Assembly: GCF_021172045.1 (NCBI RefSeq)
Contig: NZ_CP087164.1
Location: 5,580,001-5,644,000, forward strand
Direction of reading: 5' to 3'
Origin: Capillimicrobium parvum
Lineage (GTDB): Bacteria; Actinomycetota; Thermoleophilia; Solirubrobacterales; Solirubrobacteraceae
DNA: 64,000 bases
Shown here: positions 1 through 64,000 of the stretch, piece by piece
Layout: each line of letters starts with the position of its first letter
How positions within the stretch are numbered: position 1 is the first letter of the stretch
Position numbers and translations under genes: made by a program
The notes under the pieces: model-generated
What the model saw: the letters and a program-made list of their open reading frames with translations, nothing else
What the model was told of the DNA's origin: nothing
Databases searched by the model: none

Positions 1-2
1 CC

Positions 3-269
3 CACGGGATCGGGCTCGTCTCGCACGAGGCGCCGCGCCTGGCGCAGGGCACCGCCAACCCGCATCGCTATCCGGCCGCCCACCGTGACCTCCCGCTCGA
101 GGCGGGCATGGCCGTCTCGATCGAGACCACGCTGGCCCACCCACGCCTCGGCTACGTGAAGCTCGAGGACACGGTGGCGGTCACCACCGACGGATGCGAG
201 GGCTACGGCGACGGTGGCCGCAGCTGGAATGTCATCGACACGAAACGGAAGATGAGGACGCGAGCGTGA
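3..269 (+). CDS. M24 family (Xaa-Pro peptidase-like) protein, C-terminal fragment
   Basis: The window opens inside this gene; only the last 88 codons are present. The visible part has the late M24 pita-bread landmarks: HGIGLVSHE (metal-ligand His region), then SIET and KLEDTVAV, which carry the two late Glu ligands. It closely resembles the end of the complete M24 gene at 45594-46751, so the two are paralogs. The TGA stop overlaps the GTG start of the next gene (GTGA, 266-269), which suggests translational coupling. The substrate cannot be read from sequence; M24 proteins include aminopeptidase P, creatinase and ectoine-hydrolase types. Confidence 0.85.
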   Translation, partial: HGIGLVSHEAPRLAQGTANPHRYPAAHRDLPLEAGMAVSIETTLAHPRLGYVKLEDTVAVTTDGCEGYGDGGRSWNVIDTKRKMRTRA

Positions 270-1453
270 CGACCACGAGAGGAGCGACCGCGACGGACGG
301 CGCTGCGGTCAAGGAGGCCCTCCGGCAACGAGCCGCGGACCTGGTGCCGGACCTGTCGGAGCGTGCGAGGGAGATCGACGACGCGCGCCGGCTTGACCCT
401 CATATCGTCGATCGCCTCCATGCCGCCGGGCTGCTCAGCGCGGCGAACCCCTGGCGGTTCGGCGGCGAGGGCGAATACGACGCCCTTCTCGCGGCGACGT
501 ACGAGCTGGGACGCGCCTCGGGATCCGTGGCGTGGTGTCACGCGGTCTGGACGCAGCACAACTGGATGGCCGGGCTGTGGCCCGAGGAGTTCCAGAGCGA
601 GTACTTCGACGCCACCGGCCGCGTGCTGTGCTCGTCGGCGTTCAACCCGGCCGGGGCGAAGGTCGAGCCGGCAGACGGCGGCTATCGGGTCCGCGGGCGA
701 TGGAATGCCGCCAGCGGCTGCGACAACGCGCGTTGGCTGATGCTCGGCGCCGTGCTGCCGGAGCGCAAGCTCGGGTTCCTGATGGTGCCACGCGACGACC
801 TGGAGATCGTCGACACATGGTTCGTCTCCGGCCTGCAGGGGACGGGGAGCAAGGACATCGCGATCGCGGAGGCGTTCGTGCCCGACCATCGTGTGGTCAC
901 GGCGGAGTACCTGACCGAGGTCCGCGACGCCGGATCCGATCGACCCTCGTCGGCGCTGCCGATCTGGCCTCTCGTGACGCTCAGCCTCACGTACGCCACG
1001 ATGGGCATGGTCGCCGGCGCCCTGGAGGCGTTCGAGGGCAAGCTCCGATCCGGGGCCACGAGCATCGCGGGCAACCGGCCGGCCGACGAGCCCGCCGTCC
1101 AACTGCGGCTGAGCGAGTCGGCCGCCGAGCTGGACGCGGCGCTCCTGTTGTCGGAGCGCTCCGTCCAGGACATGCTTGAGCGAGCGCGGTCGGGCAACCT
1201 GCCCGTGCTGTCGGACCGCCTGGTGTACGCCCGCGACCGCGCATACGCGTCGACGCTCACGGTGCGCGCGATCAATCGGCTCTTCGACGCGAGCGGGGCG
1301 TCCGGGCTGTACGCCGAGGCGCCGATCCAGCGCTTCCACCGTGACGTCCACGCGGGGTCGCATCACCCCGGCCATTCCTGGGACGTGTACGGAGTCCACT
1401 ACGGCCGGGATCGCCTGGGGCTCGACCTGAGCCCGACGGCGCGGCTCCTCTGA
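266..1453 (+). CDS. Acyl-CoA dehydrogenase-fold flavin monooxygenase (HsaA/group D-like)
   Basis: A 395-residue protein with the acyl-CoA dehydrogenase fold. The N-terminal helical part contains LSAANPWRFGGEG and GRASGSVAWCHAVW. The C-terminus has a Arg/His-rich stretch (QRFHRDVHAGSHH) followed by GRDRLG, as in two-component flavin-dependent hydroxylases such as HsaA-type enzymes rather than true acyl-CoA dehydrogenases. Such enzymes hydroxylate aromatic or related rings using reduced flavin from a separate reductase. I chose GTG 266, which overlaps the upstream stop and has a GAGG element 8 nt upstream; an earlier in-frame start at 194 lies inside the upstream gene. No dedicated flavin reductase is adjacent; the PPOX-like protein at 4936 is a remote candidate. 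Confidence 0.8.
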   Translation: MTTTRGATATDGAAVKEALRQRAADLVPDLSERAREIDDARRLDPHIVDRLHAAGLLSAANPWRFGGEGEYDALLAATYELGRASGSVAWCHAVWTQHNWMAGLWPEEFQSEYFDATGRVLCSSAFNPAGAKVEPADGGYRVRGRWNAASGCDNARWLMLGAVLPERKLGFLMVPRDDLEIVDTWFVSGLQGTGSKDIAIAEAFVPDHRVVTAEYLTEVRDAGSDRPSSALPIWPLVTLSLTYATMGMVAGALEAFEGKLRSGATSIAGNRPADEPAVQLRLSESAAELDAALLLSERSVQDMLERARSGNLPVLSDRLVYARDRAYASTLTVRAINRLFDASGASGLYAEAPIQRFHRDVHAGSHHPGHSWDVYGVHYGRDRLGLDLSPTARLL

Positions 1454-1458
1454 CCCCC

Positions 1459-2262
1459 ATGGCGATCGCGCGCACCGGGACGGCGCCGCCGCAGTTCAGA
1501 GCTGCGCTGGCATCCGATCAGCCGCTGTTCGGAGCCTGGCTGCAGCTCGAGAGCCCGCTGGTCGCCGAGGCGATCGGTCACGTGGGATTCGACTGGGTCG
1601 GCATCGACACCCAGCACGGCATGATCGGCTACACGGGGATGCTGTCGATGCTGCAGGCGCTGGCCATCTCCGGCACGCCGTCGATCGTGCGCGTCTCCAC
1701 GAACGACCAGGGAGCGATCGGCCGGGCGCTCGACTCCGGCGCGCACGGCGTCATCGTGCCCCTGATCGAGAGCGCCGACGCTGCGGCGCGAGCGGTCGCC
1801 GCCTGCCGGTATCCGCCCGACGGGGTCCGCAGTTGGGGACCCATCCGCCCGTCGCTGGCTGATCCCGGCGTCGGAGTCCGCGACGGCGACATGCGCGCCG
1901 CCTGCATCGTGATGGTCGAGACCCGCGCCGGTGTCGAGCACGTCGAGGAGATCGCGCGGGTCCCCGGTGTGGACGGGATCCTCGTTGGACCGGCGGATCT
2001 CGGCATCTCGCTCGGCGGGTCGCCCGGTGAGACCCTCACGAGCGAGGTCAACGACGCATCGGTGCGGGAGATCGCCCGGGCGTGCCGTGACGCGGGGGTC
2101 GCCATGGGCTCCCTGGCGCCAAGTCCCCAGCGTGTCGACGAGTACGTCCGCGCGGGATGCCGGTTCGTCGCCGCTCACCGGGATCTGCAGTCGATGATGA
2201 CCGCCGCCGTCGACGCGCTCACCGTGGCGCGGGGGACGAGCACACGGCCGAGCGGGCCGTAG
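1459..2262 (+). CDS. HpcH/HpaI-family aldolase
   Basis: A 267-residue TIM-barrel class II aldolase of the HpcH/HpaI/citrate lyase family. FGAWLQLESPLVAEAIG and DWVGIDTQHG are the N-terminal signature. MVETRAGVEHVEEIA and GILVGPADLGISLG carry the Glu and Asp expected to bind the divalent metal. The family cleaves 2-keto-4-hydroxy acids to pyruvate plus an aldehyde, typically late in aromatic or sugar-acid catabolism. It starts 5 nt after the upstream monooxygenase gene, so the two are probably cotranscribed, with hydroxylation followed later by C-C cleavage. The precise substrate is unknown. Confidence 0.9.
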   Translation: MAIARTGTAPPQFRAALASDQPLFGAWLQLESPLVAEAIGHVGFDWVGIDTQHGMIGYTGMLSMLQALAISGTPSIVRVSTNDQGAIGRALDSGAHGVIVPLIESADAAARAVAACRYPPDGVRSWGPIRPSLADPGVGVRDGDMRAACIVMVETRAGVEHVEEIARVPGVDGILVGPADLGISLGGSPGETLTSEVNDASVREIARACRDAGVAMGSLAPSPQRVDEYVRAGCRFVAAHRDLQSMMTAAVDALTVARGTSTRPSGP

Positions 2263-2267
2263 ACGAA

Positions 2268-2312
2268 CGGTCCATTCGGAGGTACGCGCCGCACGGACGG
2301 CCGCAATACCTT
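2268..2312 (+). promoter_or_regulatory. Palindromic operator 1 and -10 box upstream of XRE-cupin gene
   Basis: CGGTCCATTCGGAGGT at 2268-2283 is the most degenerate member of the window-wide palindrome family (consensus ACCTCCGAWCGGAGGT). After 23 nt comes TACCTT at 2307-2312, a good -10. The predicted transcription start falls within a few bases of the GTG at 2325, so the mRNA is nearly leaderless. The position implies that the regulator controls its own gene; this is inference. Confidence 0.6.
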
Positions 2313-2324
2313 TGCTGAGCGCCC

Positions 2325-2999
2325 GTGTCATCGCACAGACCGAACGACTCCGAGGGACTGGCAGAGGTTCCCCACTTCGTCACGAGCCGACTGCGAGCCA
2401 AGCGCCAGCAGACCGGGCTCAGCGTACGCGCGCTCGCACGGCTCGTCGACGTCTCACCGAGCTTCATCTCGCAGATCGAGAACGGCAAGGCCAACCCGTC
2501 CGTCGGGACGCTGCTGGCGATCGTCTCCGCCCTCGGGCTCTCGCTCGACGACCTGTTCGCGGAGACCGAGGACGCAGAGCCGGTCCCTGCGAGCGACGTC
2601 GGCGAGCTCGGGTCCGCCGCCCCGCCGCAGCCGCCGGCGTCCCGCGCATGGCACGGCGGATGGGTGCTGCGAGCAACCGACCGCCCGATCGTGGACCTCG
2701 CCGGCGGCGTGCGCTGGGAACGCCTGACCCCGGACGTGGACCCGGACGTGACGTTCCTCTACGTGCGGTACGACGTCGGCGGATCGTCCTCGCCCCCGGG
2801 GGCGCTGATGCAGCACAACGGCCGCGAGTACGGCCTCGTGCTGAGCGGCAGCCTCGGCGCCCAGGTGGGAGAGCAGACGTACGTGCTCGACCCCGGTGAC
2901 TCGATCGTGACCGACTGCACGATCCCGCATCGCTTCTGGACCATCGGCGACGAGCCGGCCATCGTGATCTGGACCATCATCCGCACCGACGCCGCCTGA
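2325..2999 (+). CDS. XRE-family regulator with C-terminal cupin (copy 1)
   Basis: A 224-residue regulator. Residues about 15-72 form an XRE helix-turn-helix; VSPSFISQIENGKANPSVGTL covers the recognition region and is almost identical in the paralogs at 26655 and 48705. The C-terminal half is a cupin sensor: NGREYGLVLSG, DPGDSIVTDCTIPHRFW, then a closing strand. HTH-cupin regulators bind small effectors in the cupin and act as repressors or activators. The GTG start lies about 12 nt after the -10 TACCTT and has no Shine-Dalgarno, fitting a near-leaderless mRNA. The operator at 2268 suggests autoregulation, and this protein is a prime candidate to bind the palindrome. Confidence 0.9.
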   Translation: MSSHRPNDSEGLAEVPHFVTSRLRAKRQQTGLSVRALARLVDVSPSFISQIENGKANPSVGTLLAIVSALGLSLDDLFAETEDAEPVPASDVGELGSAAPPQPPASRAWHGGWVLRATDRPIVDLAGGVRWERLTPDVDPDVTFLYVRYDVGGSSSPPGALMQHNGREYGLVLSGSLGAQVGEQTYVLDPGDSIVTDCTIPHRFWTIGDEPAIVIWTIIRTDAA

Positions 3000-3075
3000 C
3001 CATGAAGCGAGCGGGCGGCGCGCGGCCGCCCGGTCCCGAGACCGAGCGGCCGCTGCCGCATGCTCGCCTCCGGCT

Positions 3076-4812
3076 TCAGGCCACGGCGGGCTTGGCCGGC
3101 GCGATGCTGCGCGACGGCTCCTCGCTGATGGCCTGCGCCGCCCGGTAGGCGATCGCGATCATCGGCCCGAGCGTCCCGCCACCGGCCCAGTACGCGCGCG
3201 CCGCCGCCGACGCGACGCAGTTGCCGACTCCGTACAGACCTCGGATCGGCTGGCCGGCATGGTCGACCACCTGCGCCGAGGCGTTGATGCGCGGTCCGCC
3301 CTTGGTGTCGAGCGTGCCGCCCGAGAGCAGCGAGGCGTAGTACGGGCCCTGCGCGTCGAACGGGCGCATGACCGGGTTCTTGCGCGCCTGCGCCTCCTCC
3401 GACAGCGGCCCGCCGAACACCGTCAGCTCGACCTCCCGCTCACCGCGATGGAAGTCCTCGTCGACGCCGTTGTCCGCCATCTCGTTCCAGCGGCTGATCG
3501 TCTGCTCGAGGCGCGGCAGGAAGTCGTCGACGAGCTCGACCGGACCGGTGGTCTCCCGGAAACGCGCCAGGCGCTCACGGACGTTGGTGACGAGCTCCTC
3601 CAGCGTCTCGCCCCGGATGATGTGCGACTGATCGGAGTCGTCGGGCACGATGCTGTTGCCGTAGAACTCCTTGGCCGAGTTGTCCTGCGAGTACTGATCC
3701 CAGATCTGCACCATGACGCGGTTGGGGAACTCGCAGTTGAGCGGATCCCAGTCGTACATGCGCTGGATCAGCTCGTTGTAGGGCAGCTTCTCGTTGAAGC
3801 CGCGCTCGCCCTTGTAGTTGACGAGGATCATCGAGTCGCCGGCCACGGCGAACGTTCCGGACATGTGCGGATCCTTCTCCGCGACCCACTGCACGTTGAC
3901 GGCGCAGCGCCACGCGTACTGCATGTTGCCGAGCTCGGCGCCGATCGCCGAGCCGATGCGCACGAAGTCGCCCTCGTTGCTGCGCGCCGCACAGCCGCCG
4001 ATCGCCGGCACCGCGAGGAAGTTGTCGCGGAGCTCCTTGTCGTGCGTGAATCCGCCGGTGCCGAACAGGACCGCCTTGCGCGCGCCGACGCGGAGCGTCT
4101 CACCGTCGACCGTGGTCGCCACCACGCCGACGACCTCGTTGTCGTCGGTGGCGATGAGCCGCTGGACGCGATGGCCGGTCCGGATGTCGACGCCCGCTTC
4201 GTTCGCCGCCTTGGTCATGCCCCGGATCGCGATCTGGCCGCCGTCCGTCTCGTCCTCGTTGACACCGTCGGGCGTGAGGTGGCGAGCGTTCGCGACCTTG
4301 TCCTCCTCGAGGTTCGCCCAGTAGTCCGTCCAGTGCGGGGCGTGGCGCGCCGGCAGCGCGCCGCGGTCGGACAGGAGCTTGGCTGCCGGCCACGCGCTCT
4401 CGTAGATCCCCTTGTAGAGCGAGTACTCGAGCTCGCTCTGGCCGAGGGTCGGATGGTCGGGGTCATACTTCTCCGGCCGCGAGATGCGCGCGACGTAGCG
4501 CAGGAAGTCCTCCTCGCGGTCCTCCAGACCCTGCTCCTGGAGAAAGCCGTTGTTGGGCACCCAGTAGATGAAGGCGGACTTGATGGTGGTGCCCCCGACC
4601 TCGGGAGCCTTCTCGAGCAGGATGACGTCGTTGCCGAGCCAGCTCGTGAACAGGGCGGACGCCAGGCCGGCGCACCCGCCGCCGACGACGACGACGTCCG
4701 TCTCGACATCGAACTGCAGGTCGCGACTGGGTAGCGCCGAATCACGCGGCGCGACCGGTTCGTGCTTCGCCGCCCGGATCCGAAACGGCTGAGAGTGCCC
4801 GTTCTCCGACAA
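3076..4812 (-). CDS. FAD-dependent oxidoreductase, fumarate reductase/ketosteroid dehydrogenase type
   Basis: A 578-residue FAD_binding_2 flavoprotein. The dinucleotide motif VVVGGGCAGLASA lies near residue 40, an LLEKAPEVGGTT motif follows, and the C-terminus has LYGVGNCVASAAA and AGGGTLGPMIAIAYRAA, typical of the fumarate reductase/3-ketosteroid dehydrogenase superfamily. There is no signal peptide, so it is probably cytoplasmic and oxidises or reduces a C-C bond of a ring or acyl substrate. I place the start at TTG 4812, 6 nt after GGAGGG. The upstream TTG at 4878 falls inside the predicted -10 and cannot be transcribed from that promoter. The exact substrate is unknown. Confidence 0.85.
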   Translation of the reverse strand: MSENGHSQPFRIRAAKHEPVAPRDSALPSRDLQFDVETDVVVVGGGCAGLASALFTSWLGNDVILLEKAPEVGGTTIKSAFIYWVPNNGFLQEQGLEDREEDFLRYVARISRPEKYDPDHPTLGQSELEYSLYKGIYESAWPAAKLLSDRGALPARHAPHWTDYWANLEEDKVANARHLTPDGVNEDETDGGQIAIRGMTKAANEAGVDIRTGHRVQRLIATDDNEVVGVVATTVDGETLRVGARKAVLFGTGGFTHDKELRDNFLAVPAIGGCAARSNEGDFVRIGSAIGAELGNMQYAWRCAVNVQWVAEKDPHMSGTFAVAGDSMILVNYKGERGFNEKLPYNELIQRMYDWDPLNCEFPNRVMVQIWDQYSQDNSAKEFYGNSIVPDDSDQSHIIRGETLEELVTNVRERLARFRETTGPVELVDDFLPRLEQTISRWNEMADNGVDEDFHRGEREVELTVFGGPLSEEAQARKNPVMRPFDAQGPYYASLLSGGTLDTKGGPRINASAQVVDHAGQPIRGLYGVGNCVASAAARAYWAGGGTLGPMIAIAYRAAQAISEEPSRSIAPAKPAVA

Positions 4813-4877
4813 CTCTGTCCCTCCAATCGGGTTTGCGTCGGCCGGAGGCGCATGGCCGACGAGACAGGTGATGCTCA

Positions 4878-4921
4878 AGCGTACGGACGGCTCGAGGGGT
4901 GCAACACGTCCGATCGGAGGT
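4878..4921 (-). promoter_or_regulatory. Palindromic operator 2 and -10 box for the FAD oxidoreductase gene
   Basis: On the minus strand ACCTCCGATCGGACGT (4921-4906) is followed after 22 nt by TACGCT (4883-4878). Transcription would start near 4871, giving a leader of about 60 nt before the TTG at 4812. The spacing matches the other operators. The site lies between the PPOX gene, which ends at 4936, and this gene, so the oxidoreductase has its own regulated promoter even though it follows the ABC operon on the same strand. Confidence 0.75.
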
Positions 4922-4935
4922 ACTGGCGGTGGATC

Positions 4936-5412
4936 CTACGAGCCCTCGAGCTCAGGGTCGCCCGGGTACATGTGCACCACCTTCTCCGGCGTCACGCGCA
5001 GGACCACGCGAGGCTGTTGTGGATCCATCCAGGGGTACTCGTCGGCGCCGATGTACTTCCGGGCCATCTCGTTGATGTGCTCGTCGGCGCCGTCGCGCGT
5101 GGGCGCGGAGACGCGGCCCCGGATCTCCACGAACTCGTAGGGGTTCGCGAGGTTGACCACGTTGCAGGTGATCCGCCCGGTGCGCTCGGCGTTGCGCACC
5201 CAGGCCCGCCCACGGACCGAGTTGAGCACGACCTCGCGGCCGTCGGTGTCCACCCATACCGGGAGGGCGTGGATGCTGCCGTCGGGGGCCGTGGTGCAGA
5301 CGGTGCAGACGTTGCGATCGCGCAGCAGCCGGCAGACCTGCTCGTCGAGTCCGGTCAGCCGGCGGATCAGCAGCCCTCCGACCGTACTGGGGGACGGCGC
5401 GGAATCGGTCAT
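4936..5412 (-). CDS. PPOX/split-barrel flavin or F420-binding protein
   Basis: A 158-residue pyridoxamine-5'-phosphate-oxidase-like split barrel protein. NVCTVCTTAPDGSIHALPVWV is the first barrel strand pair, followed by VVLNSVRGRAWVRNAERTGRITCNVVN and YEFVEIRGRVS. Small actinobacterial members bind FMN, F420 or haem; some reduce unsaturated substrates with F420H2. The ATG overlaps the upstream ABC gene's stop (ATGA at 5409-5412), so it is translationally coupled to the transporter and probably processes the imported compound or supplies reduced flavin. Flavin versus F420 use cannot be decided from sequence. Confidence 0.8.
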   Translation of the reverse strand: MTDSAPSPSTVGGLLIRRLTGLDEQVCRLLRDRNVCTVCTTAPDGSIHALPVWVDTDGREVVLNSVRGRAWVRNAERTGRITCNVVNLANPYEFVEIRGRVSAPTRDGADEHINEMARKYIGADEYPWMDPQQPRVVLRVTPEKVVHMYPGDPELEGS

Positions 5413-8078
5413 CCAGCGGCGGGCGAGGAGCGGCGGGACGGCATGACCTTGCGCACGATCGTGCGGCCGTACGTCCTGGCCGCCTTGGCGGCGCCCGTCG
5501 TGTAGATGAGCAGGGCGATCAGCGTCAGCGCACCCGTCAGGATGAAGCTCGCACCGTCGCCGAGACCGAGGGTCGTCGGCATCGTCTGAGCCATGGCGAG
5601 CAGGATCGCGCCGAGCATGCAGCCGATGAACGTGCCCCGGCCGCCCAGCAGGCTCGCGCCGCCGAGGATCGGCGCCGCGATGGCCAGCAGCGTGTACTGA
5701 TTGCCGACGGTCGAGTCGCCGACGCCCACCTGGCCCGCGAGAAGGATGCCGGCAAACGCCGCGAGGATGCTGCAGACCACGTAGGAGAGCGAGCGCAGAC
5801 GGGGAGCGTTGACGCCGAGCCGGTAGGCGAACTGCGGGTTCAGACCCGTCGCGCGGAGCCTCAGCCCCTGCCCCGTGGAACGCAGCAGCCGGTCGGCGAT
5901 GAGGAACAGGACCGCCAGGACGACCATGGGCCACGGGATGAAGCTGATCTTGCTGGTCAGTCCGTTGGTCAGATCGAGGCTGATGGATCCGGCCGCCGTC
6001 GGGCGCAGCAGCAACCCGATGCCCTGCAGGATGCCCAACGTCGCGATCGTGGCGATGACGGGGGAGATCCTCACGCGTTCGACGAGCGTCGCGTTGACCG
6101 AGCCGACGACGATGCCGACCCCGATCGCGACGAGGATCGATACCACCAGGCCGCCGATCAGAGAGGTGGTGGTGACGATGAACGACAGCAGCGCGACCGT
6201 GACGCCCATGAGCGCGCCGACGGACACGTCGATGCCACCGACGAACATGACCGCGAACTCCGCGGCGGCGACCGCCGCGAGAGGCAGGGCGAACAGCAGG
6301 ACGTTGTACAGGCTCGCCGACGTGAGGAACGTGTCGTTGCGGCTCTGCGTGTACGCGCCGAGCGCGACGAGCATCAGGACGAGCAGACCGAGCCGCATGG
6401 CCTCGGGGTGGTTGCGCACGAGCTGACGCAGCGCGCCGGGCGGCTTGGCCGCCTCGGGCACGACGGTCTCCGCAGCCGCCGTCCTGACCGCCGCCGCGTC
6501 CTCGCCGCTGCGATCGGACTCGACCGCGAACGCCTCGACGATGCGCTCCTCCGTCGCCGTGGCCCCAGGCAGCTCGGCGACGATCACGCCGCGCGATGCG
6601 ACGAGGATCCGATCGCAGAGCCCGGCCAGCTCGGAGGCGTCGGACGACACCAGGACGACCGCGAGCCCGCGCTTCGCGCTGTCGCGCAGCATGTGGTAGA
6701 TGTCGATGCGCGAGCGGACGTCGACGCCCTGGGTCGGCTCGTCGATGAGCAGGACGTCCGGCTCGGTCGCCAGCACGCGTCCGAGCGCGACCTTCTGCTG
6801 GTTGCCGCCCGACAGCGACGTGATCGGGTCCTCGGCTGAGCCGAGGCGGATGCCGAAGGTGTCGACGCTCTCGCGGACCTGGCCCTTCTCCTTCGCCCAG
6901 CTGAGGACCCCCGCGGTGGAGAGCTTGCCCAGGACGCCGACCACCAGGTTCTCCCGGATGGCCAGCGACTGGAACAGCGACTCCCGGCGACGGTCGCTGG
7001 AGAGCAGCGCCACGCCGGCGCCGACGCTCTGCCCGAAGCTCGTGACCGGCGATCCCTTGACGTCCAGCCTGCCGTCGGGCACGTCGATCGCGGCCAGGCC
7101 GCGCAGCAGCTCGAGCTGGCCGTTGTCGTCCGCGCCGGCGATGCCGACGATCTCCCCGGCGCGGATGGCGAGATCGACCGGGCCGTATCCGATGCCCCGA
7201 AGCTCGCTGGCGGCGAGAAGCGGCTCGCCGATCTCGTCGGGACGGGCCCGGTCGGGGAACTCGACGTCCACGCTCGTGCCGGCCATGAGCTCGACGAGCC
7301 GGTTGGTGTCGACCTCGTCCCGTCCATACGTTCCCTGCCAGATCCCGTCGCGCAGGACCGAGATGCGATCCGCGACGCGGAACACCTCGGAGAGGCGATG
7401 TGTGACGAACACGACGCCACAGCCGTCCGCGGCCGCTCTGCTCATCAGATCGAGCGCGATGGCGACCCCCGCGGCGTCCAGCGCGGATGTCGCCTCGTCG
7501 AGCAGCAGCACGGCGGGTTTCGCCATCAGCGCCCGAGCGATCTCCAGCAACTGGCGGTCACCCGGCGACAGCGTGTCGGCCAACGCGGTCACCGGGATCC
7601 GGTCGAGGCCGAAGTCACGCACCCGTTCGCTCGCCCACTGGTCGACCCTGCGATAGGCCGGACGCTGGCTCACGGGCGTCCCCAGATACAGGTTCTGCGC
7701 CACGGTGAGGTCGGTGAGCACCGACCCGTCCTGGAAGACCGTCAACGCGCCGTGGCGCTGCGACTCCCACGGCGTGTGCCTGGTGCAGGACGAACCATCG
7801 ATCTCGACCGTGCCCGTGTCGGGTCTGACGGTGCCGCTGACGATCCCGACCAAGGTCGACTTGCCCGATCCGTTCTCGCCCACCAGCCCGTGAACCTCAC
7901 CGCGGCGCAGCTCGAAGTCGCCCTGCTGCAGCGCCCTGACCACGCCGTAGCTCTTGGAGATCCCCTTGGCCACGAGCGGCAGCCGCGCGTCGGTGGACGG
8001 TCCAGAGGCAACCGCATCCGGGCGGCCGGTCGGGACGGTCTTGCTCACCAGGTTCTCGCTCTCTTGCGACACTTTCAT
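5409..8078 (-). CDS. Ribose-type ABC importer: ATPase fused to permease
   Basis: An 889-residue fusion of an RbsA-like double ATPase with an RbsC-like permease. The first ATPase has Walker A GENGSGKST, signature LSPGDRQ and Walker B VLLLDEATSALD. The second has the usual degenerate Walker A (GADDNGQ), signature LSGGNQQ and Walker B VLLIDEPTQGVD. From about residue 555 follow the hydrophobic helices of a BPD_transp_2 permease, including VGGIDVSVGALMG. With the separate permease at 9460 the complex would have two different membrane subunits. I prefer ATG 8078; a TTG at 8135 with an AGGGG element is an alternative. Cargo unknown; the family carries sugars but also autoinducers and cyclic alcohols. 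Confidence 0.9.
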   Translation of the reverse strand: MKVSQESENLVSKTVPTGRPDAVASGPSTDARLPLVAKGISKSYGVVRALQQGDFELRRGEVHGLVGENGSGKSTLVGIVSGTVRPDTGTVEIDGSSCTRHTPWESQRHGALTVFQDGSVLTDLTVAQNLYLGTPVSQRPAYRRVDQWASERVRDFGLDRIPVTALADTLSPGDRQLLEIARALMAKPAVLLLDEATSALDAAGVAIALDLMSRAAADGCGVVFVTHRLSEVFRVADRISVLRDGIWQGTYGRDEVDTNRLVELMAGTSVDVEFPDRARPDEIGEPLLAASELRGIGYGPVDLAIRAGEIVGIAGADDNGQLELLRGLAAIDVPDGRLDVKGSPVTSFGQSVGAGVALLSSDRRRESLFQSLAIRENLVVGVLGKLSTAGVLSWAKEKGQVRESVDTFGIRLGSAEDPITSLSGGNQQKVALGRVLATEPDVLLIDEPTQGVDVRSRIDIYHMLRDSAKRGLAVVLVSSDASELAGLCDRILVASRGVIVAELPGATATEERIVEAFAVESDRSGEDAAAVRTAAAETVVPEAAKPPGALRQLVRNHPEAMRLGLLVLMLVALGAYTQSRNDTFLTSASLYNVLLFALPLAAVAAAEFAVMFVGGIDVSVGALMGVTVALLSFIVTTTSLIGGLVVSILVAIGVGIVVGSVNATLVERVRISPVIATIATLGILQGIGLLLRPTAAGSISLDLTNGLTSKISFIPWPMVVLAVLFLIADRLLRSTGQGLRLRATGLNPQFAYRLGVNAPRLRSLSYVVCSILAAFAGILLAGQVGVGDSTVGNQYTLLAIAAPILGGASLLGGRGTFIGCMLGAILLAMAQTMPTTLGLGDGASFILTGALTLIALLIYTTGAAKAARTYGRTIVRKVMPSRRSSPAAG

Positions 8079-8156
8079 CGGTATGGCGTTGGGCTTGACG
8101 AGCTGCTTGGTGAGGCGCGCCGGGCGCCCCACCAAGCCCCTGCGGCTCAGAGGCGC

Positions 8157-9440
8157 CTAGCCCCCGAGGATCTTCGCCGTCAGCGAATCCGGCACCAGCG
8201 ACGAGGCCCCCGGAAAGTCGGCGGGCTTGCCCGGCGCGCAGTCGGACGCCTTGGCCTGCGTGAACGGGAACGGATAGATGAGCTCGGCCGGCGCATCCTT
8301 GCCCATCGCCTTCGCCATCGACGCGTCGACCGCGGCGCCGGCCGCCCAGTTGAGCGCGTTCGTCTGGTACAGCTTGAACTGCTGCTTCTTCCACAGGCAG
8401 GACGTGCCGTTGTCCTGGGTCCACGTGATGATGGCCGGGACCGGCTTGTTGGCCTTGTTGTACGTCTTGACCATGACCGGAACCGGGTTGGAGTAGCTGT
8501 AGAGGATCGCCTTCGCCGGCTTGCCGGAGGCGATCAGTGCGGACGTCGCCTTCTGGGCACCCGCGGGCGTCCAGCTCGTGTCCGCCTTGAAGATGGCGTT
8601 CGTGCCCGCCTCCGTGGCGCACTTCTGCCAGCCCGCGTCCTGCGGGTTGCCGGGGGTCCCGGAGAAGTATGCGACCGGCGCGCTGCCGACCGCGTCCTTC
8701 GTGGCCTGCGCCATCGTCTTGCCCGCCTGGCAGATGTCCGGCTGGACACGCGTGGTGATGGCCGAGGTCGGCGCGCCGTCACCGGGCCCGACGTAGGTCG
8801 AGACCGCCGCTCCGCTCCGCTGCGCCGCGGTGAACGCGGAATACGCCGCCGGTCCGAAGTCGTTGTACGAGACGATCGCCTTCGCGCCCTGAGCCGTGAG
8901 GCTGCGCAGGTCGGACTGGAACTTGGCCAGATCCCCGTGCGCGTTGGTGGAGATGATCTTGCCGATCTCCGGATACGTCAGCGCCTCGAGGATCGCGTTC
9001 ATCTTCGAGAACTTGCGCCAGGTGTTGTCCCCGAAGCCGTCAGCGATTCCCAGCGTGATGTCACCGCTGCCGACCGTGCAGGTGTTCGCCTGCCAGCAGG
9101 CGTAGGCCTTGGCCTGCGTGGCCGCATCAGGCACCGCAGTCGCCCGCTTGAAGTAGTCCAGAAGCATCGGAGGCAGCGAGCTCGCCGTGACCGTGTCGGT
9201 GTTCATGGCGGTGTTGACGGTGTTCTGCACCTGCGCGTCCGACACGGCGGCCGTGGTCTGCGAGCCGCCGCTCGTCGTGGCACCGCCGCCGGAGGACGTG
9301 CTTGCGCCGGTGCTGGTGCTCGAGCCGTTGGACGACCCGCAGCCGGCGACGACGAGCAGGGCCAACAGCGCGGCACAGGCAACCGTCAACGCGAGCAGCC
9401 GGCGGGGCCGGCGCGCGTTGGAGGTCCGATCTCGAAGCAT
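8157..9440 (-). CDS. ABC importer substrate-binding lipoprotein, sugar-binding (Peripla_BP_4) type
   Basis: A 427-residue exported solute-binding protein. The N-terminus has a basic stretch, a hydrophobic segment and lipobox LVVAGC at about residue 29-34, then a Ser/Thr/Gly-rich linker of about 35 residues before the binding domain. DITLGIADGFGDNTWRKFSK is the first strand-helix of a type I periplasmic binding fold. It sits between the two permease-containing genes of the same operon and should deliver the substrate to them. The high Trp and Tyr content of the binding half would suit a cyclic ligand, but that is only a guess. Confidence 0.9.
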   Translation of the reverse strand: MLRDRTSNARRPRRLLALTVACAALLALLVVAGCGSSNGSSTSTGASTSSGGGATTSGGSQTTAAVSDAQVQNTVNTAMNTDTVTASSLPPMLLDYFKRATAVPDAATQAKAYACWQANTCTVGSGDITLGIADGFGDNTWRKFSKMNAILEALTYPEIGKIISTNAHGDLAKFQSDLRSLTAQGAKAIVSYNDFGPAAYSAFTAAQRSGAAVSTYVGPGDGAPTSAITTRVQPDICQAGKTMAQATKDAVGSAPVAYFSGTPGNPQDAGWQKCATEAGTNAIFKADTSWTPAGAQKATSALIASGKPAKAILYSYSNPVPVMVKTYNKANKPVPAIITWTQDNGTSCLWKKQQFKLYQTNALNWAAGAAVDASMAKAMGKDAPAELIYPFPFTQAKASDCAPGKPADFPGASSLVPDSLTAKILGG

Positions 9441-9459
9441 GCGAAGGTCTGCCTTTCGG

Positions 9460-10521
9460 TTAGGTGGTGGTTGCCTGAGCGCCGTCAGGACTTCCGGGCC
9501 GGAGCGAGCGGTACCCCTGCCGGATCCGTGGCAGGTTCTGAATGACGAAGACCAGCGAGAGGCCGAGGGCGAGGACGGCTCCCTGAACGATCAGGCGGAC
9601 CCCGGCCGAGTAGCCCTTGACGCGCAGGTCGTAGTCGAGCACGGTGATGAAGACCGCGCCCAGGAGCGTCGCCACGGGGCTCACCCGCCCACCGGTGAGC
9701 ACCGCGCCGCCGAGCACCACGGCGACCACGCTGGAGAGCAGATAGGGATCGCCGAGTGTCAGGTCCGGAGTGCCGACCTGACCCGCGGCCAGCACGCCGC
9801 CGATGCCGTAGGCGAGAGCGGCGAGCACATAGGCGAAGACCCGGTAGCTGCGCGCCCGTACCCCGGCAAGCGTCGCGGCGCGGGCCGCGGCGCTGCTCGC
9901 CACGAGACGGCGCCCGGGAACGATGCGATGCAGGAAGAAGGTGGACGCGAGCGCGAAGAGGATCGCGAAGATGAACAGGTAGCTGACGCCGCCCAGGTCG
10001 GCGCCCGCCGCGTCGGAGAGGTTGCTCGGCACGTTCGTGAAGGTGAGGACGTCGCCGCGATAGAGGCGCATCGCCCCGAACACGAGCTGGCCCACGGCGA
10101 GGGTCACGACGAGGGCGTTGAGGCGCAGGATCTCGACCAGCACACCGTTGAGCAGTCCGATGACCACGCACACCACGGCGCAGGTGAGGAGCGCCTTCGG
10201 CAGGTTGTCGCTCTGCTGGGCGGACTCCTTGAGGACGATCGAGCCCATCAGGGTCATCACGGCGGGGACGCTGAGGTCGATGCCGCCGGTGCTGACCACG
10301 AACGCCTGACCCGTGGCGACGATGATCATGATCCCGATCAGGGGGGTCAGGGTCGACAGCGACGCGAGCTTGAAGAAGTTGCTCGTGACGAAGAACTGGG
10401 AGACCGCCAGCAGCACGATGACCGCGCCGGTGATCACGGTGAGTGGCGTGACCCGCAGCCGCGCGCGGCCGGCGCTGCGCTCGCTGGCGGTCTTGGGCGT
10501 CGCGTCAGACCCGTCGCTCAC
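9460..10521 (-). CDS. ABC importer permease (RbsC-like)
   Basis: A 353-residue BPD_transp_2 membrane subunit with about 8-10 hydrophobic helices. STGGIDLSVPAVMTLMG is the conserved loop of ribose-type permeases, and LAAGQVGTPDLTLGDPYLLSSVVAVVLGGAVLTGG is the EAA-like C-terminal region. It is first in its operon, upstream of the binding lipoprotein and the fused ATPase-permease. The predicted promoter with operator 3 lies just upstream. Confidence 0.9.
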   Translation of the reverse strand: MSDGSDATPKTASERSAGRARLRVTPLTVITGAVIVLLAVSQFFVTSNFFKLASLSTLTPLIGIMIIVATGQAFVVSTGGIDLSVPAVMTLMGSIVLKESAQQSDNLPKALLTCAVVCVVIGLLNGVLVEILRLNALVVTLAVGQLVFGAMRLYRGDVLTFTNVPSNLSDAAGADLGGVSYLFIFAILFALASTFFLHRIVPGRRLVASSAAARAATLAGVRARSYRVFAYVLAALAYGIGGVLAAGQVGTPDLTLGDPYLLSSVVAVVLGGAVLTGGRVSPVATLLGAVFITVLDYDLRVKGYSAGVRLIVQGAVLALGLSLVFVIQNLPRIRQGYRSLRPGSPDGAQATTT

Positions 10522-10545
10522 AGTCTCCTCCTCATCCCTTCCGGG

Positions 10546-10590
10546 ACGGTAGATCCGCGCCGATGGCGGTGACCACCTCCGAACGGAGGT
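10546..10590 (-). promoter_or_regulatory. Palindromic operator 3 and -10 box for the ABC transporter operon
   Basis: ACCTCCGAACGGAGGT (10575-10590, plus strand) is one of the two most perfect copies: 7-bp arms around an AA/TT centre. Reading leftwards, 23 nt separate it from TACCGT (10551-10546). The permease start at 10521 follows, so transcripts would cover 10521 to at least 4936 (permease, binding protein, fused ATPase-permease, PPOX protein). Confidence 0.8.
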
Positions 10591-10636
10591 AGTGCGCGGG
10601 GACGTGTGGCGGCAGCGACGGGGCCGAGCGCAGCGG

Positions 10637-11557
10637 TTATGCGTGCTCGGGCGCGGGCAGGGGCACGCGGTAGGCCCTGGCGGCGGTCTCGACGAAGAGC
10701 GCCGAGCGCTCCGACGGACTGAGATCCGCCGTCATCTCGTCGTATGACCTCCACAACGTTGCATAGGTCGTGGCCATGCGCTCCACCGGCCAGTTGCTCG
10801 AGAACAGCGATCGGTCGGGTCCGAAGATGTCGATCGCCTCGCGGACGATCGGCCGCATCGCCGCGACCTCCCACGGCCCGCCCCCCGAGATGAACGACAT
10901 CCCGGAGACCTTGATCACCGCGTTGGGGACGCGCTCGGCGAAGCGGCGCAGACCGCTGCGCCACTCCCGCAGTCCGTCATCGATCTCCGGCGTCGGCACG
11001 CCGGTGTGCCCGAGGATCACGGTCAGCTCGGGAAGACGCGAGAACACATCGGCTGCGAGCTCGAGCTGATGACTGAAGACGAGGAGGTCGAACGACAGCC
11101 CCCGGTCGCTCAGCCGCCGCAGGCCGGCCTCCCAGGCGGGGTCCTCGAGCAGGTTGAACGTCAGGATGTCCGCCCGGGTCGAGTCGGGGTCGTACCACGC
11201 CTCCTGGCGGACGCCGCGGAAGAACTCGTGCTCCTGATGGCGGTCGAGCACCTCGTCGAGGCGGGGGTCGCGCAGATCGGCATACCCGACGCAGACCGTC
11301 GGCACCGGATCCTCGGGGGACGCGGCCGCCAGACCTGCGAGCCATGCGGTCTCCTCGACGGGGTCTATCGCGTGATCGACCTCCGCCTGGACATGCACGG
11401 TCGCGAGCACGGCGACATCGGCGGCGTCGCGGCGAAAGTCGGACACCAGGTAGTCCTGCCGCAGGGTCTCGCCGAGGTGCGGGTCCTCCATCCACGGATA
11501 GCGCGTCCGCCCGACGTCCCACAGATGCAGGTGCGCGTCGACAACGGGCAAGCTCAT
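10637..11557 (-). CDS. Amidohydrolase 2-family TIM-barrel hydrolase
   Basis: A 306-residue metal-dependent hydrolase. VVDAHLHLWD at the N-terminus supplies the HxH metal ligands, VILGHTGVP a later His, and SLFSSNWPVE replaces the classic GSDWP Asp with Asn, as seen in lactonase-like members of amidohydrolase family 2. Members hydrolyse lactones such as 2-pyrone dicarboxylate or fuconolactone, or decarboxylate aromatics. It starts 18 nt after the luciferase-like gene and is probably cotranscribed from operator 4; a lactone made by a Baeyer-Villiger-like monooxygenase followed by this hydrolase is an attractive but unproven pairing. Confidence 0.85.
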   Translation of the reverse strand: MSLPVVDAHLHLWDVGRTRYPWMEDPHLGETLRQDYLVSDFRRDAADVAVLATVHVQAEVDHAIDPVEETAWLAGLAAASPEDPVPTVCVGYADLRDPRLDEVLDRHQEHEFFRGVRQEAWYDPDSTRADILTFNLLEDPAWEAGLRRLSDRGLSFDLLVFSHQLELAADVFSRLPELTVILGHTGVPTPEIDDGLREWRSGLRRFAERVPNAVIKVSGMSFISGGGPWEVAAMRPIVREAIDIFGPDRSLFSSNWPVERMATTYATLWRSYDEMTADLSPSERSALFVETAARAYRVPLPAPEHA

Positions 11558-11574
11558 GACCGGGCCCGCGGTCG

Positions 11575-12876
11575 TCAGCGGGCCGCGACCGCGGCGGCCG
11601 GCTCGTCGGCGTCAGGACCGGTCTCCCCGAACTCCGAGATGATGTGCTCGGCGAACCACTCGAGCTGTTGCTTGGCGTCGTCGAGGGACATGACGCCCTG
11701 GTCGAACAGCAGGGTCAGCCAGTCGAGCTGACCGTCGGCGTGCACACGGTGAAGCGCCTCGACATCGCGCTTGACCTCGTCGGGCGTACCGGCGATGGCG
11801 TACTTCGACCTGGTGAAGCGATCCATGGTCCACTCGGACTTCGGGATCAGCGACTTGCCCTTCGGCCATCTCTCCTCGTCGCCGGGCATCCGGAAGGCGT
11901 CCCAGAACCCGAACCCGCCGAAATAGAGGTCGAAGACGAAGTAGCCGCCGTCCTCGACGAGTTGCAGCGCGCGCTGACGATCGGGATGGATGGTGATGGA
12001 ACGCATCGCCCCGACGCTCTCCCCGAGCCGGAGCTCGCGCCCGTGCAGGGCCGCGTGGTCGCGGTAGGTCTCGCACAGGGCCCGGAAGTTGTCCGGATAC
12101 GAGGTGAGGATCATCGGGATGATGTCGCGCTCGGCCGTGTAGGTCATCGTCGAGCCGCTCATGCCGAAGGCCTGGAACAGCGGGGGATGGGGCCGCTGAT
12201 ATGGCGCCGGGCACACCGACACGCCACGCAGGTAGCCGTCCTCGCCGATCTCGCCCGGCGCCCCGTACTTCGCGGTCAGCTCGCTCACCGGCCACTGCTT
12301 CGGGGAGATGCCCTTCTCGTACGGGCTCGGGACCTCGTAGAACCGGCCCTTGTAGCGCAGCAGATCCTCGGTCCACGCCTTGATGATGATGTCGAGGTAC
12401 TCCTCGTGAACCGCGCGATTGTGCTTGTCGACGTCGCTGCCGTCCATGGTGGCCGCCTCGACGCCGATCTGCTGACCGAGGATGTTCACCCACCGCGACT
12501 GGTAGCCGCGGGCGAAGCTGGCGAGGAACCTGCCCTTCGTCAGGTGGTCCAGGTACGCCATCTGCTCGGCGACGCGGATCGGGTCGTTGCCCGGAAGCAC
12601 GATGGAGTTCGGCATGAACTTGATGCGCTTGGTGCGGACCGCCAGGTCGGCGTAGAGCAGGAGCGGCGCCACCGATACCTCGAGCCCCTCCGAGTGGAAA
12701 TGGTGCTCGGTGGTCCCCACCGAATCGAAGCCCAGCTCGTCCGCGAGGATCGCGAGCTCGCGCACCTCGTGGAGCATCATCTGCCAGCGGTCGCTGTTGC
12801 GCGCGATGGGACGGAGCCGCTCACGGTCCGCCAGCGACCCCGGAATCGTCGGGAGCATGAACAGGTTGAACTTCAC
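11575..12876 (-). CDS. Luciferase-like (LLM) flavin monooxygenase
   Basis: A 433-residue bacterial luciferase-like TIM barrel. MKFNLFMLPTIPG opens the first strand, followed by DELGFDSVGTTEHHFHSEG, the luciferase signature, and RIKFMPNSIVLPGNDPIRVAEQMAYLDHLTKGRF. The protein is longer than the common 330-380 residues because of inserts around 165-230. Such enzymes use FMNH2 or F420 to insert oxygen into, or oxidise, organic substrates. The minus-strand promoter with operator 4 lies upstream, inside the 3' end of the neighbouring ligase gene. Confidence 0.9.
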   Translation of the reverse strand: MKFNLFMLPTIPGSLADRERLRPIARNSDRWQMMLHEVRELAILADELGFDSVGTTEHHFHSEGLEVSVAPLLLYADLAVRTKRIKFMPNSIVLPGNDPIRVAEQMAYLDHLTKGRFLASFARGYQSRWVNILGQQIGVEAATMDGSDVDKHNRAVHEEYLDIIIKAWTEDLLRYKGRFYEVPSPYEKGISPKQWPVSELTAKYGAPGEIGEDGYLRGVSVCPAPYQRPHPPLFQAFGMSGSTMTYTAERDIIPMILTSYPDNFRALCETYRDHAALHGRELRLGESVGAMRSITIHPDRQRALQLVEDGGYFVFDLYFGGFGFWDAFRMPGDEERWPKGKSLIPKSEWTMDRFTRSKYAIAGTPDEVKRDVEALHRVHADGQLDWLTLLFDQGVMSLDDAKQQLEWFAEHIISEFGETGPDADEPAAAVAAR

Positions 12877-12921
12877 GGGATGGCCACCCCTCTTCGAGAA
12901 CGTGCGGCACCGTCCGGCGCG

Positions 12922-12965
12922 ACGCTAGACAGGGAGCGATGGTCCGACTACTTCCGATCGGACGG
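12922..12965 (-). promoter_or_regulatory. Palindromic operator 4 and -10 box inside the ligase 3' end
   Basis: CCGTCCGATCGGAAGT (minus strand, 12965-12950) keeps the TCCGATCGGA core but has weaker outer arms. Exactly 22 nt downstream is TAGCGT (12927-12922). The operator overlaps the last codons and stop of the acyl-CoA ligase (stop 12948-12950). The promoter would drive the luciferase-like gene at 12876 and the amidohydrolase. Confidence 0.65.
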
Positions 12966-14609
12966 ATCTGCGTGCGGCGCCCGCCCACGGGCGCGCAGCT
13001 CGCGGCGCAGGACCTTCCCGCTGGCCGTCTTGGGGATGACGTTCACGACGTGCACCTCGCTCGGGCACTTGTAGACGGCGAGCTGCTCGCGCGAGAAGGC
13101 GATGAGCTCCGCCGGTGTCGCCGCGCCCGGCTCGCGCAGCGTGACGTAGGCGAGCACCGTCTCCCCGCGATAGTCGTCGGGGGCTCCGACGACGCACGCC
13201 TCGGCAACGCCCGGATGCCGATGGAGCACGTCCTCGACCTCGCGGGGCCAGACCTTGAACCCGGATGCGTTGATGATGTCCTTCAGGCGATCGATGACGA
13301 AGAACCATCCATCGTCGTCGCGTCTGCCGAGGTCGCCGGAGTGAAGCCACCCGTCGCGCACCGTCTGCCGTGAGGCTGCGGCGTCACGCCAATAGCGGCG
13401 GACGACCTGGGAACCGCGCATGAGGATCTCACCGACCTCGCCGGCCGGCAGCTCCGAGCCGTCCTCGGGGTCGGCGATCTTCGCGTCGGTCCCGCAGACC
13501 GGGACGCCGACGGCCAGCGCACCCGACACGGGGTCGACCGGCGCTCGCCGTCCCAGGGGCGTCATGTGGGTGGGACCGCTGCTCTCCGTCATCCCGTACG
13601 TGTTGTGGATGTAGACGCCGGTGGCCTTCTCGTAGCGCTCGACGACCCCTGGATGGACGGGTGCTCCACCGGTGGCCACCTTCACCAGCGACGAGATGTC
13701 CCTCGTGGCGAAGGTGGCCTCGCTCATCATGGCCAGGAACGCCGTCGTCGGCCCGATGATCCAGGTGCCTCGCCAGCGTTCGATCAGCCGCAGCATCTCG
13801 GCCGCCTCGAACCGGTAGAAGAGCACCATGGGGATCCCCGCCGCCCGTGACGCGCAGAGGTGTCCCGCGATGCCGGTGATGTGAAACAGGGGCGCCATCG
13901 CGACGGTCACGTCGCCCGGTCCGAGCTGCCACCACACACGGTACGTCTCCGCGGTCTGGACAAGCGCGGCGTGCGTGATCTCGGCCGCCTTCGGCGGCCC
14001 GGTCGTACCCGAGGTGTACGCGAGAAGGGCGAGAGCATCGGGCTCCGGATCCGCCGGTTCCAAGCGCGTACCGCGATGGCGCTCGACGAGCGAGGCGAAC
14101 GTCACCGCGCCGGGGCATTCCAGGCGCCGGTGCGTCGCCAGCATCGCCGGGACGCTCTCCAGGAAGTCGAGCTCGCACACCGTGATGACCTGCTCGATCG
14201 GCGTCTCGCCGACGACGTCCCCGACGACGGCGTACAACGACTCGAGGCAGACGACCGCGCGTGCCTCCGAGTCGCCGAAGTAGTGCAGCAGCTCCCCGCG
14301 CTTGGCCATGACGTTGATGCAGACGGGCACCGCGCCGGCCAGCCAGATCGCGTGCAGCGTCATCGCGAACTGCGGGATGTTCTGCATCATCAGCGCGACC
14401 CGGTCGCCGGCAGCGATCCCGTAGTCGTCTCTCAGCGCCGCGGCCAGCGCCACGGCACATTCGCGTGCCGCCGCCACGCTGATCGTGGCATCGAAGTAGT
14501 GCAGGGCGGCATCGGCGCCGTCCCGGCCGCCCGACCGCTCGTACAGCTCGAGCGCGTTGCGGTAGGACGGCACGATCTCCGCCGGCACGTGGCGGTCGTA
14601 CGCGGCCAC
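12948..14609 (-). CDS. Acyl-CoA ligase (AMP-forming)
   Basis: A 553-residue member of the ANL superfamily. LLAYTSGTTGPPKAAEITH is the phosphate-binding loop, YGMTESSGPTHM the A5 motif, WLHSGDLGRRDDDGWFFVIDRLKDIINASGFKVWP the hinge region, and PKTASGKVLRREL contains the C-terminal catalytic Lys. It adenylates a carboxylic acid and forms its CoA thioester. GTG 14609, 20 nt after the upstream SDR stop, is the first plausible start; the frame stays open further upstream but only within the SDR gene. It is probably cotranscribed with that SDR from operator 5. Acid specificity is not readable. Confidence 0.9.
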   Translation of the reverse strand: MAAYDRHVPAEIVPSYRNALELYERSGGRDGADAALHYFDATISVAAARECAVALAAALRDDYGIAAGDRVALMMQNIPQFAMTLHAIWLAGAVPVCINVMAKRGELLHYFGDSEARAVVCLESLYAVVGDVVGETPIEQVITVCELDFLESVPAMLATHRRLECPGAVTFASLVERHRGTRLEPADPEPDALALLAYTSGTTGPPKAAEITHAALVQTAETYRVWWQLGPGDVTVAMAPLFHITGIAGHLCASRAAGIPMVLFYRFEAAEMLRLIERWRGTWIIGPTTAFLAMMSEATFATRDISSLVKVATGGAPVHPGVVERYEKATGVYIHNTYGMTESSGPTHMTPLGRRAPVDPVSGALAVGVPVCGTDAKIADPEDGSELPAGEVGEILMRGSQVVRRYWRDAAASRQTVRDGWLHSGDLGRRDDDGWFFVIDRLKDIINASGFKVWPREVEDVLHRHPGVAEACVVGAPDDYRGETVLAYVTLREPGAATPAELIAFSREQLAVYKCPSEVHVVNVIPKTASGKVLRRELRARGRAPHADPSDRK

Positions 14610-14628
14610 CCACGGTCGGGGATGCCGG

Positions 14629-15414
14629 CTAATGGAAGACCATCCCGCCATCGACGTTGATCGCCTGCCCGGTGATGTACGACGCCGCGTCGGATGCGAG
14701 GAACACGGCGAGCCCAGCGACGTCATCCGGCGTGGAGAGCCGTCCCGCGAGGATCCCTGCGCCGAACTCCTCCAGCGCCTGCCCCGGGCGCTCGGTCTCG
14801 CCGAGCTCCATGAACTCCGCGTCGAGCTGCTGCCAGAGCTCGGTGGTGACCACCCCCGGGCACATCGCGTTGACCGTGATCCGGTTGCCGGCCAGCGACC
14901 GCGCCCCCGCCTGGGTGAGCGCCACGACCGCGAACTTGCTCGCACAGTAGGCCGCGAAGAGCGGGTATCCCTCCTTGCCGGCGATGGACGCGGTGTTGAT
15001 GATCCGCCCGCCGTCACCCTGGCTGATCATCTGCCGCGCGGCCTCCTGCATGCCGAGCAGGACGCCGAGCCCGTTGACCCGCATGATCCGCTCCCACTCG
15101 TCCTCGGTGACGTCGAGGAAGCCCTTGGTCTGCGAGATGCCGGCGTTGTTGAACATCACGTCCAGGCGTCCGAACGCGTCGATCGTACGCGCGATCGCGT
15201 CGCGCACGCTCGCGCGGTCGCTGACGTCGCAGCCGACGCCCAGCGCCGGCTTCCCGGGGGCGGAGATCGCCGCAGCGACCGCTTCGGCCGAGGCGCCGTC
15301 GATGTCGGCGATCGCCACGGCCGACCCAGCTTCGGCGAGGCGCTCGGCGATGCGGCGCCCGATGCCTCGACCCGCCCCCGTGACGACACACACACGACCA
15401 TCGAGGTCAGGCAT
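14629..15414 (-). CDS. Short-chain dehydrogenase/reductase (SDR 1)
   Basis: A 261-residue classical SDR. TGAGRGIG (nucleotide-binding), FNNAGIS, a catalytic Ser in INTASIAG and YCASK (Tyr-x3-Lys) are all present; the C-terminus ends in ASYITGQAINVDGGM. It oxidises or reduces a secondary alcohol or ketone with NAD(P). It is first in an operon with the acyl-CoA ligase, as in beta-oxidation-like ring or side-chain degradation. Confidence 0.9.
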   Translation of the reverse strand: MPDLDGRVCVVTGAGRGIGRRIAERLAEAGSAVAIADIDGASAEAVAAAISAPGKPALGVGCDVSDRASVRDAIARTIDAFGRLDVMFNNAGISQTKGFLDVTEDEWERIMRVNGLGVLLGMQEAARQMISQGDGGRIINTASIAGKEGYPLFAAYCASKFAVVALTQAGARSLAGNRITVNAMCPGVVTTELWQQLDAEFMELGETERPGQALEEFGAGILAGRLSTPDDVAGLAVFLASDAASYITGQAINVDGGMVFH

Positions 15415-15454
15415 GCAGATCCTCCGCTTCTGAGAAGACGAATCGTTCGCACCG

Positions 15455-15498
15455 AGCCAACAGGTCCGCCCCGGTGTCGACCACGTCCGAACGGAGGG
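15455..15498 (-). promoter_or_regulatory. Palindromic operator 5 and -10 box for the SDR 1-ligase operon
   Basis: TCCGAACGGAGGG lies at 15486-15498. Read leftwards, 22 nt separate the 16-mer (15498-15483) from TTGGCT (15460-15455), a weaker -10 (TTNNNT). SDR 1 starts at 15414. It forms a pair with operator 6, the core starts being 36 bp apart. Confidence 0.65.
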
Positions 15499-15518
15499 TG
15501 TCGTCCGACCGTCCACGA

Positions 15519-15562
15519 AGGTCCGAACGGAGGGTGACCGTCCCGCAACGGGCGCGTAGGTT
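15519..15562 (+). promoter_or_regulatory. Palindromic operator 6 and -10 box for SDR 2
   Basis: TCCGAACGGAGGG at 15522-15534 is a near-identical second copy 36 bp from operator 5. Rightwards, 22 nt later, is TAGGTT (15557-15562). Each of the two divergent SDR promoters therefore appears to have its own copy in the correct register. Confidence 0.7.
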
Positions 15563-15630
15563 CGACCGATGCCGCCCGGTCCTGCGCCGGGCCGGCGTTC
15601 GTCGTCGACGTGGGCAGCGAAGGAGGGCAC

Positions 15631-16395
15631 ATGGCGGATCTGATCGGCAAGGTGGCGGTGGTCACCGGCGGCGCGAGGGGCATCGGCGCCGCCTCGGCAG
15701 AGATCCTGGCGCAGCGCGGTGCGACCGTCGTCATCGCAGACACCCGGGAGCAGCTCGGCCGGCAGACGGCCGAGCGGATCACCGCGTCGGGGCCCGGAAG
15801 CGCCGAGTTCCGGACGCTGGACGTGACCGTCGAGGGGGAGGTCACGGCGGTGGCCGAGGAGACCGCAGCCGCCCATGGTGGCATCGACTTCCTCATGAAC
15901 AACGCCGGCATCGTCGAGAGCTCCCCGACCTTCGAGCTCGACGAGCAGACGTGGTCGGGCACGATCGCGGTCAACCTCACCGGCACCTTCCTGTGCGCCC
16001 GCGAGTTCGGCCGCCGGATCGCCGGCAGCGGCGGAGGCGCGATCGTCAACGTCTCCTCGATCGCGGGGCTCAAGGCCGTCCGGCCGGAGCTGCACGTCGC
16101 CTATGACGCGTCCAAGGCGGGGGTGGCGCAGCTGACGCGATCCCTCGCCGCGGAGTGGGCGTCGCTCGGCGTCCGCGTCAACGCCGTCGCGCCCGGCTAC
16201 ACGCGCACGGAGATCCTCGACGAGGTCGGGCGCGACGATCCGGCGATCGTCGAGGACTGGCTGGGTCAGATCCCCATGCGGCGCTTCATCGAACCATCCG
16301 AGATCGCGCGCGTGGTGGCGTTCCTGTTCTCCGACGACGCCAGCGCGATCACGGGCCACGTGTTGGGCGCCGACGCCGGGTACATGGCGGTGTGA
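15631..16395 (+). CDS. Short-chain dehydrogenase/reductase (SDR 2)
   Basis: A 254-residue classical SDR: TGGARGIG, MNNAGIV, VSSIAG and YDASK, ending ITGHVLGADAGYMAV. ATG 15631 is preceded by AAGGAGGG at 15620-15627, a strong ribosome binding site. Divergent from SDR 1 and probably coregulated through the operator pair. A likely role is alcohol/ketone interconversion in the same catabolic pathway. Confidence 0.9.
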   Translation: MADLIGKVAVVTGGARGIGAASAEILAQRGATVVIADTREQLGRQTAERITASGPGSAEFRTLDVTVEGEVTAVAEETAAAHGGIDFLMNNAGIVESSPTFELDEQTWSGTIAVNLTGTFLCAREFGRRIAGSGGGAIVNVSSIAGLKAVRPELHVAYDASKAGVAQLTRSLAAEWASLGVRVNAVAPGYTRTEILDEVGRDDPAIVEDWLGQIPMRRFIEPSEIARVVAFLFSDDASAITGHVLGADAGYMAV

Positions 16396-16413
16396 CCGGC
16401 GAGACCGGGGGTG

Positions 16414-16446
16414 CCCGCCGGCCCGTAGGCGGCCGGGGCCGGCGGG
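16414..16446. terminator. GC-rich hairpin between convergent genes
   Basis: A perfect 11-bp inverted repeat, CCCGCCGGCCC at 16414-16424 and GGGCCGGCGGG at 16436-16446, has an 11-nt loop. It lies between the plus-strand SDR 2 (ends 16395) and the minus-strand hydrolase (ends 16448). Position and stability fit a bidirectional intrinsic terminator, although no U-tract is visible. Confidence 0.6.
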
Positions 16447-16447
16447 A

Positions 16448-17377
16448 CTAGGCGGGTGCGGGGACCGCCTCCGCCGACAGCTGCTCGGCGAGCCAGCTGC
16501 CGCACCTCGCCGCGGCGATCTCGATGTTCGAGCGTTCGCTGTAGAGCTCCATGTGCTTGGTGGCCCGCACGACGTAGAGCTCCTTCTTCGGCGTGGGGAT
16601 GCGATCGAAGACGTCGATCTCCTTGTCCCACAGCGTCAGGTCATCACCCTCGGCGAGCACCATCAGCACCGGCGTGTCCAGGAGCCGGGGGATGTAGGGG
16701 TAGACGCTGTAGTTCATGAGCATCTCGGTGGAGGCGATCGTGTTGCGGTGTTCGTGCGCCGGAGCCACCGTGCGCTTGAGCTCGTTGAACGCCTCGTAGG
16801 TCTCGGGGAACGGCCATGTGCACAGCTCCCCGCCCACGTTCGTGGTCGACATCGCCATGTAGCCGTACTCGCCGGTGCGATAGCGGTTGACCCGGTCCTC
16901 GTGGACCGCCTGCTCGAGCGCCCGGAACCCGACGGTCCCGTGGACACGACGCATGTTGACGTAGCCGTCCACGACCGGGACGACGGACATGACGTTCTTC
17001 ACCCGCCAGTCGGTCGCCCCGATGATCAGCGCGTGACCGCCGCTGTAGGAGATCCCCCACACCGACACCTGGTCGCCGTCGACGTCGTCGCGGTCCGACA
17101 CCCACGTGATCGCGTTGCGGTAGTCCTCGAGCTGATCGTTGGGGTCGATGTGCTGACGGGGCTGACCGTCGCTCGCCCCGAGCCGCCGATAGTCGAAGAC
17201 GAGCGCCGCGACGCCCTTGGCGGCGAACGCCTCGGCATACACGGGCTGGACGAGCTCGCGGACGTAGCACCAGCCGCCGGCCATGACCACCACCGGATGG
17301 GGCCCGTCGCCCTCGGGCAGGTACAGATGGGCGCGGACGGTCTCGCCGCCACTCTGGAACTCGACTTCTGTCGGCAT
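16448..17377 (-). CDS. Alpha/beta hydrolase (copy 1)
   Basis: A 309-residue alpha/beta hydrolase of the S15/dienelactone-like group. VVVMAGGWCYVRELVQPVYAE carries the oxyanion region, FDYRRLGASDGQPRQHIDP follows, and GISYSGGHAL is the nucleophile elbow (GxSxGG). An Asp in LAEGDDLTLWD and a His in RATKHMELY are plausible triad partners. It is clearly paralogous to the hydrolase at 24707. GGGAGGAA just upstream of ATG 17377 is a good ribosome binding site. Possible reactions are ester, lactone or C-C hydrolysis; which one is unknown. Confidence 0.85.
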   Translation of the reverse strand: MPTEVEFQSGGETVRAHLYLPEGDGPHPVVVMAGGWCYVRELVQPVYAEAFAAKGVAALVFDYRRLGASDGQPRQHIDPNDQLEDYRNAITWVSDRDDVDGDQVSVWGISYSGGHALIIGATDWRVKNVMSVVPVVDGYVNMRRVHGTVGFRALEQAVHEDRVNRYRTGEYGYMAMSTTNVGGELCTWPFPETYEAFNELKRTVAPAHEHRNTIASTEMLMNYSVYPYIPRLLDTPVLMVLAEGDDLTLWDKEIDVFDRIPTPKKELYVVRATKHMELYSERSNIEIAAARCGSWLAEQLSAEAVPAPA

Positions 17378-17409
17378 CACGTTCCTCCCGGGCCAAAGAT
17401 GGTCAACGA

Positions 17410-17453
17410 ACCTAAGCGCGACCCGCGGGGCCCGGCTACCTCCGATCGGAGGG
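17410..17453 (-). promoter_or_regulatory. Palindromic operator 7 and -10 box for hydrolase copy 1
   Basis: ACCTCCGATCGGAGGG lies at 17438-17453. Leftwards, 22 nt separate it from TTAGGT (17415-17410), upstream of the hydrolase start at 17377. In the rightward direction, towards SDR 3 at 17533, the register position reads GAACAC, which is not a convincing -10, so control of SDR 3 by this site is uncertain. Confidence 0.7.
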
Positions 17454-17532
17454 TGGCTGACCGCCACCGCCTGAGGAACACTCGACGCACGCGGGCGTAC
17501 GGACAGTCCGACCTCGACCGCAAGGAGCTGGC

Positions 17533-18372
17533 ATGACCGAGACCGCTGATCCCGCGACCGTTCCCTGGCCCGACAGCACCCCCCGCTTCACCGGCCGGGT
17601 GGCGGTCGTGACCGGGTCGAGCTCCGGTCACGGGCGCGCGATCGCGCTGCGACTGGCGCGCGAAGGCGCCGCGGTGGTCTGCACGGACCTGCGCAAGTCG
17701 CCGCTTCCCGGCGGCTTCGAGGAGGACATCGACGTCGACACCGACGACGTGATCGCCCGCCACGGAGGCCGGGCCGAGTTCCTCGTCGCGGACGTCACGT
17801 CCGCCTCCGACCTCGAGTCCGCCGCCGATCGCGCGCTGGAGTCGTTCGGCCGCCTCGACGTCTGGGTCAACAACGCCGGGACCTTCATGGGGCTCGCCTC
17901 GGTGCTCGACGAGAGCGATGAGCAGTTCGACCGGACCGTCGAGATCAACCTGCGGGGGACCTGGCTCGGCTGTCGCGCCGCGGCGGCGCGGATGCGCGAA
18001 CAGGACGTCCGGGGACGATCGCGTGGGAGGATCGTCAACATCGGCTCGATCGCCGGCGAGATCGGGCAGGCCGACATCGGCGGCTACTCGGCCTCCAAGG
18101 GCGCCGTTCACAACCTCACCCGGGCGCTGGCCATCGAGCTGGCGCCGGCCCAGATCAACGTCAACGCGGTCGCGCCGGGCTATTTCCCGACCGCGATGAA
18201 CCGGGTGTTCTGGGATGACCCCGAAGCGCTCGCGGGCGTGCAGGAGCTGCATCCTCTCCCGCTCGGCGTCCCCGACGACATCGCCGCCGCCGTGGCGTTC
18301 TTCGGCTCCGACGACGCGGCGTTCGTCACGGGGACCATCCTGCCCGTGGACGGAGGCGTGACGGCGAAGTAG
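17533..18372 (+). CDS. Short-chain dehydrogenase/reductase (SDR 3)
   Basis: A 279-residue SDR with an extended N-terminus of about 20 residues before TGSSSGHG. Other motifs are NNAGTF, NIGSIAG, YSASK and FVTGTILPVDGG. A 20-residue stretch after the second strand (LRKSPLPGGFEEDIDVD) resembles the insert of larger SDRs that act on bulky substrates. GCAAGGAG precedes ATG 17533. It shares its upstream region with the divergent hydrolase gene. Confidence 0.9.
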   Translation: MTETADPATVPWPDSTPRFTGRVAVVTGSSSGHGRAIALRLAREGAAVVCTDLRKSPLPGGFEEDIDVDTDDVIARHGGRAEFLVADVTSASDLESAADRALESFGRLDVWVNNAGTFMGLASVLDESDEQFDRTVEINLRGTWLGCRAAAARMREQDVRGRSRGRIVNIGSIAGEIGQADIGGYSASKGAVHNLTRALAIELAPAQINVNAVAPGYFPTAMNRVFWDDPEALAGVQELHPLPLGVPDDIAAAVAFFGSDDAAFVTGTILPVDGGVTAK

Positions 18373-18393
18373 CGAACGAGCCCGCCGGGTCGG

Positions 18394-19029
18394 TCAGCGC
18401 GACCGGCGCTTGAGCAGGAGCACGACGAGCCCGAGGAGAAGGAGCGCGCCCAGCGCGGGGGCCAGCCGCTTGAGGACCGGCACGGCGGCGACCGATCCGA
18501 GGTCGAGCGGTTCCTCTTCCCGCGGCGCCTGCGTGGACGGGGGCTGGGGCGAGGTCGTCTCGCTCGCTTCGGGTGTCTCTGCGGCCGGCGCGAGCAGCTG
18601 GGCGTTCAGGCGATCGACGAACTGCTCCGTCATGCGGGAGCTGACGTCGGCGATGATCCCGCGCCCGAACTGCGCCACCCGTCCGGTGACCTGGACGTCC
18701 GTGACCATCTCGGCACTGGTCTCCGCGCCCCGGTCGGTCAGCGACGAGGTGATGGTCGCGTTCACGCTGCCGCCGCCGCGCAGCTCCTTCCCCTTGACGG
18801 CGAGGACCACGCGGCGGTTGGCCTCGTCGCGCTCGACGAACGTGATCGTCGCGTCGTAGGTCACCGTGATGGCCCCGACCTTGACCTTCATGCGGCCCGT
18901 GTAATCCGGGTGGTTGGCCTCGCTGAGCGTGAAGCCGGGAACGCACGGCGCGATCTTCTCCACGTCGTTGAGCAGCTCCCAGAGACGGTCGACGGAAACG
19001 GGGACGGTGAAGTCGTCGGTCAGTTGCAT
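18394..19029 (-). CDS. coxG: CoxG-like SRPBCC protein with C-terminal membrane anchor
   Basis: A 211-residue protein. Residues 1-145 are an SRPBCC/CoxG domain (FTVPVSVDRLWELLNDVEKIAPCVPGF, YTGRMKVKVG), then a Pro/Thr/Glu-rich linker and a single membrane helix near the end (APALGALLLLGLVVLLLKRRSR). CoxG proteins accompany molybdenum hydroxylases and help place CO dehydrogenase or related enzymes at the membrane. It is the last gene of a unit with CoxL-, CoxS- and CoxM-type subunits, an acyl-CoA ligase and a hydrolase, so this hydroxylase is probably membrane-associated. Confidence 0.85.
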   Translation of the reverse strand: MQLTDDFTVPVSVDRLWELLNDVEKIAPCVPGFTLSEANHPDYTGRMKVKVGAITVTYDATITFVERDEANRRVVLAVKGKELRGGGSVNATITSSLTDRGAETSAEMVTDVQVTGRVAQFGRGIIADVSSRMTEQFVDRLNAQLLAPAAETPEASETTSPQPPSTQAPREEEPLDLGSVAAVPVLKRLAPALGALLLLGLVVLLLKRRSR

Positions 19030-19063
19030 GTCGGTGCCTCCGGTACGCGGGAACGGGTCGGCG

Positions 19064-20689
19064 TCATACCGGCGCCGCCGGCACGTCGTCGCTGTGCAGC
19101 TGGTCGCGCAGTCTGAACTTCTGAACCTTGCCGCTCGCGGTCTTGGGGAGCGTCGGCACGAGCTCGAGGCGCTCGGGCAGCTTCTGGTTGGCGACCCGCC
19201 GCCCGCGCAGGAACGCGACCAGCTCGTCGAGCGTCAGCGGGCGGCGCGCGACGACGAACGCGCACGCCCGCTCGCCGAGCACCCGGTCCGGATAGCCGAC
19301 GACCGCCGCCTCCTCGACGTCGGGGTGCTCGAACAGCAGATCCTCGATCTCCTTGGCGCTGAGGTTCTCGCCGCCGCGCAGGATGATGTCCTTCGCGCGA
19401 CCGGAGATGCGGACGCTGCCCTCGGCGTCGACGACCGCGAGATCACCGCTGCGAAACCAACCGTCGGGGGTGAACGCACGGTCGTTGAGCGCCGCGTCGA
19501 GATACCCCAGGCAGAGGTCGGGGCCACGGACCTGCAGGTCGCCGCGCGTTCCCGCCGGCACGGGGACGCCGTCCTCACCGACGATGCGCAGCTCGGCCGC
19601 GCCGATCGCCCGGCCGTCGGTCTCGGCGTGCCGGTCGACCGGCGCCCGCAGCGGAGTCCCGGTCACGGTCGGGCACTCGGTCGATCCGTAGAGCCGTGAG
19701 GCGACCATCCCGAGCCGCGCGTGTGCTTCGCGGATGAGCGCGGGCGGGACGTCGGCGCCACCGCAGCCGAACACCCGCAGGCAGGAGACGTCGCGGCCGG
19801 CGAGGTCCGGGGCGTGGACGAGGCCGTGGAGGAACGGCGTCGCGCCCACGCAGAAACTCAGGCGTTCGCGCTCGATGACGTCGAGCGCCGCACCGGCGTC
19901 CCACACGTCCTGCAGCACCACCGTGGACCCGAGCATGAACGGCAGCATGAGCCCGTAGAGCAGCCCGGTGATGTGCGTGACCGGCGAGGGCATGAACACC
20001 CGATCGCGGTCGTCGAGCTCGTACAGATCGATGATGCTCCGGCACTCGTAGACCAGCGTCTCGTGCGAGTGCAGCACGCCCTTCGGGCTCGACTCCGTTC
20101 CCGACGTGTACAGGACGAGCACGGCGTCGCTCGCCGCGCGTCGTCGCACCGGCGCGGCCGCGCGCGGATCGGCGTCCTGCAGCGCCGCGGCGAACGCCGT
20201 CGCGCCGGCGCCGGGCGCACCCACCACGAGGACGTGCTCCAGATCAGGCGTGCGCGGCCGCAGCTCGGCGACCATCTCGCGGTAGTCGAAGCGCCGGAAC
20301 CGGTCGGGGATGACGAGCACGCGAGAGCCCGTCTGACGCAGGATGAACTCCACCTCGCGCCCGCGATAGATGGGGATGATCGGATTGCTGACCGCGCCGA
20401 GCCTCGCGGTGGCGTGGTAGACGATCGCCGCTTCCAGCCAGTTGGGCAGCTGGAACGAGACGACGTCGCCCGGCCCCACGCCGAGACCGGCGAGCGCCGC
20501 GGCGGCTCGCTGCACCGCCTGGCCGAGCTCCGCGTATGACCGGCGCCGATCGCGGTCGACGATCGCCGGCCGGTCGGGGTGCTGCTCGGCGCCAGTGGTG
20601 AGGGCCTCGTCGACCAGCCGGCCCGACCAGTCCCCGGAGGCGGCGTACTGCGCGGCCTGGGGTGACGCACGGGTCAGCTCGACGGTCAT
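19064..20689 (-). CDS. Acyl-CoA ligase (AMP-forming), copy 2
   Basis: A 541-residue ANL ligase. LYTSGTESSPKGVLHSH is the P-loop, YGSTECPTVTG the A5 motif, WFRSGDLAVVDAEGSVRISGRAKDIILRGGENLSAKEIE the hinge region, and PKTASGKVQKF holds the C-terminal Lys. The TSGTE variant and overall pattern resemble cyclohexanecarboxylate-CoA ligase-like enzymes. It starts 13 nt after the molybdenum-subunit gene in the same unit, so the acid activated is probably a product or substrate of the hydroxylase. Confidence 0.9.
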   Translation of the reverse strand: MTVELTRASPQAAQYAASGDWSGRLVDEALTTGAEQHPDRPAIVDRDRRRSYAELGQAVQRAAAALAGLGVGPGDVVSFQLPNWLEAAIVYHATARLGAVSNPIIPIYRGREVEFILRQTGSRVLVIPDRFRRFDYREMVAELRPRTPDLEHVLVVGAPGAGATAFAAALQDADPRAAAPVRRRAASDAVLVLYTSGTESSPKGVLHSHETLVYECRSIIDLYELDDRDRVFMPSPVTHITGLLYGLMLPFMLGSTVVLQDVWDAGAALDVIERERLSFCVGATPFLHGLVHAPDLAGRDVSCLRVFGCGGADVPPALIREAHARLGMVASRLYGSTECPTVTGTPLRAPVDRHAETDGRAIGAAELRIVGEDGVPVPAGTRGDLQVRGPDLCLGYLDAALNDRAFTPDGWFRSGDLAVVDAEGSVRISGRAKDIILRGGENLSAKEIEDLLFEHPDVEEAAVVGYPDRVLGERACAFVVARRPLTLDELVAFLRGRRVANQKLPERLELVPTLPKTASGKVQKFRLRDQLHSDDVPAAPV

Positions 20690-20702
20690 CCGGACCCCGG
20701 GC

Positions 20703-23138
20703 TCAGCGTGGCGCCGGCTCCCCGATCCAGCGGGTGATCCGCTCCGGAGTGGCGGGGAGCTCGCTGACGTGGACGCCGAACTCGGTGAGCGCATCGTCGA
20801 TCGCGGCGGACATCGCGCCGGGCGCCATCATGCGGCCCGCCTCGCCGCCGCCCTTGATGCCGTACTCGGTCAGGGGCGACGGTGTCTCCTCGTGGCCGAT
20901 GATGACCTCGGGCGCCTCCATCGCCGAGGGCATGAGGAAGTCGGTGAACGCCGTGCTCAGGGGCTGACCCTCGGCGTCGTAGACGACCTCCTCCAGCAGC
21001 GCGGTGGCCACGCCCTGCGCAGTGCCGCCGATGATCTGGCCCTCGAGCGATCGCGGGTTGACCATCGTGCCGGCGTCATGGACCGCCACGTAGCGCAGGA
21101 TCTTGACGCCGCCGGTCTCGACGTCGACCTCGACCATGGCGATGTGGCAGGCGTGGCCCATGCAGGGATAGAACACACCGAGGTCGGTGCGGTCCTTCGA
21201 CGGCATGGTCGTGAACGGGTGGTCGTACACGTGACGCGCCTCGAGCCCGCTCTGCAGGCCCTCGGGCAGCTCGGTGGCGAACAGGTACGCGGCCATCGCG
21301 ATCTCGGGCAGACCCTTGCGCACGTCGGGAGATCCCTTGACCTGGAACCCGCTGTCGACCCACTCGAGGTCCTCGGGGCTGGCCTCGAGCTGTTGCGCCG
21401 CGATGAGACGCGCCTTGTCCTTGATCTTCTCCGCGGCACCCTTGATCGCGCCGGCGTACATGACGGTCAGCCGGCTGCCGCCGGGCCCCGCCGCGGGCAG
21501 GCCGCCCTTGGTCCCGTGGTGTTCGATGCTGATCGTCGATGGGTCGACGCCGAACTCCTCGCCGGCGAGCATCGACGCCATCGTGTCGGACGAGTTGCCC
21601 CAGAACGGCACCGAGTAGAGCGTCACCGTGAGGTTGCCGAGCGGATCGACGGTGATCGTCACCCCCTCGGGCGTGCTGGTCGTCTCGGCCGCCGGCTCGT
21701 CGAACCAGAACCAGAACTCGGTCGCGCTGTAGACGCTGCGCTCCTGGCAGCTGACGAGGCCGATGCCGACCTTGCGCCCATCGGCGCGCATCTTCTCCTG
21801 CTCGGCGCGCCACGCGTCGTAGTCGAACAGCTCCAGGGCGTGGTCGAGCACGCGCTCGTAGTTGCCGGAGTCGTACATGTTCCCCGTGGGGATGTAGTAC
21901 GGGAACTGGTCGGGCTGGATGAAGTTCCTGCGGCGGATCTCCGCGGGATCCATGCCCAGCTCGGCGGCGGCCTTGTCGACCGCCCGCTCGATGACCCAGT
22001 TGGCGACCTCGGCCCCGAAGCCCCGGTAGGCGCCCTGCTGGGTCTTGTTGGTGAGGACGGCCCGCAGCCGGTACTCGGTGCTCCTGATCGTGTACGGGCC
22101 GGTGACCTGCGCCATCGCGTTGCCATGGGTGCCGACCCCGAGGTACAGGTAGGCGCCGTAGTCGTCGATCACATCGGTCTTCAGGCTTCGGAAGGTGCCG
22201 TCCTTCATGAGCGCCAGCTCGACGTCGTAGTACCGATCCGACGAGTGGTGGTCGCCGTTGGTGATGTGGTCGAGCCGGTCCTCGACGAACTTCACCGGGC
22301 GGCCGGTGACCTTCGACGACAGCCCCGCGGTGGTGTGTGCACGCCAGTTGCCGAACCGCGAGCCGAAGCTTCCCCCGGACGGGATCGGGATCACGTTGAG
22401 CTTGTTGCTCGGCACGCGCAGCGTCGCCGCCAGCCCGAACGCGAACCACGTCATGCTCACGCTGTTGGAGTGGATCGTCATCTCGCCCGTGCCGGGGTCG
22501 TAGTCGGCGATCGCTCCGGCGCAGTCGAGCGGTTGCGCGGCGCAGCGGCGCCAGTGGAGACGGTCCTTGATGATGATGTCGGCGTCCGCGAAGTCCTGCT
22601 CGACCTCACCGAACGTGAACGTCCGTTCGTAGGCGATGTTGGTGCCGAGCTCGTCGTGGACCAGATTCGTGGTGTCCTCGGCGGCGGCGATCGGGTCGAC
22701 GATCGGTTCCATCGGCTCGTACTCGACGTCGATCAGGTCGCGCGCGTCCTCGGCGATGTAGCGCGTGTCGGCGACGACGATGGCGACGCCCTCGCCGACA
22801 TAGCGGACCTTGTCGACCGCCAGGACGCGGAACACGTGCTTGTCCGGGTTGGGCCCCGAGTCCGGCATCGGGTCGACCATCTCGGCGGCCTCGGCGCCGG
22901 AGATGACGGCATGGACGCCCGGCAGCGCCCGAGCCGCGTCCATGTCGATGCTCACGATGCGCGCGTGCGGATACGGGCTGCGCAGGACCGCGGCGTGCAG
23001 CATGCCGTCGAAGTCCAGATCGTCGACGTACTTGCCCACGCCGCGGAGGTACTTCGGGTCCTCGACGCGCTTGATCGACTTCCCGATCCACTGCAGATCG
23101 CGCGGAGCCTCGGGCTTCGGGATCTCGGTCTGTGCCAT
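20703..23138 (-). CDS. Molybdenum hydroxylase large subunit (CoxL/XdhA type, not true CO dehydrogenase)
   Basis: An 811-residue xanthine-oxidase-family catalytic subunit binding molybdopterin cytosine dinucleotide. SIKRVEDPKYLRGVGKYVDD is the N-terminal Ald_Xan_dh motif, GGSFGSRF lies mid-protein, and QGAYRGFGAE occupies the active-site loop; true form I CO dehydrogenase has AYRCSFR there, so CO oxidation is unlikely. GIKGGGEAGRM near the end carries the catalytic Glu. Such enzymes hydroxylate N-heterocycles, aldehydes or CoA-linked rings with water as the oxygen source. No molybdenum-cofactor maturation genes are in the window. Confidence 0.92.
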   Translation of the reverse strand: MAQTEIPKPEAPRDLQWIGKSIKRVEDPKYLRGVGKYVDDLDFDGMLHAAVLRSPYPHARIVSIDMDAARALPGVHAVISGAEAAEMVDPMPDSGPNPDKHVFRVLAVDKVRYVGEGVAIVVADTRYIAEDARDLIDVEYEPMEPIVDPIAAAEDTTNLVHDELGTNIAYERTFTFGEVEQDFADADIIIKDRLHWRRCAAQPLDCAGAIADYDPGTGEMTIHSNSVSMTWFAFGLAATLRVPSNKLNVIPIPSGGSFGSRFGNWRAHTTAGLSSKVTGRPVKFVEDRLDHITNGDHHSSDRYYDVELALMKDGTFRSLKTDVIDDYGAYLYLGVGTHGNAMAQVTGPYTIRSTEYRLRAVLTNKTQQGAYRGFGAEVANWVIERAVDKAAAELGMDPAEIRRRNFIQPDQFPYYIPTGNMYDSGNYERVLDHALELFDYDAWRAEQEKMRADGRKVGIGLVSCQERSVYSATEFWFWFDEPAAETTSTPEGVTITVDPLGNLTVTLYSVPFWGNSSDTMASMLAGEEFGVDPSTISIEHHGTKGGLPAAGPGGSRLTVMYAGAIKGAAEKIKDKARLIAAQQLEASPEDLEWVDSGFQVKGSPDVRKGLPEIAMAAYLFATELPEGLQSGLEARHVYDHPFTTMPSKDRTDLGVFYPCMGHACHIAMVEVDVETGGVKILRYVAVHDAGTMVNPRSLEGQIIGGTAQGVATALLEEVVYDAEGQPLSTAFTDFLMPSAMEAPEVIIGHEETPSPLTEYGIKGGGEAGRMMAPGAMSAAIDDALTEFGVHVSELPATPERITRWIGEPAPR

Positions 23139-23158
23139 CTGCGATCTCCTGGTCGGGA

Positions 23159-23782
23159 TCAGGGGTGTGAGCTCGGGATGGGCGTGGCGTCTCCTTCGCC
23201 CATCCCGGGGGCGAGACGCTCGACCTCCCACGCCTTCTCCGCATGAGCACGCGCGGCGTCATCGCTCTGCGGGTCGGAGGTCTCGCCGGCGCGGAGCCGC
23301 TCGGCCGCGTCCATCACGGCGTCGATGATGAACTGGTATCCCGTGCAGCGGCAGAGGTTGCTGGAGATCCCCTCCCGAACCTCGTCGCGCGTCGGGTTGG
23401 GGTTCTCGCGCAGCAACTCGATGGATCGCAGGACCATGCCCGGCGTGCAGTAGCCGCACTGCAGACCCTGCTGCTCCCAGAACGCCTCCTGCACCGGATG
23501 CAGGTCGACGGGCGACGGGGCGATTCCCTCGATGGTCGTGATCTCGGCGCCGTCGGCCTGCACGCCGAACATCACGCACGACCGTGCGCTCTGCCCGTTG
23601 AGCAGGATCGTGCAGCTGCCGCACACGCCGTGCGCGCAGCCGATGTTCAGTCCGGTCAGCTTCAGGTCCTGGCGCAGGACGTCGGCGAGCAGCTTGCGCG
23701 GCTCGACGGTGAGCCGGTGCCGGCGGCCGTTGACCGTCAGGGTGATCGGGACGACCTGGTTCTCCTCCACGATGCCGGTCAT
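23159..23782 (-). CDS. Molybdenum hydroxylase [2Fe-2S] subunit (CoxS type)
   Basis: A 207-residue iron-sulfur subunit. Cys49, Cys54, Cys57 and Cys69 form the plant-type cluster (GCAHGVCGSC and ARSC), and QCGYCTPGM with NLCRCTGY form the second, buried cluster. It carries electrons from molybdenum to FAD. The last 35 residues are an unusual charged extension. The ATG overlaps the FAD-subunit stop (23779-23782). Confidence 0.95.
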   Translation of the reverse strand: MTGIVEENQVVPITLTVNGRRHRLTVEPRKLLADVLRQDLKLTGLNIGCAHGVCGSCTILLNGQSARSCVMFGVQADGAEITTIEGIAPSPVDLHPVQEAFWEQQGLQCGYCTPGMVLRSIELLRENPNPTRDEVREGISSNLCRCTGYQFIIDAVMDAAERLRAGETSDPQSDDAARAHAEKAWEVERLAPGMGEGDATPIPSSHP

Positions 23783-24657
23783 GCCTGGCCGCCTCCTCGT
23801 GCTCGCTCGACCGCCGTGGACAACGCGCGCTTGACCTGCGCCCGCGCCACGCGGATCCGGTACTCGGTGCCGCCGTGGATGTCGGCGCCCGGCTCCAGCC
23901 CGGTGACCGCGCGGTCGGCCGCCTGCGCGATCAGCTCGTCGCTCAGCTCGTTGCCGATGAGCGACTGCTCGGCGTCGGCAGCCCGCATCGGCCGCGGACC
24001 GAGGGCGCACAGCGCGATCGAGGCGTCGGTCACCCGCGTGCCGTCGAGGGTCACGCTCGCCGCCGCCCCGGCTATCGCGAAGTCGCCGTGACGGCGCGCG
24101 AACTCGGCGAACGCCTGCCCCGAGCCGGGTGCAGCGATGGGGAAGCGGACCTCGGTGACGAGCTCCCCGGGCTCGAGAACCGTCTCGAACGGTCCCAGGA
24201 AGAAGTCGTCGGCGGCGACGGTGCGCTTGCCGGCGGCGCTCGTCAGGACGATGTCCGCCCGGGTCGCCAGGGCGACGCTCGGCAGCTCGGCGGCGGGATC
24301 GGCATGAGCGATGCTGCCCACCACCGTGCCGCGGTGGCGGATCGGCGGATGGGCGACGGACTCGAGCGCCTCGGCGACGAGCGGCACGTGCATGCGGATG
24401 TCGTCGGCATGCTCGACCGCGGACTGGCGAGCGGTGGCACCGACCGCGACCGCGCCGTTCTCGCGCCGGACGTAGTCCAGCGCTGCGATCGCGTTGATGT
24501 CGACGAGATGCTCGGGCTGAGCGAGCCGGAAGTTCATCAACGGCACCAGGCTCTGCCCACCGGCCAGGATCCGGCCTTCCTCGCCGAGGTGCTCCATGAT
24601 GGCCACGGCCTCGGCCTCGCTCATCGCGCGGTGATACTGGAATGGTGCGGGCTTCAC
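23779..24657 (-). CDS. Molybdenum hydroxylase FAD subunit (CoxM type)
   Basis: A 292-residue FAD-binding subunit: LAGGQSLVPLMNFRLAQPEHLVDI and HRGTVVGSIAHADPAAELP are the FAD motifs of the CoxM/XdhB family. It starts at GTG 24657. It is first of the M-S-L subunit genes, overlapping CoxS by 4 nt. The order matches classic coxMSL clusters. Confidence 0.93.
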   Translation of the reverse strand: MKPAPFQYHRAMSEAEAVAIMEHLGEEGRILAGGQSLVPLMNFRLAQPEHLVDINAIAALDYVRRENGAVAVGATARQSAVEHADDIRMHVPLVAEALESVAHPPIRHRGTVVGSIAHADPAAELPSVALATRADIVLTSAAGKRTVAADDFFLGPFETVLEPGELVTEVRFPIAAPGSGQAFAEFARRHGDFAIAGAAASVTLDGTRVTDASIALCALGPRPMRAADAEQSLIGNELSDELIAQAADRAVTGLEPGADIHGGTEYRIRVARAQVKRALSTAVERARGGGQA

Positions 24658-24706
24658 GCGCTCCCTCCCTCTTCGGCCCGGACGCGTCCCGGCTCGGCCG
24701 TGTCGA

Positions 24707-25639
24707 TCATGCCACTCCAGCGAGCTTCGGTGCCGCGAGATTCTCCGTGAACCACTCGGTGGCGGCCCGCGCCGCCTGTGTCAGCAGCGACCGGTCGCTG
24801 TAGAGCGTCATGTGCGTCGAGCTGCCGATCACGACGAGGCGCTTCTTGGTGGTCGGGATCAGGTTGTAGGCCTGGATCTCGAGGTCCCACAGCGTCAGGT
24901 CGTCGCGCTCGGCCACGACGACGAGCGTCGGCACGTCGAGCAGTCGCGGCAGGAACGGATGAACGCTGTAGGACATGAGCAGCTCGGCCGACTCGATCGT
25001 GCTGCGGTTCTCGTAGGCCGGCGCCTCGGAGGCCTTCAGCTCGACGAAGGTGGAGTACGTCTCGGGGAACGGCCATGTCGAGACCTCGGTCGACGGGTCG
25101 GGGGCGGCGTGCGGGAGGAAGCCGTCCTCGCCGGTGGCGAAGCGCCGGCGGCGGTCGTCGAGCAGCAGGCGCTCGAACTGCCGGAAGCCGACCGTGCCGT
25201 GGACCCGGCGCATGTTGCGGTAGCCGTCGACCACGGGGATCTGCGATGCGACGCACCTCACGCGGGGATCGGTCGCGCCCAGGATCAGCGCGTGGCCGCC
25301 GCTGTAGGACAGCCCCCAGACGCCGATCCGATCGGAGTCGACCTCCTTGAGCGTCTCGGCGTAGGAGATCGCGTTGCGATAGTCCTCGAGCTGCATGTTG
25401 GGGTCGATGTGCTGACGACGCGTCCCACCGCTCGACCCGAAGTTGCGGTAGTCGAAGAGCAGCGCCGCGAACCCGGCTTCGGCGTACATCTCGGCGTAGT
25501 GGGGTTGGACCAGCTCCTTGACGTAGCACCACCCGCCGGCCATGACGATGACCGGGAACGGCCCTTCGCCCTCGTCGGGGGCGTAGAGCCAGCCGCGAAC
25601 CGTTTCGCCGCCGCTGTCGAACTCCACGTCGCGCCTCAA
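24707..25639 (-). CDS. Alpha/beta hydrolase (copy 2)
   Basis: A 310-residue paralog of the hydrolase at 16448, with the same AGGWCYVKELVQPHYAE, QHIDPNMQLEDYRNAI and GLSYSGGHAL blocks; the nucleophile elbow is intact. It leads the operon hydrolase-coxM-coxS-coxL-ligase-coxG. TTG 25639 has AAGGAG six bases upstream; GTG 25627 is a weaker option. A second complete copy under the same operator suggests two related substrates or steps. Confidence 0.85.
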   Translation of the reverse strand: MRRDVEFDSGGETVRGWLYAPDEGEGPFPVIVMAGGWCYVKELVQPHYAEMYAEAGFAALLFDYRNFGSSGGTRRQHIDPNMQLEDYRNAISYAETLKEVDSDRIGVWGLSYSGGHALILGATDPRVRCVASQIPVVDGYRNMRRVHGTVGFRQFERLLLDDRRRRFATGEDGFLPHAAPDPSTEVSTWPFPETYSTFVELKASEAPAYENRSTIESAELLMSYSVHPFLPRLLDVPTLVVVAERDDLTLWDLEIQAYNLIPTTKKRLVVIGSSTHMTLYSDRSLLTQAARAATEWFTENLAAPKLAGVA

Positions 25640-25670
25640 CTGAGTCTCCTTCGCTGCCTTCGGAGGCCCG

Positions 25671-25715
25671 ACGATACGAGCGCCGGGCCCATCGGGAAAC
25701 CGTCCGATCGGAGGT
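25671..25715 (-). promoter_or_regulatory. Palindromic operator 8 and -10 box for the molybdenum hydroxylase operon
   Basis: TCCGATCGGAGGT is at 25703-25715. Leftwards, 23 nt separate the 16-mer from TATCGT (25676-25671), upstream of TTG 25639. The operon runs to 18394. Otherwise the gap 25640-25872 holds no gene that I can see. Confidence 0.75.
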
Positions 25716-25872
25716 TGTTCCAGGCCTCGGCGCGGGAGAAGAATTCGAGCCGACGGACGGCCGCGTCAAACCGCTGGACGCCGTCCCTTGCGTCGACTCG
25801 GGGGAGCGCATGCCCGAAGGTCCTGATGCTCAGCCAACCCGGCGCGCGGAGCCGCGGCGCCGAACCGCCGGA

Positions 25873-26568
25873 CTAGAGGATGCGCAGTTCGCTGAGCTTG
25901 AAGACCGCCTCCACCCGGTTGCGGGCACCGAGCTTGCGCAGCGCGCTCTGCAGATACGACTTGACCGTCGTCGGAGCGAGGAAGATGGCTCCGGCGATCT
26001 CGGCGTTGCTCTCGCCACGCGCCGCCCGGCGCAGGATCTCGTGCTCACGCGGCGTGAGCGGCGTGCCGTTCACCTTCGCCGCGGCGTGTTGAAGCATCTG
26101 GTCGCTGTCGGGATCGACGATGCTCTGCCCGCCGGCGACCAGCGCGATCGACTCGAGAAGCCGGGTGGGCGTCGCGTCCTTTCCGATGACCCCGTGCACG
26201 CCGAGCTCGGCGGCCTCCTCGCGCAGCGACGGCGACAGCTGAGCGGCGAAGATCAGCACGCGGGTTCCGGGCGACACGGCGGCCAGACGGCGGACGACGC
26301 ACTCGAGCAGCATGTCGCGCAGCCAGGGATCCAGCAGAACGACGTTGTGCCGGCGCTCACGCGCAGCGTCGATGGCCTCCTGGCCGGAACCGACGGCCTC
26401 GACGGCACGGATGCCCTTCGCTCCCTGCAGGAACAGGCGCACCCCCTGTTGCACCACCGGCTGCTCGTCGACAACAAGGAGCTGGATGCTGCGGGTGAGG
26501 ATGCACCGCGGCGACTCGCTGCGCACTGCGGGCGTCGTAAGGGCTGGGGACTCCACAAGCTCCAGCAA
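25873..26568 (-). CDS. LuxR/NarL-type response regulator
   Basis: A 231-residue response regulator. The receiver domain has an acidic pair in LLVVDEQPVV, the phosphoacceptor Asp in VVLLDPWL and a Lys in GVIGKDA. Residues about 165-230 are a LuxR HTH (LTPREHEILRRAARGESNAEIAGAIFLAPTTVKSYLQSALRKLGARNR). Starts are ambiguous: TTG 26568 or GTG 26526, the latter leaving little before the receiver domain. No histidine kinase is nearby, so it is an orphan here. The targets are not evident. Confidence 0.85.
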   Translation of the reverse strand: MLELVESPALTTPAVRSESPRCILTRSIQLLVVDEQPVVQQGVRLFLQGAKGIRAVEAVGSGQEAIDAARERRHNVVLLDPWLRDMLLECVVRRLAAVSPGTRVLIFAAQLSPSLREEAAELGVHGVIGKDATPTRLLESIALVAGGQSIVDPDSDQMLQHAAAKVNGTPLTPREHEILRRAARGESNAEIAGAIFLAPTTVKSYLQSALRKLGARNRVEAVFKLSELRIL

Positions 26569-26595
26569 GACCTCTCCTCCTCTAGAACCCTTACG
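26536..26595. promoter_or_regulatory. Inverted repeat around the response-regulator start
   Basis: CGTAAGGG at 26536-26543 and CCCTTACG at 26588-26595 form a perfect 8-bp inverted pair 44 bp apart, spanning the possible starts of the response regulator and lying just upstream of the XRE-cupin gene at 26655. Widely spaced dyads can be bound by two regulator dimers. A chance match cannot be excluded. Confidence 0.3.
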
Positions 26596-26654
26596 TTCAA
26601 CGGTACTGCACGCTTCAAGGTGCGGTCAAGTGCTTTGTTCAGTGAGACTCCTTG

Positions 26655-27299
26655 ATGTCGGCCGTGGACAGCCCAGGCGGCCAGATCGAACTGTCGGCGT
26701 ACGGCACCCGGCTTCGCTCCGCGAGGGAGGGGCTCGGGGTCAGCGTGCGGTCACTGGCCCGAGCGGTCGGCGTATCGCCGAGCCTCATCTCGCAGATCGA
26801 GAAGGGCAGGGCGAACCCGTCCGTCGGCACCCTGTACGGGATCGTCTCCGCGCTCGAGATCTCGCTCGACGAGCTGTTCTCCGAGACACGTGAGACGATC
26901 GGGTCGGCCGCGTCCGCCGATTCCCGGCGATCCGACCAGACCGTCCAGCGGCATGCCGACCGGCCCACGGTGGATCTGGCGAGCGGCGTGCGCTGGGAGC
27001 GGTTGACCCCCATGAGGGATGCGAGCGTGGACTTCCTGCTGGTGACGTACGACGTCGGCGGAGCCTCCTGCCCGCCGGACGGCTTGATCCGGCACAGCGG
27101 CCGCGAATACGGCATCGTCATCAGCGGCCGCCTCGGGGCGACGATCGGCTTCGAGACCCTCGAGCTCGAGGCCGGCGATTCGCTCGTCGTCGACTGCCCG
27201 ACGCCGCATCGCTTCTGGACCATCGGCCATGAGCCCGCCGTGGCCGTGTGGGCCATAGTCGGTCATGCCGGAGATCCGCCCGCCGACTTCAACAGCTGA
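26655..27299 (+). CDS. XRE-family regulator with C-terminal cupin (copy 2)
   Basis: A 214-residue HTH-cupin regulator. VSPSLISQIEKGRANPSVGTLYGIVSALEISLDELFSE is the HTH core; HSGREYGIVISGRLGATIGFETLELEAGDSLVVDCPTPHRFW is the cupin. Paralogous to the genes at 2325 and 48705. The ATG at 26655 directly follows a TTG codon. It lacks the palindromic operator upstream, unlike copy 1. It overlaps the following MFS gene by 35 nt, so it probably controls that exporter or responds to its substrate. Confidence 0.9.
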   Translation: MSAVDSPGGQIELSAYGTRLRSAREGLGVSVRSLARAVGVSPSLISQIEKGRANPSVGTLYGIVSALEISLDELFSETRETIGSAASADSRRSDQTVQRHADRPTVDLASGVRWERLTPMRDASVDFLLVTYDVGGASCPPDGLIRHSGREYGIVISGRLGATIGFETLELEAGDSLVVDCPTPHRFWTIGHEPAVAVWAIVGHAGDPPADFNS

Positions 27300-28518
27300 C
27301 CGGGGCGCCGCATGGCGCCCCGCGTTCCTGGCGCTGACCGGCGTCTTCACGGTGGGCATGGCGTTCACCACGGTCCCGACGCCGCTGTATCCCATCTACG
27401 AGTCCCACGAGGGCTACGGCACCGCGACGATCACGGTGATCTTCGCCGTGTATCCCCTCGGCGTCATGGCGTCGGTGCTGCTGCTCGGACACGCGTCCGA
27501 CCGAGTCGGCCGGCGCCGGGCCATCGTGCCCGCGCTCGGACTCGAGGCGCTGAGCGCCGTCGGGTTCCTGCTCAGCTCGTCGCTGCCGGTCCTCCTCGCC
27601 GCGCGAGTGGTCTGCGGCATCGGGGTGGGGATCCTGACGGCCACCGCCGCCGCGTACCTCGCCGAACTGGACCGCCGCGCCCGGGTGCACGGCCCGCGCC
27701 GAGCCGATCTCGCGGTCACCGGAGCGACCTTCGGCGGCTTCGGGGCGGGGGCGCTCGGTTCCGGTCTGCTCGCCACCGTCGCACCCGCGCCGCTGCGACT
27801 GCCGTTCCTCGTTGCGCTGATCGGACTCCTGGCCGCCGGCCTCGTCGCGGCCCTGCTTCCCGAGACGCTCACCGCGCGGGCGGCCGGACCGGCGCTGCGG
27901 CTGCAGCGGCTGGTCGTCCCCAGTCATGCCCGCCGCCCCTACTTCGGCGCCTGCGCGGGCGGGTTCGCCGCGCTCTGCCTCCTGAGCCTGTACGCGTCGG
28001 TGGCGCCCTCGTTCCTCGCGGACTCCCTGCACCAGCGCTCGCCGGCCGTGGCGGGCGCCATGGCGTGCGCGTGCTGTTTCGCCGCGGGGCTGGGACAGAT
28101 CGCCCTGGTCCGCCTCGCGCCGCGCCGCCAGCTGTGCACGGCGCTGATCCTGCTGCCCGCCGGGATCGTCATGGTCACGCTCGCCGTGGCGCTGGAGAGC
28201 TTTCCGCTCTTTCTCGCCGGCGGGATGATCGGCGGCCTGGGGAGCGGCGGTCTGTTCAAGCGGGCGCTGGCCACGGTCGACGACCTTGCGCCCGCCGCGT
28301 CGCGCGCCGAGGCCTTCGCCGGCTTCTATCTGGCGGTCTACCTCAACGCCACCTTCCCGGTGGTGGCGCTGGGCGTCCTGACGCAGGCCTTCGGCGCGCT
28401 CACGGCCGTCAGCGCCTTCGCCGTGATGATCTTCCTCGTGCTGGCCGTCGCCGCGCCGTCGCTCATGGGAGCCCCGGTGGCCATGCGCACACCGGCGCCG
28501 GAACCCGAGCAGGCTTGA
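27265..28518 (+). CDS. MFS transporter
   Basis: A 417-residue major facilitator with about 12 hydrophobic segments. LLGHASDRVGRRRAIVPALG is the loop 2-3 motif A. The start overlaps the upstream XRE-cupin gene by 35 nt, an arrangement consistent with translational coupling and a regulator-transporter pair. Whether it imports the substrate or exports a metabolite is unknown. Confidence 0.88.
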   Translation: MPEIRPPTSTADRGAAWRPAFLALTGVFTVGMAFTTVPTPLYPIYESHEGYGTATITVIFAVYPLGVMASVLLLGHASDRVGRRRAIVPALGLEALSAVGFLLSSSLPVLLAARVVCGIGVGILTATAAAYLAELDRRARVHGPRRADLAVTGATFGGFGAGALGSGLLATVAPAPLRLPFLVALIGLLAAGLVAALLPETLTARAAGPALRLQRLVVPSHARRPYFGACAGGFAALCLLSLYASVAPSFLADSLHQRSPAVAGAMACACCFAAGLGQIALVRLAPRRQLCTALILLPAGIVMVTLAVALESFPLFLAGGMIGGLGSGGLFKRALATVDDLAPAASRAEAFAGFYLAVYLNATFPVVALGVLTQAFGALTAVSAFAVMIFLVLAVAAPSLMGAPVAMRTPAPEPEQA

Positions 28519-28598
28519 GGCGCCCTCCGTCGTTCGGTTACCGTCCAATCAGCCTGCACATCAGGCGCGCAGCCCGAACGTCGTCGAGAGGAGTTCCG

Positions 28599-29039
28599 AT
28601 GCCCGCCTCCCCGGTGCCCAGGTCCGTCGACGCGTTCCTGCGCAAGCCGAACATGGCGGTGGTCGCGACGCTGAGCACGGATGGCACGCCGCACACCGTC
28701 GCCACCTGGTACGACTGGGACTCGGGCCGTGTCCTGCTCAGCATGGATCACAGCCGCCGTCGCCTGCGCCACCTCACCGCGGATGGCCGGGTCGCCCTGA
28801 CCGTCATCGATCGCGACGACTGGTACCGCCACATCAGCCTCATCGGACGCGTCGACGAGATGCACGACGACGAGGGCCTCGCCGACATCGACCGCCTTGC
28901 GGTCCGCTACACCGGCGAGGCGTACAAGACACGCGACTCGCCGCGGGTCAGCGCGTGGATCGAGATCCAGCGCTGGCACGGGTGGGATGCCTCGGGCGAG
29001 CGAAAGGTGACCGACGCGTCCTGGGACGACGCGTCCTGA
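28599..29039 (+). CDS. PPOX/split-barrel flavin or F420-binding protein (copy 2)
   Basis: A 146-residue split-barrel protein: MAVVATLSTDGTPHTVATWYDWDSGRVLLSMD and RVALTVIDRDDWYRHISLIGRV match PPOX-class F420- or FMN-dependent proteins. GAGAGGAG lies 7 nt upstream of ATG 28599. The product ends with a repeated DAS element (DASWDDAS) encoded by a 9-bp direct repeat. Only distantly similar to the protein at 4936. Confidence 0.8.
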   Translation: MPASPVPRSVDAFLRKPNMAVVATLSTDGTPHTVATWYDWDSGRVLLSMDHSRRRLRHLTADGRVALTVIDRDDWYRHISLIGRVDEMHDDEGLADIDRLAVRYTGEAYKTRDSPRVSAWIEIQRWHGWDASGERKVTDASWDDAS

Positions 29040-29046
29040 GAACCGC

Positions 29047-29075
29047 TTGACCTGTTCCGGCGCGGCTTGTTTACT
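29047..29075 (+). promoter_or_regulatory. Probable sigma70-type promoter for the M24-E1 operon
   Basis: TTGACC at 29047-29052, a 17-nt spacer and TTTACT at 29070-29075 make a recognisable housekeeping-type promoter. ATG 29109 follows, with GAGGAG about 10 nt before it. No copy of the ACCTCCGAWCGGAGGT palindrome is present, so this operon is not in that regulon. Confidence 0.6.
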
Positions 29076-29108
29076 AAGGTTGAACAGCCCCAGAGGAGAA
29101 CAGCAGAC

Positions 29109-30398
29109 ATGACCGGGTCGCCAGGGGCCACCATGGCCGTCGACTGGGAGCGGCGGATCGACTTCGACCGCCTGCGGGGCGAGCGTCTCGAACGCGCCCG
29201 CCGGGCGCTGCGTGCGTCGGAGCTCGGAGCGGTTCTCCTGTTCGACCAGAACAACATCCGCTACGTCACCAGCACCCACATCGGCGAGTGGGCGCGCGAC
29301 AAGAGCGCTCGCTGCGCCCTGCTGCCGAGGACCGGGGACCCGGTGCTGTGGGACTTCGGCTCCGCGGCCCGGCACCATCAGCTCCACGCGCCGTGGCTGC
29401 CCGAGACGAGCTGGCGCGCGGGCGTCTCCAGCATGCGCGGCGCCATGCCCGAGCAGACGGGCGTGCCCGACCTGCTCGCCGGCCACATCCACGAGGTGCT
29501 GCGCGAGCACGGCCTCGAACGCGAGCCGCTGGGCATCGATCTGACGGACATGGAGACGCTGGCATCGCTGCATCGGCGCAACATCCCGACCGCCAACGCC
29601 CAGCCGGTGATGCTCGACGCGCGCAAGATCAAGACCGGCGAGGAGATCGCGCTGCTCGACCACGCGGCGGGGATCGTCGACGCCGTCTATGAGCGCATCT
29701 ACGAGATGCTGCGGCCCGGCGTGCACGAGCATCAGATCGTCGCCGAGGCCCAGAAGCTCCTCTTCGAGCTCGGCTCCGAGCAGGTGGAGGCCATCAACGC
29801 GGTCTCCGGCGAGCGCTGCAACCCGCATCCCCACGTCTTCTCCGATCGCCTCCTGCGGCCGGGGGACCAGGCGTTCTTCGACATCATCCACTCGTTCATG
29901 GGGTACCGGACGTGCTACTACCGCACGTTCTGCGTCGGCGGTGTGACCCAGCCCCAGCTCGACGCGTACAAGCGCTGCCGAGAATGGCTCGATCACGCGA
30001 TCGACCTCGTGCGCCCCGGCGTGACCACCGATCAGATCGCGGCGGTCTGGCCGACCGCCGAGGAGCTCGGGTTCCCCAGCGAGGAGGCGTGCTTCGGACT
30101 CCAGTTCGGCCACGGCCTCGGCGTCGGCCTGTACGAGTCGCCGATGATCTCGCGGCTGCACTCCTTCGACGACCCTGTCGAGATCGAGGAGGGCATGGTG
30201 TTCGCGCTGGAGACGTACTGCCCCGCCACGGACGGCCGCTCGGCCGCCCGGATCGAGGAGGAGGTCGTGGTGCGGGCCGAGGGCCCGGAGATCATCACGC
30301 GGTTCCCGGCCGAGGAGCTCCTGGTCGCCGGGCGCCAGTACGTCCGGGGCGCGGACTTCGCGGACCGCCAACCCAGCGCCATCGGGGCGACCGGATGA
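29109..30398 (+). CDS. M24-family protein with altered metal site
   Basis: A 429-residue creatinase/aminopeptidase-P-like protein. The C-terminal pita-bread domain keeps the first metal Asp (FFDII), the His (LQFGHGLG) and the two late Glu residues (FALET and RIEEEVVV). In GYRTCYYRTF the position that is Asp in the canonical GYxxDxTRTF is Cys. The complete M24 gene at 45594 has the normal Asp there (GYVCDMAR), so this is a real difference. The protein may bind metal differently or have lost peptidase activity, like other non-peptidase M24 members. It overlaps the E1 alpha gene by 4 nt (ATGA). Confidence 0.85.
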   Translation: MTGSPGATMAVDWERRIDFDRLRGERLERARRALRASELGAVLLFDQNNIRYVTSTHIGEWARDKSARCALLPRTGDPVLWDFGSAARHHQLHAPWLPETSWRAGVSSMRGAMPEQTGVPDLLAGHIHEVLREHGLEREPLGIDLTDMETLASLHRRNIPTANAQPVMLDARKIKTGEEIALLDHAAGIVDAVYERIYEMLRPGVHEHQIVAEAQKLLFELGSEQVEAINAVSGERCNPHPHVFSDRLLRPGDQAFFDIIHSFMGYRTCYYRTFCVGGVTQPQLDAYKRCREWLDHAIDLVRPGVTTDQIAAVWPTAEELGFPSEEACFGLQFGHGLGVGLYESPMISRLHSFDDPVEIEEGMVFALETYCPATDGRSAARIEEEVVVRAEGPEIITRFPAEELLVAGRQYVRGADFADRQPSAIGATG

Positions 30399-31378
30399 GC
30401 ACCGTGGCGCCGGCCGCCGGCGCTGCCACCACCGAGCTCGACCGCGACGCGAGCATCGCCCTCTACCGCCGCATGCGGCTCATCCGGCGGTTCGAGGACA
30501 CGATCCAGTCGCTGTTCCAGCGCGGCGAGGTGCACGGAACGACGCACCTCTACTCAGGCGAGGAGGCGTCGGCCGTCGGCGTGTGCTCCGCCCTGGAGCC
30601 GCAGGACCGCGTCGCCGGCACCTACCGGGGACACGGGCACGCGCTCGCCCTGGGCGTTCCCACCGGCGGCCTGCTCGACGAGATGCTCGGCCGCAGCACC
30701 GGCGTCTGCGGCGGCCGCGCCGGTTCGATGAACGTCGTCGACCTCGATCACCAGCTCATCGGATGCTTCGGCATCATCGGCGGGAGCATCGCCGCCGCGA
30801 CCGGAGCGTCGCTGGCGCTGCGCAGCCGCAACGGCGTCGCGGTCGCCTTCTTCGGCGACGGCACGACGAACCACGGGTACTTCCACGAGTGCCTGAATTT
30901 CGCGCAGGTGATGAAGCTGCCCGTGGTCTTCGTCTGCGAGAACAACCTGTACGGGGAGTTCACGCCGTGGGAGGACGTGACCGCGGGCCAGATCCGTTCG
31001 CGTCCCGAGGCGCTCGAGATGTCCGCCGTCACCATCGACGGCAACGACGTGTGGACCGTCCACGCCGCGGCCCGGGAGGCCCTCGCGCATGCCCGCCGCG
31101 GCGATGGCCCGTACTTCATCGAGGCGCTCACCTACCGCTTCGTCGGGCACTCCCGCAGCGATCCGGGCGCCTACCGCAAGCCGGGTGAGCTCGATGCGTG
31201 GCGCCAGCGCGATCCGCTCAAGCTGGCCCGCGCCGCGCTCGCCGACGTCTTCGACGTGGGCGAGGACGAGTTGGCCGAGATCGAAGCCGCGGTCGACGGC
31301 GAGCTGGAGGCCGCCGTCGAGGCTGGGCTCGCCGCGCCCTACCCCGAGCCCGGGATCGCCCGCCAGTTCAAGGACTAG
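30395..31378 (+). CDS. ThDP-dependent dehydrogenase E1 alpha subunit (acetoin/pyruvate type)
   Basis: A 327-residue E1 alpha subunit. FGDGTTNHGYFHECLNFAQVMKLPVVFVCENN is the ThDP-binding GDG...NN motif, preceded by RGHGHALALG. It decarboxylates 2-oxo acids or cleaves acetoin together with the beta subunit downstream. The acetyl acceptor E2 and E3 components are not in the window, so the complex may use an E2 encoded elsewhere or an artificial-acceptor-like route as in acetoin oxidoreductase. Confidence 0.9.
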   Translation: MSTVAPAAGAATTELDRDASIALYRRMRLIRRFEDTIQSLFQRGEVHGTTHLYSGEEASAVGVCSALEPQDRVAGTYRGHGHALALGVPTGGLLDEMLGRSTGVCGGRAGSMNVVDLDHQLIGCFGIIGGSIAAATGASLALRSRNGVAVAFFGDGTTNHGYFHECLNFAQVMKLPVVFVCENNLYGEFTPWEDVTAGQIRSRPEALEMSAVTIDGNDVWTVHAAAREALAHARRGDGPYFIEALTYRFVGHSRSDPGAYRKPGELDAWRQRDPLKLARAALADVFDVGEDELAEIEAAVDGELEAAVEAGLAAPYPEPGIARQFKD

Positions 31379-31382
31379 CGCC

Positions 31383-32375
31383 ATGGAGTTCCGCCAAGCC
31401 ATCCGCGACGCCCTGGACGAAGAGCTCGCCCGAGACGAGCGCGTGATCTTCTTCGGCGAGGACGTGGCCCGGCCGGGCGGCGTGTTCGCCGTCACCCCCG
31501 GGCTGCAGGAGGCCCACGGCTCCGACCGCGTCTTCGACACGCCCATCTCGGAGCTGGCCCTGGCCGGCGCAGCCTTCGGCAGCGCCGTGTGCGGGGCCCG
31601 TCCGGTCATCGAGATCATGTTCGGCGACTTCCTGCCGCTGGCGATGGACAGCCTCGTCAACCAGGCGGCCAAGTACTGGTACCTGTCCAACGAGCAGGCC
31701 AGCGTGCCGCTCGTCGTGCGATCCGCCATCGGCGCGGGCGGCCGGTTCGGGGCCATCCACTCGCAGAACCCCGCTTCCTGGTTCACGAACGTGCCGGGCC
31801 TCAAGGTGGTCGCTCCGTCGACACCGGGTGACGCCAAGGCGCTGCTCAAGGCGGCGATCCGCGACGACAACCCGGTCCTCTTCCTCGAGCACAAGCGCCT
31901 GTACTCGCTCAAGGACGACGCCCCCGCCGCGGAGCCCGCCGAGATCGGCGTCGCCGCCGTCCGCAGGACGGGCGGCGACGTGACGATCGTGTCGGCGATG
32001 AAGGGCGTCCACGACTGCCTGGCCGCGGCCGAGCTGCTCGCCGAGTCGGGCATCGAGGCCGAGGTCATCGACCTGCGCACGCTGCGTCCCCTCGACAGTG
32101 GCACGGTGCTGGAGTCCCTGGCCAGGACGAACCGGCTCGTCGTGGTCGAGGAAGGTCCGATGACGGGCGGCTGGGCGGGCGAGATCCTGTCGCTGGCGAT
32201 CGAGAACGCGCTGGAGCACATCGACGACGCCTACCGGATCGCCACGGCCGACACCCCCATCCCGTACAGCCCCACGCTCGAGGACGCGTTCCTGCCCAGC
32301 GCCCAGTCGATCGCCTCGAACATCCGGAGCCGGCTCGGCGTGAGCACGGCCGAAGCCGTCGGGTTCACGGGCTGA
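31383..32375 (+). CDS. ThDP-dependent dehydrogenase E1 beta subunit
   Basis: A 330-residue E1 beta subunit, starting 4 nt after the alpha gene. VIFFGEDVARPGGVFAVTPGL, FDTPISELALAGAAFG and VIDLRTLRPLDSGTVLESL are typical transketolase-like PYR and C-terminal domain motifs. It forms the heterotetrameric E1 with the upstream alpha subunit. The arrangement after an M24 protein may be a conserved operon; this cannot be verified here. Confidence 0.9.
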   Translation: MEFRQAIRDALDEELARDERVIFFGEDVARPGGVFAVTPGLQEAHGSDRVFDTPISELALAGAAFGSAVCGARPVIEIMFGDFLPLAMDSLVNQAAKYWYLSNEQASVPLVVRSAIGAGGRFGAIHSQNPASWFTNVPGLKVVAPSTPGDAKALLKAAIRDDNPVLFLEHKRLYSLKDDAPAAEPAEIGVAAVRRTGGDVTIVSAMKGVHDCLAAAELLAESGIEAEVIDLRTLRPLDSGTVLESLARTNRLVVVEEGPMTGGWAGEILSLAIENALEHIDDAYRIATADTPIPYSPTLEDAFLPSAQSIASNIRSRLGVSTAEAVGFTG

Positions 32376-32396
32376 GGGCCGCGCGCGTGAAGCGGC

Positions 32397-33932
32397 TCAG
32401 CGATCGGAGCGGCCCGGGAACGCGGGCATCACGTCCGAGCCGACGATCGCGTAGGCCTGGAGCGCCAGCCACAGCTGCACCATGTCGGCCATGCTCGACA
32501 GGTCGCGTCCCGTGATCTGCTCGACCCGGCTCAAGCGGTACGACAGCGTGTGCTTGTGCACATGCAGCTCCGCGGCGGCGGTCTGCAGCCGGCGGTCATG
32601 CTCGAAGAACACCCGCAGCGACTGCAGCATGGCGCTGCCATGCTCCGCGTCGTAGACGATCACCGGCGCGAGGATCTCCTCGACGAGGCTCTCCAGCGTC
32701 CCGATGTCCGTCGGCAGCCAGTGCAGCGAGGAGTCCGAGCGCGGGAAGGTCCGGACGGCACCGCCTCCGTCGTCGTCGGCGATCGCTCGCTCGAGGGCCC
32801 ACATGGCCTCCTTGCGCGCGACCGACAGGCCCTGCACGCCGTCCCGCTCGCCGCTGATCCCGGCACGAAGGCCGAGTCCGTCGAGAGCCTCGGTCAGCAC
32901 CTCGGGCTCAGCGGGCAGCAGCGCGAACAGGTCACGGTCGACGAGGAGCATGTGCGGGAGCTCCAGATCGCACAGCCGGTGATGGAGCTCGTCGTCGCGC
33001 AGATCGCCGTCCACGGCGCGAAGCGCAGCGACGGCAAGTGGAGCACCGGGGGCGAAGCCCGCCTCGGCGAGCGCATCCTCGACGCCTGCGGACTCCAGGC
33101 GACCGGCGAACAGCTTCGCGAGCGTCTCCGCCCCCCTGCGGCGTTGCGCCTCACGCTCGTAGTACAGCTGGGTGAGCTCGAGGGCAGCGATCGTCGCGAT
33201 GTGGTGGACGGCGCCGAGACCGGCCGGCGCCACGCCCTCACGCTCGAGCGCGACGACGAACGTCCCGGGCCGCTGCTCGAGCGGCACCCGAACCGCGTAT
33301 CCGCCGGGAACGGCGGGATTGCCGGTGATCGACGTGAACTCGTCGCCGCCGAGTGCATCGACGACCTCCTGAGGCGGCCGCCGGAAGCCGCTGATCAGCG
33401 GCGCGCCGATCACCGAGACCAGGTAGACGTCGTACCCCGAGATCTCCTCGAGACGCTCGAAGATCGCGTGCGGGCCCTTGACGTGGGCGTCGGATCGCAG
33501 CGTGTCGAAGATCCGCACGTGCGTCAGCAGGCGCTGCATCGCGCTGTCCTGGTTCGCGTCGGCCACCATCCGGGCGATCGACAGGAACGGGACCTCGACC
33601 GGGACGTGCAGCAGCGGGAAGTCCCGGTCGTCGGCCTCGGCGAGCATCTCGGCCCGCAGCTGCGGTCCGCGGACGCCGATGCCCAGCGCGGCGGCGTGAC
33701 GCTCGTCGAGCCGCTCCACGAGCCGGGCCTGAGCCGAGCCGTCGGCGGGCAGGCCGAGACCGTTGGTCATGAGCAGCTCGCCACCGTCGAGCCACGGCGC
33801 CGGATCGTCGAGCTCGGACACGTGGGTCCACAGGAGCGGCCGGTCGAGTCCTCCGGCTCCGGCGATCGTGCGCAGCTGCAGCGATGGGGTCTCGACCAGA
33901 TCCCGGATCGTCATGGCTCGGCGCGGACCCAT
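32397..33932 (-). CDS. PucR-family transcriptional regulator
   Basis: A 511-residue regulator. The N-terminal PucR domain begins MTIRDLVETPSLQLRTIAGAGG; the C-terminal HTH_30 domain contains LHVHKHTLSYRLSRVEQITGRDL. PucR proteins control purine, allantoin or amino-acid catabolism. ATG 33932 lies 10 nt after TACGCT (33948-33943), giving an almost leaderless mRNA; ATG 33914 (MTIRDL) is an alternative. Divergent from hyuB, and the 33974 dyad between them may be its binding site. Confidence 0.9.
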   Translation of the reverse strand: MGPRRAMTIRDLVETPSLQLRTIAGAGGLDRPLLWTHVSELDDPAPWLDGGELLMTNGLGLPADGSAQARLVERLDERHAAALGIGVRGPQLRAEMLAEADDRDFPLLHVPVEVPFLSIARMVADANQDSAMQRLLTHVRIFDTLRSDAHVKGPHAIFERLEEISGYDVYLVSVIGAPLISGFRRPPQEVVDALGGDEFTSITGNPAVPGGYAVRVPLEQRPGTFVVALEREGVAPAGLGAVHHIATIAALELTQLYYEREAQRRRGAETLAKLFAGRLESAGVEDALAEAGFAPGAPLAVAALRAVDGDLRDDELHHRLCDLELPHMLLVDRDLFALLPAEPEVLTEALDGLGLRAGISGERDGVQGLSVARKEAMWALERAIADDDGGGAVRTFPRSDSSLHWLPTDIGTLESLVEEILAPVIVYDAEHGSAMLQSLRVFFEHDRRLQTAAAELHVHKHTLSYRLSRVEQITGRDLSSMADMVQLWLALQAYAIVGSDVMPAFPGRSDR

Positions 33933-33973
33933 GGCGTTTGCGAGCGTAGCGCTCGGCCGATGGCACGGCAGCC

Positions 33974-33991
33974 AACCCGGTGCCCCGGGTT
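33974..33991. promoter_or_regulatory. Dyad AACCCGG-N4-CCGGGTT between pucR-like and hyuB
   Basis: Perfect 7-bp arms around TGCC lie about midway between the divergent starts (33932 and 34066). Position and symmetry are those of an operator for the neighbouring PucR-type regulator. TACATT at 34031-34036 is a possible -10 for hyuB, putting the dyad near -60. I found no second copy in the window. Confidence 0.45.
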
Positions 33992-34065
33992 TGTGTGCCG
34001 GACCCATTCCGGACCTCCGGCAGCCGTGTCTACATTTCTGCCGTGCGACCAGGAGAGGACGTGTG

Positions 34066-35943
34066 ATGACCGCCCCCGTGGCCCAGACCGCCCGCGGTGC
34101 CGACTACGACCCCATCACGTTCAGCGTGATGCTGAGCCGGTTCAACAACATCGCCAACGAGATGACGCTCACGCTGGAGTACACGGCGTGGACGTCGATC
34201 CTGGCGCTCGCCCGCGACTACTCCTGCGCGATCTACGACGCCGTGCCGCGCCAGATCTGCATGTTCGATGCGCTGCCCATCCACACGACGTCCATGCACC
34301 TCGTCCTGGCCGAGATGCATCGGGCGTTCGAGGGTGATGTGCACGAGGGCGACATCTTCATGTGCAACGCCCCCTACCGCGGGAACACGCACGTCGGCGA
34401 CGTGGTGACGGCCGAGCCGGTGTTCGCGGAGGGACGGCACCTGTTCTGGTCGGTCACCAAGGGCCACCAGCTCGACGTCGGCGCCATTGCGCCGTCGAGC
34501 ATCGTGCCCGGCGCGAAGAACGTGTGGCAGGAGGGGCTGCACATCCCCCCGCTGAAGATCTACGACCGCGGCAAGCCACGCGAGGACGTCATCGATCTGT
34601 ACCTGACGAACCTGCGCTACCGGGACCTGCTGCACGGCGACCTGCTCGCCCAGCTCGGCTCGATCGGCAAGGGGCGGGCGCGCCTCGAGGAGCTGGTCTC
34701 CGATTACGGCGCCGACGAGGTGCTCACATACGTCGACCACATCATCGACTACGCGGACCGGCGGATGGCCGAGGAGGTCCGGGCGATCCCGGACGGGACC
34801 TACACCGCCGAAGCATGGGCCGACAGCGACGGCGCCGACTCCGTGAACATCCCGATCAGGGTGAGCGTCACCGTCGACGACGACATGGTGCGCGTCGACT
34901 ACACCGGCAGCGGACCGCAGTCGCCCAGCGGCGTCAACGGGACGTTCGCGACCTCACAGGGCGCGGCGGCGATCCCGTTCATGTACTACATCGATCCGGA
35001 CATCCCGCACAACCACGGCTGCTTCAAGCACATCGACGCGTACGCGCCCGAGGGCACGATCTGCAACGCGACGTACCCGGCGGCCACCTGCTGTGCGACC
35101 ACCTGCCCGACCGACACGATGCACGACGTCGTCAACAAGGCGATGGCGGCGGCCGTCCCGGACAAGGTCGTCGCGGGTGGGGCGCGCGCCGCCAACATGC
35201 CCAACTGGGCCGGGATCGACGAGCGCACGGGCGAGCCGTGGGCCGCGATGTTCTTCAACAACGGCGGCGGCGCGGGCGCATGCAAGGGCACGGACGGCTG
35301 GCCCATCCTCGCGACGCTGGCCGCGATGGGCGGCCTCAAGTCCCTGGTCATCGAGCAGCTCGAGCTGCTGTATCCGCTGCTGGCGCTGGAGATGGAGGCC
35401 GAGCCCGACTCGATGGGGATGGGGGAGTGGATCGGCGGTCCCGGCGTTCGCTGGGTACTGCGCCCCATCGCCGGCTCTGCCGAGGTGGTCACGTTCGGCG
35501 ACGGCCAGCAGAACCCGCCGCACGGCGTGCTGGGGGGCACGATGGGCATCGGCGGCGGCCAGTACGTCGAGGTCGAGTCCACGGGCCGCCGGCGGTATGT
35601 CTCGGCCACCGGCCACTACCTCGTCGGGCCGGGCGAGGTGCGCGTCGGCGTCTCCACCGGAGGCGGCGGCTACGGCAATCCGATCGACCGCGATCCCGAG
35701 CAGGTGCGCCGGGACGTCCGGGACGGCCTCGTCACGCGCGAGACCGCGGCGGCGGTCTGCGGGGTGGTGCTGTCCGACGACTGGGACCCCGTCATCGACG
35801 TGGCGGCGACGGAGGCCCGCCGGGCCGAGCTCGCGAAGGTCGAGCGCCCCATGGTCGAGCCGACGGCCCCCGCGGCGTCGACCTGGCTGGAGCGCGACAT
35901 GCGCGAGGGCGACGAATACCTGCTCAACCCGACCGTCGCCTGA
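34066..35943 (+). CDS. Hydantoinase B/oxoprolinase-like subunit (HyuB family)
   Basis: A 625-residue HyuB-family subunit: GDIFMCNAPYRGNTHVGDV, VTKGHQLDVGAIAPSS, NLRYRDLLHGDLLAQLG and GTFATSQGAAAIPFMYYIDPDIPHNHGCFKHID are typical. AGGAGAGG at 34051-34058 precedes ATG 34066. The HyuA/HyuB family hydrolyses hydantoins or 5-oxoproline with ATP, or carboxylates acetone and acetophenone. The amino-acid-enzyme neighbours favour hydrolysis of a cyclic amide, but carboxylation cannot be excluded. Confidence 0.85.
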   Translation: MTAPVAQTARGADYDPITFSVMLSRFNNIANEMTLTLEYTAWTSILALARDYSCAIYDAVPRQICMFDALPIHTTSMHLVLAEMHRAFEGDVHEGDIFMCNAPYRGNTHVGDVVTAEPVFAEGRHLFWSVTKGHQLDVGAIAPSSIVPGAKNVWQEGLHIPPLKIYDRGKPREDVIDLYLTNLRYRDLLHGDLLAQLGSIGKGRARLEELVSDYGADEVLTYVDHIIDYADRRMAEEVRAIPDGTYTAEAWADSDGADSVNIPIRVSVTVDDDMVRVDYTGSGPQSPSGVNGTFATSQGAAAIPFMYYIDPDIPHNHGCFKHIDAYAPEGTICNATYPAATCCATTCPTDTMHDVVNKAMAAAVPDKVVAGGARAANMPNWAGIDERTGEPWAAMFFNNGGGAGACKGTDGWPILATLAAMGGLKSLVIEQLELLYPLLALEMEAEPDSMGMGEWIGGPGVRWVLRPIAGSAEVVTFGDGQQNPPHGVLGGTMGIGGGQYVEVESTGRRRYVSATGHYLVGPGEVRVGVSTGGGGYGNPIDRDPEQVRRDVRDGLVTRETAAAVCGVVLSDDWDPVIDVAATEARRAELAKVERPMVEPTAPAASTWLERDMREGDEYLLNPTVA

Positions 35944-35963
35944 GCGACACGGAAGGAGCTCGC

Positions 35964-38081
35964 ATGGGATACCGCGTCGGCATCGACATCGGCGGGACGT
36001 TCACGGACTTCGTCATCATCGACGATGACGGCGAGGTCACCCTGTGGAAGGAGGACTCGACCCCCGACGATCCCATGGAAGCGATCGAGGAGGGTCTCCG
36101 GGCCGTCTCCGACCATCTCGGGACCTCGCTGGAGGCGCTGCTCGAGGCGAGCGAGGCGTTCGTCCACGGGTCCACCATCGCGACGAACACGCTGATCCAG
36201 CGCGACGGAGGTCCCGCCGGGCTGCTGTGCACGCAGGGCTTCCGCGACGTCCTGCTGTTCCGCGACGGCTTCAAGCCCGAGCGCTTCAACGTCCATCTCA
36301 AACGCCCGGACGACTTCGTCGATCGCTACCTCCGGCTCGACGTGCCCGAGCGCATCAACGTCGACGGCGACGTTCTCGTCGAGCTGGACGAGGGCGCGGT
36401 GCGATCGGCGGCCGCCCACTTCCGGGAGACGGGCGTCAAGGCCATCGCCGTGGCCTTCCTGTGGTCCGTCGTCAACGGCACCCACGAGGACCGGGCGGCC
36501 GAGATCCTGCGCGAGGAGCTGCCGGGCGTCGACGTGCTCTGCTCGAAGGACGTCCTGCGGGAGATCCGCGAATGGGAGCGCACGTCGGCGACGGTCCTGA
36601 GCGCCTACGTGCTGCCGAAGATCGGCGACTACCTGCGCCGGCTCGAAGGCTTCCTCGACGAGAAGCGCCTTGCGCATCCTGCGCAGTACATGCAGATCAA
36701 CGGCGGCTGCGCGTCGGTGGAGGAGATCATGCAGCGGCCGGTCAACACGCTGGGCTCGGGCCCGGCCGCGGCGCCGGCGGCCGCGGCGTTTCACCTGGCG
36801 CCGGGTACCAACGGTCGCTCCAACGGGGCGGCGGCGCAGGGCGCCGCCAACGTCATCACCATCGACATGGGCGGGACCAGCTTCGACGTCTGCCTCATCC
36901 GCGAGGGCCGGCCCACCATGTCGCGCTCGATCCAGGTCGAGTTCCAGCCCATCGGCGTCTCGGGCGTCGAGGTGCAGTCCATCGGCGCCGGCGGCGGCAG
37001 CATCGCCTGGATCGACACCGGCGGCGCGCTGCGGGTCGGGCCGCAGAGCGCCGGGGCCAGGCCGGGACCCGCGTGCTACGGCGCCGGCGGCGAGCAGCCC
37101 ACCGTCACGGATGCCAACGTCGTCCTCGGCTACCTGTCACCCACGGCGTTCCTGGGCGGCCGGCGGACGCTTCGAGAGGATCTCGCGACCAGCGCCGTGG
37201 CGTCCGGGGTCGGGGACCCGCTGGGACTGGACGCGATCCACGGCGCGGCGGGGATCATCGAGGTGGTCAACGCGAACATGGTCGGCGGGATTCGCTCCGT
37301 GTCCGTCGAGCGCGGCATCGATCCCCGCGGGTACATGCTGGTCTCGGGCGGCGGCGCCGGCGGCCTGCACGCGGCCAGACTCGCCCGGCAGCTGGGCATG
37401 CGCCAGGTCATGATCCCGCCCGAGGCCTCGACCTTCTGCGCGTTCGGCATGACCGTCACCGACGTGCGTCACGACTACACGCTGTCGCATCACGCGCTGT
37501 CCAACGACATGGACATCTCGGCGTTCGACGCCCCGTTCGCGCAGCTCGAGGGCAAGGCCCGCGAGCGGCTGCGTCGCGACGGCTTCCGGGATGAGCAGAT
37601 CCACCTCGAGCGCTCCGTCGATGCCCGCTATCGCAACCAGATCCACGAGCTGACCATCCCCATCCCCGGCGACGAGCACTACGGACCCGAGCAGCTCGAG
37701 ACCATCCTGTCGACGTTTCACGGCGAGCACGAGAGCCAGTTCACCTACTCGCTCCCCGACGTTCCGGTGGAGTTCCTCCACTGGCGCCTGGCCGCCATCG
37801 CGGAGTCCCCTCGCGTGCCCAGGCCGGCCGCGGCTGCCGCCGACGACCCCATGGCGGCCGGACAGGCGGCGCTGACGGGAGAACGCGAGGCGTACTTCCC
37901 CGAGTTCGGCGAGAAGGTCGCCACGCCGGTCTACACGATGAGCAGGCTCGCACCGAACGCGACCATCCGTGGCCAGGCGATCGTCGAGTCGCCCAACACC
38001 ACCCTGGTCATCAATCCCGGCGATGAGGTCGACGTCCTCGACGGAGGCCGCCTGCTCGTCACCGTCGGCGCCGCCGGATAG
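35964..38081 (+). CDS. Hydantoinase A/oxoprolinase-like subunit (HyuA family)
   Basis: A 705-residue ATP-binding subunit with the acetate-kinase/Hsp70 fold: GIDIGGTFTDFVI, FVHGSTIATNTLIQRDGGP, VNTLGSGPAAAPAAAA and ITIDMGGTSFDVCLI are the phosphate-binding loops. The stretch HLAPGTNGRSNGAAAQGAAN, between two of these motifs, is an unusual low-complexity linker. GGAAGGAG precedes ATG 35964, 20 nt after hyuB. It acts with HyuB in ATP-dependent ring opening or carboxylation. Confidence 0.88.
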   Translation: MGYRVGIDIGGTFTDFVIIDDDGEVTLWKEDSTPDDPMEAIEEGLRAVSDHLGTSLEALLEASEAFVHGSTIATNTLIQRDGGPAGLLCTQGFRDVLLFRDGFKPERFNVHLKRPDDFVDRYLRLDVPERINVDGDVLVELDEGAVRSAAAHFRETGVKAIAVAFLWSVVNGTHEDRAAEILREELPGVDVLCSKDVLREIREWERTSATVLSAYVLPKIGDYLRRLEGFLDEKRLAHPAQYMQINGGCASVEEIMQRPVNTLGSGPAAAPAAAAFHLAPGTNGRSNGAAAQGAANVITIDMGGTSFDVCLIREGRPTMSRSIQVEFQPIGVSGVEVQSIGAGGGSIAWIDTGGALRVGPQSAGARPGPACYGAGGEQPTVTDANVVLGYLSPTAFLGGRRTLREDLATSAVASGVGDPLGLDAIHGAAGIIEVVNANMVGGIRSVSVERGIDPRGYMLVSGGGAGGLHAARLARQLGMRQVMIPPEASTFCAFGMTVTDVRHDYTLSHHALSNDMDISAFDAPFAQLEGKARERLRRDGFRDEQIHLERSVDARYRNQIHELTIPIPGDEHYGPEQLETILSTFHGEHESQFTYSLPDVPVEFLHWRLAAIAESPRVPRPAAAAADDPMAAGQAALTGEREAYFPEFGEKVATPVYTMSRLAPNATIRGQAIVESPNTTLVINPGDEVDVLDGGRLLVTVGAAG

Positions 38082-38101
38082 GCCGGGAGGAGCGCGTCCT
38101 C

Positions 38102-39265
38102 GTGACCGGGCCGAGCGTCGTCGTCGTCGGCGCGGGAGCGGCAGGGTTGAGCGCGGCGCTCTGCCTCGTCGAGCGCGCATGCCCCGACGTCACGGTCATC
38201 GACCGCGGGCACGTGGCGTCCGGGTCCTCGTCGCTGTCGGCCGGGGTCTTCACCCGGCAGTACACCGAGCGAATGGACATCGCGTTGCGCGTCGAGTCCT
38301 ACGAGCGCCTGTGTCAGCTCGAGCGCGACGCCGGGTTGGTCATGCGCCGCAACGGGTTCCTGCGCCTTGCGCACGACGAGGCCACGATGGACGAGTTCGT
38401 GCGCGGCGCCGCGCTGCAGCACGAGCTCGGCGCGACCGACGCGCAGGCCGTCGATCGGCGGGAGGTGCAGCGGCTTGTGCCGGACCTCCGTTGCGACGAC
38501 GTGTCCGGCGGCCTGTTCGGCCCCACCGACGGCTACCTCGACGGCCAGCAGCTGTGCATGGCGTACGCGGAGCAGGCCCAGGCCCGCGGCGCACGGATCC
38601 TTGCGCGTCATGAGCTCACGGGCTACGACGAGCTCCCCGGGGGCCGGCACCGTCTGACGACGTCCCGAGGCCGGCTGGAGTGCGACGTCGTCCTCAACGC
38701 GGCGGGCGCCTGGGCCCCCGCGGTCGGCGCGCTGCTCGGCGCTCCCGTGCAGATCGTCGCCGAGCGCCACCAGGCATGCGTGATGCGCCTCGACGCCCCG
38801 CTGGCCTACGAGCTGCCGTCGGTCATGGACTACGTGGCGGGCAGCGGCGAGGTCGGGCTGTATCTGCGCCCCGAGGGCGAACGGCAGCTCATCGCCGGCC
38901 TGCACAGCAACGAGCGCCTCGAGCAGGCGGCTGACCCCGACGACTTCCACGGCGGCGCCGATGCGGCCTTCATCGACGCGCTGATCCCGCTGCTCGTCGA
39001 CCGGATGCCGGGTCTCGCCGGCATCGGATTCGAGGGCGGCTGGGCGGGCCTCTACCCCAACAGCGTGGACGAGCGCTTCATCATCGGGCCCTGTCCTGGC
39101 CGGGATGGCATCCACGCCCTGTGCGGGCTCGACGGCGTGGGCGTCTACATGTCCCCCGCGGCGGGACGGATCGCCGCCGACTGGATCCTCGACGGCGAGC
39201 CGCGCTCCGCACACGAGGCCGTGGCGTTCTCACCCGACCGGTTCGAGGCGCGCGAACGGGTATGA
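38102..39265 (+). CDS. FAD-dependent oxidoreductase (DAO family)
   Basis: A 387-residue D-amino-acid-oxidase/glycine-oxidase-like flavoprotein: VVVVGAGAAGLSAALCL at the N-terminus and CGLDGVGVYMSPAAGRIAADWILDG at the C-terminus. The family deaminates or demethylates secondary amines and amino acids such as sarcosine, proline or glycine. GTG 38102 follows GGGAGGAGCG. It overlaps the next gene by 4 nt. Confidence 0.85.
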   Translation: MTGPSVVVVGAGAAGLSAALCLVERACPDVTVIDRGHVASGSSSLSAGVFTRQYTERMDIALRVESYERLCQLERDAGLVMRRNGFLRLAHDEATMDEFVRGAALQHELGATDAQAVDRREVQRLVPDLRCDDVSGGLFGPTDGYLDGQQLCMAYAEQAQARGARILARHELTGYDELPGGRHRLTTSRGRLECDVVLNAAGAWAPAVGALLGAPVQIVAERHQACVMRLDAPLAYELPSVMDYVAGSGEVGLYLRPEGERQLIAGLHSNERLEQAADPDDFHGGADAAFIDALIPLLVDRMPGLAGIGFEGGWAGLYPNSVDERFIIGPCPGRDGIHALCGLDGVGVYMSPAAGRIAADWILDGEPRSAHEAVAFSPDRFEARERV

Positions 39266-40275
39266 CCGGCGCGGCTCCCGTGGGTGTCGCCGTCTACGGC
39301 ACCGGGCGCGCGGGGACCGAGATCGTGCGTGCGTGCGGGCTGCGTCCGGACGTGCGCGTCGTCGCGGGCATCGCCGCCACGAAGGCCAAGGAGGGCGCCG
39401 ACCTCGGCGCGGTCACGGTCGGTGCCCCCCTGGGGGTCGAGGTCACGTGCGACCTCGAGGGGGTCCTCGCCCGCCCGGACGTCGACGTCGTGCTCCACGC
39501 CGGCATCGGCACGCCGCCGGAGGTCGCCTCGCTGCTCGGGCGGTGCGCCGACGCGGGCAAGGACGCGATCACCGTCGCGGGCCTCGTGCACCCGCCCACC
39601 GCGCTCGGCGCCGAGGGCGCCGCGGCGCTGCACGGGCGCGCCCGCGACGGCGGAGCGCGTGTCGTGGGGACCGGCGTCAACCCCGGCTTCCTGCTCGACG
39701 CCCTGCCCGCCGTATGGGGCAGCATGGTGGGCCGGGTCGACCGCCTGCACGCCCGCCGGGTCGGCGACATCCGGCACTGGGGCGCGGGGGCGCTCGACGG
39801 GGAGGTCGGCCTCGGACGACCGCCCGAGGAGGTGCGCGGCAACCGGGCGCTGTCGCTCGACGAGTCGCTCGCGCTGGTCGCCGAGGCACTCGACCTGCGC
39901 TTCGATCGGACCGAGGACCTGCACGAGGCGCTGCCGGCGCCGAACGTGCGCGAGCACGGCGGACGCCGTGTCGCGCCCGGACGGACCATGGGCTTTCGCA
40001 GGCGGTCGATCGGCCGGCGCGGCGGCGATGTCCTGGCCGAGATCGAGTGGATCGCGATCTTCTGCCTCGATCCGGCGCGCGACGGCGTCGAGGAAGCCGC
40101 CACCCTGCGCATCGAGGGCGACAGCAATGTCGAGGCGTCGGCGTCCGGAACCTTCTTCGGCGATCCCTACCCGAGCACCGCCGCACGGGCCGTCAACGCG
40201 ATCGGGCCGCTGCGCAGCCTGCCCCCCGGTCTCTACCGGCCGGACGAGCTGCCGAGCTCATCGCGCCCGAGATGA
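39262..40275 (+). CDS. Diaminopentanoate dehydrogenase/DapB-like NAD(P)-binding reductase
   Basis: A 337-residue Rossmann protein. VAVYGTGRAGTEIVRAC is the nucleotide motif, GTGVNPGFLLDALPAVW the second-domain signature typical of 2,4-diaminopentanoate dehydrogenase-like and dihydrodipicolinate-reductase-like proteins. It may convert an amino or imino intermediate from the upstream oxidase. The C-terminus (SSSRPR) and stop are encoded by the first 43-bp hairpin repeat. Confidence 0.75.
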   Translation: MTGAAPVGVAVYGTGRAGTEIVRACGLRPDVRVVAGIAATKAKEGADLGAVTVGAPLGVEVTCDLEGVLARPDVDVVLHAGIGTPPEVASLLGRCADAGKDAITVAGLVHPPTALGAEGAAALHGRARDGGARVVGTGVNPGFLLDALPAVWGSMVGRVDRLHARRVGDIRHWGAGALDGEVGLGRPPEEVRGNRALSLDESLALVAEALDLRFDRTEDLHEALPAPNVREHGGRRVAPGRTMGFRRRSIGRRGGDVLAEIEWIAIFCLDPARDGVEEAATLRIEGDSNVEASASGTFFGDPYPSTAARAVNAIGPLRSLPPGLYRPDELPSSSRPR

Positions 40276-40379
40276 GCGCCCGGCGGGTGCGACGCCGAGC
40301 TCATCGCGCCCGAGATGAGCGCGCAGCGGGTGCGACGCCGAGCTCATCGCGCCCGAGATGAGCGCCCGGCGGGTTCGAC
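40251..40379. repeat. Tandem 43-bp hairpin repeat, three copies
   Basis: Three direct copies of 43 bp (40251-40293, 40294-40336, 40337-40379) differ at only 1-2 positions. Each contains GCTCATC-N8-GATGAGC, a 7-bp stem with an 8-nt loop. Both convergent genes end in it: the plus-strand stop (40273-40275) is in the stem of copy 1 and the minus-strand stop (40344-40346) in that of copy 3. It probably works as a bidirectional terminator that was amplified. Confidence 0.85.
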
Positions 40380-41630
40380 GCGGCCCCCGTCGGCGGGCGG
40401 CCGCCATCCGGTGGCCACGTCGTCCACCGCGGAGCTGATGACGTCGACGATCTCGTCGGCCACCGCCTGCTCCATCGGTGTCGACAGCGCCACGAGACCG
40501 GTGGGGTTGAGGAGCAGGCCCCGGCGGTATGCCGCCCACCACAGCGCCCGGTAGATCGTGGCGCGGTCGTCGCCGGGCGCGACGGGCCACGGTCGCAGGA
40601 GCGACCCCGAGCCGCGCACCTCCCACCCCGCTGCGGCGAGCGGGGCCTCGAGCGACCCGCGAACCCGGTCGCCGAGCTCGTTGAGCCGCCGGATCTCCGC
40701 GTCGTCGAAGAGGTCGAGCGCCGCGAGGCCCGCGGCCATCGTGACGGGATTGCCCGAGAAGGTGCCGCCGTGGTCGAGTCCGGTGGCCCGGCGCGGGTCG
40801 AGCTCGTGCATGATCTCGCCCCGGCCGGCGACCGCGCCGACGGGGAACCCGCCCCCGATGAGCTTGCCGAGGATGACGAGATCGGGCTCGAGTCCGTAGA
40901 GCGGGCTGCGCCCGGTCGGACCGAGGCGGAACGAGATGACCTCATCGACGACGATCACGATGCCGTGGGCGTGACACAGCTGCACGAGGGTCCGCACGTG
41001 CTCGGGCTCGGCGGGCAGCAGGCCCGGCCGGTTGGGCATGAGGTCGATGAGGACGGCGGCGACGTCCGCGCCCTTGCGCTCGATCGTGTCGATCAGCGCT
41101 GCGGTGTCGTTGTGGCCGAGCAGGATGGTGTCGCGCATCACGCCGGGTGGCAGACCGCGTCGCGAGCGCTCGTCGCCGGTCGCCAGCGCGATGTCGGAGA
41201 AGCCGTGGTAGGCCCGATCGGTGAGGATGCACCGAGATCGCCCGGTATGTGCGCGCGCGATCCGCAACGCGGTCATGACCGCCTCGGTCCCGGAGTTGAC
41301 GTACCGGACGGCGTCCGCATTCGGGAGTCGCTCCAGCAGCGTCTCGGCGTGGTCGAGCTCGCGCTCGTTCGGTAGGCCGAACGCGCTGCCGTCCTCGATC
41401 GCCCGGAACGCCGCCGCCACGATGGCCGGGTGCGCGTGGCCGTGGATGAGCGACGCGAAGTTGTTGTTGCAGTCGATGACGACGCGCCCGGTGTCATCCC
41501 AGAGGCGACAACCCTCGCCCCGGATCGCGTAGGGCGCGCCAGGCCCCACCATGTACGACGAGCGACCGTACCCCCCGGGCAGCACCCGGCGGGCGCGTTC
41601 GCGCGGATCCCGTGCGCGCTGCGTCAACAT
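40344..41630 (-). CDS. Glutamate-1-semialdehyde-type aminotransferase (class III PLP)
   Basis: A 428-residue class III PLP enzyme: VRYVNSGTEAVMTALRIAR, GIVIVVDEVISFRLGPTG (Asp for the pyridine nitrogen), ILGKLIGGGFPVGAVAG (Schiff-base Lys) and GTFSGNPVTMAAG. This pattern is typical of the HemL-like group, but the catabolic context makes a role in haem synthesis unlikely. It could move an amino group on a diamino or keto-amino acid. Its terminal residues SSRAR come from repeat copy 3. Confidence 0.85.
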   Translation of the reverse strand: MLTQRARDPRERARRVLPGGYGRSSYMVGPGAPYAIRGEGCRLWDDTGRVVIDCNNNFASLIHGHAHPAIVAAAFRAIEDGSAFGLPNERELDHAETLLERLPNADAVRYVNSGTEAVMTALRIARAHTGRSRCILTDRAYHGFSDIALATGDERSRRGLPPGVMRDTILLGHNDTAALIDTIERKGADVAAVLIDLMPNRPGLLPAEPEHVRTLVQLCHAHGIVIVVDEVISFRLGPTGRSPLYGLEPDLVILGKLIGGGFPVGAVAGRGEIMHELDPRRATGLDHGGTFSGNPVTMAAGLAALDLFDDAEIRRLNELGDRVRGSLEAPLAAAGWEVRGSGSLLRPWPVAPGDDRATIYRALWWAAYRRGLLLNPTGLVALSTPMEQAVADEIVDVISSAVDDVATGWRPPADGGRVEPAGRSSRAR

Positions 41631-41834
41631 CCCGGCCGACGTTAGATCGGCGCTTCGGGCCCATCAATTGGCGCCGGACACAAAGTCGGCGCATGGCATT
41701 TGGCGCGTTTCGCGCGCCCACGCGGGGGGTTGGGCCGGCGCCACAATCATCTCGTCACACTTGGTCCCGGTTCCCAATTGCCAACGCCCGTGCGGCGCCT
41801 CCAGACTGGAGGTGACCAGGAAGGAGGGTGAGCG
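41631..41834. promoter_or_regulatory. Divergent regulatory region with inverted repeats
   Basis: This gap separates the divergent aminotransferase and aldehyde dehydrogenase genes. It holds two CAATTG palindromes (41665-41670 and 41775-41780), an imperfect inverted pair GGCGCCGG (41670-41677)/CCGGCGCC (41735-41742), and GGCGCG-N5-CGCGCC at 41702-41718. Base composition is less GC-rich than the coding flanks. It is probably a shared control region, but no operator of known type is recognised. Confidence 0.35.
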
Positions 41835-43397
41835 GTGTCGAGCATCACCTATGCGACCGTCTACACCCAGGGCCTCGGGGATGACGAGAAGAGCCGCGCA
41901 TACGAGCGGGAGCTGACGCGGCTGCGCGAGGCCGGGAGCCCCCGAGCGTGTGGTCATCACATCGCCGGACAGGAGATCGACAGCGGGCCCGCGTTCGACC
42001 GTGCCGATCCTTCGGACGCGTCCCGCGTCGTCAGCCGTGGACGGCTGGCCGATGGCGAGCTCGTCGACCGGGCGGTGGCCGCCGCACGCGAAGCCCTGCC
42101 GGACTGGCGGCGAACGGACTACCACCAGCGCGCCGAGATCCTGCGCCGGACCCTGCAGGCGATCGAACGCCGCCATGTGGAGCTCGCGGCGCTTCTCACG
42201 CTCGAGACGGGCAAGACGCGCGCCGACGCCTTCGCCGAGGTCGCCGAGTGTGCGGCGATCGTCGAGCTGTACTGCAACCAGGTCACGGCCGCCGAAGGGT
42301 TCGTCGTCGCGCATCGCCCGCCGTCGCCGACGTCCCACGCCGACGTGGTCCTGCTGCCGTACGGCGTCTTCGGCGTCATCTCACCGTTCAACTTCCCGCT
42401 CGCGATCTCCTTCGGGATGACGGCCGCGGCGCTGATCATGGGCAACACCGTCGTCTTCAAGCCGTCGCCGCTGACGCCCGCCTGTGGACAGGCGTTCGCG
42501 CAGCTGTTCGACGGCGTCGGGCTGCCGACCGGGGTCCTGAACCTCGTGCAGGGCGGCTCGGAGACCGGACAGGCGCTCGCCGGCGCCGCGGTGGACGGCA
42601 TCGCCTTCACGGGCTCGGCCGACGTCGGCCTGGACTTCGTCGCGCGATTCGGACGGCCGCCGTTCGTCCGCCCTGTGCTCGCGGAGATGGGCGGCAAGAA
42701 CCCGGCGATCGTCACCGACGCCGCCGGCGACCTCGACACCGCCGCGCGCGCCGTGGCCCGGTCGGCATTCGGCATGTCCGGGCAGAAGTGCAACGCGTGC
42801 TCGCGCGCCATCGTCACCGATGGCGTCTACGACGACTTCATCGAGCGGCTGTGCGCGATCACGTCCGAGCTGGTCGTCGCCGATCCCATCGACGCATCGG
42901 CGTTCACGGGACCCGTCATCAGCGACTCGTCGGTCGCGCGCTTCCAGGAGTCGGTCGCCCTGGCGCGTCAGGACGGCCGCGTGCTCGTGGGCGGCGGGAG
43001 TGCCGGCGGTCCCGGCCACTTCGTGGAGCTCACGCTCGTCGATCGCCTGCCGTCCGCGCACCCCCTGACCCGTGACGAGCTGTTCGTCCCGATCGTCTCG
43101 GTCGTCCGCGCCGGCGACCTCGACGAGGCGCTCGCCGAGGCCAACGCGATCCGCTACGGCCTCTCGGCGGGCATCTTCAGCAACGACCCACGCGAACGGG
43201 AGCGCTTCCTCGACGAGATCGAGGCCGGCATCGTCTTCCTGAACAACCCCGGCGGCGCGACGACGGGCGTGTGGCCGGGAAGCCAGACGATGTCGGGCTG
43301 GAAGGGCAGCGGGTCGGCGGGCAAGGGCGGCTTCGGCCCGTGGTACCTCCACCAGTTCGGGCGCGAGCAGAGCCGCACCGTCTTCGACGTCGCCTGA
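41835..43397 (+). CDS. Aldehyde dehydrogenase, 1-pyrroline-5-carboxylate dehydrogenase-like
   Basis: A 520-residue ALDH. FGVISPFNFPLAISFGM and GNTVVFKPS form the NAD site, LAEMGGKNPAIV has the general-base Glu, and SGQKCNACSR matches the P5C dehydrogenase signature GQKCSACSR with its catalytic Cys. It oxidises a semialdehyde, plausibly glutamate-semialdehyde-like, to the acid. AAGGAGGG at 41821-41828 precedes GTG 41835. Confidence 0.87.
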   Translation: MSSITYATVYTQGLGDDEKSRAYERELTRLREAGSPRACGHHIAGQEIDSGPAFDRADPSDASRVVSRGRLADGELVDRAVAAAREALPDWRRTDYHQRAEILRRTLQAIERRHVELAALLTLETGKTRADAFAEVAECAAIVELYCNQVTAAEGFVVAHRPPSPTSHADVVLLPYGVFGVISPFNFPLAISFGMTAAALIMGNTVVFKPSPLTPACGQAFAQLFDGVGLPTGVLNLVQGGSETGQALAGAAVDGIAFTGSADVGLDFVARFGRPPFVRPVLAEMGGKNPAIVTDAAGDLDTAARAVARSAFGMSGQKCNACSRAIVTDGVYDDFIERLCAITSELVVADPIDASAFTGPVISDSSVARFQESVALARQDGRVLVGGGSAGGPGHFVELTLVDRLPSAHPLTRDELFVPIVSVVRAGDLDEALAEANAIRYGLSAGIFSNDPRERERFLDEIEAGIVFLNNPGGATTGVWPGSQTMSGWKGSGSAGKGGFGPWYLHQFGREQSRTVFDVA

Positions 43398-43415
43398 CCG
43401 CCCCGCCGCGCGTGC

Positions 43416-44285
43416 TCAGGGCGAGACGGCAGGCGCTTCGCCGGGCTCGGTGTTGAAGCCGGGCAATGCGTAGTGACCGGCGTCGACGGTGAGCGTGATG
43501 CCGGTCACGTGGGCAGCCTCGTCGGACGCGAGATACAGGACGGCGTTGCTCACCGAGCTCGGCGGAACAAGGCTCTCGGGAAGGCTGCCCCAGTGTGGCG
43601 CCGCCGCCAGCCGGTCCTCCTGGGTGCCGCCTTCGCGGCCCGCCATGAAGTCGAGCGCCCCCTGCCAGCTGTTCATGACGGTGTCGATCAGCCCGGGGGC
43701 GATCGCGTTGCAGCGCACGCTGTAGGGCCCGAGCTCGACGGCCAGCGTCTTGGCCAGGTTGATGACGCCGGCCTTCGTCGCGCCGTAGTGCGCGCAGCGC
43801 GCGGACGCCTCGAGGCCGTTGACCGAGGCGATGAGAACCACGGAGCCCTGACGGCGCTCCATCATGTGGCCGACGACGGCACGGGCGGTGTTGAAGACGC
43901 CGGTCAGGTTGATGTCGATGACCGTCTGCCAGCGCTCCGGGGTCAGCTCCCAGAACCGGTCGATGACCCAGATCCCGGCGTTCGCCACCGCCGTATCGAT
44001 CTGTCCGAACCGGTCCAGGCCCTCGTCGACGGCCCGGGCGAGGTCCTCGAACCGGCGCACATCTCCCTGAACGACGAGCGCCTGCCGGCCGAGCTCCTCG
44101 ACGGCCGACGCCGTCTGCTGCAGATCTTCCGGGCTTGCGAGCTCGTACGGCACGCCGTCGATCTGGGCCGCGACATCGAACAGGATGACGTCCGCGCCCT
44201 CGCGAGCCAAGGTGAGCGCGTGGGAGCGGCCCTGACTACGGGCGGCCCCGGTGATGAACGCGACCTTGCCCTGCATTCTCGGCAT
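43416..44285 (-). CDS. Mycofactocin-coupled SDR family oxidoreductase
   Basis: A 289-residue SDR that matches the mycofactocin-associated subfamily: GKVAFITGAARSQGRSHALTLA, then VPYELASPEDLQQTASAVEELGRQALVVQGDVR, a characteristic insert. ANAGIW, IASVNG and YGATK are the catalytic landmarks. Such enzymes hold NAD tightly and pass electrons to the peptide-derived cofactor mycofactocin. No mft biosynthesis genes are in the window, so the cofactor would be made elsewhere in the genome. ATG 44285 has GGGAGAG upstream. Confidence 0.85.
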   Translation of the reverse strand: MPRMQGKVAFITGAARSQGRSHALTLAREGADVILFDVAAQIDGVPYELASPEDLQQTASAVEELGRQALVVQGDVRRFEDLARAVDEGLDRFGQIDTAVANAGIWVIDRFWELTPERWQTVIDINLTGVFNTARAVVGHMMERRQGSVVLIASVNGLEASARCAHYGATKAGVINLAKTLAVELGPYSVRCNAIAPGLIDTVMNSWQGALDFMAGREGGTQEDRLAAAPHWGSLPESLVPPSSVSNAVLYLASDEAAHVTGITLTVDAGHYALPGFNTEPGEAPAVSP

Positions 44286-44340
44286 GCTGTCTCTCCCGTG
44301 GCCGTGATGAGATCGGCCGCCGGCGCGGCCCACCACGCCG

Positions 44341-44412
44341 ACGGTAGATCCCGGGTGATCGGGCGGGAACCTCCGAACGGAGGTACCTCTTCACGGTTCT
44401 CGCGCGTAGCGT
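44341..44412. promoter_or_regulatory. Palindromic operator 9 serving two divergent promoters
   Basis: ACCTCCGAACGGAGGT (44369-44384) has a -10 at the register position on both sides: TACCGT leftwards (44346-44341, spacing 22) and TAGCGT rightwards (44407-44412, spacing 22). The former would drive the mycofactocin-type SDR, the latter the CMD-CMD-M24 genes. It is the only site symmetric in both directions. Confidence 0.75.
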
Positions 44413-44439
44413 CGCGGCGAACCTTCCGAGGAGACTCCG

Positions 44440-45003
44440 ATGGCACGTCTGTCCCCGGTCCCCGCGGAGCAAGCTGCGCCGATCCTCGGCCCGGACGCTC
44501 CCCTGAACCTGCGCATCTGGGCCAACCGGCCGGAGCTCGCGACCGCGTTTCTCGCCTTCACCGGCGCCGTGTTCGGCACCGAGCGGATCCTGCCCGATCG
44601 CCTGCACGAGCTCGCGCGCCTGCGGATCGCGTTCCACAACCAGTGCCGCAGCTGCATGGCCGTCCGGTACGTGCCCGAGCAGGAGGTCCCCGAGGCGCTG
44701 GTGTGCTCGCTGGAGAAGCCCGAGGAGAGCGGCGACCTGACGGACGCCGAGCGGCTGGTCCTGGAGTACGCGGACCGGCTGGCGACCGACCACCTCAGCA
44801 TCGACGACGCGTTCTACGACCGACTGCGCGAGTACTTCACCGAGCCCGAGATCGTCGAGATCGGCGTCAACATGGCCGTGTGCGTCGGCTTCGGTCGACT
44901 CGAGGCGACGTGGGACATGGTCGACGAGCTGCCCGAGCGCTTCACCGAGCGCGATGTCGTCATCACCCCGTGGGGCGAGGGCGGCGTGATCCGCACCGCA
45001 TGA
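44440..45003 (+). CDS. Carboxymuconolactone decarboxylase/AhpD-like protein (CMD 1)
   Basis: A 187-residue CMD/AhpD-fold protein with a CxxC motif in FHNQCRSCMAVRY. CxxC members reduce peroxides or disulfides; others decarboxylate lactones. In this cluster it may protect flavin or metal enzymes or catalyse a lactone step. GAGGAG precedes ATG 44440. Confidence 0.8.
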   Translation: MARLSPVPAEQAAPILGPDAPLNLRIWANRPELATAFLAFTGAVFGTERILPDRLHELARLRIAFHNQCRSCMAVRYVPEQEVPEALVCSLEKPEESGDLTDAERLVLEYADRLATDHLSIDDAFYDRLREYFTEPEIVEIGVNMAVCVGFGRLEATWDMVDELPERFTERDVVITPWGEGGVIRTA

Positions 45004-45082
45004 CCGGCGTTCGACCGTCCACGCGCCCGACGAGCTGAGCATGCCCGAGACAATCCGCACCCACCGAGGAGGCCTGCCGGCC

Positions 45083-45571
45083 ATGCCCCGTATCCCCGCG
45101 GTCGACACCGCCACCCTCGACGGCCAGCTCGCCGAGCTCGCCCAGGATCCGTTCTACGGCATCCTGGCTCACCGGCCGGAGATCCTCGAAGCATGGTTCC
45201 GGCTCGACAAGGTGTTCTTCGGGCCCAGCTCGAAGCTCCCCAACGAGCTCAAGGAGGAGGGCCGGCGGGCGCTGGCGCAGGGCGCGGGGTGCCGGCTGTG
45301 CGCGTCGTTCGGGCAGCCACGGGACGAGTACGCCGACCGCCGTGAGTCGCTCGCCGTGACGTTCGCGCAGATGGTGCTCGAGGACCATCGGTCGATCGAC
45401 GACAGGACGTTCGATCTCCTGCGCGAGGACTTCACCGACGAGGAGATCGTCGAGCTGGTCTCGTGGTTGTGCTTCAAGCTCGGGTCGAACGTCTTCGGGT
45501 CGCTCATGCGGCTGGCTCCTGGAACCGAGGAGCAGATCCGCGCGTACGCCGAGTTCGTCGCGACCGGATGA
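45083..45571 (+). CDS. CMD/AhpD-like protein (CMD 2)
   Basis: A 162-residue second CMD-fold protein, with CRLC near residue 72. It shares the helical pattern and EEIVELVSWLCFKLGSNVFGSLMRL with CMD 1 (EPEIVEIGVNMAVCVGFGRLEATWDM). I prefer ATG 45083, preceded by GAGGAGG; ATG 45041 is also possible. The two proteins may form a heteromer. Confidence 0.78.
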   Translation: MPRIPAVDTATLDGQLAELAQDPFYGILAHRPEILEAWFRLDKVFFGPSSKLPNELKEEGRRALAQGAGCRLCASFGQPRDEYADRRESLAVTFAQMVLEDHRSIDDRTFDLLREDFTDEEIVELVSWLCFKLGSNVFGSLMRLAPGTEEQIRAYAEFVATG

Positions 45572-45593
45572 ACACCCGCCGCGACGATCCCGC

Positions 45594-46751
45594 GTGAGGC
45601 CTCCCTTCGACGCGGCCCGGCTCGACCGTCTCATGGACGAGGCGGAGATCGACGTCGTGCTCGCGTGCTCGCCGCACAACGTGCAGTACCTGCTGGGCGG
45701 GTACCGCTTCTTCCTGTTCGCCCACGGCACGGTCATGGGTGTCAGCCGTTACCTGCCGATCGTCGGCTACGTGCGCGGCCGGCCCGACCGGGCCTTCCTG
45801 ATCGGGAACCCGCTGGAGGCCGGCCAGCAGGAGCTCGAGCCGCCCTGGGTCGTGGACGTCGCCAACGCGGCGTGGACGAGTCGTCAGTCCGCCGAGCTCG
45901 CGGGCCGTGCGCTCGCGCAGCGTGGTCTGGCACGCGCGCGCATCGCGGTCGAGGAGTCCTTCCTTCCCCACGACGCTCATGCCGCGTTGGCCGCGGAGCT
46001 GCCCGGAGCCGTGCTGCAGGACGCCTTCGCCGTCCTGGAGGAGCTGCGCGCGGTCAAGCGCCCGGACGAGCTCGTCGAGCTGCGTGAGGGTGCCGAGGCC
46101 GTCGTCGGGTCGATGCGCGCCGTGTTCGGCCAGGCCCGTCCCGGCATGACCCGCGCCGAGGTCGCGGACCTCATGCGCATCGAGGAGTCACGCCGCGGAC
46201 TGAGCTTCGAGTACTGCCTCGTCAACACCGGCCCCAGCTACAACCGGACGCCGTCGGCGGCGCTGCGCTGGGAGCATGGCGAGCTGTGCTGCCTGGACTC
46301 GGGCGGCAGCCGCCACGGGTACGTCTGCGACATGGCCCGCATGGGTTGGATGGGCGATGTGCCCGAGCGTGCTCGGGAGCTGCTCGCGCAGGTCGCCCAT
46401 GTCCAGGAGGCGGCGCGCGCCGTCGTCGCACCGGGGCGGCGCGGAGGCGACATCCTCGAGGCGGCGCATGCGGCGCAGCGGGCATGCGCGAACGGCGGCG
46501 GCATGGACTTCGTCGCACACGGCATGGGGCTTGTCAGCCACGAGGTGCCCCGGCTGACCTCGACCGGGGTCGTGTCCTACCCGGCCGACCACGCCGACCG
46601 GCCGCTGGAGGCCGGCATGGTCCTGTCGATCGAGACCGATCTGCGGGACCCGGAGCTCGGGCTGATCAAGCTCGAGGACACGGTGGCCGTCACCCCGAAC
46701 GGCTTCGAGGCCTTCGGAGATCAGGGCCGCGACTGGAACGTCACGGGCTGA
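45594..46751 (+). CDS. M24-family peptidase (canonical metal site)
   Basis: A 385-residue creatinase/aminopeptidase-P-like protein starting at GTG 45594. The metal ligands are all plausible: Asp in CCLDSGG, Asp in GYVCDMAR, His in AHGMGLVSHE, Glu in SIETDL and Glu in KLEDTVAV. It is a paralog of the fragment at 1-269. Operon position after the two CMD genes suggests cleavage of a C-N bond in a pathway intermediate rather than peptide turnover. Confidence 0.87.
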   Translation: MRPPFDAARLDRLMDEAEIDVVLACSPHNVQYLLGGYRFFLFAHGTVMGVSRYLPIVGYVRGRPDRAFLIGNPLEAGQQELEPPWVVDVANAAWTSRQSAELAGRALAQRGLARARIAVEESFLPHDAHAALAAELPGAVLQDAFAVLEELRAVKRPDELVELREGAEAVVGSMRAVFGQARPGMTRAEVADLMRIEESRRGLSFEYCLVNTGPSYNRTPSAALRWEHGELCCLDSGGSRHGYVCDMARMGWMGDVPERARELLAQVAHVQEAARAVVAPGRRGGDILEAAHAAQRACANGGGMDFVAHGMGLVSHEVPRLTSTGVVSYPADHADRPLEAGMVLSIETDLRDPELGLIKLEDTVAVTPNGFEAFGDQGRDWNVTG

Positions 46752-46769
46752 CGCCGCGCCCCCACCCCG

Positions 46770-48404
46770 TCATTCCGACAGCACGCGCCGGTTGGCGAAG
46801 TCGGTCTCCGCGCTCGTGATCACCTCGATCACGATGCACCGACCCGTCGCCGTGACCTGCTGCGCCTGCTCGAAGGCCGGCCGAAGCTCGCCGGGCTCCC
46901 GCACCCGCAGCGCTTCGACGCCGAGTGCACGAGCGATGCCGGCATAGTCGCCGCCGATGTCGCGGGCGCGATGTCGCTCATGGGACTCGAGCATGTTCGG
47001 GATCTCGATCGCCATGGTCGCGTTGTTGAGCACCACCAGGGCGATCGCGACGCCGGCGCGCTGGGCCGTCTCGATGTCCAGTCCCGTCATCCCGAAGGCG
47101 GCGTCGCCCACGAAGGCCACGCAGAACCTGTCGGGCGCAGCGAGCTTCGCGCCCATGATGAGGCCGAGCCCGGCGCCGAGGGCGTGCGACTTGCCCCAAC
47201 CCAGGTACGTGTTCGGGCCGCCCGAGCGATAGAACGGCACGATCTGGTCGCGCGGGCTTCCGGAGTCGTGGGTCACCACGGTCGCGTCCGGGTCGGTGGC
47301 CGCCATGAACTCGTACAGGACGCGGTAGGGCGTGATCGGCACCTCGTCGGATCTCAGCTTCGGCTCCCAGCGCCGGTCCCATGAACGGCGGGCCTTCGCG
47401 ATCCGCTCGGCGACGGCCGCCGCGCGCGCCGGGCCGTCGATGCCGGCATCACGAGCCGCCCGGCGCAGCTGCCGCAGCACCAGGGCGGCGTCGCCGACCA
47501 GCGGATGAGCGATGTGGCGGGTCTTGTTGAGATCCCGGGCATCCCGTGTGAGCTGGGCGATCGATGCGGAGGCGGGCAGACGCGCTGTGAGGAAATGGCG
47601 GGTCAGGCTGGCCCCCAGCGCCAGCACGAGATCGGCGTCGCCGAGCACGTCGACCACCGGGTCGGAGGCGACCACCGACGCCACTCCGACCGACAGCGGA
47701 TGCGTCTCCGCAATCGCGCTCTTGCCGCCGAGCGTCGTGACGACGGGCAGGCCCAGCTCCTCGGCGAGGCCGACGAGCTCGCCCGCGGCGCCGGCGGCGA
47801 GCACGCCGCGCCCCGCCACGATCAGCGGCCGTCGCGCCGCGCCCAACGCCGCGGCGACACGCTCGACCGACGCGGGATCGGCCATGGAGCGCGCCCGGAT
47901 GACGGGCTCATAGGTCGCAGCGCCATCGGGCACGGTCATCGTCGCCACATCGGCCGGGATCTCCACCATGACCGGTCCCGGCACGCCGTTGCGCAGCGCG
48001 TTCACCGCCCGGCGCATGACCTCGCCCGTGTCCTGCGGTCGCCGGATCGCCTCGTAGAACGTGGTCACCGGCGCATACGCCGCGGCGGCATCGAACAGCG
48101 GGCGCATCTGGGCGCGGTCGAGGCTGTTGCCCAGCGGCAGCAACAGCATCGGAATCCCATCGCTGAACGCGCTGGCGATACCCGGGAACGCGTTCTCCGC
48201 CCCGGGACCGAACTGCATGGCGAACACGCCGAACCCATCGCCGGCCGTCACGCGGCTGTAGCCGTCGGCGATCCCGACGCCGACCCGTTCCTGCCGGCAC
48301 ACCACCGGTCGGATCCCCGCCCGCGTGGCAGCGTCGATCATGGGCGTCGTGGGATAGCAGCTCAGCATCTCCACGCCCTCCGCCCGCAGCGCGGACGCGA
48401 TCAC
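46770..48404 (-). CDS. ThDP-dependent enzyme (acetolactate synthase-like)
   Basis: A 544-residue ThDP enzyme with PYR, central and PP domains. The catalytic Glu is in VCRQERVGVGIADGYSRVTA; the PP motif is FVGDAAFGMTGLDIETAQRAGVAIALVVLNN. Catalysis could be decarboxylation, ligation or lyase. GTG 48404 is the only in-frame start downstream of the predicted transcription start near 48458; ATG 48512 would lie inside the operator. The conserved block VVDVIASALRAEGVEML begins slightly before 48404, so the true N-terminus needs care. A four-codon ATG-initiated mini-ORF (MGSH) just upstream has a Shine-Dalgarno-like AAGGAC. Confidence 0.82.
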   Translation of the reverse strand: MIASALRAEGVEMLSCYPTTPMIDAATRAGIRPVVCRQERVGVGIADGYSRVTAGDGFGVFAMQFGPGAENAFPGIASAFSDGIPMLLLPLGNSLDRAQMRPLFDAAAAYAPVTTFYEAIRRPQDTGEVMRRAVNALRNGVPGPVMVEIPADVATMTVPDGAATYEPVIRARSMADPASVERVAAALGAARRPLIVAGRGVLAAGAAGELVGLAEELGLPVVTTLGGKSAIAETHPLSVGVASVVASDPVVDVLGDADLVLALGASLTRHFLTARLPASASIAQLTRDARDLNKTRHIAHPLVGDAALVLRQLRRAARDAGIDGPARAAAVAERIAKARRSWDRRWEPKLRSDEVPITPYRVLYEFMAATDPDATVVTHDSGSPRDQIVPFYRSGGPNTYLGWGKSHALGAGLGLIMGAKLAAPDRFCVAFVGDAAFGMTGLDIETAQRAGVAIALVVLNNATMAIEIPNMLESHERHRARDIGGDYAGIARALGVEALRVREPGELRPAFEQAQQVTATGRCIVIEVITSAETDFANRRVLSE

Positions 48405-48464
48405 GTCGACGACCAGGGTCAGTGGGACCCCATCCCGTTGGTTGTCCTTCGTCCCAGACGTCCG

Positions 48465-48508
48465 ACAATACGGTCGCCCCAGGCTCGGGAGACCATCCGA
48501 TCGGAGGT
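48465..48508 (-). promoter_or_regulatory. Palindromic operator 10 and -10 box for the ThDP gene
   Basis: TCCGATCGGAGGT is at 48496-48508. Leftwards, 22 nt separate the 16-mer from TATTGT (48470-48465), the best -10 in the set. Rightwards no TANNNT occurs at the register position, so the XRE-cupin gene at 48705 is probably not under this site. The 300-nt gap 48405-48704 shows nothing else I recognise apart from the MGSH mini-ORF. Confidence 0.75.
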
Positions 48509-48704
48509 ACATGACGCCCGATGCGACCTTGCGATCCTGCGCGGCGCCGACGACCAGGTCGAACGTCCGTCCAGCGGAGCAGAGCCGGTCCGTCGCCCCA
48601 TCGGAGAACCCGTAGTCTCCGAGGGATCCCTGAGCTCATGTACGCCTGCGCAACGATGACACGTGTCCGCGAGCGGTCCTCGCGGCGTGCAAGATGAGAC
48701 GGTG

Positions 48705-49340
48705 ATGGCCTCCACCGAGGATCGGGCAGCCGCTCCGGCCGTGCCGGAGTCGTTCGGGACGAGTCTGCGCTCCGTCCGCGAGGAGCGCGGGATGTCCGTG
48801 CGCTCGCTCGCGCGCACCATCGGCGTCTCGCCCAGCCTGATCTCGCAGATCGAGAACGGCAAGGCGAACCCGTCGGTGGGGACGCTCTACGCGATCGTGT
48901 CGACGCTGCAGATCTCCGTCGACAAGCTGTTCTCCGAGCAGCCCGCGGAGGATGCGGCACGGCAGGAGGACTCCGACGGCACCGTCCTTCGCCACGCCGA
49001 TCGACCGAGCGTCGACCTGGCCAGCGGAGTGCGCTGGGAGCGGCTGACTCCGACAGCGGACCCCGACGTGGACTTCCTCTTCGTCACCTACGGCGTCGGC
49101 GGCGCCTCATGTCCCCCCGATGTGCTGATGCGCCACAGCGGGCGGGAGTACGGACTGGTCATCAGCGGGCATCTCGGAGCCACGATCGGCTTCGACAGCT
49201 TCGAACTGGGCCCCGGGGACTCGATCGTGGCCGACTCGACGACGCCGCACAGGTTCTGGACGATCGGCGACGAGCCGGCGGTCGTGGTCTGGACCGTCGT
49301 CGGCCGCGCCGGCGACCCGCGCGCCAACTTCGACCTCTGA
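48705..49340 (+). CDS. XRE-family regulator with C-terminal cupin (copy 3)
   Basis: A 211-residue HTH-cupin protein. VSPSLISQIENGKANPSVGTLYAIVSTLQISVDKLFSE matches copies 1 and 2; the cupin has HSGREYGLVISGHLGATIGFDSFELGPGDSIVADSTTPHRFW. I prefer ATG 48705 over GTG 48702 and 48663. The recognition region is identical to copy 1 at nearly every position, so both may bind the same operator. Confidence 0.9.
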   Translation: MASTEDRAAAPAVPESFGTSLRSVREERGMSVRSLARTIGVSPSLISQIENGKANPSVGTLYAIVSTLQISVDKLFSEQPAEDAARQEDSDGTVLRHADRPSVDLASGVRWERLTPTADPDVDFLFVTYGVGGASCPPDVLMRHSGREYGLVISGHLGATIGFDSFELGPGDSIVADSTTPHRFWTIGDEPAVVVWTVVGRAGDPRANFDL

Positions 49341-49357
49341 GCGCCACGCGCGCAGGC

Positions 49358-50431
49358 TCAGCGCGCCGACGGATCGATCACGACCTTGCCGTTGACGCGC
49401 CCCTCGGCCAGTGGCACCAGACCACGATCGACGAGGTCGTCGAGGCCGACCGTGCGATCGACGCAGCGCTGCGCGAGATCGCTTCCGGCCAGGATCGCCA
49501 GCGCCGCCGGAAGGTCATCGGCGAAGACGTGCGCGAGAGCGCCGATCAGCTCGATCTCGTTCATCGCCAGGGCGAAGAGGTCCAGCTCGACCGGGCGCGC
49601 CTGAAGCCCGACGATCACGATCCGCCCGCCGCGGCGGACCGCCCCCAGCGCCAGCGCCGGCGCCGGCGGCGCGCCCGTGGCCTCGACGATGACGTCGAGT
49701 CCGGCGCCTCCGGTGATTCGCTGCAGCTGGGCGAGAACGTCATCGTCGGGCCGCAGCCCGTGCGTCGCCCCCAGCGCGCGGGCGGCGCCCAGCCGCTCGT
49801 CGTCGAGATCGATGGCGACGATGATGCGCACCCCCTGCGCGTGCGCTCCCGCGACCACCATCGCTCCGATCCCGCCGACGCCGACCACGGCGAGCGCGTC
49901 GTCGCGACCGACGCGACCGCGCCGAAGCGCATGGAGGCCGACGGCCAGCGGCTGGCTCAGCACCGCCGCGTCCGCAGGACACCCCTCGGGGATCGCGCAG
50001 CAGATGCTCGCCGGCGTCACCGCGAACTCGGCCAGCCCACCGTCGACGTGCAGACCCAGGGTGAAGTAGGCGTCGCACAGGTTCGTCCGGCCCTCCAGGC
50101 ACCGCGGGCATGTCCCGCAGGAGACTCCCGCACCCGTGACGACGTGATCGCCGGGCTCGAACGCCGTGACGCCGTCGCCCACCTCGACGACCTCTCCGAC
50201 GAACTCGTGGCCGAGGATCAGCGGGCCTTGATGGCCGCTGTGCGGATGCGGCGCGTCGAGCGGCACCAGCTTGGGGCCGTGGCGGTACTCGCCGGCGTCC
50301 GTGCCGCAGATCGCCGCGCGCAGCACACGCACCACCAGCTGGCCCGGGCCAGGGGATCCGGGCGCCTGGACCTCCTCGATGCGAACGTCGGCGGGCCCGT
50401 GGTAGACCGCGGCTCGCATCGTTCGCGCCAT
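49358..50431 (-). CDS. Zinc-dependent alcohol dehydrogenase (MDR family)
   Basis: A 357-residue medium-chain dehydrogenase: ICGTDAGEYRHG (catalytic Cys), LGHEFVGEVVEVG, and CGTCPRCLEGRTNLC, four Cys for the structural zinc. GVGGIGAMVVAGAHAQG binds NAD. LHVDGGLAEFAVTP resembles sorbitol/butanediol-dehydrogenase members. The ATG lies 6 nt after the -10, a leaderless mRNA, with no Shine-Dalgarno. Confidence 0.88.
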   Translation of the reverse strand: MARTMRAAVYHGPADVRIEEVQAPGSPGPGQLVVRVLRAAICGTDAGEYRHGPKLVPLDAPHPHSGHQGPLILGHEFVGEVVEVGDGVTAFEPGDHVVTGAGVSCGTCPRCLEGRTNLCDAYFTLGLHVDGGLAEFAVTPASICCAIPEGCPADAAVLSQPLAVGLHALRRGRVGRDDALAVVGVGGIGAMVVAGAHAQGVRIIVAIDLDDERLGAARALGATHGLRPDDDVLAQLQRITGGAGLDVIVEATGAPPAPALALGAVRRGGRIVIVGLQARPVELDLFALAMNEIELIGALAHVFADDLPAALAILAGSDLAQRCVDRTVGLDDLVDRGLVPLAEGRVNGKVVIDPSAR

Positions 50432-50437
50432 GGCGCG

Positions 50438-50480
50438 ACGATAGCTCCGGGCGGCCGGACGGCTACCTCCGTTCGGAGGG
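50438..50480 (-). promoter_or_regulatory. Palindromic operator 11 and -10 box for the alcohol dehydrogenase
   Basis: ACCTCCGTTCGGAGGG lies at 50465-50480. Leftwards, 21 nt separate it from TATCGT (50443-50438). The ATG at 50431 is 6 nt further, so transcription should start at or next to the initiation codon. Confidence 0.75.
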
Positions 50481-50531
50481 AGTGCGGGCCCGCCGTGGTG
50501 CGCGCACCGCTCGCTCGTGGCGGCCCGGTCC

Positions 50532-52166
50532 TCAGTCGAGCGCGCCGATCGGCGCGGTCTTCGCCGGCGCGCCCTGGTATTGCGGCTGCGGCGTGTTCGG
50601 CAGCGGCTGCAGCCGCTGCGCCTTGACCTTGGCGAGCTTGCGCCGCAGCCGCAGGTACTGCTTCTGCTGCGCCGGCGTGCGGTTGTAGCCGTCGTAGGCG
50701 AGGTTCTTGCGCTCCAGCGGGTCGTGCCTGAGGTCGTACATCTCCCACTGGCTGGGGATCTTGCCGTCGGCGTCGTAGTACTCCGCGAGCTTCCAGCGCG
50801 TCTCGCGGATGCTGACGATGTGCTGCGGCGGGCGGACGTAGAGTCCGCCGGACTGACCGGACTGGTAGTCGTCGAACGTGAAGACGACGTGGTCCTGCGG
50901 CGGCGGCGCGGTGCGCCTGAGGATGTGCTCGGAGTAGTCGACGCCCTGCCAGTCGTCGCGCGCGGAGGATGGCGCGTCGACCAGGCTCGCCAGCGTCGGC
51001 AGGAAGTCGACGTGGGAGACCATCGCCTGCGAGGTCGTCGCGCGCTTCCACAGCGTCGGGTTGGAGTAGACGAGCGGCACGCGCAGCGTCTCCTCGTAGA
51101 AGTTGAAGTTCTTCTGGCGCATGCCGCCGTGCGCCATGCCCATCTCGCCGTGGTCGGCCGTACGGATGACCAGCGTGCTGTTCAGCAGGTTCTGGCGCGT
51201 CAGCGTGTTGAGCACGTCGACGAGGTAGGCGTCCGACGCCTTCATGAGGTTGCCGTAGAAGTTGATGTACTTGCGCTTCATGTCCGGGGTGTTCAGGCGC
51301 CCCGTGAGGTTGAAGAGGCGCACGAACTGCGCCTGCACCGTCGGCTTGGTCGACAGGTCCTCGGCCACCGTCAGCGGCAGGTCGATGTCGCCCTCCAGCC
51401 ACGAGTCGTCGTAGCCGCCGTCGAGATAGGTCTTCGGGTACAGCAGCACGTCGTGCGGGTTGACGAGCGAGACGATCAGCAGGAACGGCTGCAGCTGGGC
51501 GGCCGCCGTGTTGAGGAACTGCTGCACGCCCTCCGCGCCCGCCGCGACGTCGCCCTCGCCGTCCATGTAGCGCCCGTCGGCGTCGTAGACCCCGCCGCCC
51601 TCCTCGGTGATGTCCTGGTTGGCGCCCGCGTCGGGCGGGTTCCAGCGCCCGAAGCCGTACTGGGCGGCGTCCTGCGGCGTGAAGTCCGTGCCGTTGACCG
51701 GCTTGTTGAGGTGCCACTTGCCCTTGTAGACGACGTTGTAGCCCGCCGCCGCCGCGACCGAGCCGATGTTCTTGAAGTCCAGGGGCATCTCCACCTGGGG
51801 GTACTGGTCGTCGGGCATGTCCTCTTCGAGCGTGTACTTCACGCCGTGCTGGGCCGGGAAGTAGCCCGTCATCAGCGAGGCCCGCGACGGCGAGCACATG
51901 CACGCGTTGCAGAACGCGTTCTCGAAGGTGAGGCCGTGGTTCTTCAGCCGCATCAGCCCCGGGAGGTTCTTCTGCGCCCAGTCGCGCGGGAAGTGCTGGA
52001 TCGCCCGGTCCTGGTCGGTGATGAACATGATCATGTTCATCCCCGCGACGCCGCTCGAGCCGCGCCCGTTCTGCGCTGCCGCCGTTCCCGTCGCCGCCTC
52101 GCCTCCCAGCATCATCGCTGGCCCGGCGACGGCCGCGGACTGCAGGAGCTCCCTCCGGCTCAGCAC
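50532..52166 (-). CDS. Tat-exported sulfatase
   Basis: A 544-residue sulfatase. The N-terminus SRRELLQSAAVAGPAMMLGG is a twin-arginine-type signal. CMCSPSRASLMTG contains the C-x-P-S-R sequence in which Cys is converted to formylglycine; ITDQD, KWHLNK and TADHGEMG supply other metal and substrate contacts. GTG 52166 has GAGGAGGAA upstream. The frame continues open far upstream but only antisense to the next gene. No sulfatase-maturating enzyme is in the window. Confidence 0.88.
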   Translation of the reverse strand: MLSRRELLQSAAVAGPAMMLGGEAATGTAAAQNGRGSSGVAGMNMIMFITDQDRAIQHFPRDWAQKNLPGLMRLKNHGLTFENAFCNACMCSPSRASLMTGYFPAQHGVKYTLEEDMPDDQYPQVEMPLDFKNIGSVAAAAGYNVVYKGKWHLNKPVNGTDFTPQDAAQYGFGRWNPPDAGANQDITEEGGGVYDADGRYMDGEGDVAAGAEGVQQFLNTAAAQLQPFLLIVSLVNPHDVLLYPKTYLDGGYDDSWLEGDIDLPLTVAEDLSTKPTVQAQFVRLFNLTGRLNTPDMKRKYINFYGNLMKASDAYLVDVLNTLTRQNLLNSTLVIRTADHGEMGMAHGGMRQKNFNFYEETLRVPLVYSNPTLWKRATTSQAMVSHVDFLPTLASLVDAPSSARDDWQGVDYSEHILRRTAPPPQDHVVFTFDDYQSGQSGGLYVRPPQHIVSIRETRWKLAEYYDADGKIPSQWEMYDLRHDPLERKNLAYDGYNRTPAQQKQYLRLRRKLAKVKAQRLQPLPNTPQPQYQGAPAKTAPIGALD

Positions 52167-52265
52167 GTGTGCTTCCTCCTCGATCCCGTTCGTGACAGCG
52201 GGCGCCAGCCTACGGGAACCGCCGGGCGGCGCCGCGGCGCGGGCGGCAGCGGTTAGGGTCGCCCG

Positions 52266-54089
52266 ATGCACCACGGATGGATCGCTCTCGCCGGGACGGC
52301 CGCGCTGCTGGCCGCCGCCGCCCCGGCCCAGGCCGCCACGCTGACCGGGACGGTCAAGGCGGGCGGCAAGCCGGTGGCCGGGTCGGACGTGCAGCTGTTC
52401 GCCGCCCGCGCCGCCGACCAGGTCGCGCTGGGCTCGGCCTCGACGAACGCGTCGGGCGCCTACACGCTCGGCTACGACCTGCCCGAGGGCACGGCGGCGC
52501 TCGTCGCGCGGGCCTCGGGCGGAAGCGTGGGCGGGCGGGTGCTGCCCGCCGCCGCCCGGATGATGACCGCCACGGCGGTCTCGCCCGCCGTTCCCGGCGA
52601 GCTGCCGATCAACGAGCAGACGACCGTCGGCGCCGCCTACGCGCTCACGCGGTTCCTCGACGCGGCCGGCGCGGTGCGCGGGCCGTCGCCCGGCCTGGCC
52701 AACGCGGCGGCGACGGTCGCGAGCCTGGTCGAGCCGAGCACCGGCAAGCTCAGCTTCACGATCGCCAACTCGCCGAACGGCAACGCGACCGAGGCCCTGG
52801 CGACGTTCAACACGCTGGCCGGGATCGTGACGTCGTGCACCACCGGCACGAGCCGCGACTGCAAGCGCCTGCTCGCCGCCGCGACCCCGCGCGGAGGCCC
52901 GCGGCCGGCCGACACGATCGCCGCCATGCGCGCGCTCAACCGCGCCCCCACCACCCACCCGCGGCGCCTGTTCGCGCTCACGACCAGGACGCCCTACACG
53001 GGCACGCTCTCGTCGGCGCCGAAGAGCTGGGTGATCCCGATCGTCTTCGTCGGCGGCGGCATGAACGCGCCGGGACGGATGGCCTTCGACTCGAAGGGCA
53101 ACATCTGGACCGGCAACAACTTCCAGGCGAACACGACGAGCGCCGGGCTCACCCTGAGCGTGTTCAACCCGATGGGCCAGCCGATCCTCGGCAGCCCGAT
53201 CGTCGGCGGCGGCCTGCGCGGCGCCGGCTTCGGCACGGTGATCGACGCCCAGGACCGCGTCTGGGTCGGCAACTACGCCGGGGCGAGCATCTCCGCGTTC
53301 GACGCGACGGGCGCACCGCTGCCGGGCAGCCCGTACACGCAGGGGCCGATCGACAAGCCCCAGGGCATGGCGGTCGACCAGCAGGGCAACCTGTGGACCG
53401 CGAGCTTCGGCACCGGCAGCGTCGTCGTCTACCCGAAGGGCGACCCGACGGCCGCCTGGGCGCCGATCACGGGCGCCGGGCTCGCGCGGCCGTTCTCGGT
53501 CGCGATCGACGGCGGCGGCGTCGCGTGGGTGACCGGCAACGCGTTCAGCAAGGACCCCGGGACCGTCCAGCGCATCAACCCGGACGGCTCGCTCGCGGGC
53601 GCCCCGATCACCGGCGGCGGGCTGCGCTCGCCGCTCGGCATCGCGATCGACACCGCGGGCAACGCGTGGGCGGCGAACTTCGAGGGCAGCAGCGTCACGC
53701 GCATCACCCCCGACGGGCAGCCGACGCAGATCCGGGTGCCGAGCCTGCTCGGCCCGTGGGGCGTCGCGGTCGACGGCGACGACAACATCTGGGTCGCCGG
53801 CTTCCTGCACCAGAACGTGACGCTGCTGTGCGGGCAGCGCACGGAGCACTGCCCGCCCGGCACGAGGACGGGGCAGCCGATCTCACCGCGCGCCGCGGGC
53901 TACAGGAGCCGGGGGATGCAGCGCATCACGGCGGTGCAGATCGACCCGTCGGGCAACGTCTGGCTGGCGAACAACTGGAGCGGCGCCTCGCCGCTGAAGG
54001 ACTTCATCGGCGGCAACGGCCTGGTCGAGCTGATCGGCGCCGCGGCGCCGGTCAAGGCGCCGCAGATCGGGCTTCCGCAGCGGCCGTGA
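52266..54089 (+). CDS. Secreted beta-propeller (NHL/streptogramin-lyase-like) protein
   Basis: A 607-residue protein with a Sec signal peptide (cut near APAQAA, about residue 24). Residues 25-100 look like a carboxypeptidase-regulatory/CNA-B-like fold (TLTGTVKAGGKPVAGSDVQLFA). Residues about 260-590 contain repeated propeller blades (GMAVDQQGNLWTAS, GIAIDTAGNAWAAN, GVAVDGDDNIWVAG). TAGGGT (52254-52259) lies 6 nt before the ATG, suggesting a leaderless mRNA. Divergent from the sulfatase gene. Function outside the cell unknown. Confidence 0.82.
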   Translation: MHHGWIALAGTAALLAAAAPAQAATLTGTVKAGGKPVAGSDVQLFAARAADQVALGSASTNASGAYTLGYDLPEGTAALVARASGGSVGGRVLPAAARMMTATAVSPAVPGELPINEQTTVGAAYALTRFLDAAGAVRGPSPGLANAAATVASLVEPSTGKLSFTIANSPNGNATEALATFNTLAGIVTSCTTGTSRDCKRLLAAATPRGGPRPADTIAAMRALNRAPTTHPRRLFALTTRTPYTGTLSSAPKSWVIPIVFVGGGMNAPGRMAFDSKGNIWTGNNFQANTTSAGLTLSVFNPMGQPILGSPIVGGGLRGAGFGTVIDAQDRVWVGNYAGASISAFDATGAPLPGSPYTQGPIDKPQGMAVDQQGNLWTASFGTGSVVVYPKGDPTAAWAPITGAGLARPFSVAIDGGGVAWVTGNAFSKDPGTVQRINPDGSLAGAPITGGGLRSPLGIAIDTAGNAWAANFEGSSVTRITPDGQPTQIRVPSLLGPWGVAVDGDDNIWVAGFLHQNVTLLCGQRTEHCPPGTRTGQPISPRAAGYRSRGMQRITAVQIDPSGNVWLANNWSGASPLKDFIGGNGLVELIGAAAPVKAPQIGLPQRP

Positions 54090-55032
54090 CCGCCTCGGGC
54101 GCCGGCGCGCGATCGCTCCGGCGCTCGATGACCTTCCACAGCACCGTGACGATGCCGAAGCAGATGAGCGTCAGCACGTAGCCGACGAGCGCATCGATCA
54201 CGAAGTGCTCGCCCCCGTAGACGAGCGTGAACGCCATCGCCAGCGTGTAGGCGCCGAGCCCGATGCGGACCCACCAGCCCGCCGGCCAGAAGAACAGCAG
54301 CAGCATGAACGGGAACGACGCGTGCAGCGACGGCATCGCGGCGACCAGGTTCACGAGGCCCGAGCCGTTCTCGAACATGGACGCGGCGGCGGGCACGCCC
54401 AGGTCGCCCCAGACGAGCGGCACGACGCGGTCGACGTGCGGCATCGAGCCGAGATCCCCGGCCAGCCACGGCGGCTGGGCCGGGTAGAGCCAGTAGCCCA
54501 TGAACGCGGCCAGCGTGGTGAGGACCGCGAGCGTCGCGTAGCGGCGGTACTCGTGGTGCGCGATCTTCCAGATCACCGCCGCGACGATCCACACCACGAA
54601 GAAGTGGGTCATGTAGACGACCCAGGCCGCGAAGTCGTACCAGTGCAGGTGGAAGGGGTCGAACAGGTGGTCCTGCAGCCACACCGTCGGGACCGTGCCG
54701 CCGCCGAGCCACTTGTCGAAGTCGAGCTGCGGCTGGATGTAGGCCTGCTCGGAGGTCACCGACACCGCGCCGCGCAGGTAGTCGTAGGCGACGAGCAGCG
54801 CGAAGATCGGCAGCCACTCGAGCAGCATCACGCCCCAGCTGCGCCAGGCGGCGACGCTGAACGCGGCGATGCCGAGCACGAGCCAGAAGAAGAACTTGTC
54901 GCGCGCGAGCGGCATGCCCTCCGTCGCCAGGGAGATGCCGAACGCCACGAGGAAGACCACGGGCGCGCCGAGCGTCAGCACGCGCTCGGGCCAGCGCCGC
55001 GGCTGGACCGCCGCCTCTTCGACCATCGCCAT
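54052..55032 (-). CDS. PAP2-superfamily membrane protein (inositol phosphorylceramide synthase-like)
   Basis: A 326-residue integral membrane protein with about 6-8 helices. AAMPSLHASFPF and YGGEHFVIDALVG are the PAP2/AUR1 catalytic motifs with their His residues. Possible roles are lipid phosphate hydrolysis or head-group transfer. Its 3' end overlaps the convergent propeller gene by 38 nt. Confidence 0.83.
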   Translation of the reverse strand: MAMVEEAAVQPRRWPERVLTLGAPVVFLVAFGISLATEGMPLARDKFFFWLVLGIAAFSVAAWRSWGVMLLEWLPIFALLVAYDYLRGAVSVTSEQAYIQPQLDFDKWLGGGTVPTVWLQDHLFDPFHLHWYDFAAWVVYMTHFFVVWIVAAVIWKIAHHEYRRYATLAVLTTLAAFMGYWLYPAQPPWLAGDLGSMPHVDRVVPLVWGDLGVPAAASMFENGSGLVNLVAAMPSLHASFPFMLLLFFWPAGWWVRIGLGAYTLAMAFTLVYGGEHFVIDALVGYVLTLICFGIVTVLWKVIERRSDRAPAPEAVTAAAEARSAAP

Positions 55033-55124
55033 CCGCCGAGTATGCCGATCGGGGCGCGCGGCGGTCCAGCGTGAACGGCCGGTGGACGTCGGCCAGCAGA
55101 CGGGCCTCCACTAGGTTCAATCCG

Positions 55125-55565
55125 ATGCGCTGCTTCCGATCCGCCGCCGCCGTGCTCGCCGCCGCGGCGCTCCTCGCCGCCGCGGGCTGCGGGGGCGACG
55201 ATGCGTCCTCGACCGTGACGGACACGCCGGCGACCGCGCCCACGCGGACGGCGACGACCGCGACCGCCGAGATCCAGACGGTCACGACGCCCCCCGCCCC
55301 CGCCGCGACGGCCCCGGCCGCGACCACGCCCTCCGCCGTGCCGACGACGACCGCGCCGGACACCGGCGGCGCCGCGGCGCCCACCACGACGGCGCCGTCA
55401 CCCGGCGACACCGGCGGCGCGGCTCCCACGAACCCGGCGACCGAGCCGGGCAACGGCGGCTCTCCCGCGCAGGATCCGGAGTGCCGGCCGGGTACGGGCA
55501 CCGGCCAGCCGGATCCGCAGTGCGAGCCGCTCGAGGGCGAGGACGCGCGCGAGAACGAGGGCTGA
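55125..55565 (+). CDS. Small Thr/Pro/Ala-rich putative lipoprotein
   Basis: A 146-residue hypothetical protein. The N-terminus MRCFRSAAAVLAAAALLAAAGCGG has a hydrophobic stretch and a lipobox-like AAAGC, weaker than consensus at the -3 position. The remainder is almost entirely T/P/A/G with a short Cys-containing tail (CRPGTGTGQPDPQCEPLEG). TAGGTT at 55112-55117 lies 7 nt before the ATG: another leaderless-type promoter. No function assigned. Confidence 0.65.
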   Translation: MRCFRSAAAVLAAAALLAAAGCGGDDASSTVTDTPATAPTRTATTATAEIQTVTTPPAPAATAPAATTPSAVPTTTAPDTGGAAAPTTTAPSPGDTGGAAPTNPATEPGNGGSPAQDPECRPGTGTGQPDPQCEPLEGEDARENEG

Positions 55566-55585
55566 ACCGGCGGGCCGGCCGCGCC

Positions 55586-56092
55586 CTACTTCAGCGAGAT
55601 CGACGGCAGCATGGGCGCCGGCCGCGTGCCCGGCGCCGCGCCCAGCTCGACGGACGGCACGTACGGCGCGGTCATCACCAGATCCGGGCACGCCCGCAGG
55701 AACGCCCGGGCGATCCGCCCGGGCTTGGTCCCGGTGCCCAGGACGATCAGGTCGTGGCCGCCCTGCTCCAGCGTGCGCCGGAGGGCTCGCCGCACGCAGC
55801 GGTGGCGGCACAGCCCGGTGCTCGCGTCGGCGCCCGTGACGAGGTGCCAGCGGACCGCAAGGTCGCCGGGCAGCTCCGCCACGGCCTGACGGACAAGCAG
55901 GTCACCGCTCGATACGACGTCCTCGACGAGCGGGAGGGCGAGCAGCCCGACGCCCACCCAGCTCGGTGGCGGCACGGCCACGTGCACGACCGTGAGCTCC
56001 GCCCGCTCGGCGCGGGCCAGCCCGGCTGCCCGGCGCAGCCCGGCAGCGGCTTCCTCGGTGTGGTCGTAGCCGACGAGTATGCGTCGCGGCAT
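55586..56092 (-). CDS. Universal stress protein family
   Basis: A 168-residue single UspA domain: RILVGYDHTEEAAAGLRRAAGLAR at the start and LIVLGTGTKPGRIARAFLRACPDLVMTAP at the end, the position of the ATP loop, which deviates from the usual G-x2-G-x9-G-S/T. Nucleotide binding may therefore be absent. AGAGAGGAG precedes the ATG, and TATACGAT lies further upstream as a possible -10. Confidence 0.85.
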   Translation of the reverse strand: MPRRILVGYDHTEEAAAGLRRAAGLARAERAELTVVHVAVPPPSWVGVGLLALPLVEDVVSSGDLLVRQAVAELPGDLAVRWHLVTGADASTGLCRHRCVRRALRRTLEQGGHDLIVLGTGTKPGRIARAFLRACPDLVMTAPYVPSVELGAAPGTRPAPMLPSISLK

Positions 56093-56171
56093 CGAGGCCG
56101 CTCCTCTCTCTTCCCAGCACCTACGCCGGGCTCCCGTCCGATCGTATAGGACGGGCCGGGAGGATGCGCGA

Positions 56172-57407
56172 TCACCGCCCCGGGACGTTCGTCCGGGACC
56201 GGGAGCCGACGCCCAGGCCGAGCACGAGCGCCGCCGCGCCCATCACGGTGATGAGCAGCGCCATCGGCAGGGCGTTCTCGGCTCCCGCCACGCCGGCCAG
56301 CGGCGCGACCGCCGCCCCCAGGCCGAACTGGACGACGCCGATCATCCCCGACGCGGTGCCCGCCGCCTCCGGATGGTCGGCCAGCGCGAGACCCTGCGCG
56401 TTCGGGTTGATGAGCCCGCGGGAGGCGATGACGAGCGCGAGCGACGGCAGGATCAGCCCGAGCCCGATGCCGGCCACCACCGCCACGAGGAGCCCGGCGC
56501 CGCCGGCCGCACCGACCGCCAGGCCCGACGTGAGCAGCGGCGCCGGCCCGACGCGCCGCACGAGCCGCGCGCTCAGCTGGCTGGTGACGATCATCAGGCC
56601 CCCGTTCACCGACAGGACCAGGCCGAACGCCTGCGGCGAGACCCCGTGGATCTCCTCGAGCAGGAACACCGCCCCCGACAGGTAGACGCTCAGCGTGGCG
56701 AACGACAACCCGATGCACAGCGCCAGCGCGACGAACGCGCGGTCGCGCAGGAGGGCGGCCATCGCTCCGCCCGTCGCGTGCGCCCCGCCCGTGTGCCGCC
56801 GCGCCGGCTCGAGCGTCTCCGGCAGGCGCAGGAGGGCCCACGCGAACAGGACGATGCCGAGGCCGGCGAGCACCACGAAGACGCCGCGCCAGTCGGTGAC
56901 GTGCAGCAGCTGCCCGCCGACCAGCGGCGCGAGCAGCGGCGCGAGGCCCGTGACGAGGATCAGCATCGCGTACGTCCGGGCCGCCTCCGTCCCCCCGACC
57001 AGGTCGCGCACCATCGCCCGCGCGATGACGATGCCCACGGCGCCCGCCATGCCCTGGGCGGTCCGGGCCGCCAGCAGCAGCCAGATGTTCGGCGCCAGCG
57101 CGCACAGCAGCGAGGTGACCGCGAACAGCGCGACGCCGGCCAGCAGCGGCCGGCGGCGCCCGAGCGCATCGCTGATCGAGCCGCCGAGGAACTGGCCGCC
57201 CGCGAGGCCGAGCAGGCTGGCCGTGATCGTCAGCTGCGCGGCCGACGCGGAGACCGAGAGGTCGCCGGCCAGGTCCGTCAGACCCGGCAGGTACAGGTCC
57301 ATCGACAGCGGACCGAACGTCGACAGCGACCCGAGCAGCACGAGGAGGCGGCGCGTCGGCCGCCTCCCCGTCCCGGGCGTTGCCTGTGGAGGCGCCGAGG
57401 CCGTCAG
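56172..57407 (-). CDS. MFS drug exporter, Bcr/CflA type
   Basis: About 411 residues with roughly 12 membrane helices; [23 protein letters not shown] is the Bcr/CflA opening and [17 protein letters not shown] the motif A loop. The start is unclear: the only standard codons are GTG 57473, inside metK, and GTG 57341, which removes the basic N-terminus. A CTG at 57407 overlapping the metK TGA (CTGA) would give a sensible N-terminus and translational coupling; I use it here, with low certainty. Confidence 0.82.
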
Positions 57408-58615
57408 GCCGCGGTCGGCGACGCGATGCCCGCCGCGTCGGCGAGCGCCTGCGCCTTGTCGGTGCGCTCCCACGTGAAGTCCGCGTCGTCACGGCCGAAG
57501 TGGCCGTACGCGGCGGTCTTCTGATAGATCGGCCGGTGCAGGTCGAGCGACTCGCGGAACGCGCCGGGGCGCAGGTCGAAGTGCTCATCGACGAGCTGCG
57601 CGATCTGCGCGCGGCCGACCTTCTCGGTCCCGAACGTCTCGACCATGACCGAGACCGGATGCGCGACGCCGATCGCGTACGCGACCTGCACCTCCGCGCG
57701 GTCGGCCAGGCCGGCCGCCACGACGTTCTTCGCGACGTGGCGCGCCGCGTAGGCCGCCGACCGGTCGACCTTCGACGGGTCCTTGCCGCTGAACGCGCCG
57801 CCGCCGTGGCGGGCCATGCCGCCGTAGGTGTCGACGATGATCTTGCGCCCGGTCAGGCCGCAGTCGCCCACCGGACCGCCGATGACGAAGCGCCCCGTCG
57901 GGTTGACGAGGAAGTCGCGCCGCAGCTGCGCGGCGTCGTACAGCTCGGCCGGCAGCACCGGCAGCACGACGTGCTCCCAGAGGTCGTCGGGGATGACGTC
58001 CTCCGAGCCCTCCTTGTGCTGCGTGGAGATCAGCAGCTTCTCGATCGCGACCGGGCGGCCGTCCACGTAGCGCACCGACACCTGCGTCTTGCCGTCGGGG
58101 CGCAGGTAGGGCAGCGTGCCGTCCTTGCGCACGTCCGCAAGCCGCTTGGCCAGCTGGTGGGCCATCGCGATCGGGAGCGGCATGAGCTCCGGGGTCTCGT
58201 TCGTCGCGTAGCCGAACATCATCCCCTGGTCGCCCGCGCCCGCGACGTCGAGGGCGCCCGCGTCGCCCTGCGACCGGGTCTCGAGCGCCGCGTCCACGCC
58301 CTGCGCGATGTCGGGCGACTGCTTGTCGATCGCGTTGATCACCGCGCAGGAGTCGGCGCTGAAGCCGAGGTCGGCGTCGACGTAGCCGATCTTGCGGATC
58401 GTCTCGCGCGCGATCTCCTGGACGTCGACGTACGTGGACGTCGAGATCTCGCCCGAGACGACCACCAGGCCCGTGTTGACCAGCGTCTCGCACGCCACGC
58501 GCCCGGCGGGGTCGTCGCGCATGACGGCGTCGAGGACGCCGTCGGAGATCTGGTCGGAGACCTTGTCGGGGTGGCCCTCCGTCACCGACTCGGAGGTGAA
58601 CAGGTACTCGCTCAT
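57404..58615 (-). CDS. metK: S-adenosylmethionine synthetase
   Basis: A 403-residue MetK with all three domains. [12 protein letters not shown] (ATP site), [12 protein letters not shown] (first signature), [22 protein letters not shown] (second signature) and [12 protein letters not shown] are intact, and the length is normal. It makes AdoMet from methionine and ATP. It lies 16 nt downstream of soxB, in the direction of a sox-metK transcript. Confidence 0.97.
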
Positions 58616-58631
58616 GGGGTGTTGGCGCTCC

Positions 58632-59843
58632 TCAGTGGCTGACCGCCGCCGCGGCGAGCTCCGACACGAGGTCGTCCTCGTAGAAGCGCTCGAGCGCGAA
58701 CGGCGCGATGAGGTCCGGCGTGCGCTCGGTTGCGACGAGCTCCGCCAGAGTCCTGCCCACGATCGGCGCCGCCTTGAAGCCGTACGTGCCCCAGCCCGCG
58801 CTGACGTGGAAGTTCTCGACCTCGGTCTTTCCGAGGATCGGAGAGTAGTCGGGACTGAGATCGCACAGCCCGGCCCACGCCCGCAGCAGCCGCGCGTGCT
58901 CGAGCTGGGGGAACAGCTCGAGCGTGTGCTTGGTGAGGTCCTGCAGGAAGTTCAGCGTGCCCTGCATGCGGTACGTCGTCCATGGCTCGATCTCCGAGCC
59001 CATGACGAACTCGCCGCGGTCGGACTGGCTGATGTAGACGTGCATCTGCGAGGACACCACGACCACGTCGAGGAACGGCTTGACCGGCTCGGTGACGCAC
59101 GCCTGCAGGATGTGCGTCGTGATCGGCATCGGCACGCCGGCCATCTCGCTGATGAGCGTCGACCACCCCGCGGTGCAGTTGAGGACCGTGCCGGCCTCGA
59201 TGCGCCCGCGGTTCGTGTTGACCGCGGTGATGCGGTCGCCTCGGCGCTCGAGGCTCTGCACCTCGGTGTAGGGATGGATCTCCGCGCCGCCCTCGTCGAC
59301 CCCGCGCGCGAAGCCCCACACAACCGCGTCGTGGCGGATGATCCCGCCGGGCGGGTGGTACAGCGCGCCCATGATCGGATACGTCGTGTCCGGCCCGACG
59401 TACATCGTCGGCGCCAGCTCCTGCACCTCGTCGGGCGTGATCAACCGCGAGTCGATGCCGTTGAGCCGGTTGACCTCCGCGCGGTTGGCCATGACGAACA
59501 TCGCCCGGTCGGAGTGCGCGAGCGTCAGGTGCCCGCACTGCGAGAACAGCAGGTTGAAGTTGAGGTCCTCGCCGAGGCCCTCGTACAGCTTGACGCTGGC
59601 GTCGTAGAAGCGCGCGCCCTCCGGCGTCTTGTAGTTCGAGCGCAGGATCGTCGTGTTGCGCCCGGCCGCGCCCGAGCCGATGTAGCTCTTGTCGAGCACG
59701 GCCACGTTCGTGATGCCGTGCTGCCTGAGGTAGTACGCGGTCGCCAGCCCGTGTGACCCGCCGCCGATGATGACGACGTCGTAGCGGCTCTTGAGCTCGG
59801 GGCGCCTGCGCCACATGCGGCGCTTGCGAAACAGGTCACGCAT
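58632..59843 (-). CDS. soxB: Sarcosine oxidase beta subunit
   Basis: A 403-residue beta subunit of heterotetrameric sarcosine oxidase: [23 protein letters not shown] binds [18 protein letters not shown] follows, and [22 protein letters not shown] is the C-terminal FAD/FMN-contact region. It oxidises sarcosine to glycine and a methylene donor. It overlaps soxG by 8 nt. The order soxD-A-G-B differs from the usual soxB-D-A-G. Confidence 0.93.
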
Positions 59844-60492
59844 GGACGGACTCCTCGGCGGCAACGGCGATGTCGGGCAGGGCGTCGACGCCGACGGGAC
59901 GGCCGCCGAGGTGGCGGGCGGCGTCGTCGACGGTCTCCCAGAAGTACGCGCCGTACGCGGCGCCGAACAGGACGAGGTAGCGGTCGGCCGCCTCGCGCAG
60001 GACGTAGCCCGGCGTACGCGCCACCGAGCCGGGCCGGAACGCGTGGACCGGCGTGACCTTCGGGCGCAGGTCGAGCGCGCAGAACCGGGCGAACGTCTCG
60101 CGCGCCAGCGGCCCGGCGATGACCATCGCGCCGAAGCTCGCGGTCACGTCGAGCACGTGCACGCCGCCGAGGTCCTCGGGCGGCGCCGCGGTCGTCAGCA
60201 CGAAGGCGCGCGTCGGCGTGACCGGGCAGTGCCAGCCGTCCTCGGTGCGCTGCGCGGCGCCCAGCGGCACGTCCGGGACGGCGCCCTGCAGCTCGAGCTT
60301 GCCGAGGTGCGAGAGGTCGGCGAAGCCGACCGTCTCGGCGCACGCGGCCACCTCGGCCGTCGCGTCGCCGAACGACGTCGCGACCTCCCAGCCGCCGCGC
60401 ACCTCGTAGGTCGCGCCGGCGGCCTGCGTCAGGTCGGCCATCGGGCTGCGCGCGGGCGCCGCGCCCTCCGGGGACAGGAATGCCAGGCTCAC
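59836..60492 (-). CDS. soxG: Sarcosine oxidase gamma subunit
   Basis: A 218-residue SoxG-like subunit: VGFADLSHLGKLELQG, LTTAAPPEDLGGVHVLDVTASFGAMVIAGP and RTPGYVLREAADRYLVLFGAAYGAYFWE are GcvT-like fold segments. Start at GTG 60492. Typical length. It completes the complex with the other three subunits. Confidence 0.85.
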   Translation of the reverse strand: MSLAFLSPEGAAPARSPMADLTQAAGATYEVRGGWEVATSFGDATAEVAACAETVGFADLSHLGKLELQGAVPDVPLGAAQRTEDGWHCPVTPTRAFVLTTAAPPEDLGGVHVLDVTASFGAMVIAGPLARETFARFCALDLRPKVTPVHAFRPGSVARTPGYVLREAADRYLVLFGAAYGAYFWETVDDAARHLGGRPVGVDALPDIAVAAEESVHA

Positions 60493-60544
60493 GATGCGAT
60501 CTCCCTCAGGTTCGAAGCCGTTGTGTGTGAGGACCCGCAGCGTC

Positions 60545-63403
60545 TCATCCCCGCAGCACCTCGCCTTCGGGGTCGTAGAACGGTTTCGTCGTGACGGTCG
60601 CCGGGAACGTCCGCGACTCGTCGGAGATCGTGATCGAGGCGCCGTCCGTCGCCAGCGCGACGGGCACCCACGCCATCCCGATCGAGGCGCCCAGCTTCGG
60701 CGAGCGCCGTGAGCTCGTCACCTGGCCGGCGGGCTTGCCCCCGACGACCACGACCGCGCCCTCGGTCGGCACCTCGCCGTTCTGGCACGTGAACCCGACC
60801 AATGCGGTCTCGGCCGGATGCTGCGAGGCCTGCTCGAGCGCCCACTTGCCGATGAACTCCTGCTCCTTGTCGAGCTTGACCGACCAGCCCATCGCCGCGC
60901 CGTAGGGCGTCGACTCCGAGTCGGTGTCCTGCCCGACGAGGATGTGCAGCTTCTGCAGGCGCAGGATCCGCTGCGGCTCGAGGCCGAACGGCCGCGCGCC
61001 CTCGGCGGCGACCGCGTCCCACAGCGCCCGGCCCTGCGGCGCCGCGCAGTGCAGCTCGTAGCCGACCTCACCCACGAAGCCGATGCGCATCGCCAGGCAG
61101 GGCACGCCCGCCACGGTGATGTGCTGGGCGTCGAGGTACGGGAACGCCTCGTTGGAGCAGTCGGCGTCGGTGAGCCGCGTCAGCATCTCGCGCGCCTGCG
61201 GGCCGGCGAGGTTCATCGCCGCCACGCCCTGCGTGACGTCGGTGAGGTGGGCGTCCAGGCCCCAGTCGGCCAGCCACCAGGAGAACCACGCCTCGACCGC
61301 GGCCGCGCCGCTCGACGTCGTCGTCACGTAGAACGTCTCGTCGTCGATCCGGCCGACCGTACCGTCGTCGGTGATACGCCCCGCGTCGGAGGTCAGCACG
61401 CCGTAGCGGATGCGCCCCGGCTTGAGGGTCGACATGCGGTTCGGGTACAGCCGGTCGAGCAGCTCGCCGGCGTCCGGCCCGCGCACGATGAGCTTGCCGA
61501 GCGTCGACACGTCGATCAACCCGGCGGTCGTCTGCACGGCGAGCGCCTCGCCCTCCGGGTCGCCGTAGTCGTAGGCGCGGCGCCAGTCGCCCGCCCACCG
61601 GTCGGTGGCGCCGAGCTCCGTGTGGCGGCCGTGGACCGCCGAGCGCTTGGCCGCCTCCAGCGGCCGGCCGGCGAGCGCGCCCATCGGCACCGTCGACCAG
61701 GGCGGCCGCGCGGTCGTCATGCCGACGTCGCCCATCGACAGGCCGGTCGCGCCGGCGAGCGCCCGGATCGAGGCGAGCTGCGACAGGCGGCCCTGCGACG
61801 GGCCCATCGTCACCGTCGTGTAGCGCTTGGACAGCTCGATGGTGTCGTAGCCCTCGGCGGCCGCGTACTCGACGTCCTTGACGGTGATGTCCTCGTCGAG
61901 GTCGACGAACGCCTTGCCGCCCTTCCTGCCGTCACGAGCCTGGGCGGGCGGGGTGGCCACGGGAGATGGCGCCGCCAGCCCGTCCACCCGCGCGCGGAGC
62001 TCGTCGAGCCCCCCCGCGTCGAGCCCGAGCGCGGCGGCCGCCTCGGCGCCCGCCAGCGTCCCCGACAGCTCGGCGGTGTCCGCGCTCTCGTGGCCGGCGA
62101 CCGCGCCCGCCGCGTGGACGCTGGGCGGCAGCGCGTCTGCGACGAACCGGCCGGTGGCCTGGTCGAAGCGGGCGCGCGCCCCCGACTGCAGCAGCAGCGA
62201 GGTCGCCGGCGCGGCGCCTGCGGAGACCGCGAGCAGGTCGCACTCGATCCGCTCCTCGGTGCCGGCGACCGCCTGTCCGCGGTCGTCGACGCGGGCGAGC
62301 GCGACGCCCTCGACGCCCTTGCGCCCGAGCGCCCGGACGGGCGTGAAGCCCTGGACGACCCGCAGGCCGAGCTCCTGGGCGCGCGCGGTCCGCGCGGTGG
62401 GCTCGGTGCGCAGGTCGGCGATCGCCGCGACCGGGATCCCCGCCGCGTGCAGCGCCAGCGCGGCGTCGAGCCCGTCGTCGCCGACCGCGGCGACCACGGC
62501 CCGCTCGCCGACCCGCAGGCCGTACAGCGCGGCCATGCGGCGCGCGCCGCCCGCGAGCATGACGCCGGGCAGGTCGTTGTCGGCGAAGACGAGCGGCTGC
62601 TCGATCGTGCCCGTCGCCGCGACGAACCGCGCGGCGCGGATCTGGTGCAGCGTGCTGTCCTGCCAGACCGGCACGAGGCCGTCGAAGAAGCCGAGCGCGG
62701 GCGCGCGGCTGAGGATCTCGACGCCCGCGGCCCGGGCCCGCTGCGCCAGCTCGCGGGCACGGTCGCCCCCGCCCTCGGCCAGCAGCCGGCCGCCCGGCTC
62801 TGCGTCCTCGTCGCACAGGACGACGTCGGCGCCCGCCTCGGCGGCCCGCAGCGCCGCGGCCAGGCCGGCGATCCCGCCACCGACGACGAGCACGTCGCAG
62901 TGGCGCCGGCGGTACTCGGTGCGCCACTCGCGCTCCTCCTGGCGCTTGGGCAGCTTGCCCAGGCCGGCGGCGTGGCGCAGGACCTTCTCGTAGACCGGCC
63001 ACATCCGCCGCGGGCGGATGAACGTCTTGTAGTAGAAGCCCGGCGGGGTGAACGGCCCGGCGAACTTGTCGGTCGCCGACATCACGTCGAAGTCGAGCGA
63101 CGGCCACGCGTTCTGGTGCTCGACCTTCATGCCCGCGACGATCGGCTCGCTGCAGGCGCGGATGCCGGGGCGCCCGTCGACGGTGACGAGCGAGTTCGCG
63201 CAGTGGCCGCAGCCGCAGATCTCGCCGCGCGGCCGGTGGTACTTGAAGGAGCGGGAGAAGACGCGCTGGCCGGAGGCGAACAGCGCCGAGGCGATCGTGT
63301 CGCCCGCGAAGCCGGTGACGGGCTTGCCGTCCCAGGTGAACGGGACGGGCCGCGAGCGGTCGATGCGCTCGCCGGGCTGGACGGGCAGGCGGGCCGTGCT
63401 CAT
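60545..63403 (-). CDS. soxA: Sarcosine oxidase alpha subunit
   Basis: A 952-residue alpha subunit. The N-terminal region holds CGCGHCANS (Fer2_4-like), then a FAD/NAD Rossmann pair (DVLVVGGGIAGLAAALRAAEAGADVVLCDED), and from about residue 570 a GcvT-type tetrahydrofolate-binding domain (GATDRWAGDWRRAYDYGD). It channels the methyl carbon as 5,10-methylene-THF. It overlaps soxD by 4 nt. Confidence 0.95.
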   Translation of the reverse strand: MSTARLPVQPGERIDRSRPVPFTWDGKPVTGFAGDTIASALFASGQRVFSRSFKYHRPRGEICGCGHCANSLVTVDGRPGIRACSEPIVAGMKVEHQNAWPSLDFDVMSATDKFAGPFTPPGFYYKTFIRPRRMWPVYEKVLRHAAGLGKLPKRQEEREWRTEYRRRHCDVLVVGGGIAGLAAALRAAEAGADVVLCDEDAEPGGRLLAEGGGDRARELAQRARAAGVEILSRAPALGFFDGLVPVWQDSTLHQIRAARFVAATGTIEQPLVFADNDLPGVMLAGGARRMAALYGLRVGERAVVAAVGDDGLDAALALHAAGIPVAAIADLRTEPTARTARAQELGLRVVQGFTPVRALGRKGVEGVALARVDDRGQAVAGTEERIECDLLAVSAGAAPATSLLLQSGARARFDQATGRFVADALPPSVHAAGAVAGHESADTAELSGTLAGAEAAAALGLDAGGLDELRARVDGLAAPSPVATPPAQARDGRKGGKAFVDLDEDITVKDVEYAAAEGYDTIELSKRYTTVTMGPSQGRLSQLASIRALAGATGLSMGDVGMTTARPPWSTVPMGALAGRPLEAAKRSAVHGRHTELGATDRWAGDWRRAYDYGDPEGEALAVQTTAGLIDVSTLGKLIVRGPDAGELLDRLYPNRMSTLKPGRIRYGVLTSDAGRITDDGTVGRIDDETFYVTTTSSGAAAVEAWFSWWLADWGLDAHLTDVTQGVAAMNLAGPQAREMLTRLTDADCSNEAFPYLDAQHITVAGVPCLAMRIGFVGEVGYELHCAAPQGRALWDAVAAEGARPFGLEPQRILRLQKLHILVGQDTDSESTPYGAAMGWSVKLDKEQEFIGKWALEQASQHPAETALVGFTCQNGEVPTEGAVVVVGGKPAGQVTSSRRSPKLGASIGMAWVPVALATDGASITISDESRTFPATVTTKPFYDPEGEVLRG

Positions 63404-63780
63404 CGACCGACCACCCCCGATCCCGGTCCGCCGCCCGCAACGTCGGTGGTCGTGCCCACCGCCCCGCCGCCGGGCATGCCGGTCGCCGCGTCCACCGCGG
63501 CGAGCGTCCCCGCGTCGGCGGCGGGCGCCTCGTCAGGCAGCGCCGTCCACTTCACGTCGTTCGTGCGGGTGTCGCGCTCGGCCAGGAACCACGCCCGGCA
63601 GCCGGAGCGGTGCACCCACCACTCGCGCTGGACCCCCGCGACGTTGCGGCGGAAGTAGTTGTAGGCGTTGAGCTCGCGCCGGCTGGGGCGGGCCTTGGGC
63701 CGGGGCGACACCTCGCCTCCGTAGCCGAAGTCGGTGACCTCGCGGACACCGCAGTTTGGGCAGGTGAGAAGGAAGGACAT
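63400..63780 (-). CDS. soxD: Sarcosine oxidase delta subunit
   Basis: A 126-residue zinc-binding delta subunit. CPNCG at the N-terminus and HRSGCRAWF supply the zinc ligands; YNYFRRNVAGVQREWWVH is conserved. The last 45 residues are a Gly/Ala/Thr-rich tail absent from shorter SoxD proteins. It is the first gene of the sox-metK unit. Confidence 0.92.
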   Translation of the reverse strand: MSFLLTCPNCGVREVTDFGYGGEVSPRPKARPSRRELNAYNYFRRNVAGVQREWWVHRSGCRAWFLAERDTRTNDVKWTALPDEAPAADAGTLAAVDAATGMPGGGAVGTTTDVAGGGPGSGVVGR

Positions 63781-64000
63781 GGTCTCCTGTCAGAGCACGC
63801 GGTTGGGGGGCCACGTCGACGTCCGTCACGCTACGACGGGCGCGGAGAGGGGGCACCTCTCGATCGAGGGGGATCTCCGCCCTGCCCGGGCGGGTTTCGG
63901 GCAGGTGGCTGCCGACGACCTGCCCGGTCGGCGGGCAAAGACCCTCCCGCCAGGGGGCGCACGGGCAACGCCGTGACCCCTACCGTGCGGGGGGTGTCCC
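63781..64000. promoter_or_regulatory. Structured leader upstream of soxD
   Basis: The soxD 5' region carries a perfect 8-bp inverted repeat with an 11-nt loop (GGGCAGGT 63899-63906, ACCTGCCC 63918-63925) and a palindrome CTCGATCGAG at 63859-63868. I looked for a glycine-riboswitch core and did not find one. An operator or a novel structured leader is possible. Confidence 0.4.

Follow-up and report, generated by a model that had tools for sequence, protein, structure and literature searches.

A palindrome at the end of the acyl-CoA ligase gene g12

The palindrome that lies inside the 3' end of the acyl-CoA ligase gene g12 raises the question of whether the two genes downstream, g11 and g10, have a promoter of their own, and what kind of regulator would work it. 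An earlier note on the 64-kb stretch of DNA analysed here (the window; features in Table 1) had placed an operator over the last codons and the stop of the ligase gene, with TAGCGT in register as the -10 element. Direct reading of the minus strand bore out both points. The 16-bp sequence CCGTCCGATCGGAAGT (12965-12950) contains an inner perfect 10-bp palindrome, TCCGATCGGA, and spans the final five g12 codons (CCG TCC GAT CGG AAG), reaching one base into the TAG stop (12950-12948); TAGCGT follows at 22 nt (12927-12922), within the 21-23 nt spacing of the operator family described below. The AMP-binding_C domain of g12 ends at residue 532 of 553, and the operator accordingly falls in the C-terminal tail, past the last recognised domain. 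Transcription of the g11 unit would start near 12915.

The overlap with g12 is explained by space: the g12-g11 intergenic distance is 71 nt, and operator, spacer, -10 element and leader together require about 90 nt. Downstream, g11 and g10 plausibly form a two-gene unit: 17 nt separate them, and the next operator comes only after g10, ahead of g09. A sigma-70 consensus scan of positions 10400-15700 found no promoter, as expected for promoters that have no -35 element. Two other roles were considered for the motifs and ruled out: a terminator hairpin, since only 2 nt would be left for the loop between the arms and no T run follows, and a Shine-Dalgarno role for GGAGGT, since the strong sites lie 34-97 nt ahead of the start codons and upstream of the -10.

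Table 1. Features of the window discussed in the text; offsets of -10 elements are in nucleotides from the operator
Feature	Coordinates	Strand	Basis and remarks
Weak operator (13.6) ahead of XRE-cupin gene g04	2268..2283	+	PWM; TACCTT at 23
Operator of g05	4906..4921	-	PWM; TACGCT at 22; conserved in two relatives
Operator of g09-g06	10575..10590	-	PWM; TACCGT at 23; conserved in relatives
g10, amidohydrolase	10637..11557	-	Amidohydro_2, 4.3e-37; second gene of unit
g11, luciferase-like monooxygenase	11575..12876	-	Bac_luciferase, 3.1e-33; GTG start; first gene of the putatively driven unit
-10 element TAGCGT	12922..12927	-	Read directly and register test; 22 downstream of operator 12950
g12, acyl-CoA ligase (AMP-binding)	12948..14609	-	Pfam; 3' end holds operator
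Operator CCGTCCGATCGGAAGT	12950..12965	-	7-2-7 palindrome, read directly; PWM 18.8, leave-one-out 18.6
Operator of g13-g12	15483..15498	-	PWM; no TANNNT in register (TTGGCT at 22)
Operator of g14	15519..15534	+	PWM; TAGGTT at 22
Operator of g15, probably common to divergent g16	17438..17453	-	PWM; TAGGTT at 23
Operator of g22-g17	25700..25715	-	PWM; TATCGT at 23
g23, orphan NarL/FixJ response regulator, candidate activator	25873..26568	-	Receiver PF00072 and GerE/LuxR HTH PF00196
Operator common to g37 (-) and g38-g40 (+)	44369..44384	both	PWM; -10 at 22 on each strand
Operator of g41	48493..48508	-	PWM; TATTGT at 22
Operator of g43	50465..50480	-	PWM; TATCGT at 21

An operator family with fixed spacing, confined to one gene cluster

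A position weight matrix (PWM) was built from clear sites and used to scan the window and the 20 kb upstream of it. Eleven strong palindromes (score >=15) with the consensus ACCTCCGWWCGGAGGT were found, 10 in the window and one upstream. The 12950 site is among the weaker ones (rank 10 of 11, in a range of 18.4-25.4), and it alone falls inside a coding sequence. The 11 sites were picked by palindrome alone, the -10 playing no part in the choice; on both strands of these sites, offsets 21-23 gave 11 occurrences of TANNNT and the 67 other offsets gave one. Ten of the 11 sites have TANNNT in register, the exception being 15483.

The combined pattern TCCGWWCGGA-N24-26-TANNNT matched 10 times in the 5.95-Mb genome, all 10 in the window and one of them at 12950; the remaining 5.89 Mb and the reversed control had none. 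When the palindrome was searched with at most one mismatch, 9 of the 12 places lay within about 52 kb. A looser, one-sided pattern that tolerated two mismatches showed no enrichment in the window (64 observed, 59.5 expected); significance therefore depends on the full palindrome together with the spacing. In a search of 24 genomes for CCTCCGNNCGGAGG with one mismatch, the genomes could not be distinguished from the reversed controls. At about 4.94 Mb of the same genome the operator palindrome occurs in a perfect 16-bp form (L016, 9947-9962), 75 nt ahead of a short-chain dehydrogenase gene and with no TANNNT in register.

These searches bear on whether the 12950 match arose by coincidence from coding sequence at a GC-rich gene end, with g11-g10 transcribed solely by read-through from g13-g12. 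The position of the site within a coding sequence, its modest score and the failure to find a terminator-like site between g12 and g11 would all suit such a coincidence. Against it, Markov-simulated sequence gave 0.03 strand-sites per 64 kb at or above the leave-one-out score of 12950, none of 60 simulated 64-kb windows held a site of its score with a -10 in register, the pattern was absent from the rest of the genome, and the distance from operator to g11 start codon (74 nt) falls inside the 34-97 nt range of the other strong sites. We consider a coincidence very unlikely. The proposal of an operator and promoter within the ligase 3' end is instead supported by palindrome, spacing and genomic confinement.

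Read-through is a separate matter. Since no terminator separates g12 from g11, transcripts from g13-g12 could continue into g11, and that upstream unit bears a member of the same operator family. The idea that the luciferase-amidohydrolase pair forms an independent unit thus holds in so far as the pair appears to have an initiation site of its own, and fails in so far as independence would mean separate control. The 12950 site is probably a co-regulated internal promoter, adding initiation within one regulon.

Promoter architecture

At the window sites, the operator centre lies 29-31 bp from the -10. Across 27 promoters the best match to TTGACA was 2-4 of 6 positions, and the mean match of 2.74 was slightly higher than the 2.37 of shuffled spacers. 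Such spacing has precedents among activators: one NarL 7-2-7 site placed 32 bp from the -10 is reported to be enough for activation and class II CRP to be positioned 29 bp from it (PMC9314961), and the lux box is described as centred at -42.5 (PMC3376562). With no -35 consensus and about 30 bp between operator centre and -10, these operators are more likely to serve a class II activator than a repressor. The term operator used previously is kept here for the site itself; its repressor-type sense is dropped, as a centre at about -42.5 without a -35 consensus fits an activator site.

A palindrome overlapping a core promoter is, to be sure, repressor geometry too, and a repressor outside the XRE-cupin family might bind it and block RNA polymerase at the -35 region. 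Without a -35 consensus, however, a repressor would have little promoter to act on, and besides g23 and the XRE-cupins the only other regulator found among the 41 of 54 window genes scanned was the PucR-type g30. No relative of g30 was found in the cluster loci of genomes G142, G210, G136 and G122; a G126 locus holds one (34.5%). We give such a repressor very little credence.

Related clusters in other genomes

Clusters that combine related genes with these operators were found in G142, G210 and G136 and, from another family, in G122. At four promoters other than 12950 the operators are conserved across genera while the spacer sequence varies (counting the locus described here, g05 in 3 loci, g22 in 3, g09 in 5 and g15/g16 in 2), and in 2 of its 5 loci the g09 operator precedes permeases only about 35% identical. 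TANNNT is in register at 14 of the 19 palindromes in the relatives' loci and out of register at 5, a fraction biased upward by the discovery of several of the contigs through the -10 pattern. At the level of sequence, the operator family, its fixed spacing, its confinement to the cluster and its conservation at other promoters are established. For 12950, no orthologue of the g12-g11 junction was found in 232 genomes, and the site therefore cannot be footprinted by comparison. Relatives of g11 (E <= 1e-40) occur in 7 of the 232 genomes, with at most 44% identity apart from its own copy, and a scan of named genomes gave relatives of only 23-31%, of no use for footprinting.

Several gene arrangements were recorded along the way. 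The G210 locus (L083, 538-612) has three tandem operator palindromes ahead of its g22 relative. In G142 a single 855-aa frame (L084, 13663-16230) has matches to g18, a ligase, as well as to the dehydrogenase-like g28 and may be a fusion. Positions 5409-8132 of the window encode one 907-aa protein in which two ABC ATPase stretches are fused to a BPD_transp_2 permease, with long relatives in G142, G210 and G122.

A candidate activator tracks the operators

The distribution of the operators was compared with that of the regulators encoded in the window. Close relatives of g23 (E <= 1e-34) occur in 4 of the 232 genomes: G000, G136, G142 and G210. These are exactly the four with at least three operator/-10 matches (10, 3, 4 and 3, respectively); every other genome has at most two, with a total of 15 over the 228 genomes of the order that lack a close g23 relative. 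The probability of this coincidence is 8.5e-9 if the genomes are treated as independent and shared descent of the cluster is ignored. Sampling 399 genomes across the class gave three with close relatives, none of them new. The distribution of the system is patchy: three genomes of the same genus (G001, G002 and G003) have neither close g23 relatives nor operator/-10 matches. In G122, five palindromes score at least 17.8, yet the best g23 relative is at 37% and none is close; the G122 contig begins inside a CoxL-like gene and, by comparison with G142, g23 would lie beyond that end.

The HTH of g23 is identical at 44-51 of 53 positions in the three relatives, and the receiver at 58-76 of 120. 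PDB matches of the protein include NarL, VraR and DevR. The receiver, seemingly degenerate, retains the D and K in g23 but has A at the T position. All four orthologues have A there, and their phosphoacceptor column reads D, N, D, E. No partner histidine kinase gene was found among the 41 of 54 window genes scanned. Translation of g23 probably starts at TTG 26568 and not at GTG 26526, the relatives having MLEL in common in the alignment. Taken together, g23 is probably the best candidate for the activator of the operator family.

The XRE-cupin regulators g04, g24 and g42 offer another reading, in which they would use the palindrome as operator and act as local repressors over the core promoter. 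All three lie within the window, relatives were found in all four operator-rich genomes, and palindromes stand ahead of XRE-cupin genes in G136 and G142, with a weak one ahead of g04. In addition, Pseudomonas XRE-cupins are reported to repress through palindromes in core promoters (PMC7901475). However, the operators do not track the XRE-cupins across the 232 genomes. Close XRE-cupins occur in 24 of them; of the 20 that lack a close g23, none exceeds two operator/-10 matches and 17 have no match. The XRE-cupin of G212 has a nearly identical HTH, yet that 96% complete genome has no operator/-10 match. Near XRE-cupin genes in genomes without a close g23, an operator with a -10 was found at G122 only, and G144 has one weak palindrome and no -10. 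The fixed spacing without a -35 also suits an activator better than an XRE-cupin repressor. On balance, XRE-cupins are unlikely to be the proteins that bind these operators.

Proposed mechanism and implications

We consider it likely that the promoter at 12950 depends on a class II activator, probably g23, and that it belongs to a dedicated regulon within a catabolic cluster. In the model that we infer for regulator identity, activation and transcription start, a g23 homodimer would bind the 7-2-7 palindrome centred near -42.5, adjoin the sigma factor sitting on the TANNNT -10, and substitute for the absent -35 element in recruiting RNA polymerase. At 12950 this would give the luciferase-amidohydrolase pair its own initiation inside the same regulon.

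More speculatively, g23 may be a BldM-type orphan pseudo-receiver regulator that, independently of phosphorylation, drives a patchily distributed catabolic cluster through a dozen promoters devoid of a -35, the XRE-cupins sensing metabolites and regulator and operators having spread jointly between genera and two families; we regard this wider picture as tentative. A literature search with the operator strings gave no relevant paper, as judged by the listing. One sequence observation has led to a testable regulon that comprises an operator, a spacing rule, some dozen promoters of a single cluster and a candidate activator, and the cluster could serve to study how pseudo-receiver regulators are controlled.

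Comparison with known systems

The 7-2-7 organisation recalls E. coli NarL, although the NarL heptamer differs from that of the operators here. The ogt1052 promoter has a 7-2-7 inverted repeat like the present one, and a single site 32 bp from its -10 is described as sufficing for induction (PMC9314961); E. coli NarL promoters differ in responding to nitrate. Pseudomonas XRE-cupin repressors use palindromic sites in the core promoters of metabolic genes (PMC7901475), but they are repressors with 1 to 12 sites, and the XRE-cupin distribution seen here does not follow the operators. The LuxR lux box is also an inverted repeat at -42.5 (PMC3376562), but it is a 20-bp site and serves acyl-homoserine lactone sensing. 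M. tuberculosis DevR/DosR belongs to the NarL subfamily, and its proximal site next to the transcription start is reported to overlap the -35 (PMC3029386); it differs in being phosphorylated at Asp54 and in commonly using paired cooperative boxes. BldM of Streptomyces, an orphan atypical NarL-type regulator, is reported to bind the 16-bp palindrome TCACcCgnncGgGTGA (PMC4125116). Its Group I regulon controls development and the outer bases differ (TCAC against ACCT), but a 16-bp palindrome with a CCGnnCGG core is common to both (PMC4125116).

Follow-up and report, generated by a model that had tools for sequence, protein, structure and literature searches.

A tripled 43-bp hairpin unit at the junction of two convergent genes in Capillimicrobium parvum

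The convergent junction and its repeat array

In the 64,000-nucleotide stretch of Capillimicrobium parvum DNA analysed here (the window), a gene for an NAD(P)-binding oxidoreductase (gene 1), which has an N-terminal DapB_N domain and a C-terminal domain of the 2,4-diaminopentanoate dehydrogenase type, converges on a gene for a class-III aminotransferase (gene 2), and both end within a tandem repeat (Table 1). The host genome is a single contig of 5.95 Mb with a GC content of about 73%. TRF describes the repeat, at 40251-40381, as 3.0 copies of period 43 with 94% matches and a score of 241, which bears out the initial annotation of a hairpin unit tripled at a convergent junction, with GCTCATC, 8 nt and GATGAGC in each copy. 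The span given there, 40251-40379, does hold the three units, but its end falls short of the array, which continues for two bases beyond unit 3 and terminates with a 2-bp repeat of its own start.

Table 1. Coordinates of the genes, repeat units, hairpins and 56-bp element (window positions unless a locus is named).
Feature	Position	Strand	Remark
Gene 1, NAD(P)-binding oxidoreductase, 337 aa	39262..40275	+	ends in unit 1
Gene 2, class-III aminotransferase, glutamate-1-semialdehyde aminomutase-like, 428 aa	40344..41630	-	ends in unit 3
Unit 1, 43-bp tandem repeat	40251..40293	no strand	carries the stop codon of the + gene
Unit 2	40294..40336	no strand	entirely intergenic; differs from unit 1 at two positions of the 21-nt spacer
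Unit 3	40337..40379	no strand	the - gene stops here; differs from unit 1 at one spacer position
Hairpin 1, GCTCATC-GCGCCCGA-GATGAGC	40256..40277	no strand	TCA and TGA inside give a stop codon on each strand
Hairpin 2	40299..40320	no strand	same sequence as hairpin 1
Hairpin 3	40342..40363	no strand	same sequence as hairpin 1
56-bp element	60488-60547		
56-bp element, G000 loci	L130 11523-11696; L066 9758-9929; L121 5276-5453; and others		
56-bp element, G000 loci	L123 2230-2402; L052 2674-2845; L116 3039-3099; and others		

The head-to-tail arrangement of the copies and their likeness above chance (3.0 x 43 bp, 94%) are those of a minisatellite. The 22-nt core GCTCATCGCGCCCGAGATGAGC, which coincides with the hairpin and is identical in all three units, has no further match with up to three mismatches in the window outside the array, and none was obtained in 100 dinucleotide shuffles; as a repeat, the array is far beyond chance. 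Alignment of the units shows three substitutions, all of them in the 21-nt spacer and none in the hairpin, and together with the array itself it supports the tandem duplication that had been proposed.

Both genes stop within an outer hairpin, gene 1 (TGA, 40273-40275) in unit 1 and gene 2 (40346-40344) in unit 3, and the protein tails read ...LPSSSRPR and ...AGRSSRAR, in agreement with the C-termini SSSRPR and SSRAR that were annotated initially. The present spacing between the two genes is 68 bp. Homologues of gene 1 end no more than 3-4 residues from the end point of gene 1. With the closest homologue of gene 2 (63% identity), the alignment extends as far as residue 421 of 428; this homologue has four more residues, and its end falls 3-4 residues before that of the gene 2 protein. 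Remoter homologues stop 10-20 residues before it in most cases, within a tail of poor conservation. The array therefore occupies a natural gene junction, and truncation or frame shift of either gene is unlikely.

It was claimed at first that the duplication had changed both protein ends. It follows directly from the sequence that the ends would be unaltered, because every unit carries in its palindrome both TCA, the stop codon for the minus-strand gene, and TGA, the stop codon for the plus-strand gene. A single unit would yield gene 1 with GCTCATCGCGCCCGAGATGA to the stop and gene 2 with GCTCATCTCGGGCGCGATGA to the stop, exactly as now: unit 1 alone gives the same plus-strand end, and unit 3 alone gives the same minus-strand end. 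Because 43 equals 1 modulo 3, the three units place one TGA in each frame on each strand and so close all six frames; correspondingly, three plus-strand and three minus-strand reading frames in the list of open reading frames terminate within the array.

Each hairpin has a 7-bp stem and an 8-nt loop, and its RNA folding energy is predicted at about -10 kcal/mol for both strands; the palindrome is equal on both strands except for its loop. The gaps between neighbouring hairpins are 21 nt (40278-40298 and 40321-40341). The 7-bp stem by itself is unremarkable and is attained by 8% of shuffled units. Folding of the whole array gives z-scores of -1.59 on the plus strand and -0.48 on the minus strand, which is not clearly better than shuffles, and an unusual global fold was dropped as a candidate; the minimum-energy fold pairs units with one another and does not keep three separate hairpins. 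A known RNA family was also rejected, with no Rfam match of note (a single hit of 18 bits against a cut-off of 70).

Repeats at gene junctions in the host genome and its relatives

The initial annotation offered a REP-like element as one reading of the array. Like REP elements, the array is an intergenic palindrome near the ends of convergent genes and supplies stop codons, as REPs can (PMC3733652). What defines REPs, however, is a large number of dispersed copies together with a tag, GTAG or CGTC (PMC3733652), whereas the array is a single, untagged locus: neither tag flanks the palindrome in any of the units, the 43-bp unit has no other occurrence in the 5.95-Mb genome, and the stem pattern, with 3-12 nt allowed for the loop, recurs at just two other genome sites, each single and with different loops. 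The gene junction with the array was not found in 200 relatives, and the unit search in these relatives gave, apart from the array itself, matches in 135 genomes at 37-48 bits, which are chance-level hits in GC-rich sequence. A homologue of gene 1 is found in only 2 of 100 relatives searched (37-43% identity), and a search of genome contigs with the aminotransferase gave only a match of 26% identity. The unit being unique in the genome, a REP or other dispersed repeat is ruled out as its class, and a REP-like mobile palindrome is an extremely improbable account of the array.

A dispersed element of another kind was observed at operon junctions (Table 1). This 56-bp intercistronic element, with the rough sequence (G)TGAGACCCTGCGGGTCCTCAC...CGACCC.GCGGGAGG...CATCGTGA, begins at the TGA stop of the preceding gene and extends to, or almost to, the GTG start of the following one, a layout such as insertion of n x 56 bp into a GTGA stop/start overlap would give; it forms a hairpin from the stop onward and often has a Shine-Dalgarno-like GGGAGG ahead of the start. 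With at most one mismatch, its core occurs at 53 places in the genome, against 0 for the reversed control, in 1-4 tandem copies; the junctions include dnaN/recF-like, sarcosine oxidase alpha/gamma-like, Dioxygenase_C, ArsA and metallo-hydrolase/HisRS-like pairs. It is nearly absent in 200 relatives (2 in one congener and, in a single genome from a different family, 7 of a G-variant). The element looks like a REP-like, mobile or translational-coupling element, and it looks more interesting than the tripled hairpin. A profile of it has no match at 40251-40381, and its sequence is unrelated to the tripled unit. Since it occurs in 1-4 tandem copies, short junction segments do multiply in tandem in this genome.

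Tandem arrays with a unit of at least 30 bp, at least 88% likeness and a score of at least 100 were collected from 1.664 Mb of the host genome and assigned by means of a simple codon-usage gene caller, whose starts and short genes are approximate and whose stops are exact for called genes. Of the 44 arrays, 18 lie in genes and 26 at gene junctions. The period is divisible by 3 in all 18 in-gene arrays and in only 1 of the 26 junction arrays (p 0.0006), or 1 of 21 (p 0.004) when the 56-bp family is left out, a bias that has an ascertainment cause, in that in-frame arrays are read as gene and frameshifting ones as gene ends; it is missing in shorter arrays (15-29 bp). Arrays with units of at least 15 bp are found at 12 of 231 convergent junctions and at 29 of 1139 other junctions (Fisher p 0.053). 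Six complete genomes of relatives contain 5 junction arrays in 1.2 Mb, about a quarter of the host density (p 0.003), and the excess in the host may reflect biology, classification bias or assembly.

A layout similar to that of the tripled unit, with the two stops either within an array or at its edge, is found at the convergent junctions L070 14118-14268, L131 13049-13170, L080 17856-18101 and L102. Most other junction arrays have a stem no better than in shuffles; certain of them are 98-100% identical, and their periods and divergence vary over scattered genome positions. As to the argument that terminators are usually single, tandem arrays at gene junctions are frequent in this genome; the triplication is real but ordinary for its host. 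A more extreme array was also observed at L095 13539-13733 (G000:C1:4313539-4313733), where a 20-bp unit (consensus CGCGGGTCAACCCGCAAGG) that forms a small hairpin is repeated about 10.5 times between two convergent genes.

Hairpins at convergent gene ends

A stem of 7 bp is present at 41% of convergent junctions in the host genome. Among 182 convergent junctions, 26% have a stem of at least 8 bp, whereas the figure is 8% in shuffles and 6.8% both at codirectional junctions and inside genes; at least 4 U within 8 nt accompany only 1 of 48 convergent-junction hairpins. Six sampled relatives, with 20-26 convergent junctions each, have the same hairpin tendency and almost no U-tracts. Base composition at gene ends and one-sided hairpins account for part of the excess, because when left halves are joined to right halves from other junctions, stems of at least 8 bp persist in 12.9%, versus 18.8% observed.

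At the array, the GC-rich stem-loop of a canonical intrinsic terminator is present and the U-tract after the stem is absent: no T-run follows any of the three stems, on either strand, and no terminator-like site is found in 38000-43500. What the locus does offer is a U-less hairpin within 50 nt of a stop codon, usable on both strands of a convergent junction. U-less GC-rich hairpins have been reported at mapped RNA 3' ends in Streptomyces, and those of mycobacteria have been termed I-shaped terminators (PMC8269248, PMC12288462). According to Czyz et al. 2014, as cited in PMC12288462, mycobacterial RNA polymerase reportedly requires a U-tract. A function of the array as a bidirectional 3'-end hairpin, predicted from its position and its hairpin, is plausible, with the chances about evenly balanced. 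As a separate observation, the genome does have a Rho-like gene, but its best match (G000:C1:2093714-2095024) reaches only 154 bits where the curated cut-off is 509, so that in this lineage Rho may have diverged or may contain an insertion.

Proposed origin of the array and its known counterparts

The array is probably best explained by a near-neutral tandem triplication of a hairpin segment shared by two gene ends, with a putative 3'-end role. The ancestor would have had one unit, whose palindrome GCTCATC...GATGAGC held both stop codons, so that the two genes shared an 18-nt tail-to-tail overlap and their mRNAs had one common hairpin at the 3' ends. The 43-bp segment across the shared gene end would then have been triplicated in tandem by slippage or short-homology recombination. 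The change would have been near-neutral because the first copy came to hold the end of gene 1 and the last copy that of gene 2, with unaltered proteins. As duplication of a segment across a junction leaves both genes intact, arrays of this kind can build up almost neutrally. Each hairpin likely marks or protects the 3' ends of both transcripts: it may act as a bidirectional terminator of the U-less, I-shaped kind, or it may block 3' exonucleases once Rho-type or collision-driven termination has taken place. The three copies would provide redundancy, along with 68 bp of spacer in which each of the six frames has a TGA. Near-neutral duplication is the main explanation, and the function of the hairpin is secondary and less certain.

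A purely neutral minisatellite with an incidental hairpin would have the same duplication history and differs on function only; its probability is put somewhat below one half. It agrees with the formation of a 7-bp stem by 8% of shuffled units and with the lack, in most other junction arrays, of a stem better than shuffles. It also agrees with the in-gene arrays, whose periods are without exception divisible by 3, as they should be if harmless duplications are the only ones to persist. The commoner occurrence of arrays at convergent junctions and the excess of hairpins there over shuffles speak against it, as do the intact cores, although three substitutions would all fall in the spacer by chance with a probability of about 12%. 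It is unlikely that selection keeps the triplication as a reinforced bidirectional terminator and six-frame stop in a genome of 73% GC in which stops are rare. The array closes all three frames within 86 nt on both strands, as only 6% of host convergent gene ends do within 89 nt, and junction arrays of at least 30 bp avoid multiples of 3; however, frame closure within 89 nt is no more frequent at convergent ends (6.1%) than at codirectional ones (6.8%), and selection for six-frame stops was set aside as a candidate, the suggestive modulo-3 bias being confounded by array classification and missing in the shorter arrays. The broader proposition that stop-bearing palindromes multiplied in tandem are a selected insulation of convergent genes in this GC-rich lineage is more doubtful still; if true, units that are not multiples of 3 would give six-frame stops, and stacked hairpins would halt transcription from both sides. 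An assembly artefact that multiplied one unit has a similarly slight probability: it would fit the higher frequency of junction arrays in the host than in relatives (26 in 1.664 Mb versus 5 in 1.2 Mb) and the 98-100% identity of some of them, but units 2 and 3 have substitutions of their own, the genome is one contig, and arrays of varied period and divergence are spread across it.

The array shows a shared gene end copied in tandem without effect on the proteins, each copy having both stops, which corrects the view that such a duplication alters protein ends. The host genome multiplies short junction segments unusually often and could be used to measure how spacers arise between overlapping convergent genes.

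Several known systems resemble the array. In bidirectional terminators between convergent genes (Ju, Li and Liu 2019, as cited in PMC8269248; the Bi-TEPs of Streptomyces clavuligerus), one palindrome supplies the 3' ends of two convergent transcripts, as it would here, and an overlap of less than 60 bp is a further shared feature; the array differs in its three tandem copies and lack of a U-tract on either strand. With I-shaped terminators (PMC12288462, PMC8269248) it shares the absence of a U-tract and a GC-rich stem-loop that lies at the stop codon or no more than 50 nt from it, here in a genome of 73% GC, whereas its stem is modest (7 bp, 8-nt loop, about -10 kcal/mol) and tripled. The hairpin clusters described as intrinsic terminators by Gupta and Pal 2021 (PMC8355165) likewise consist of several consecutive hairpins past a stop codon with no poly-U; the gaps of the array, at 21 nt, exceed their rule of less than 15 bases, and its hairpins are copies of one sequence. 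Finally, the array shares short, near-identical head-to-tail units with bacterial minisatellites or VNTRs at intergenic sites, and it differs from them in that its unit includes the ends of both genes.
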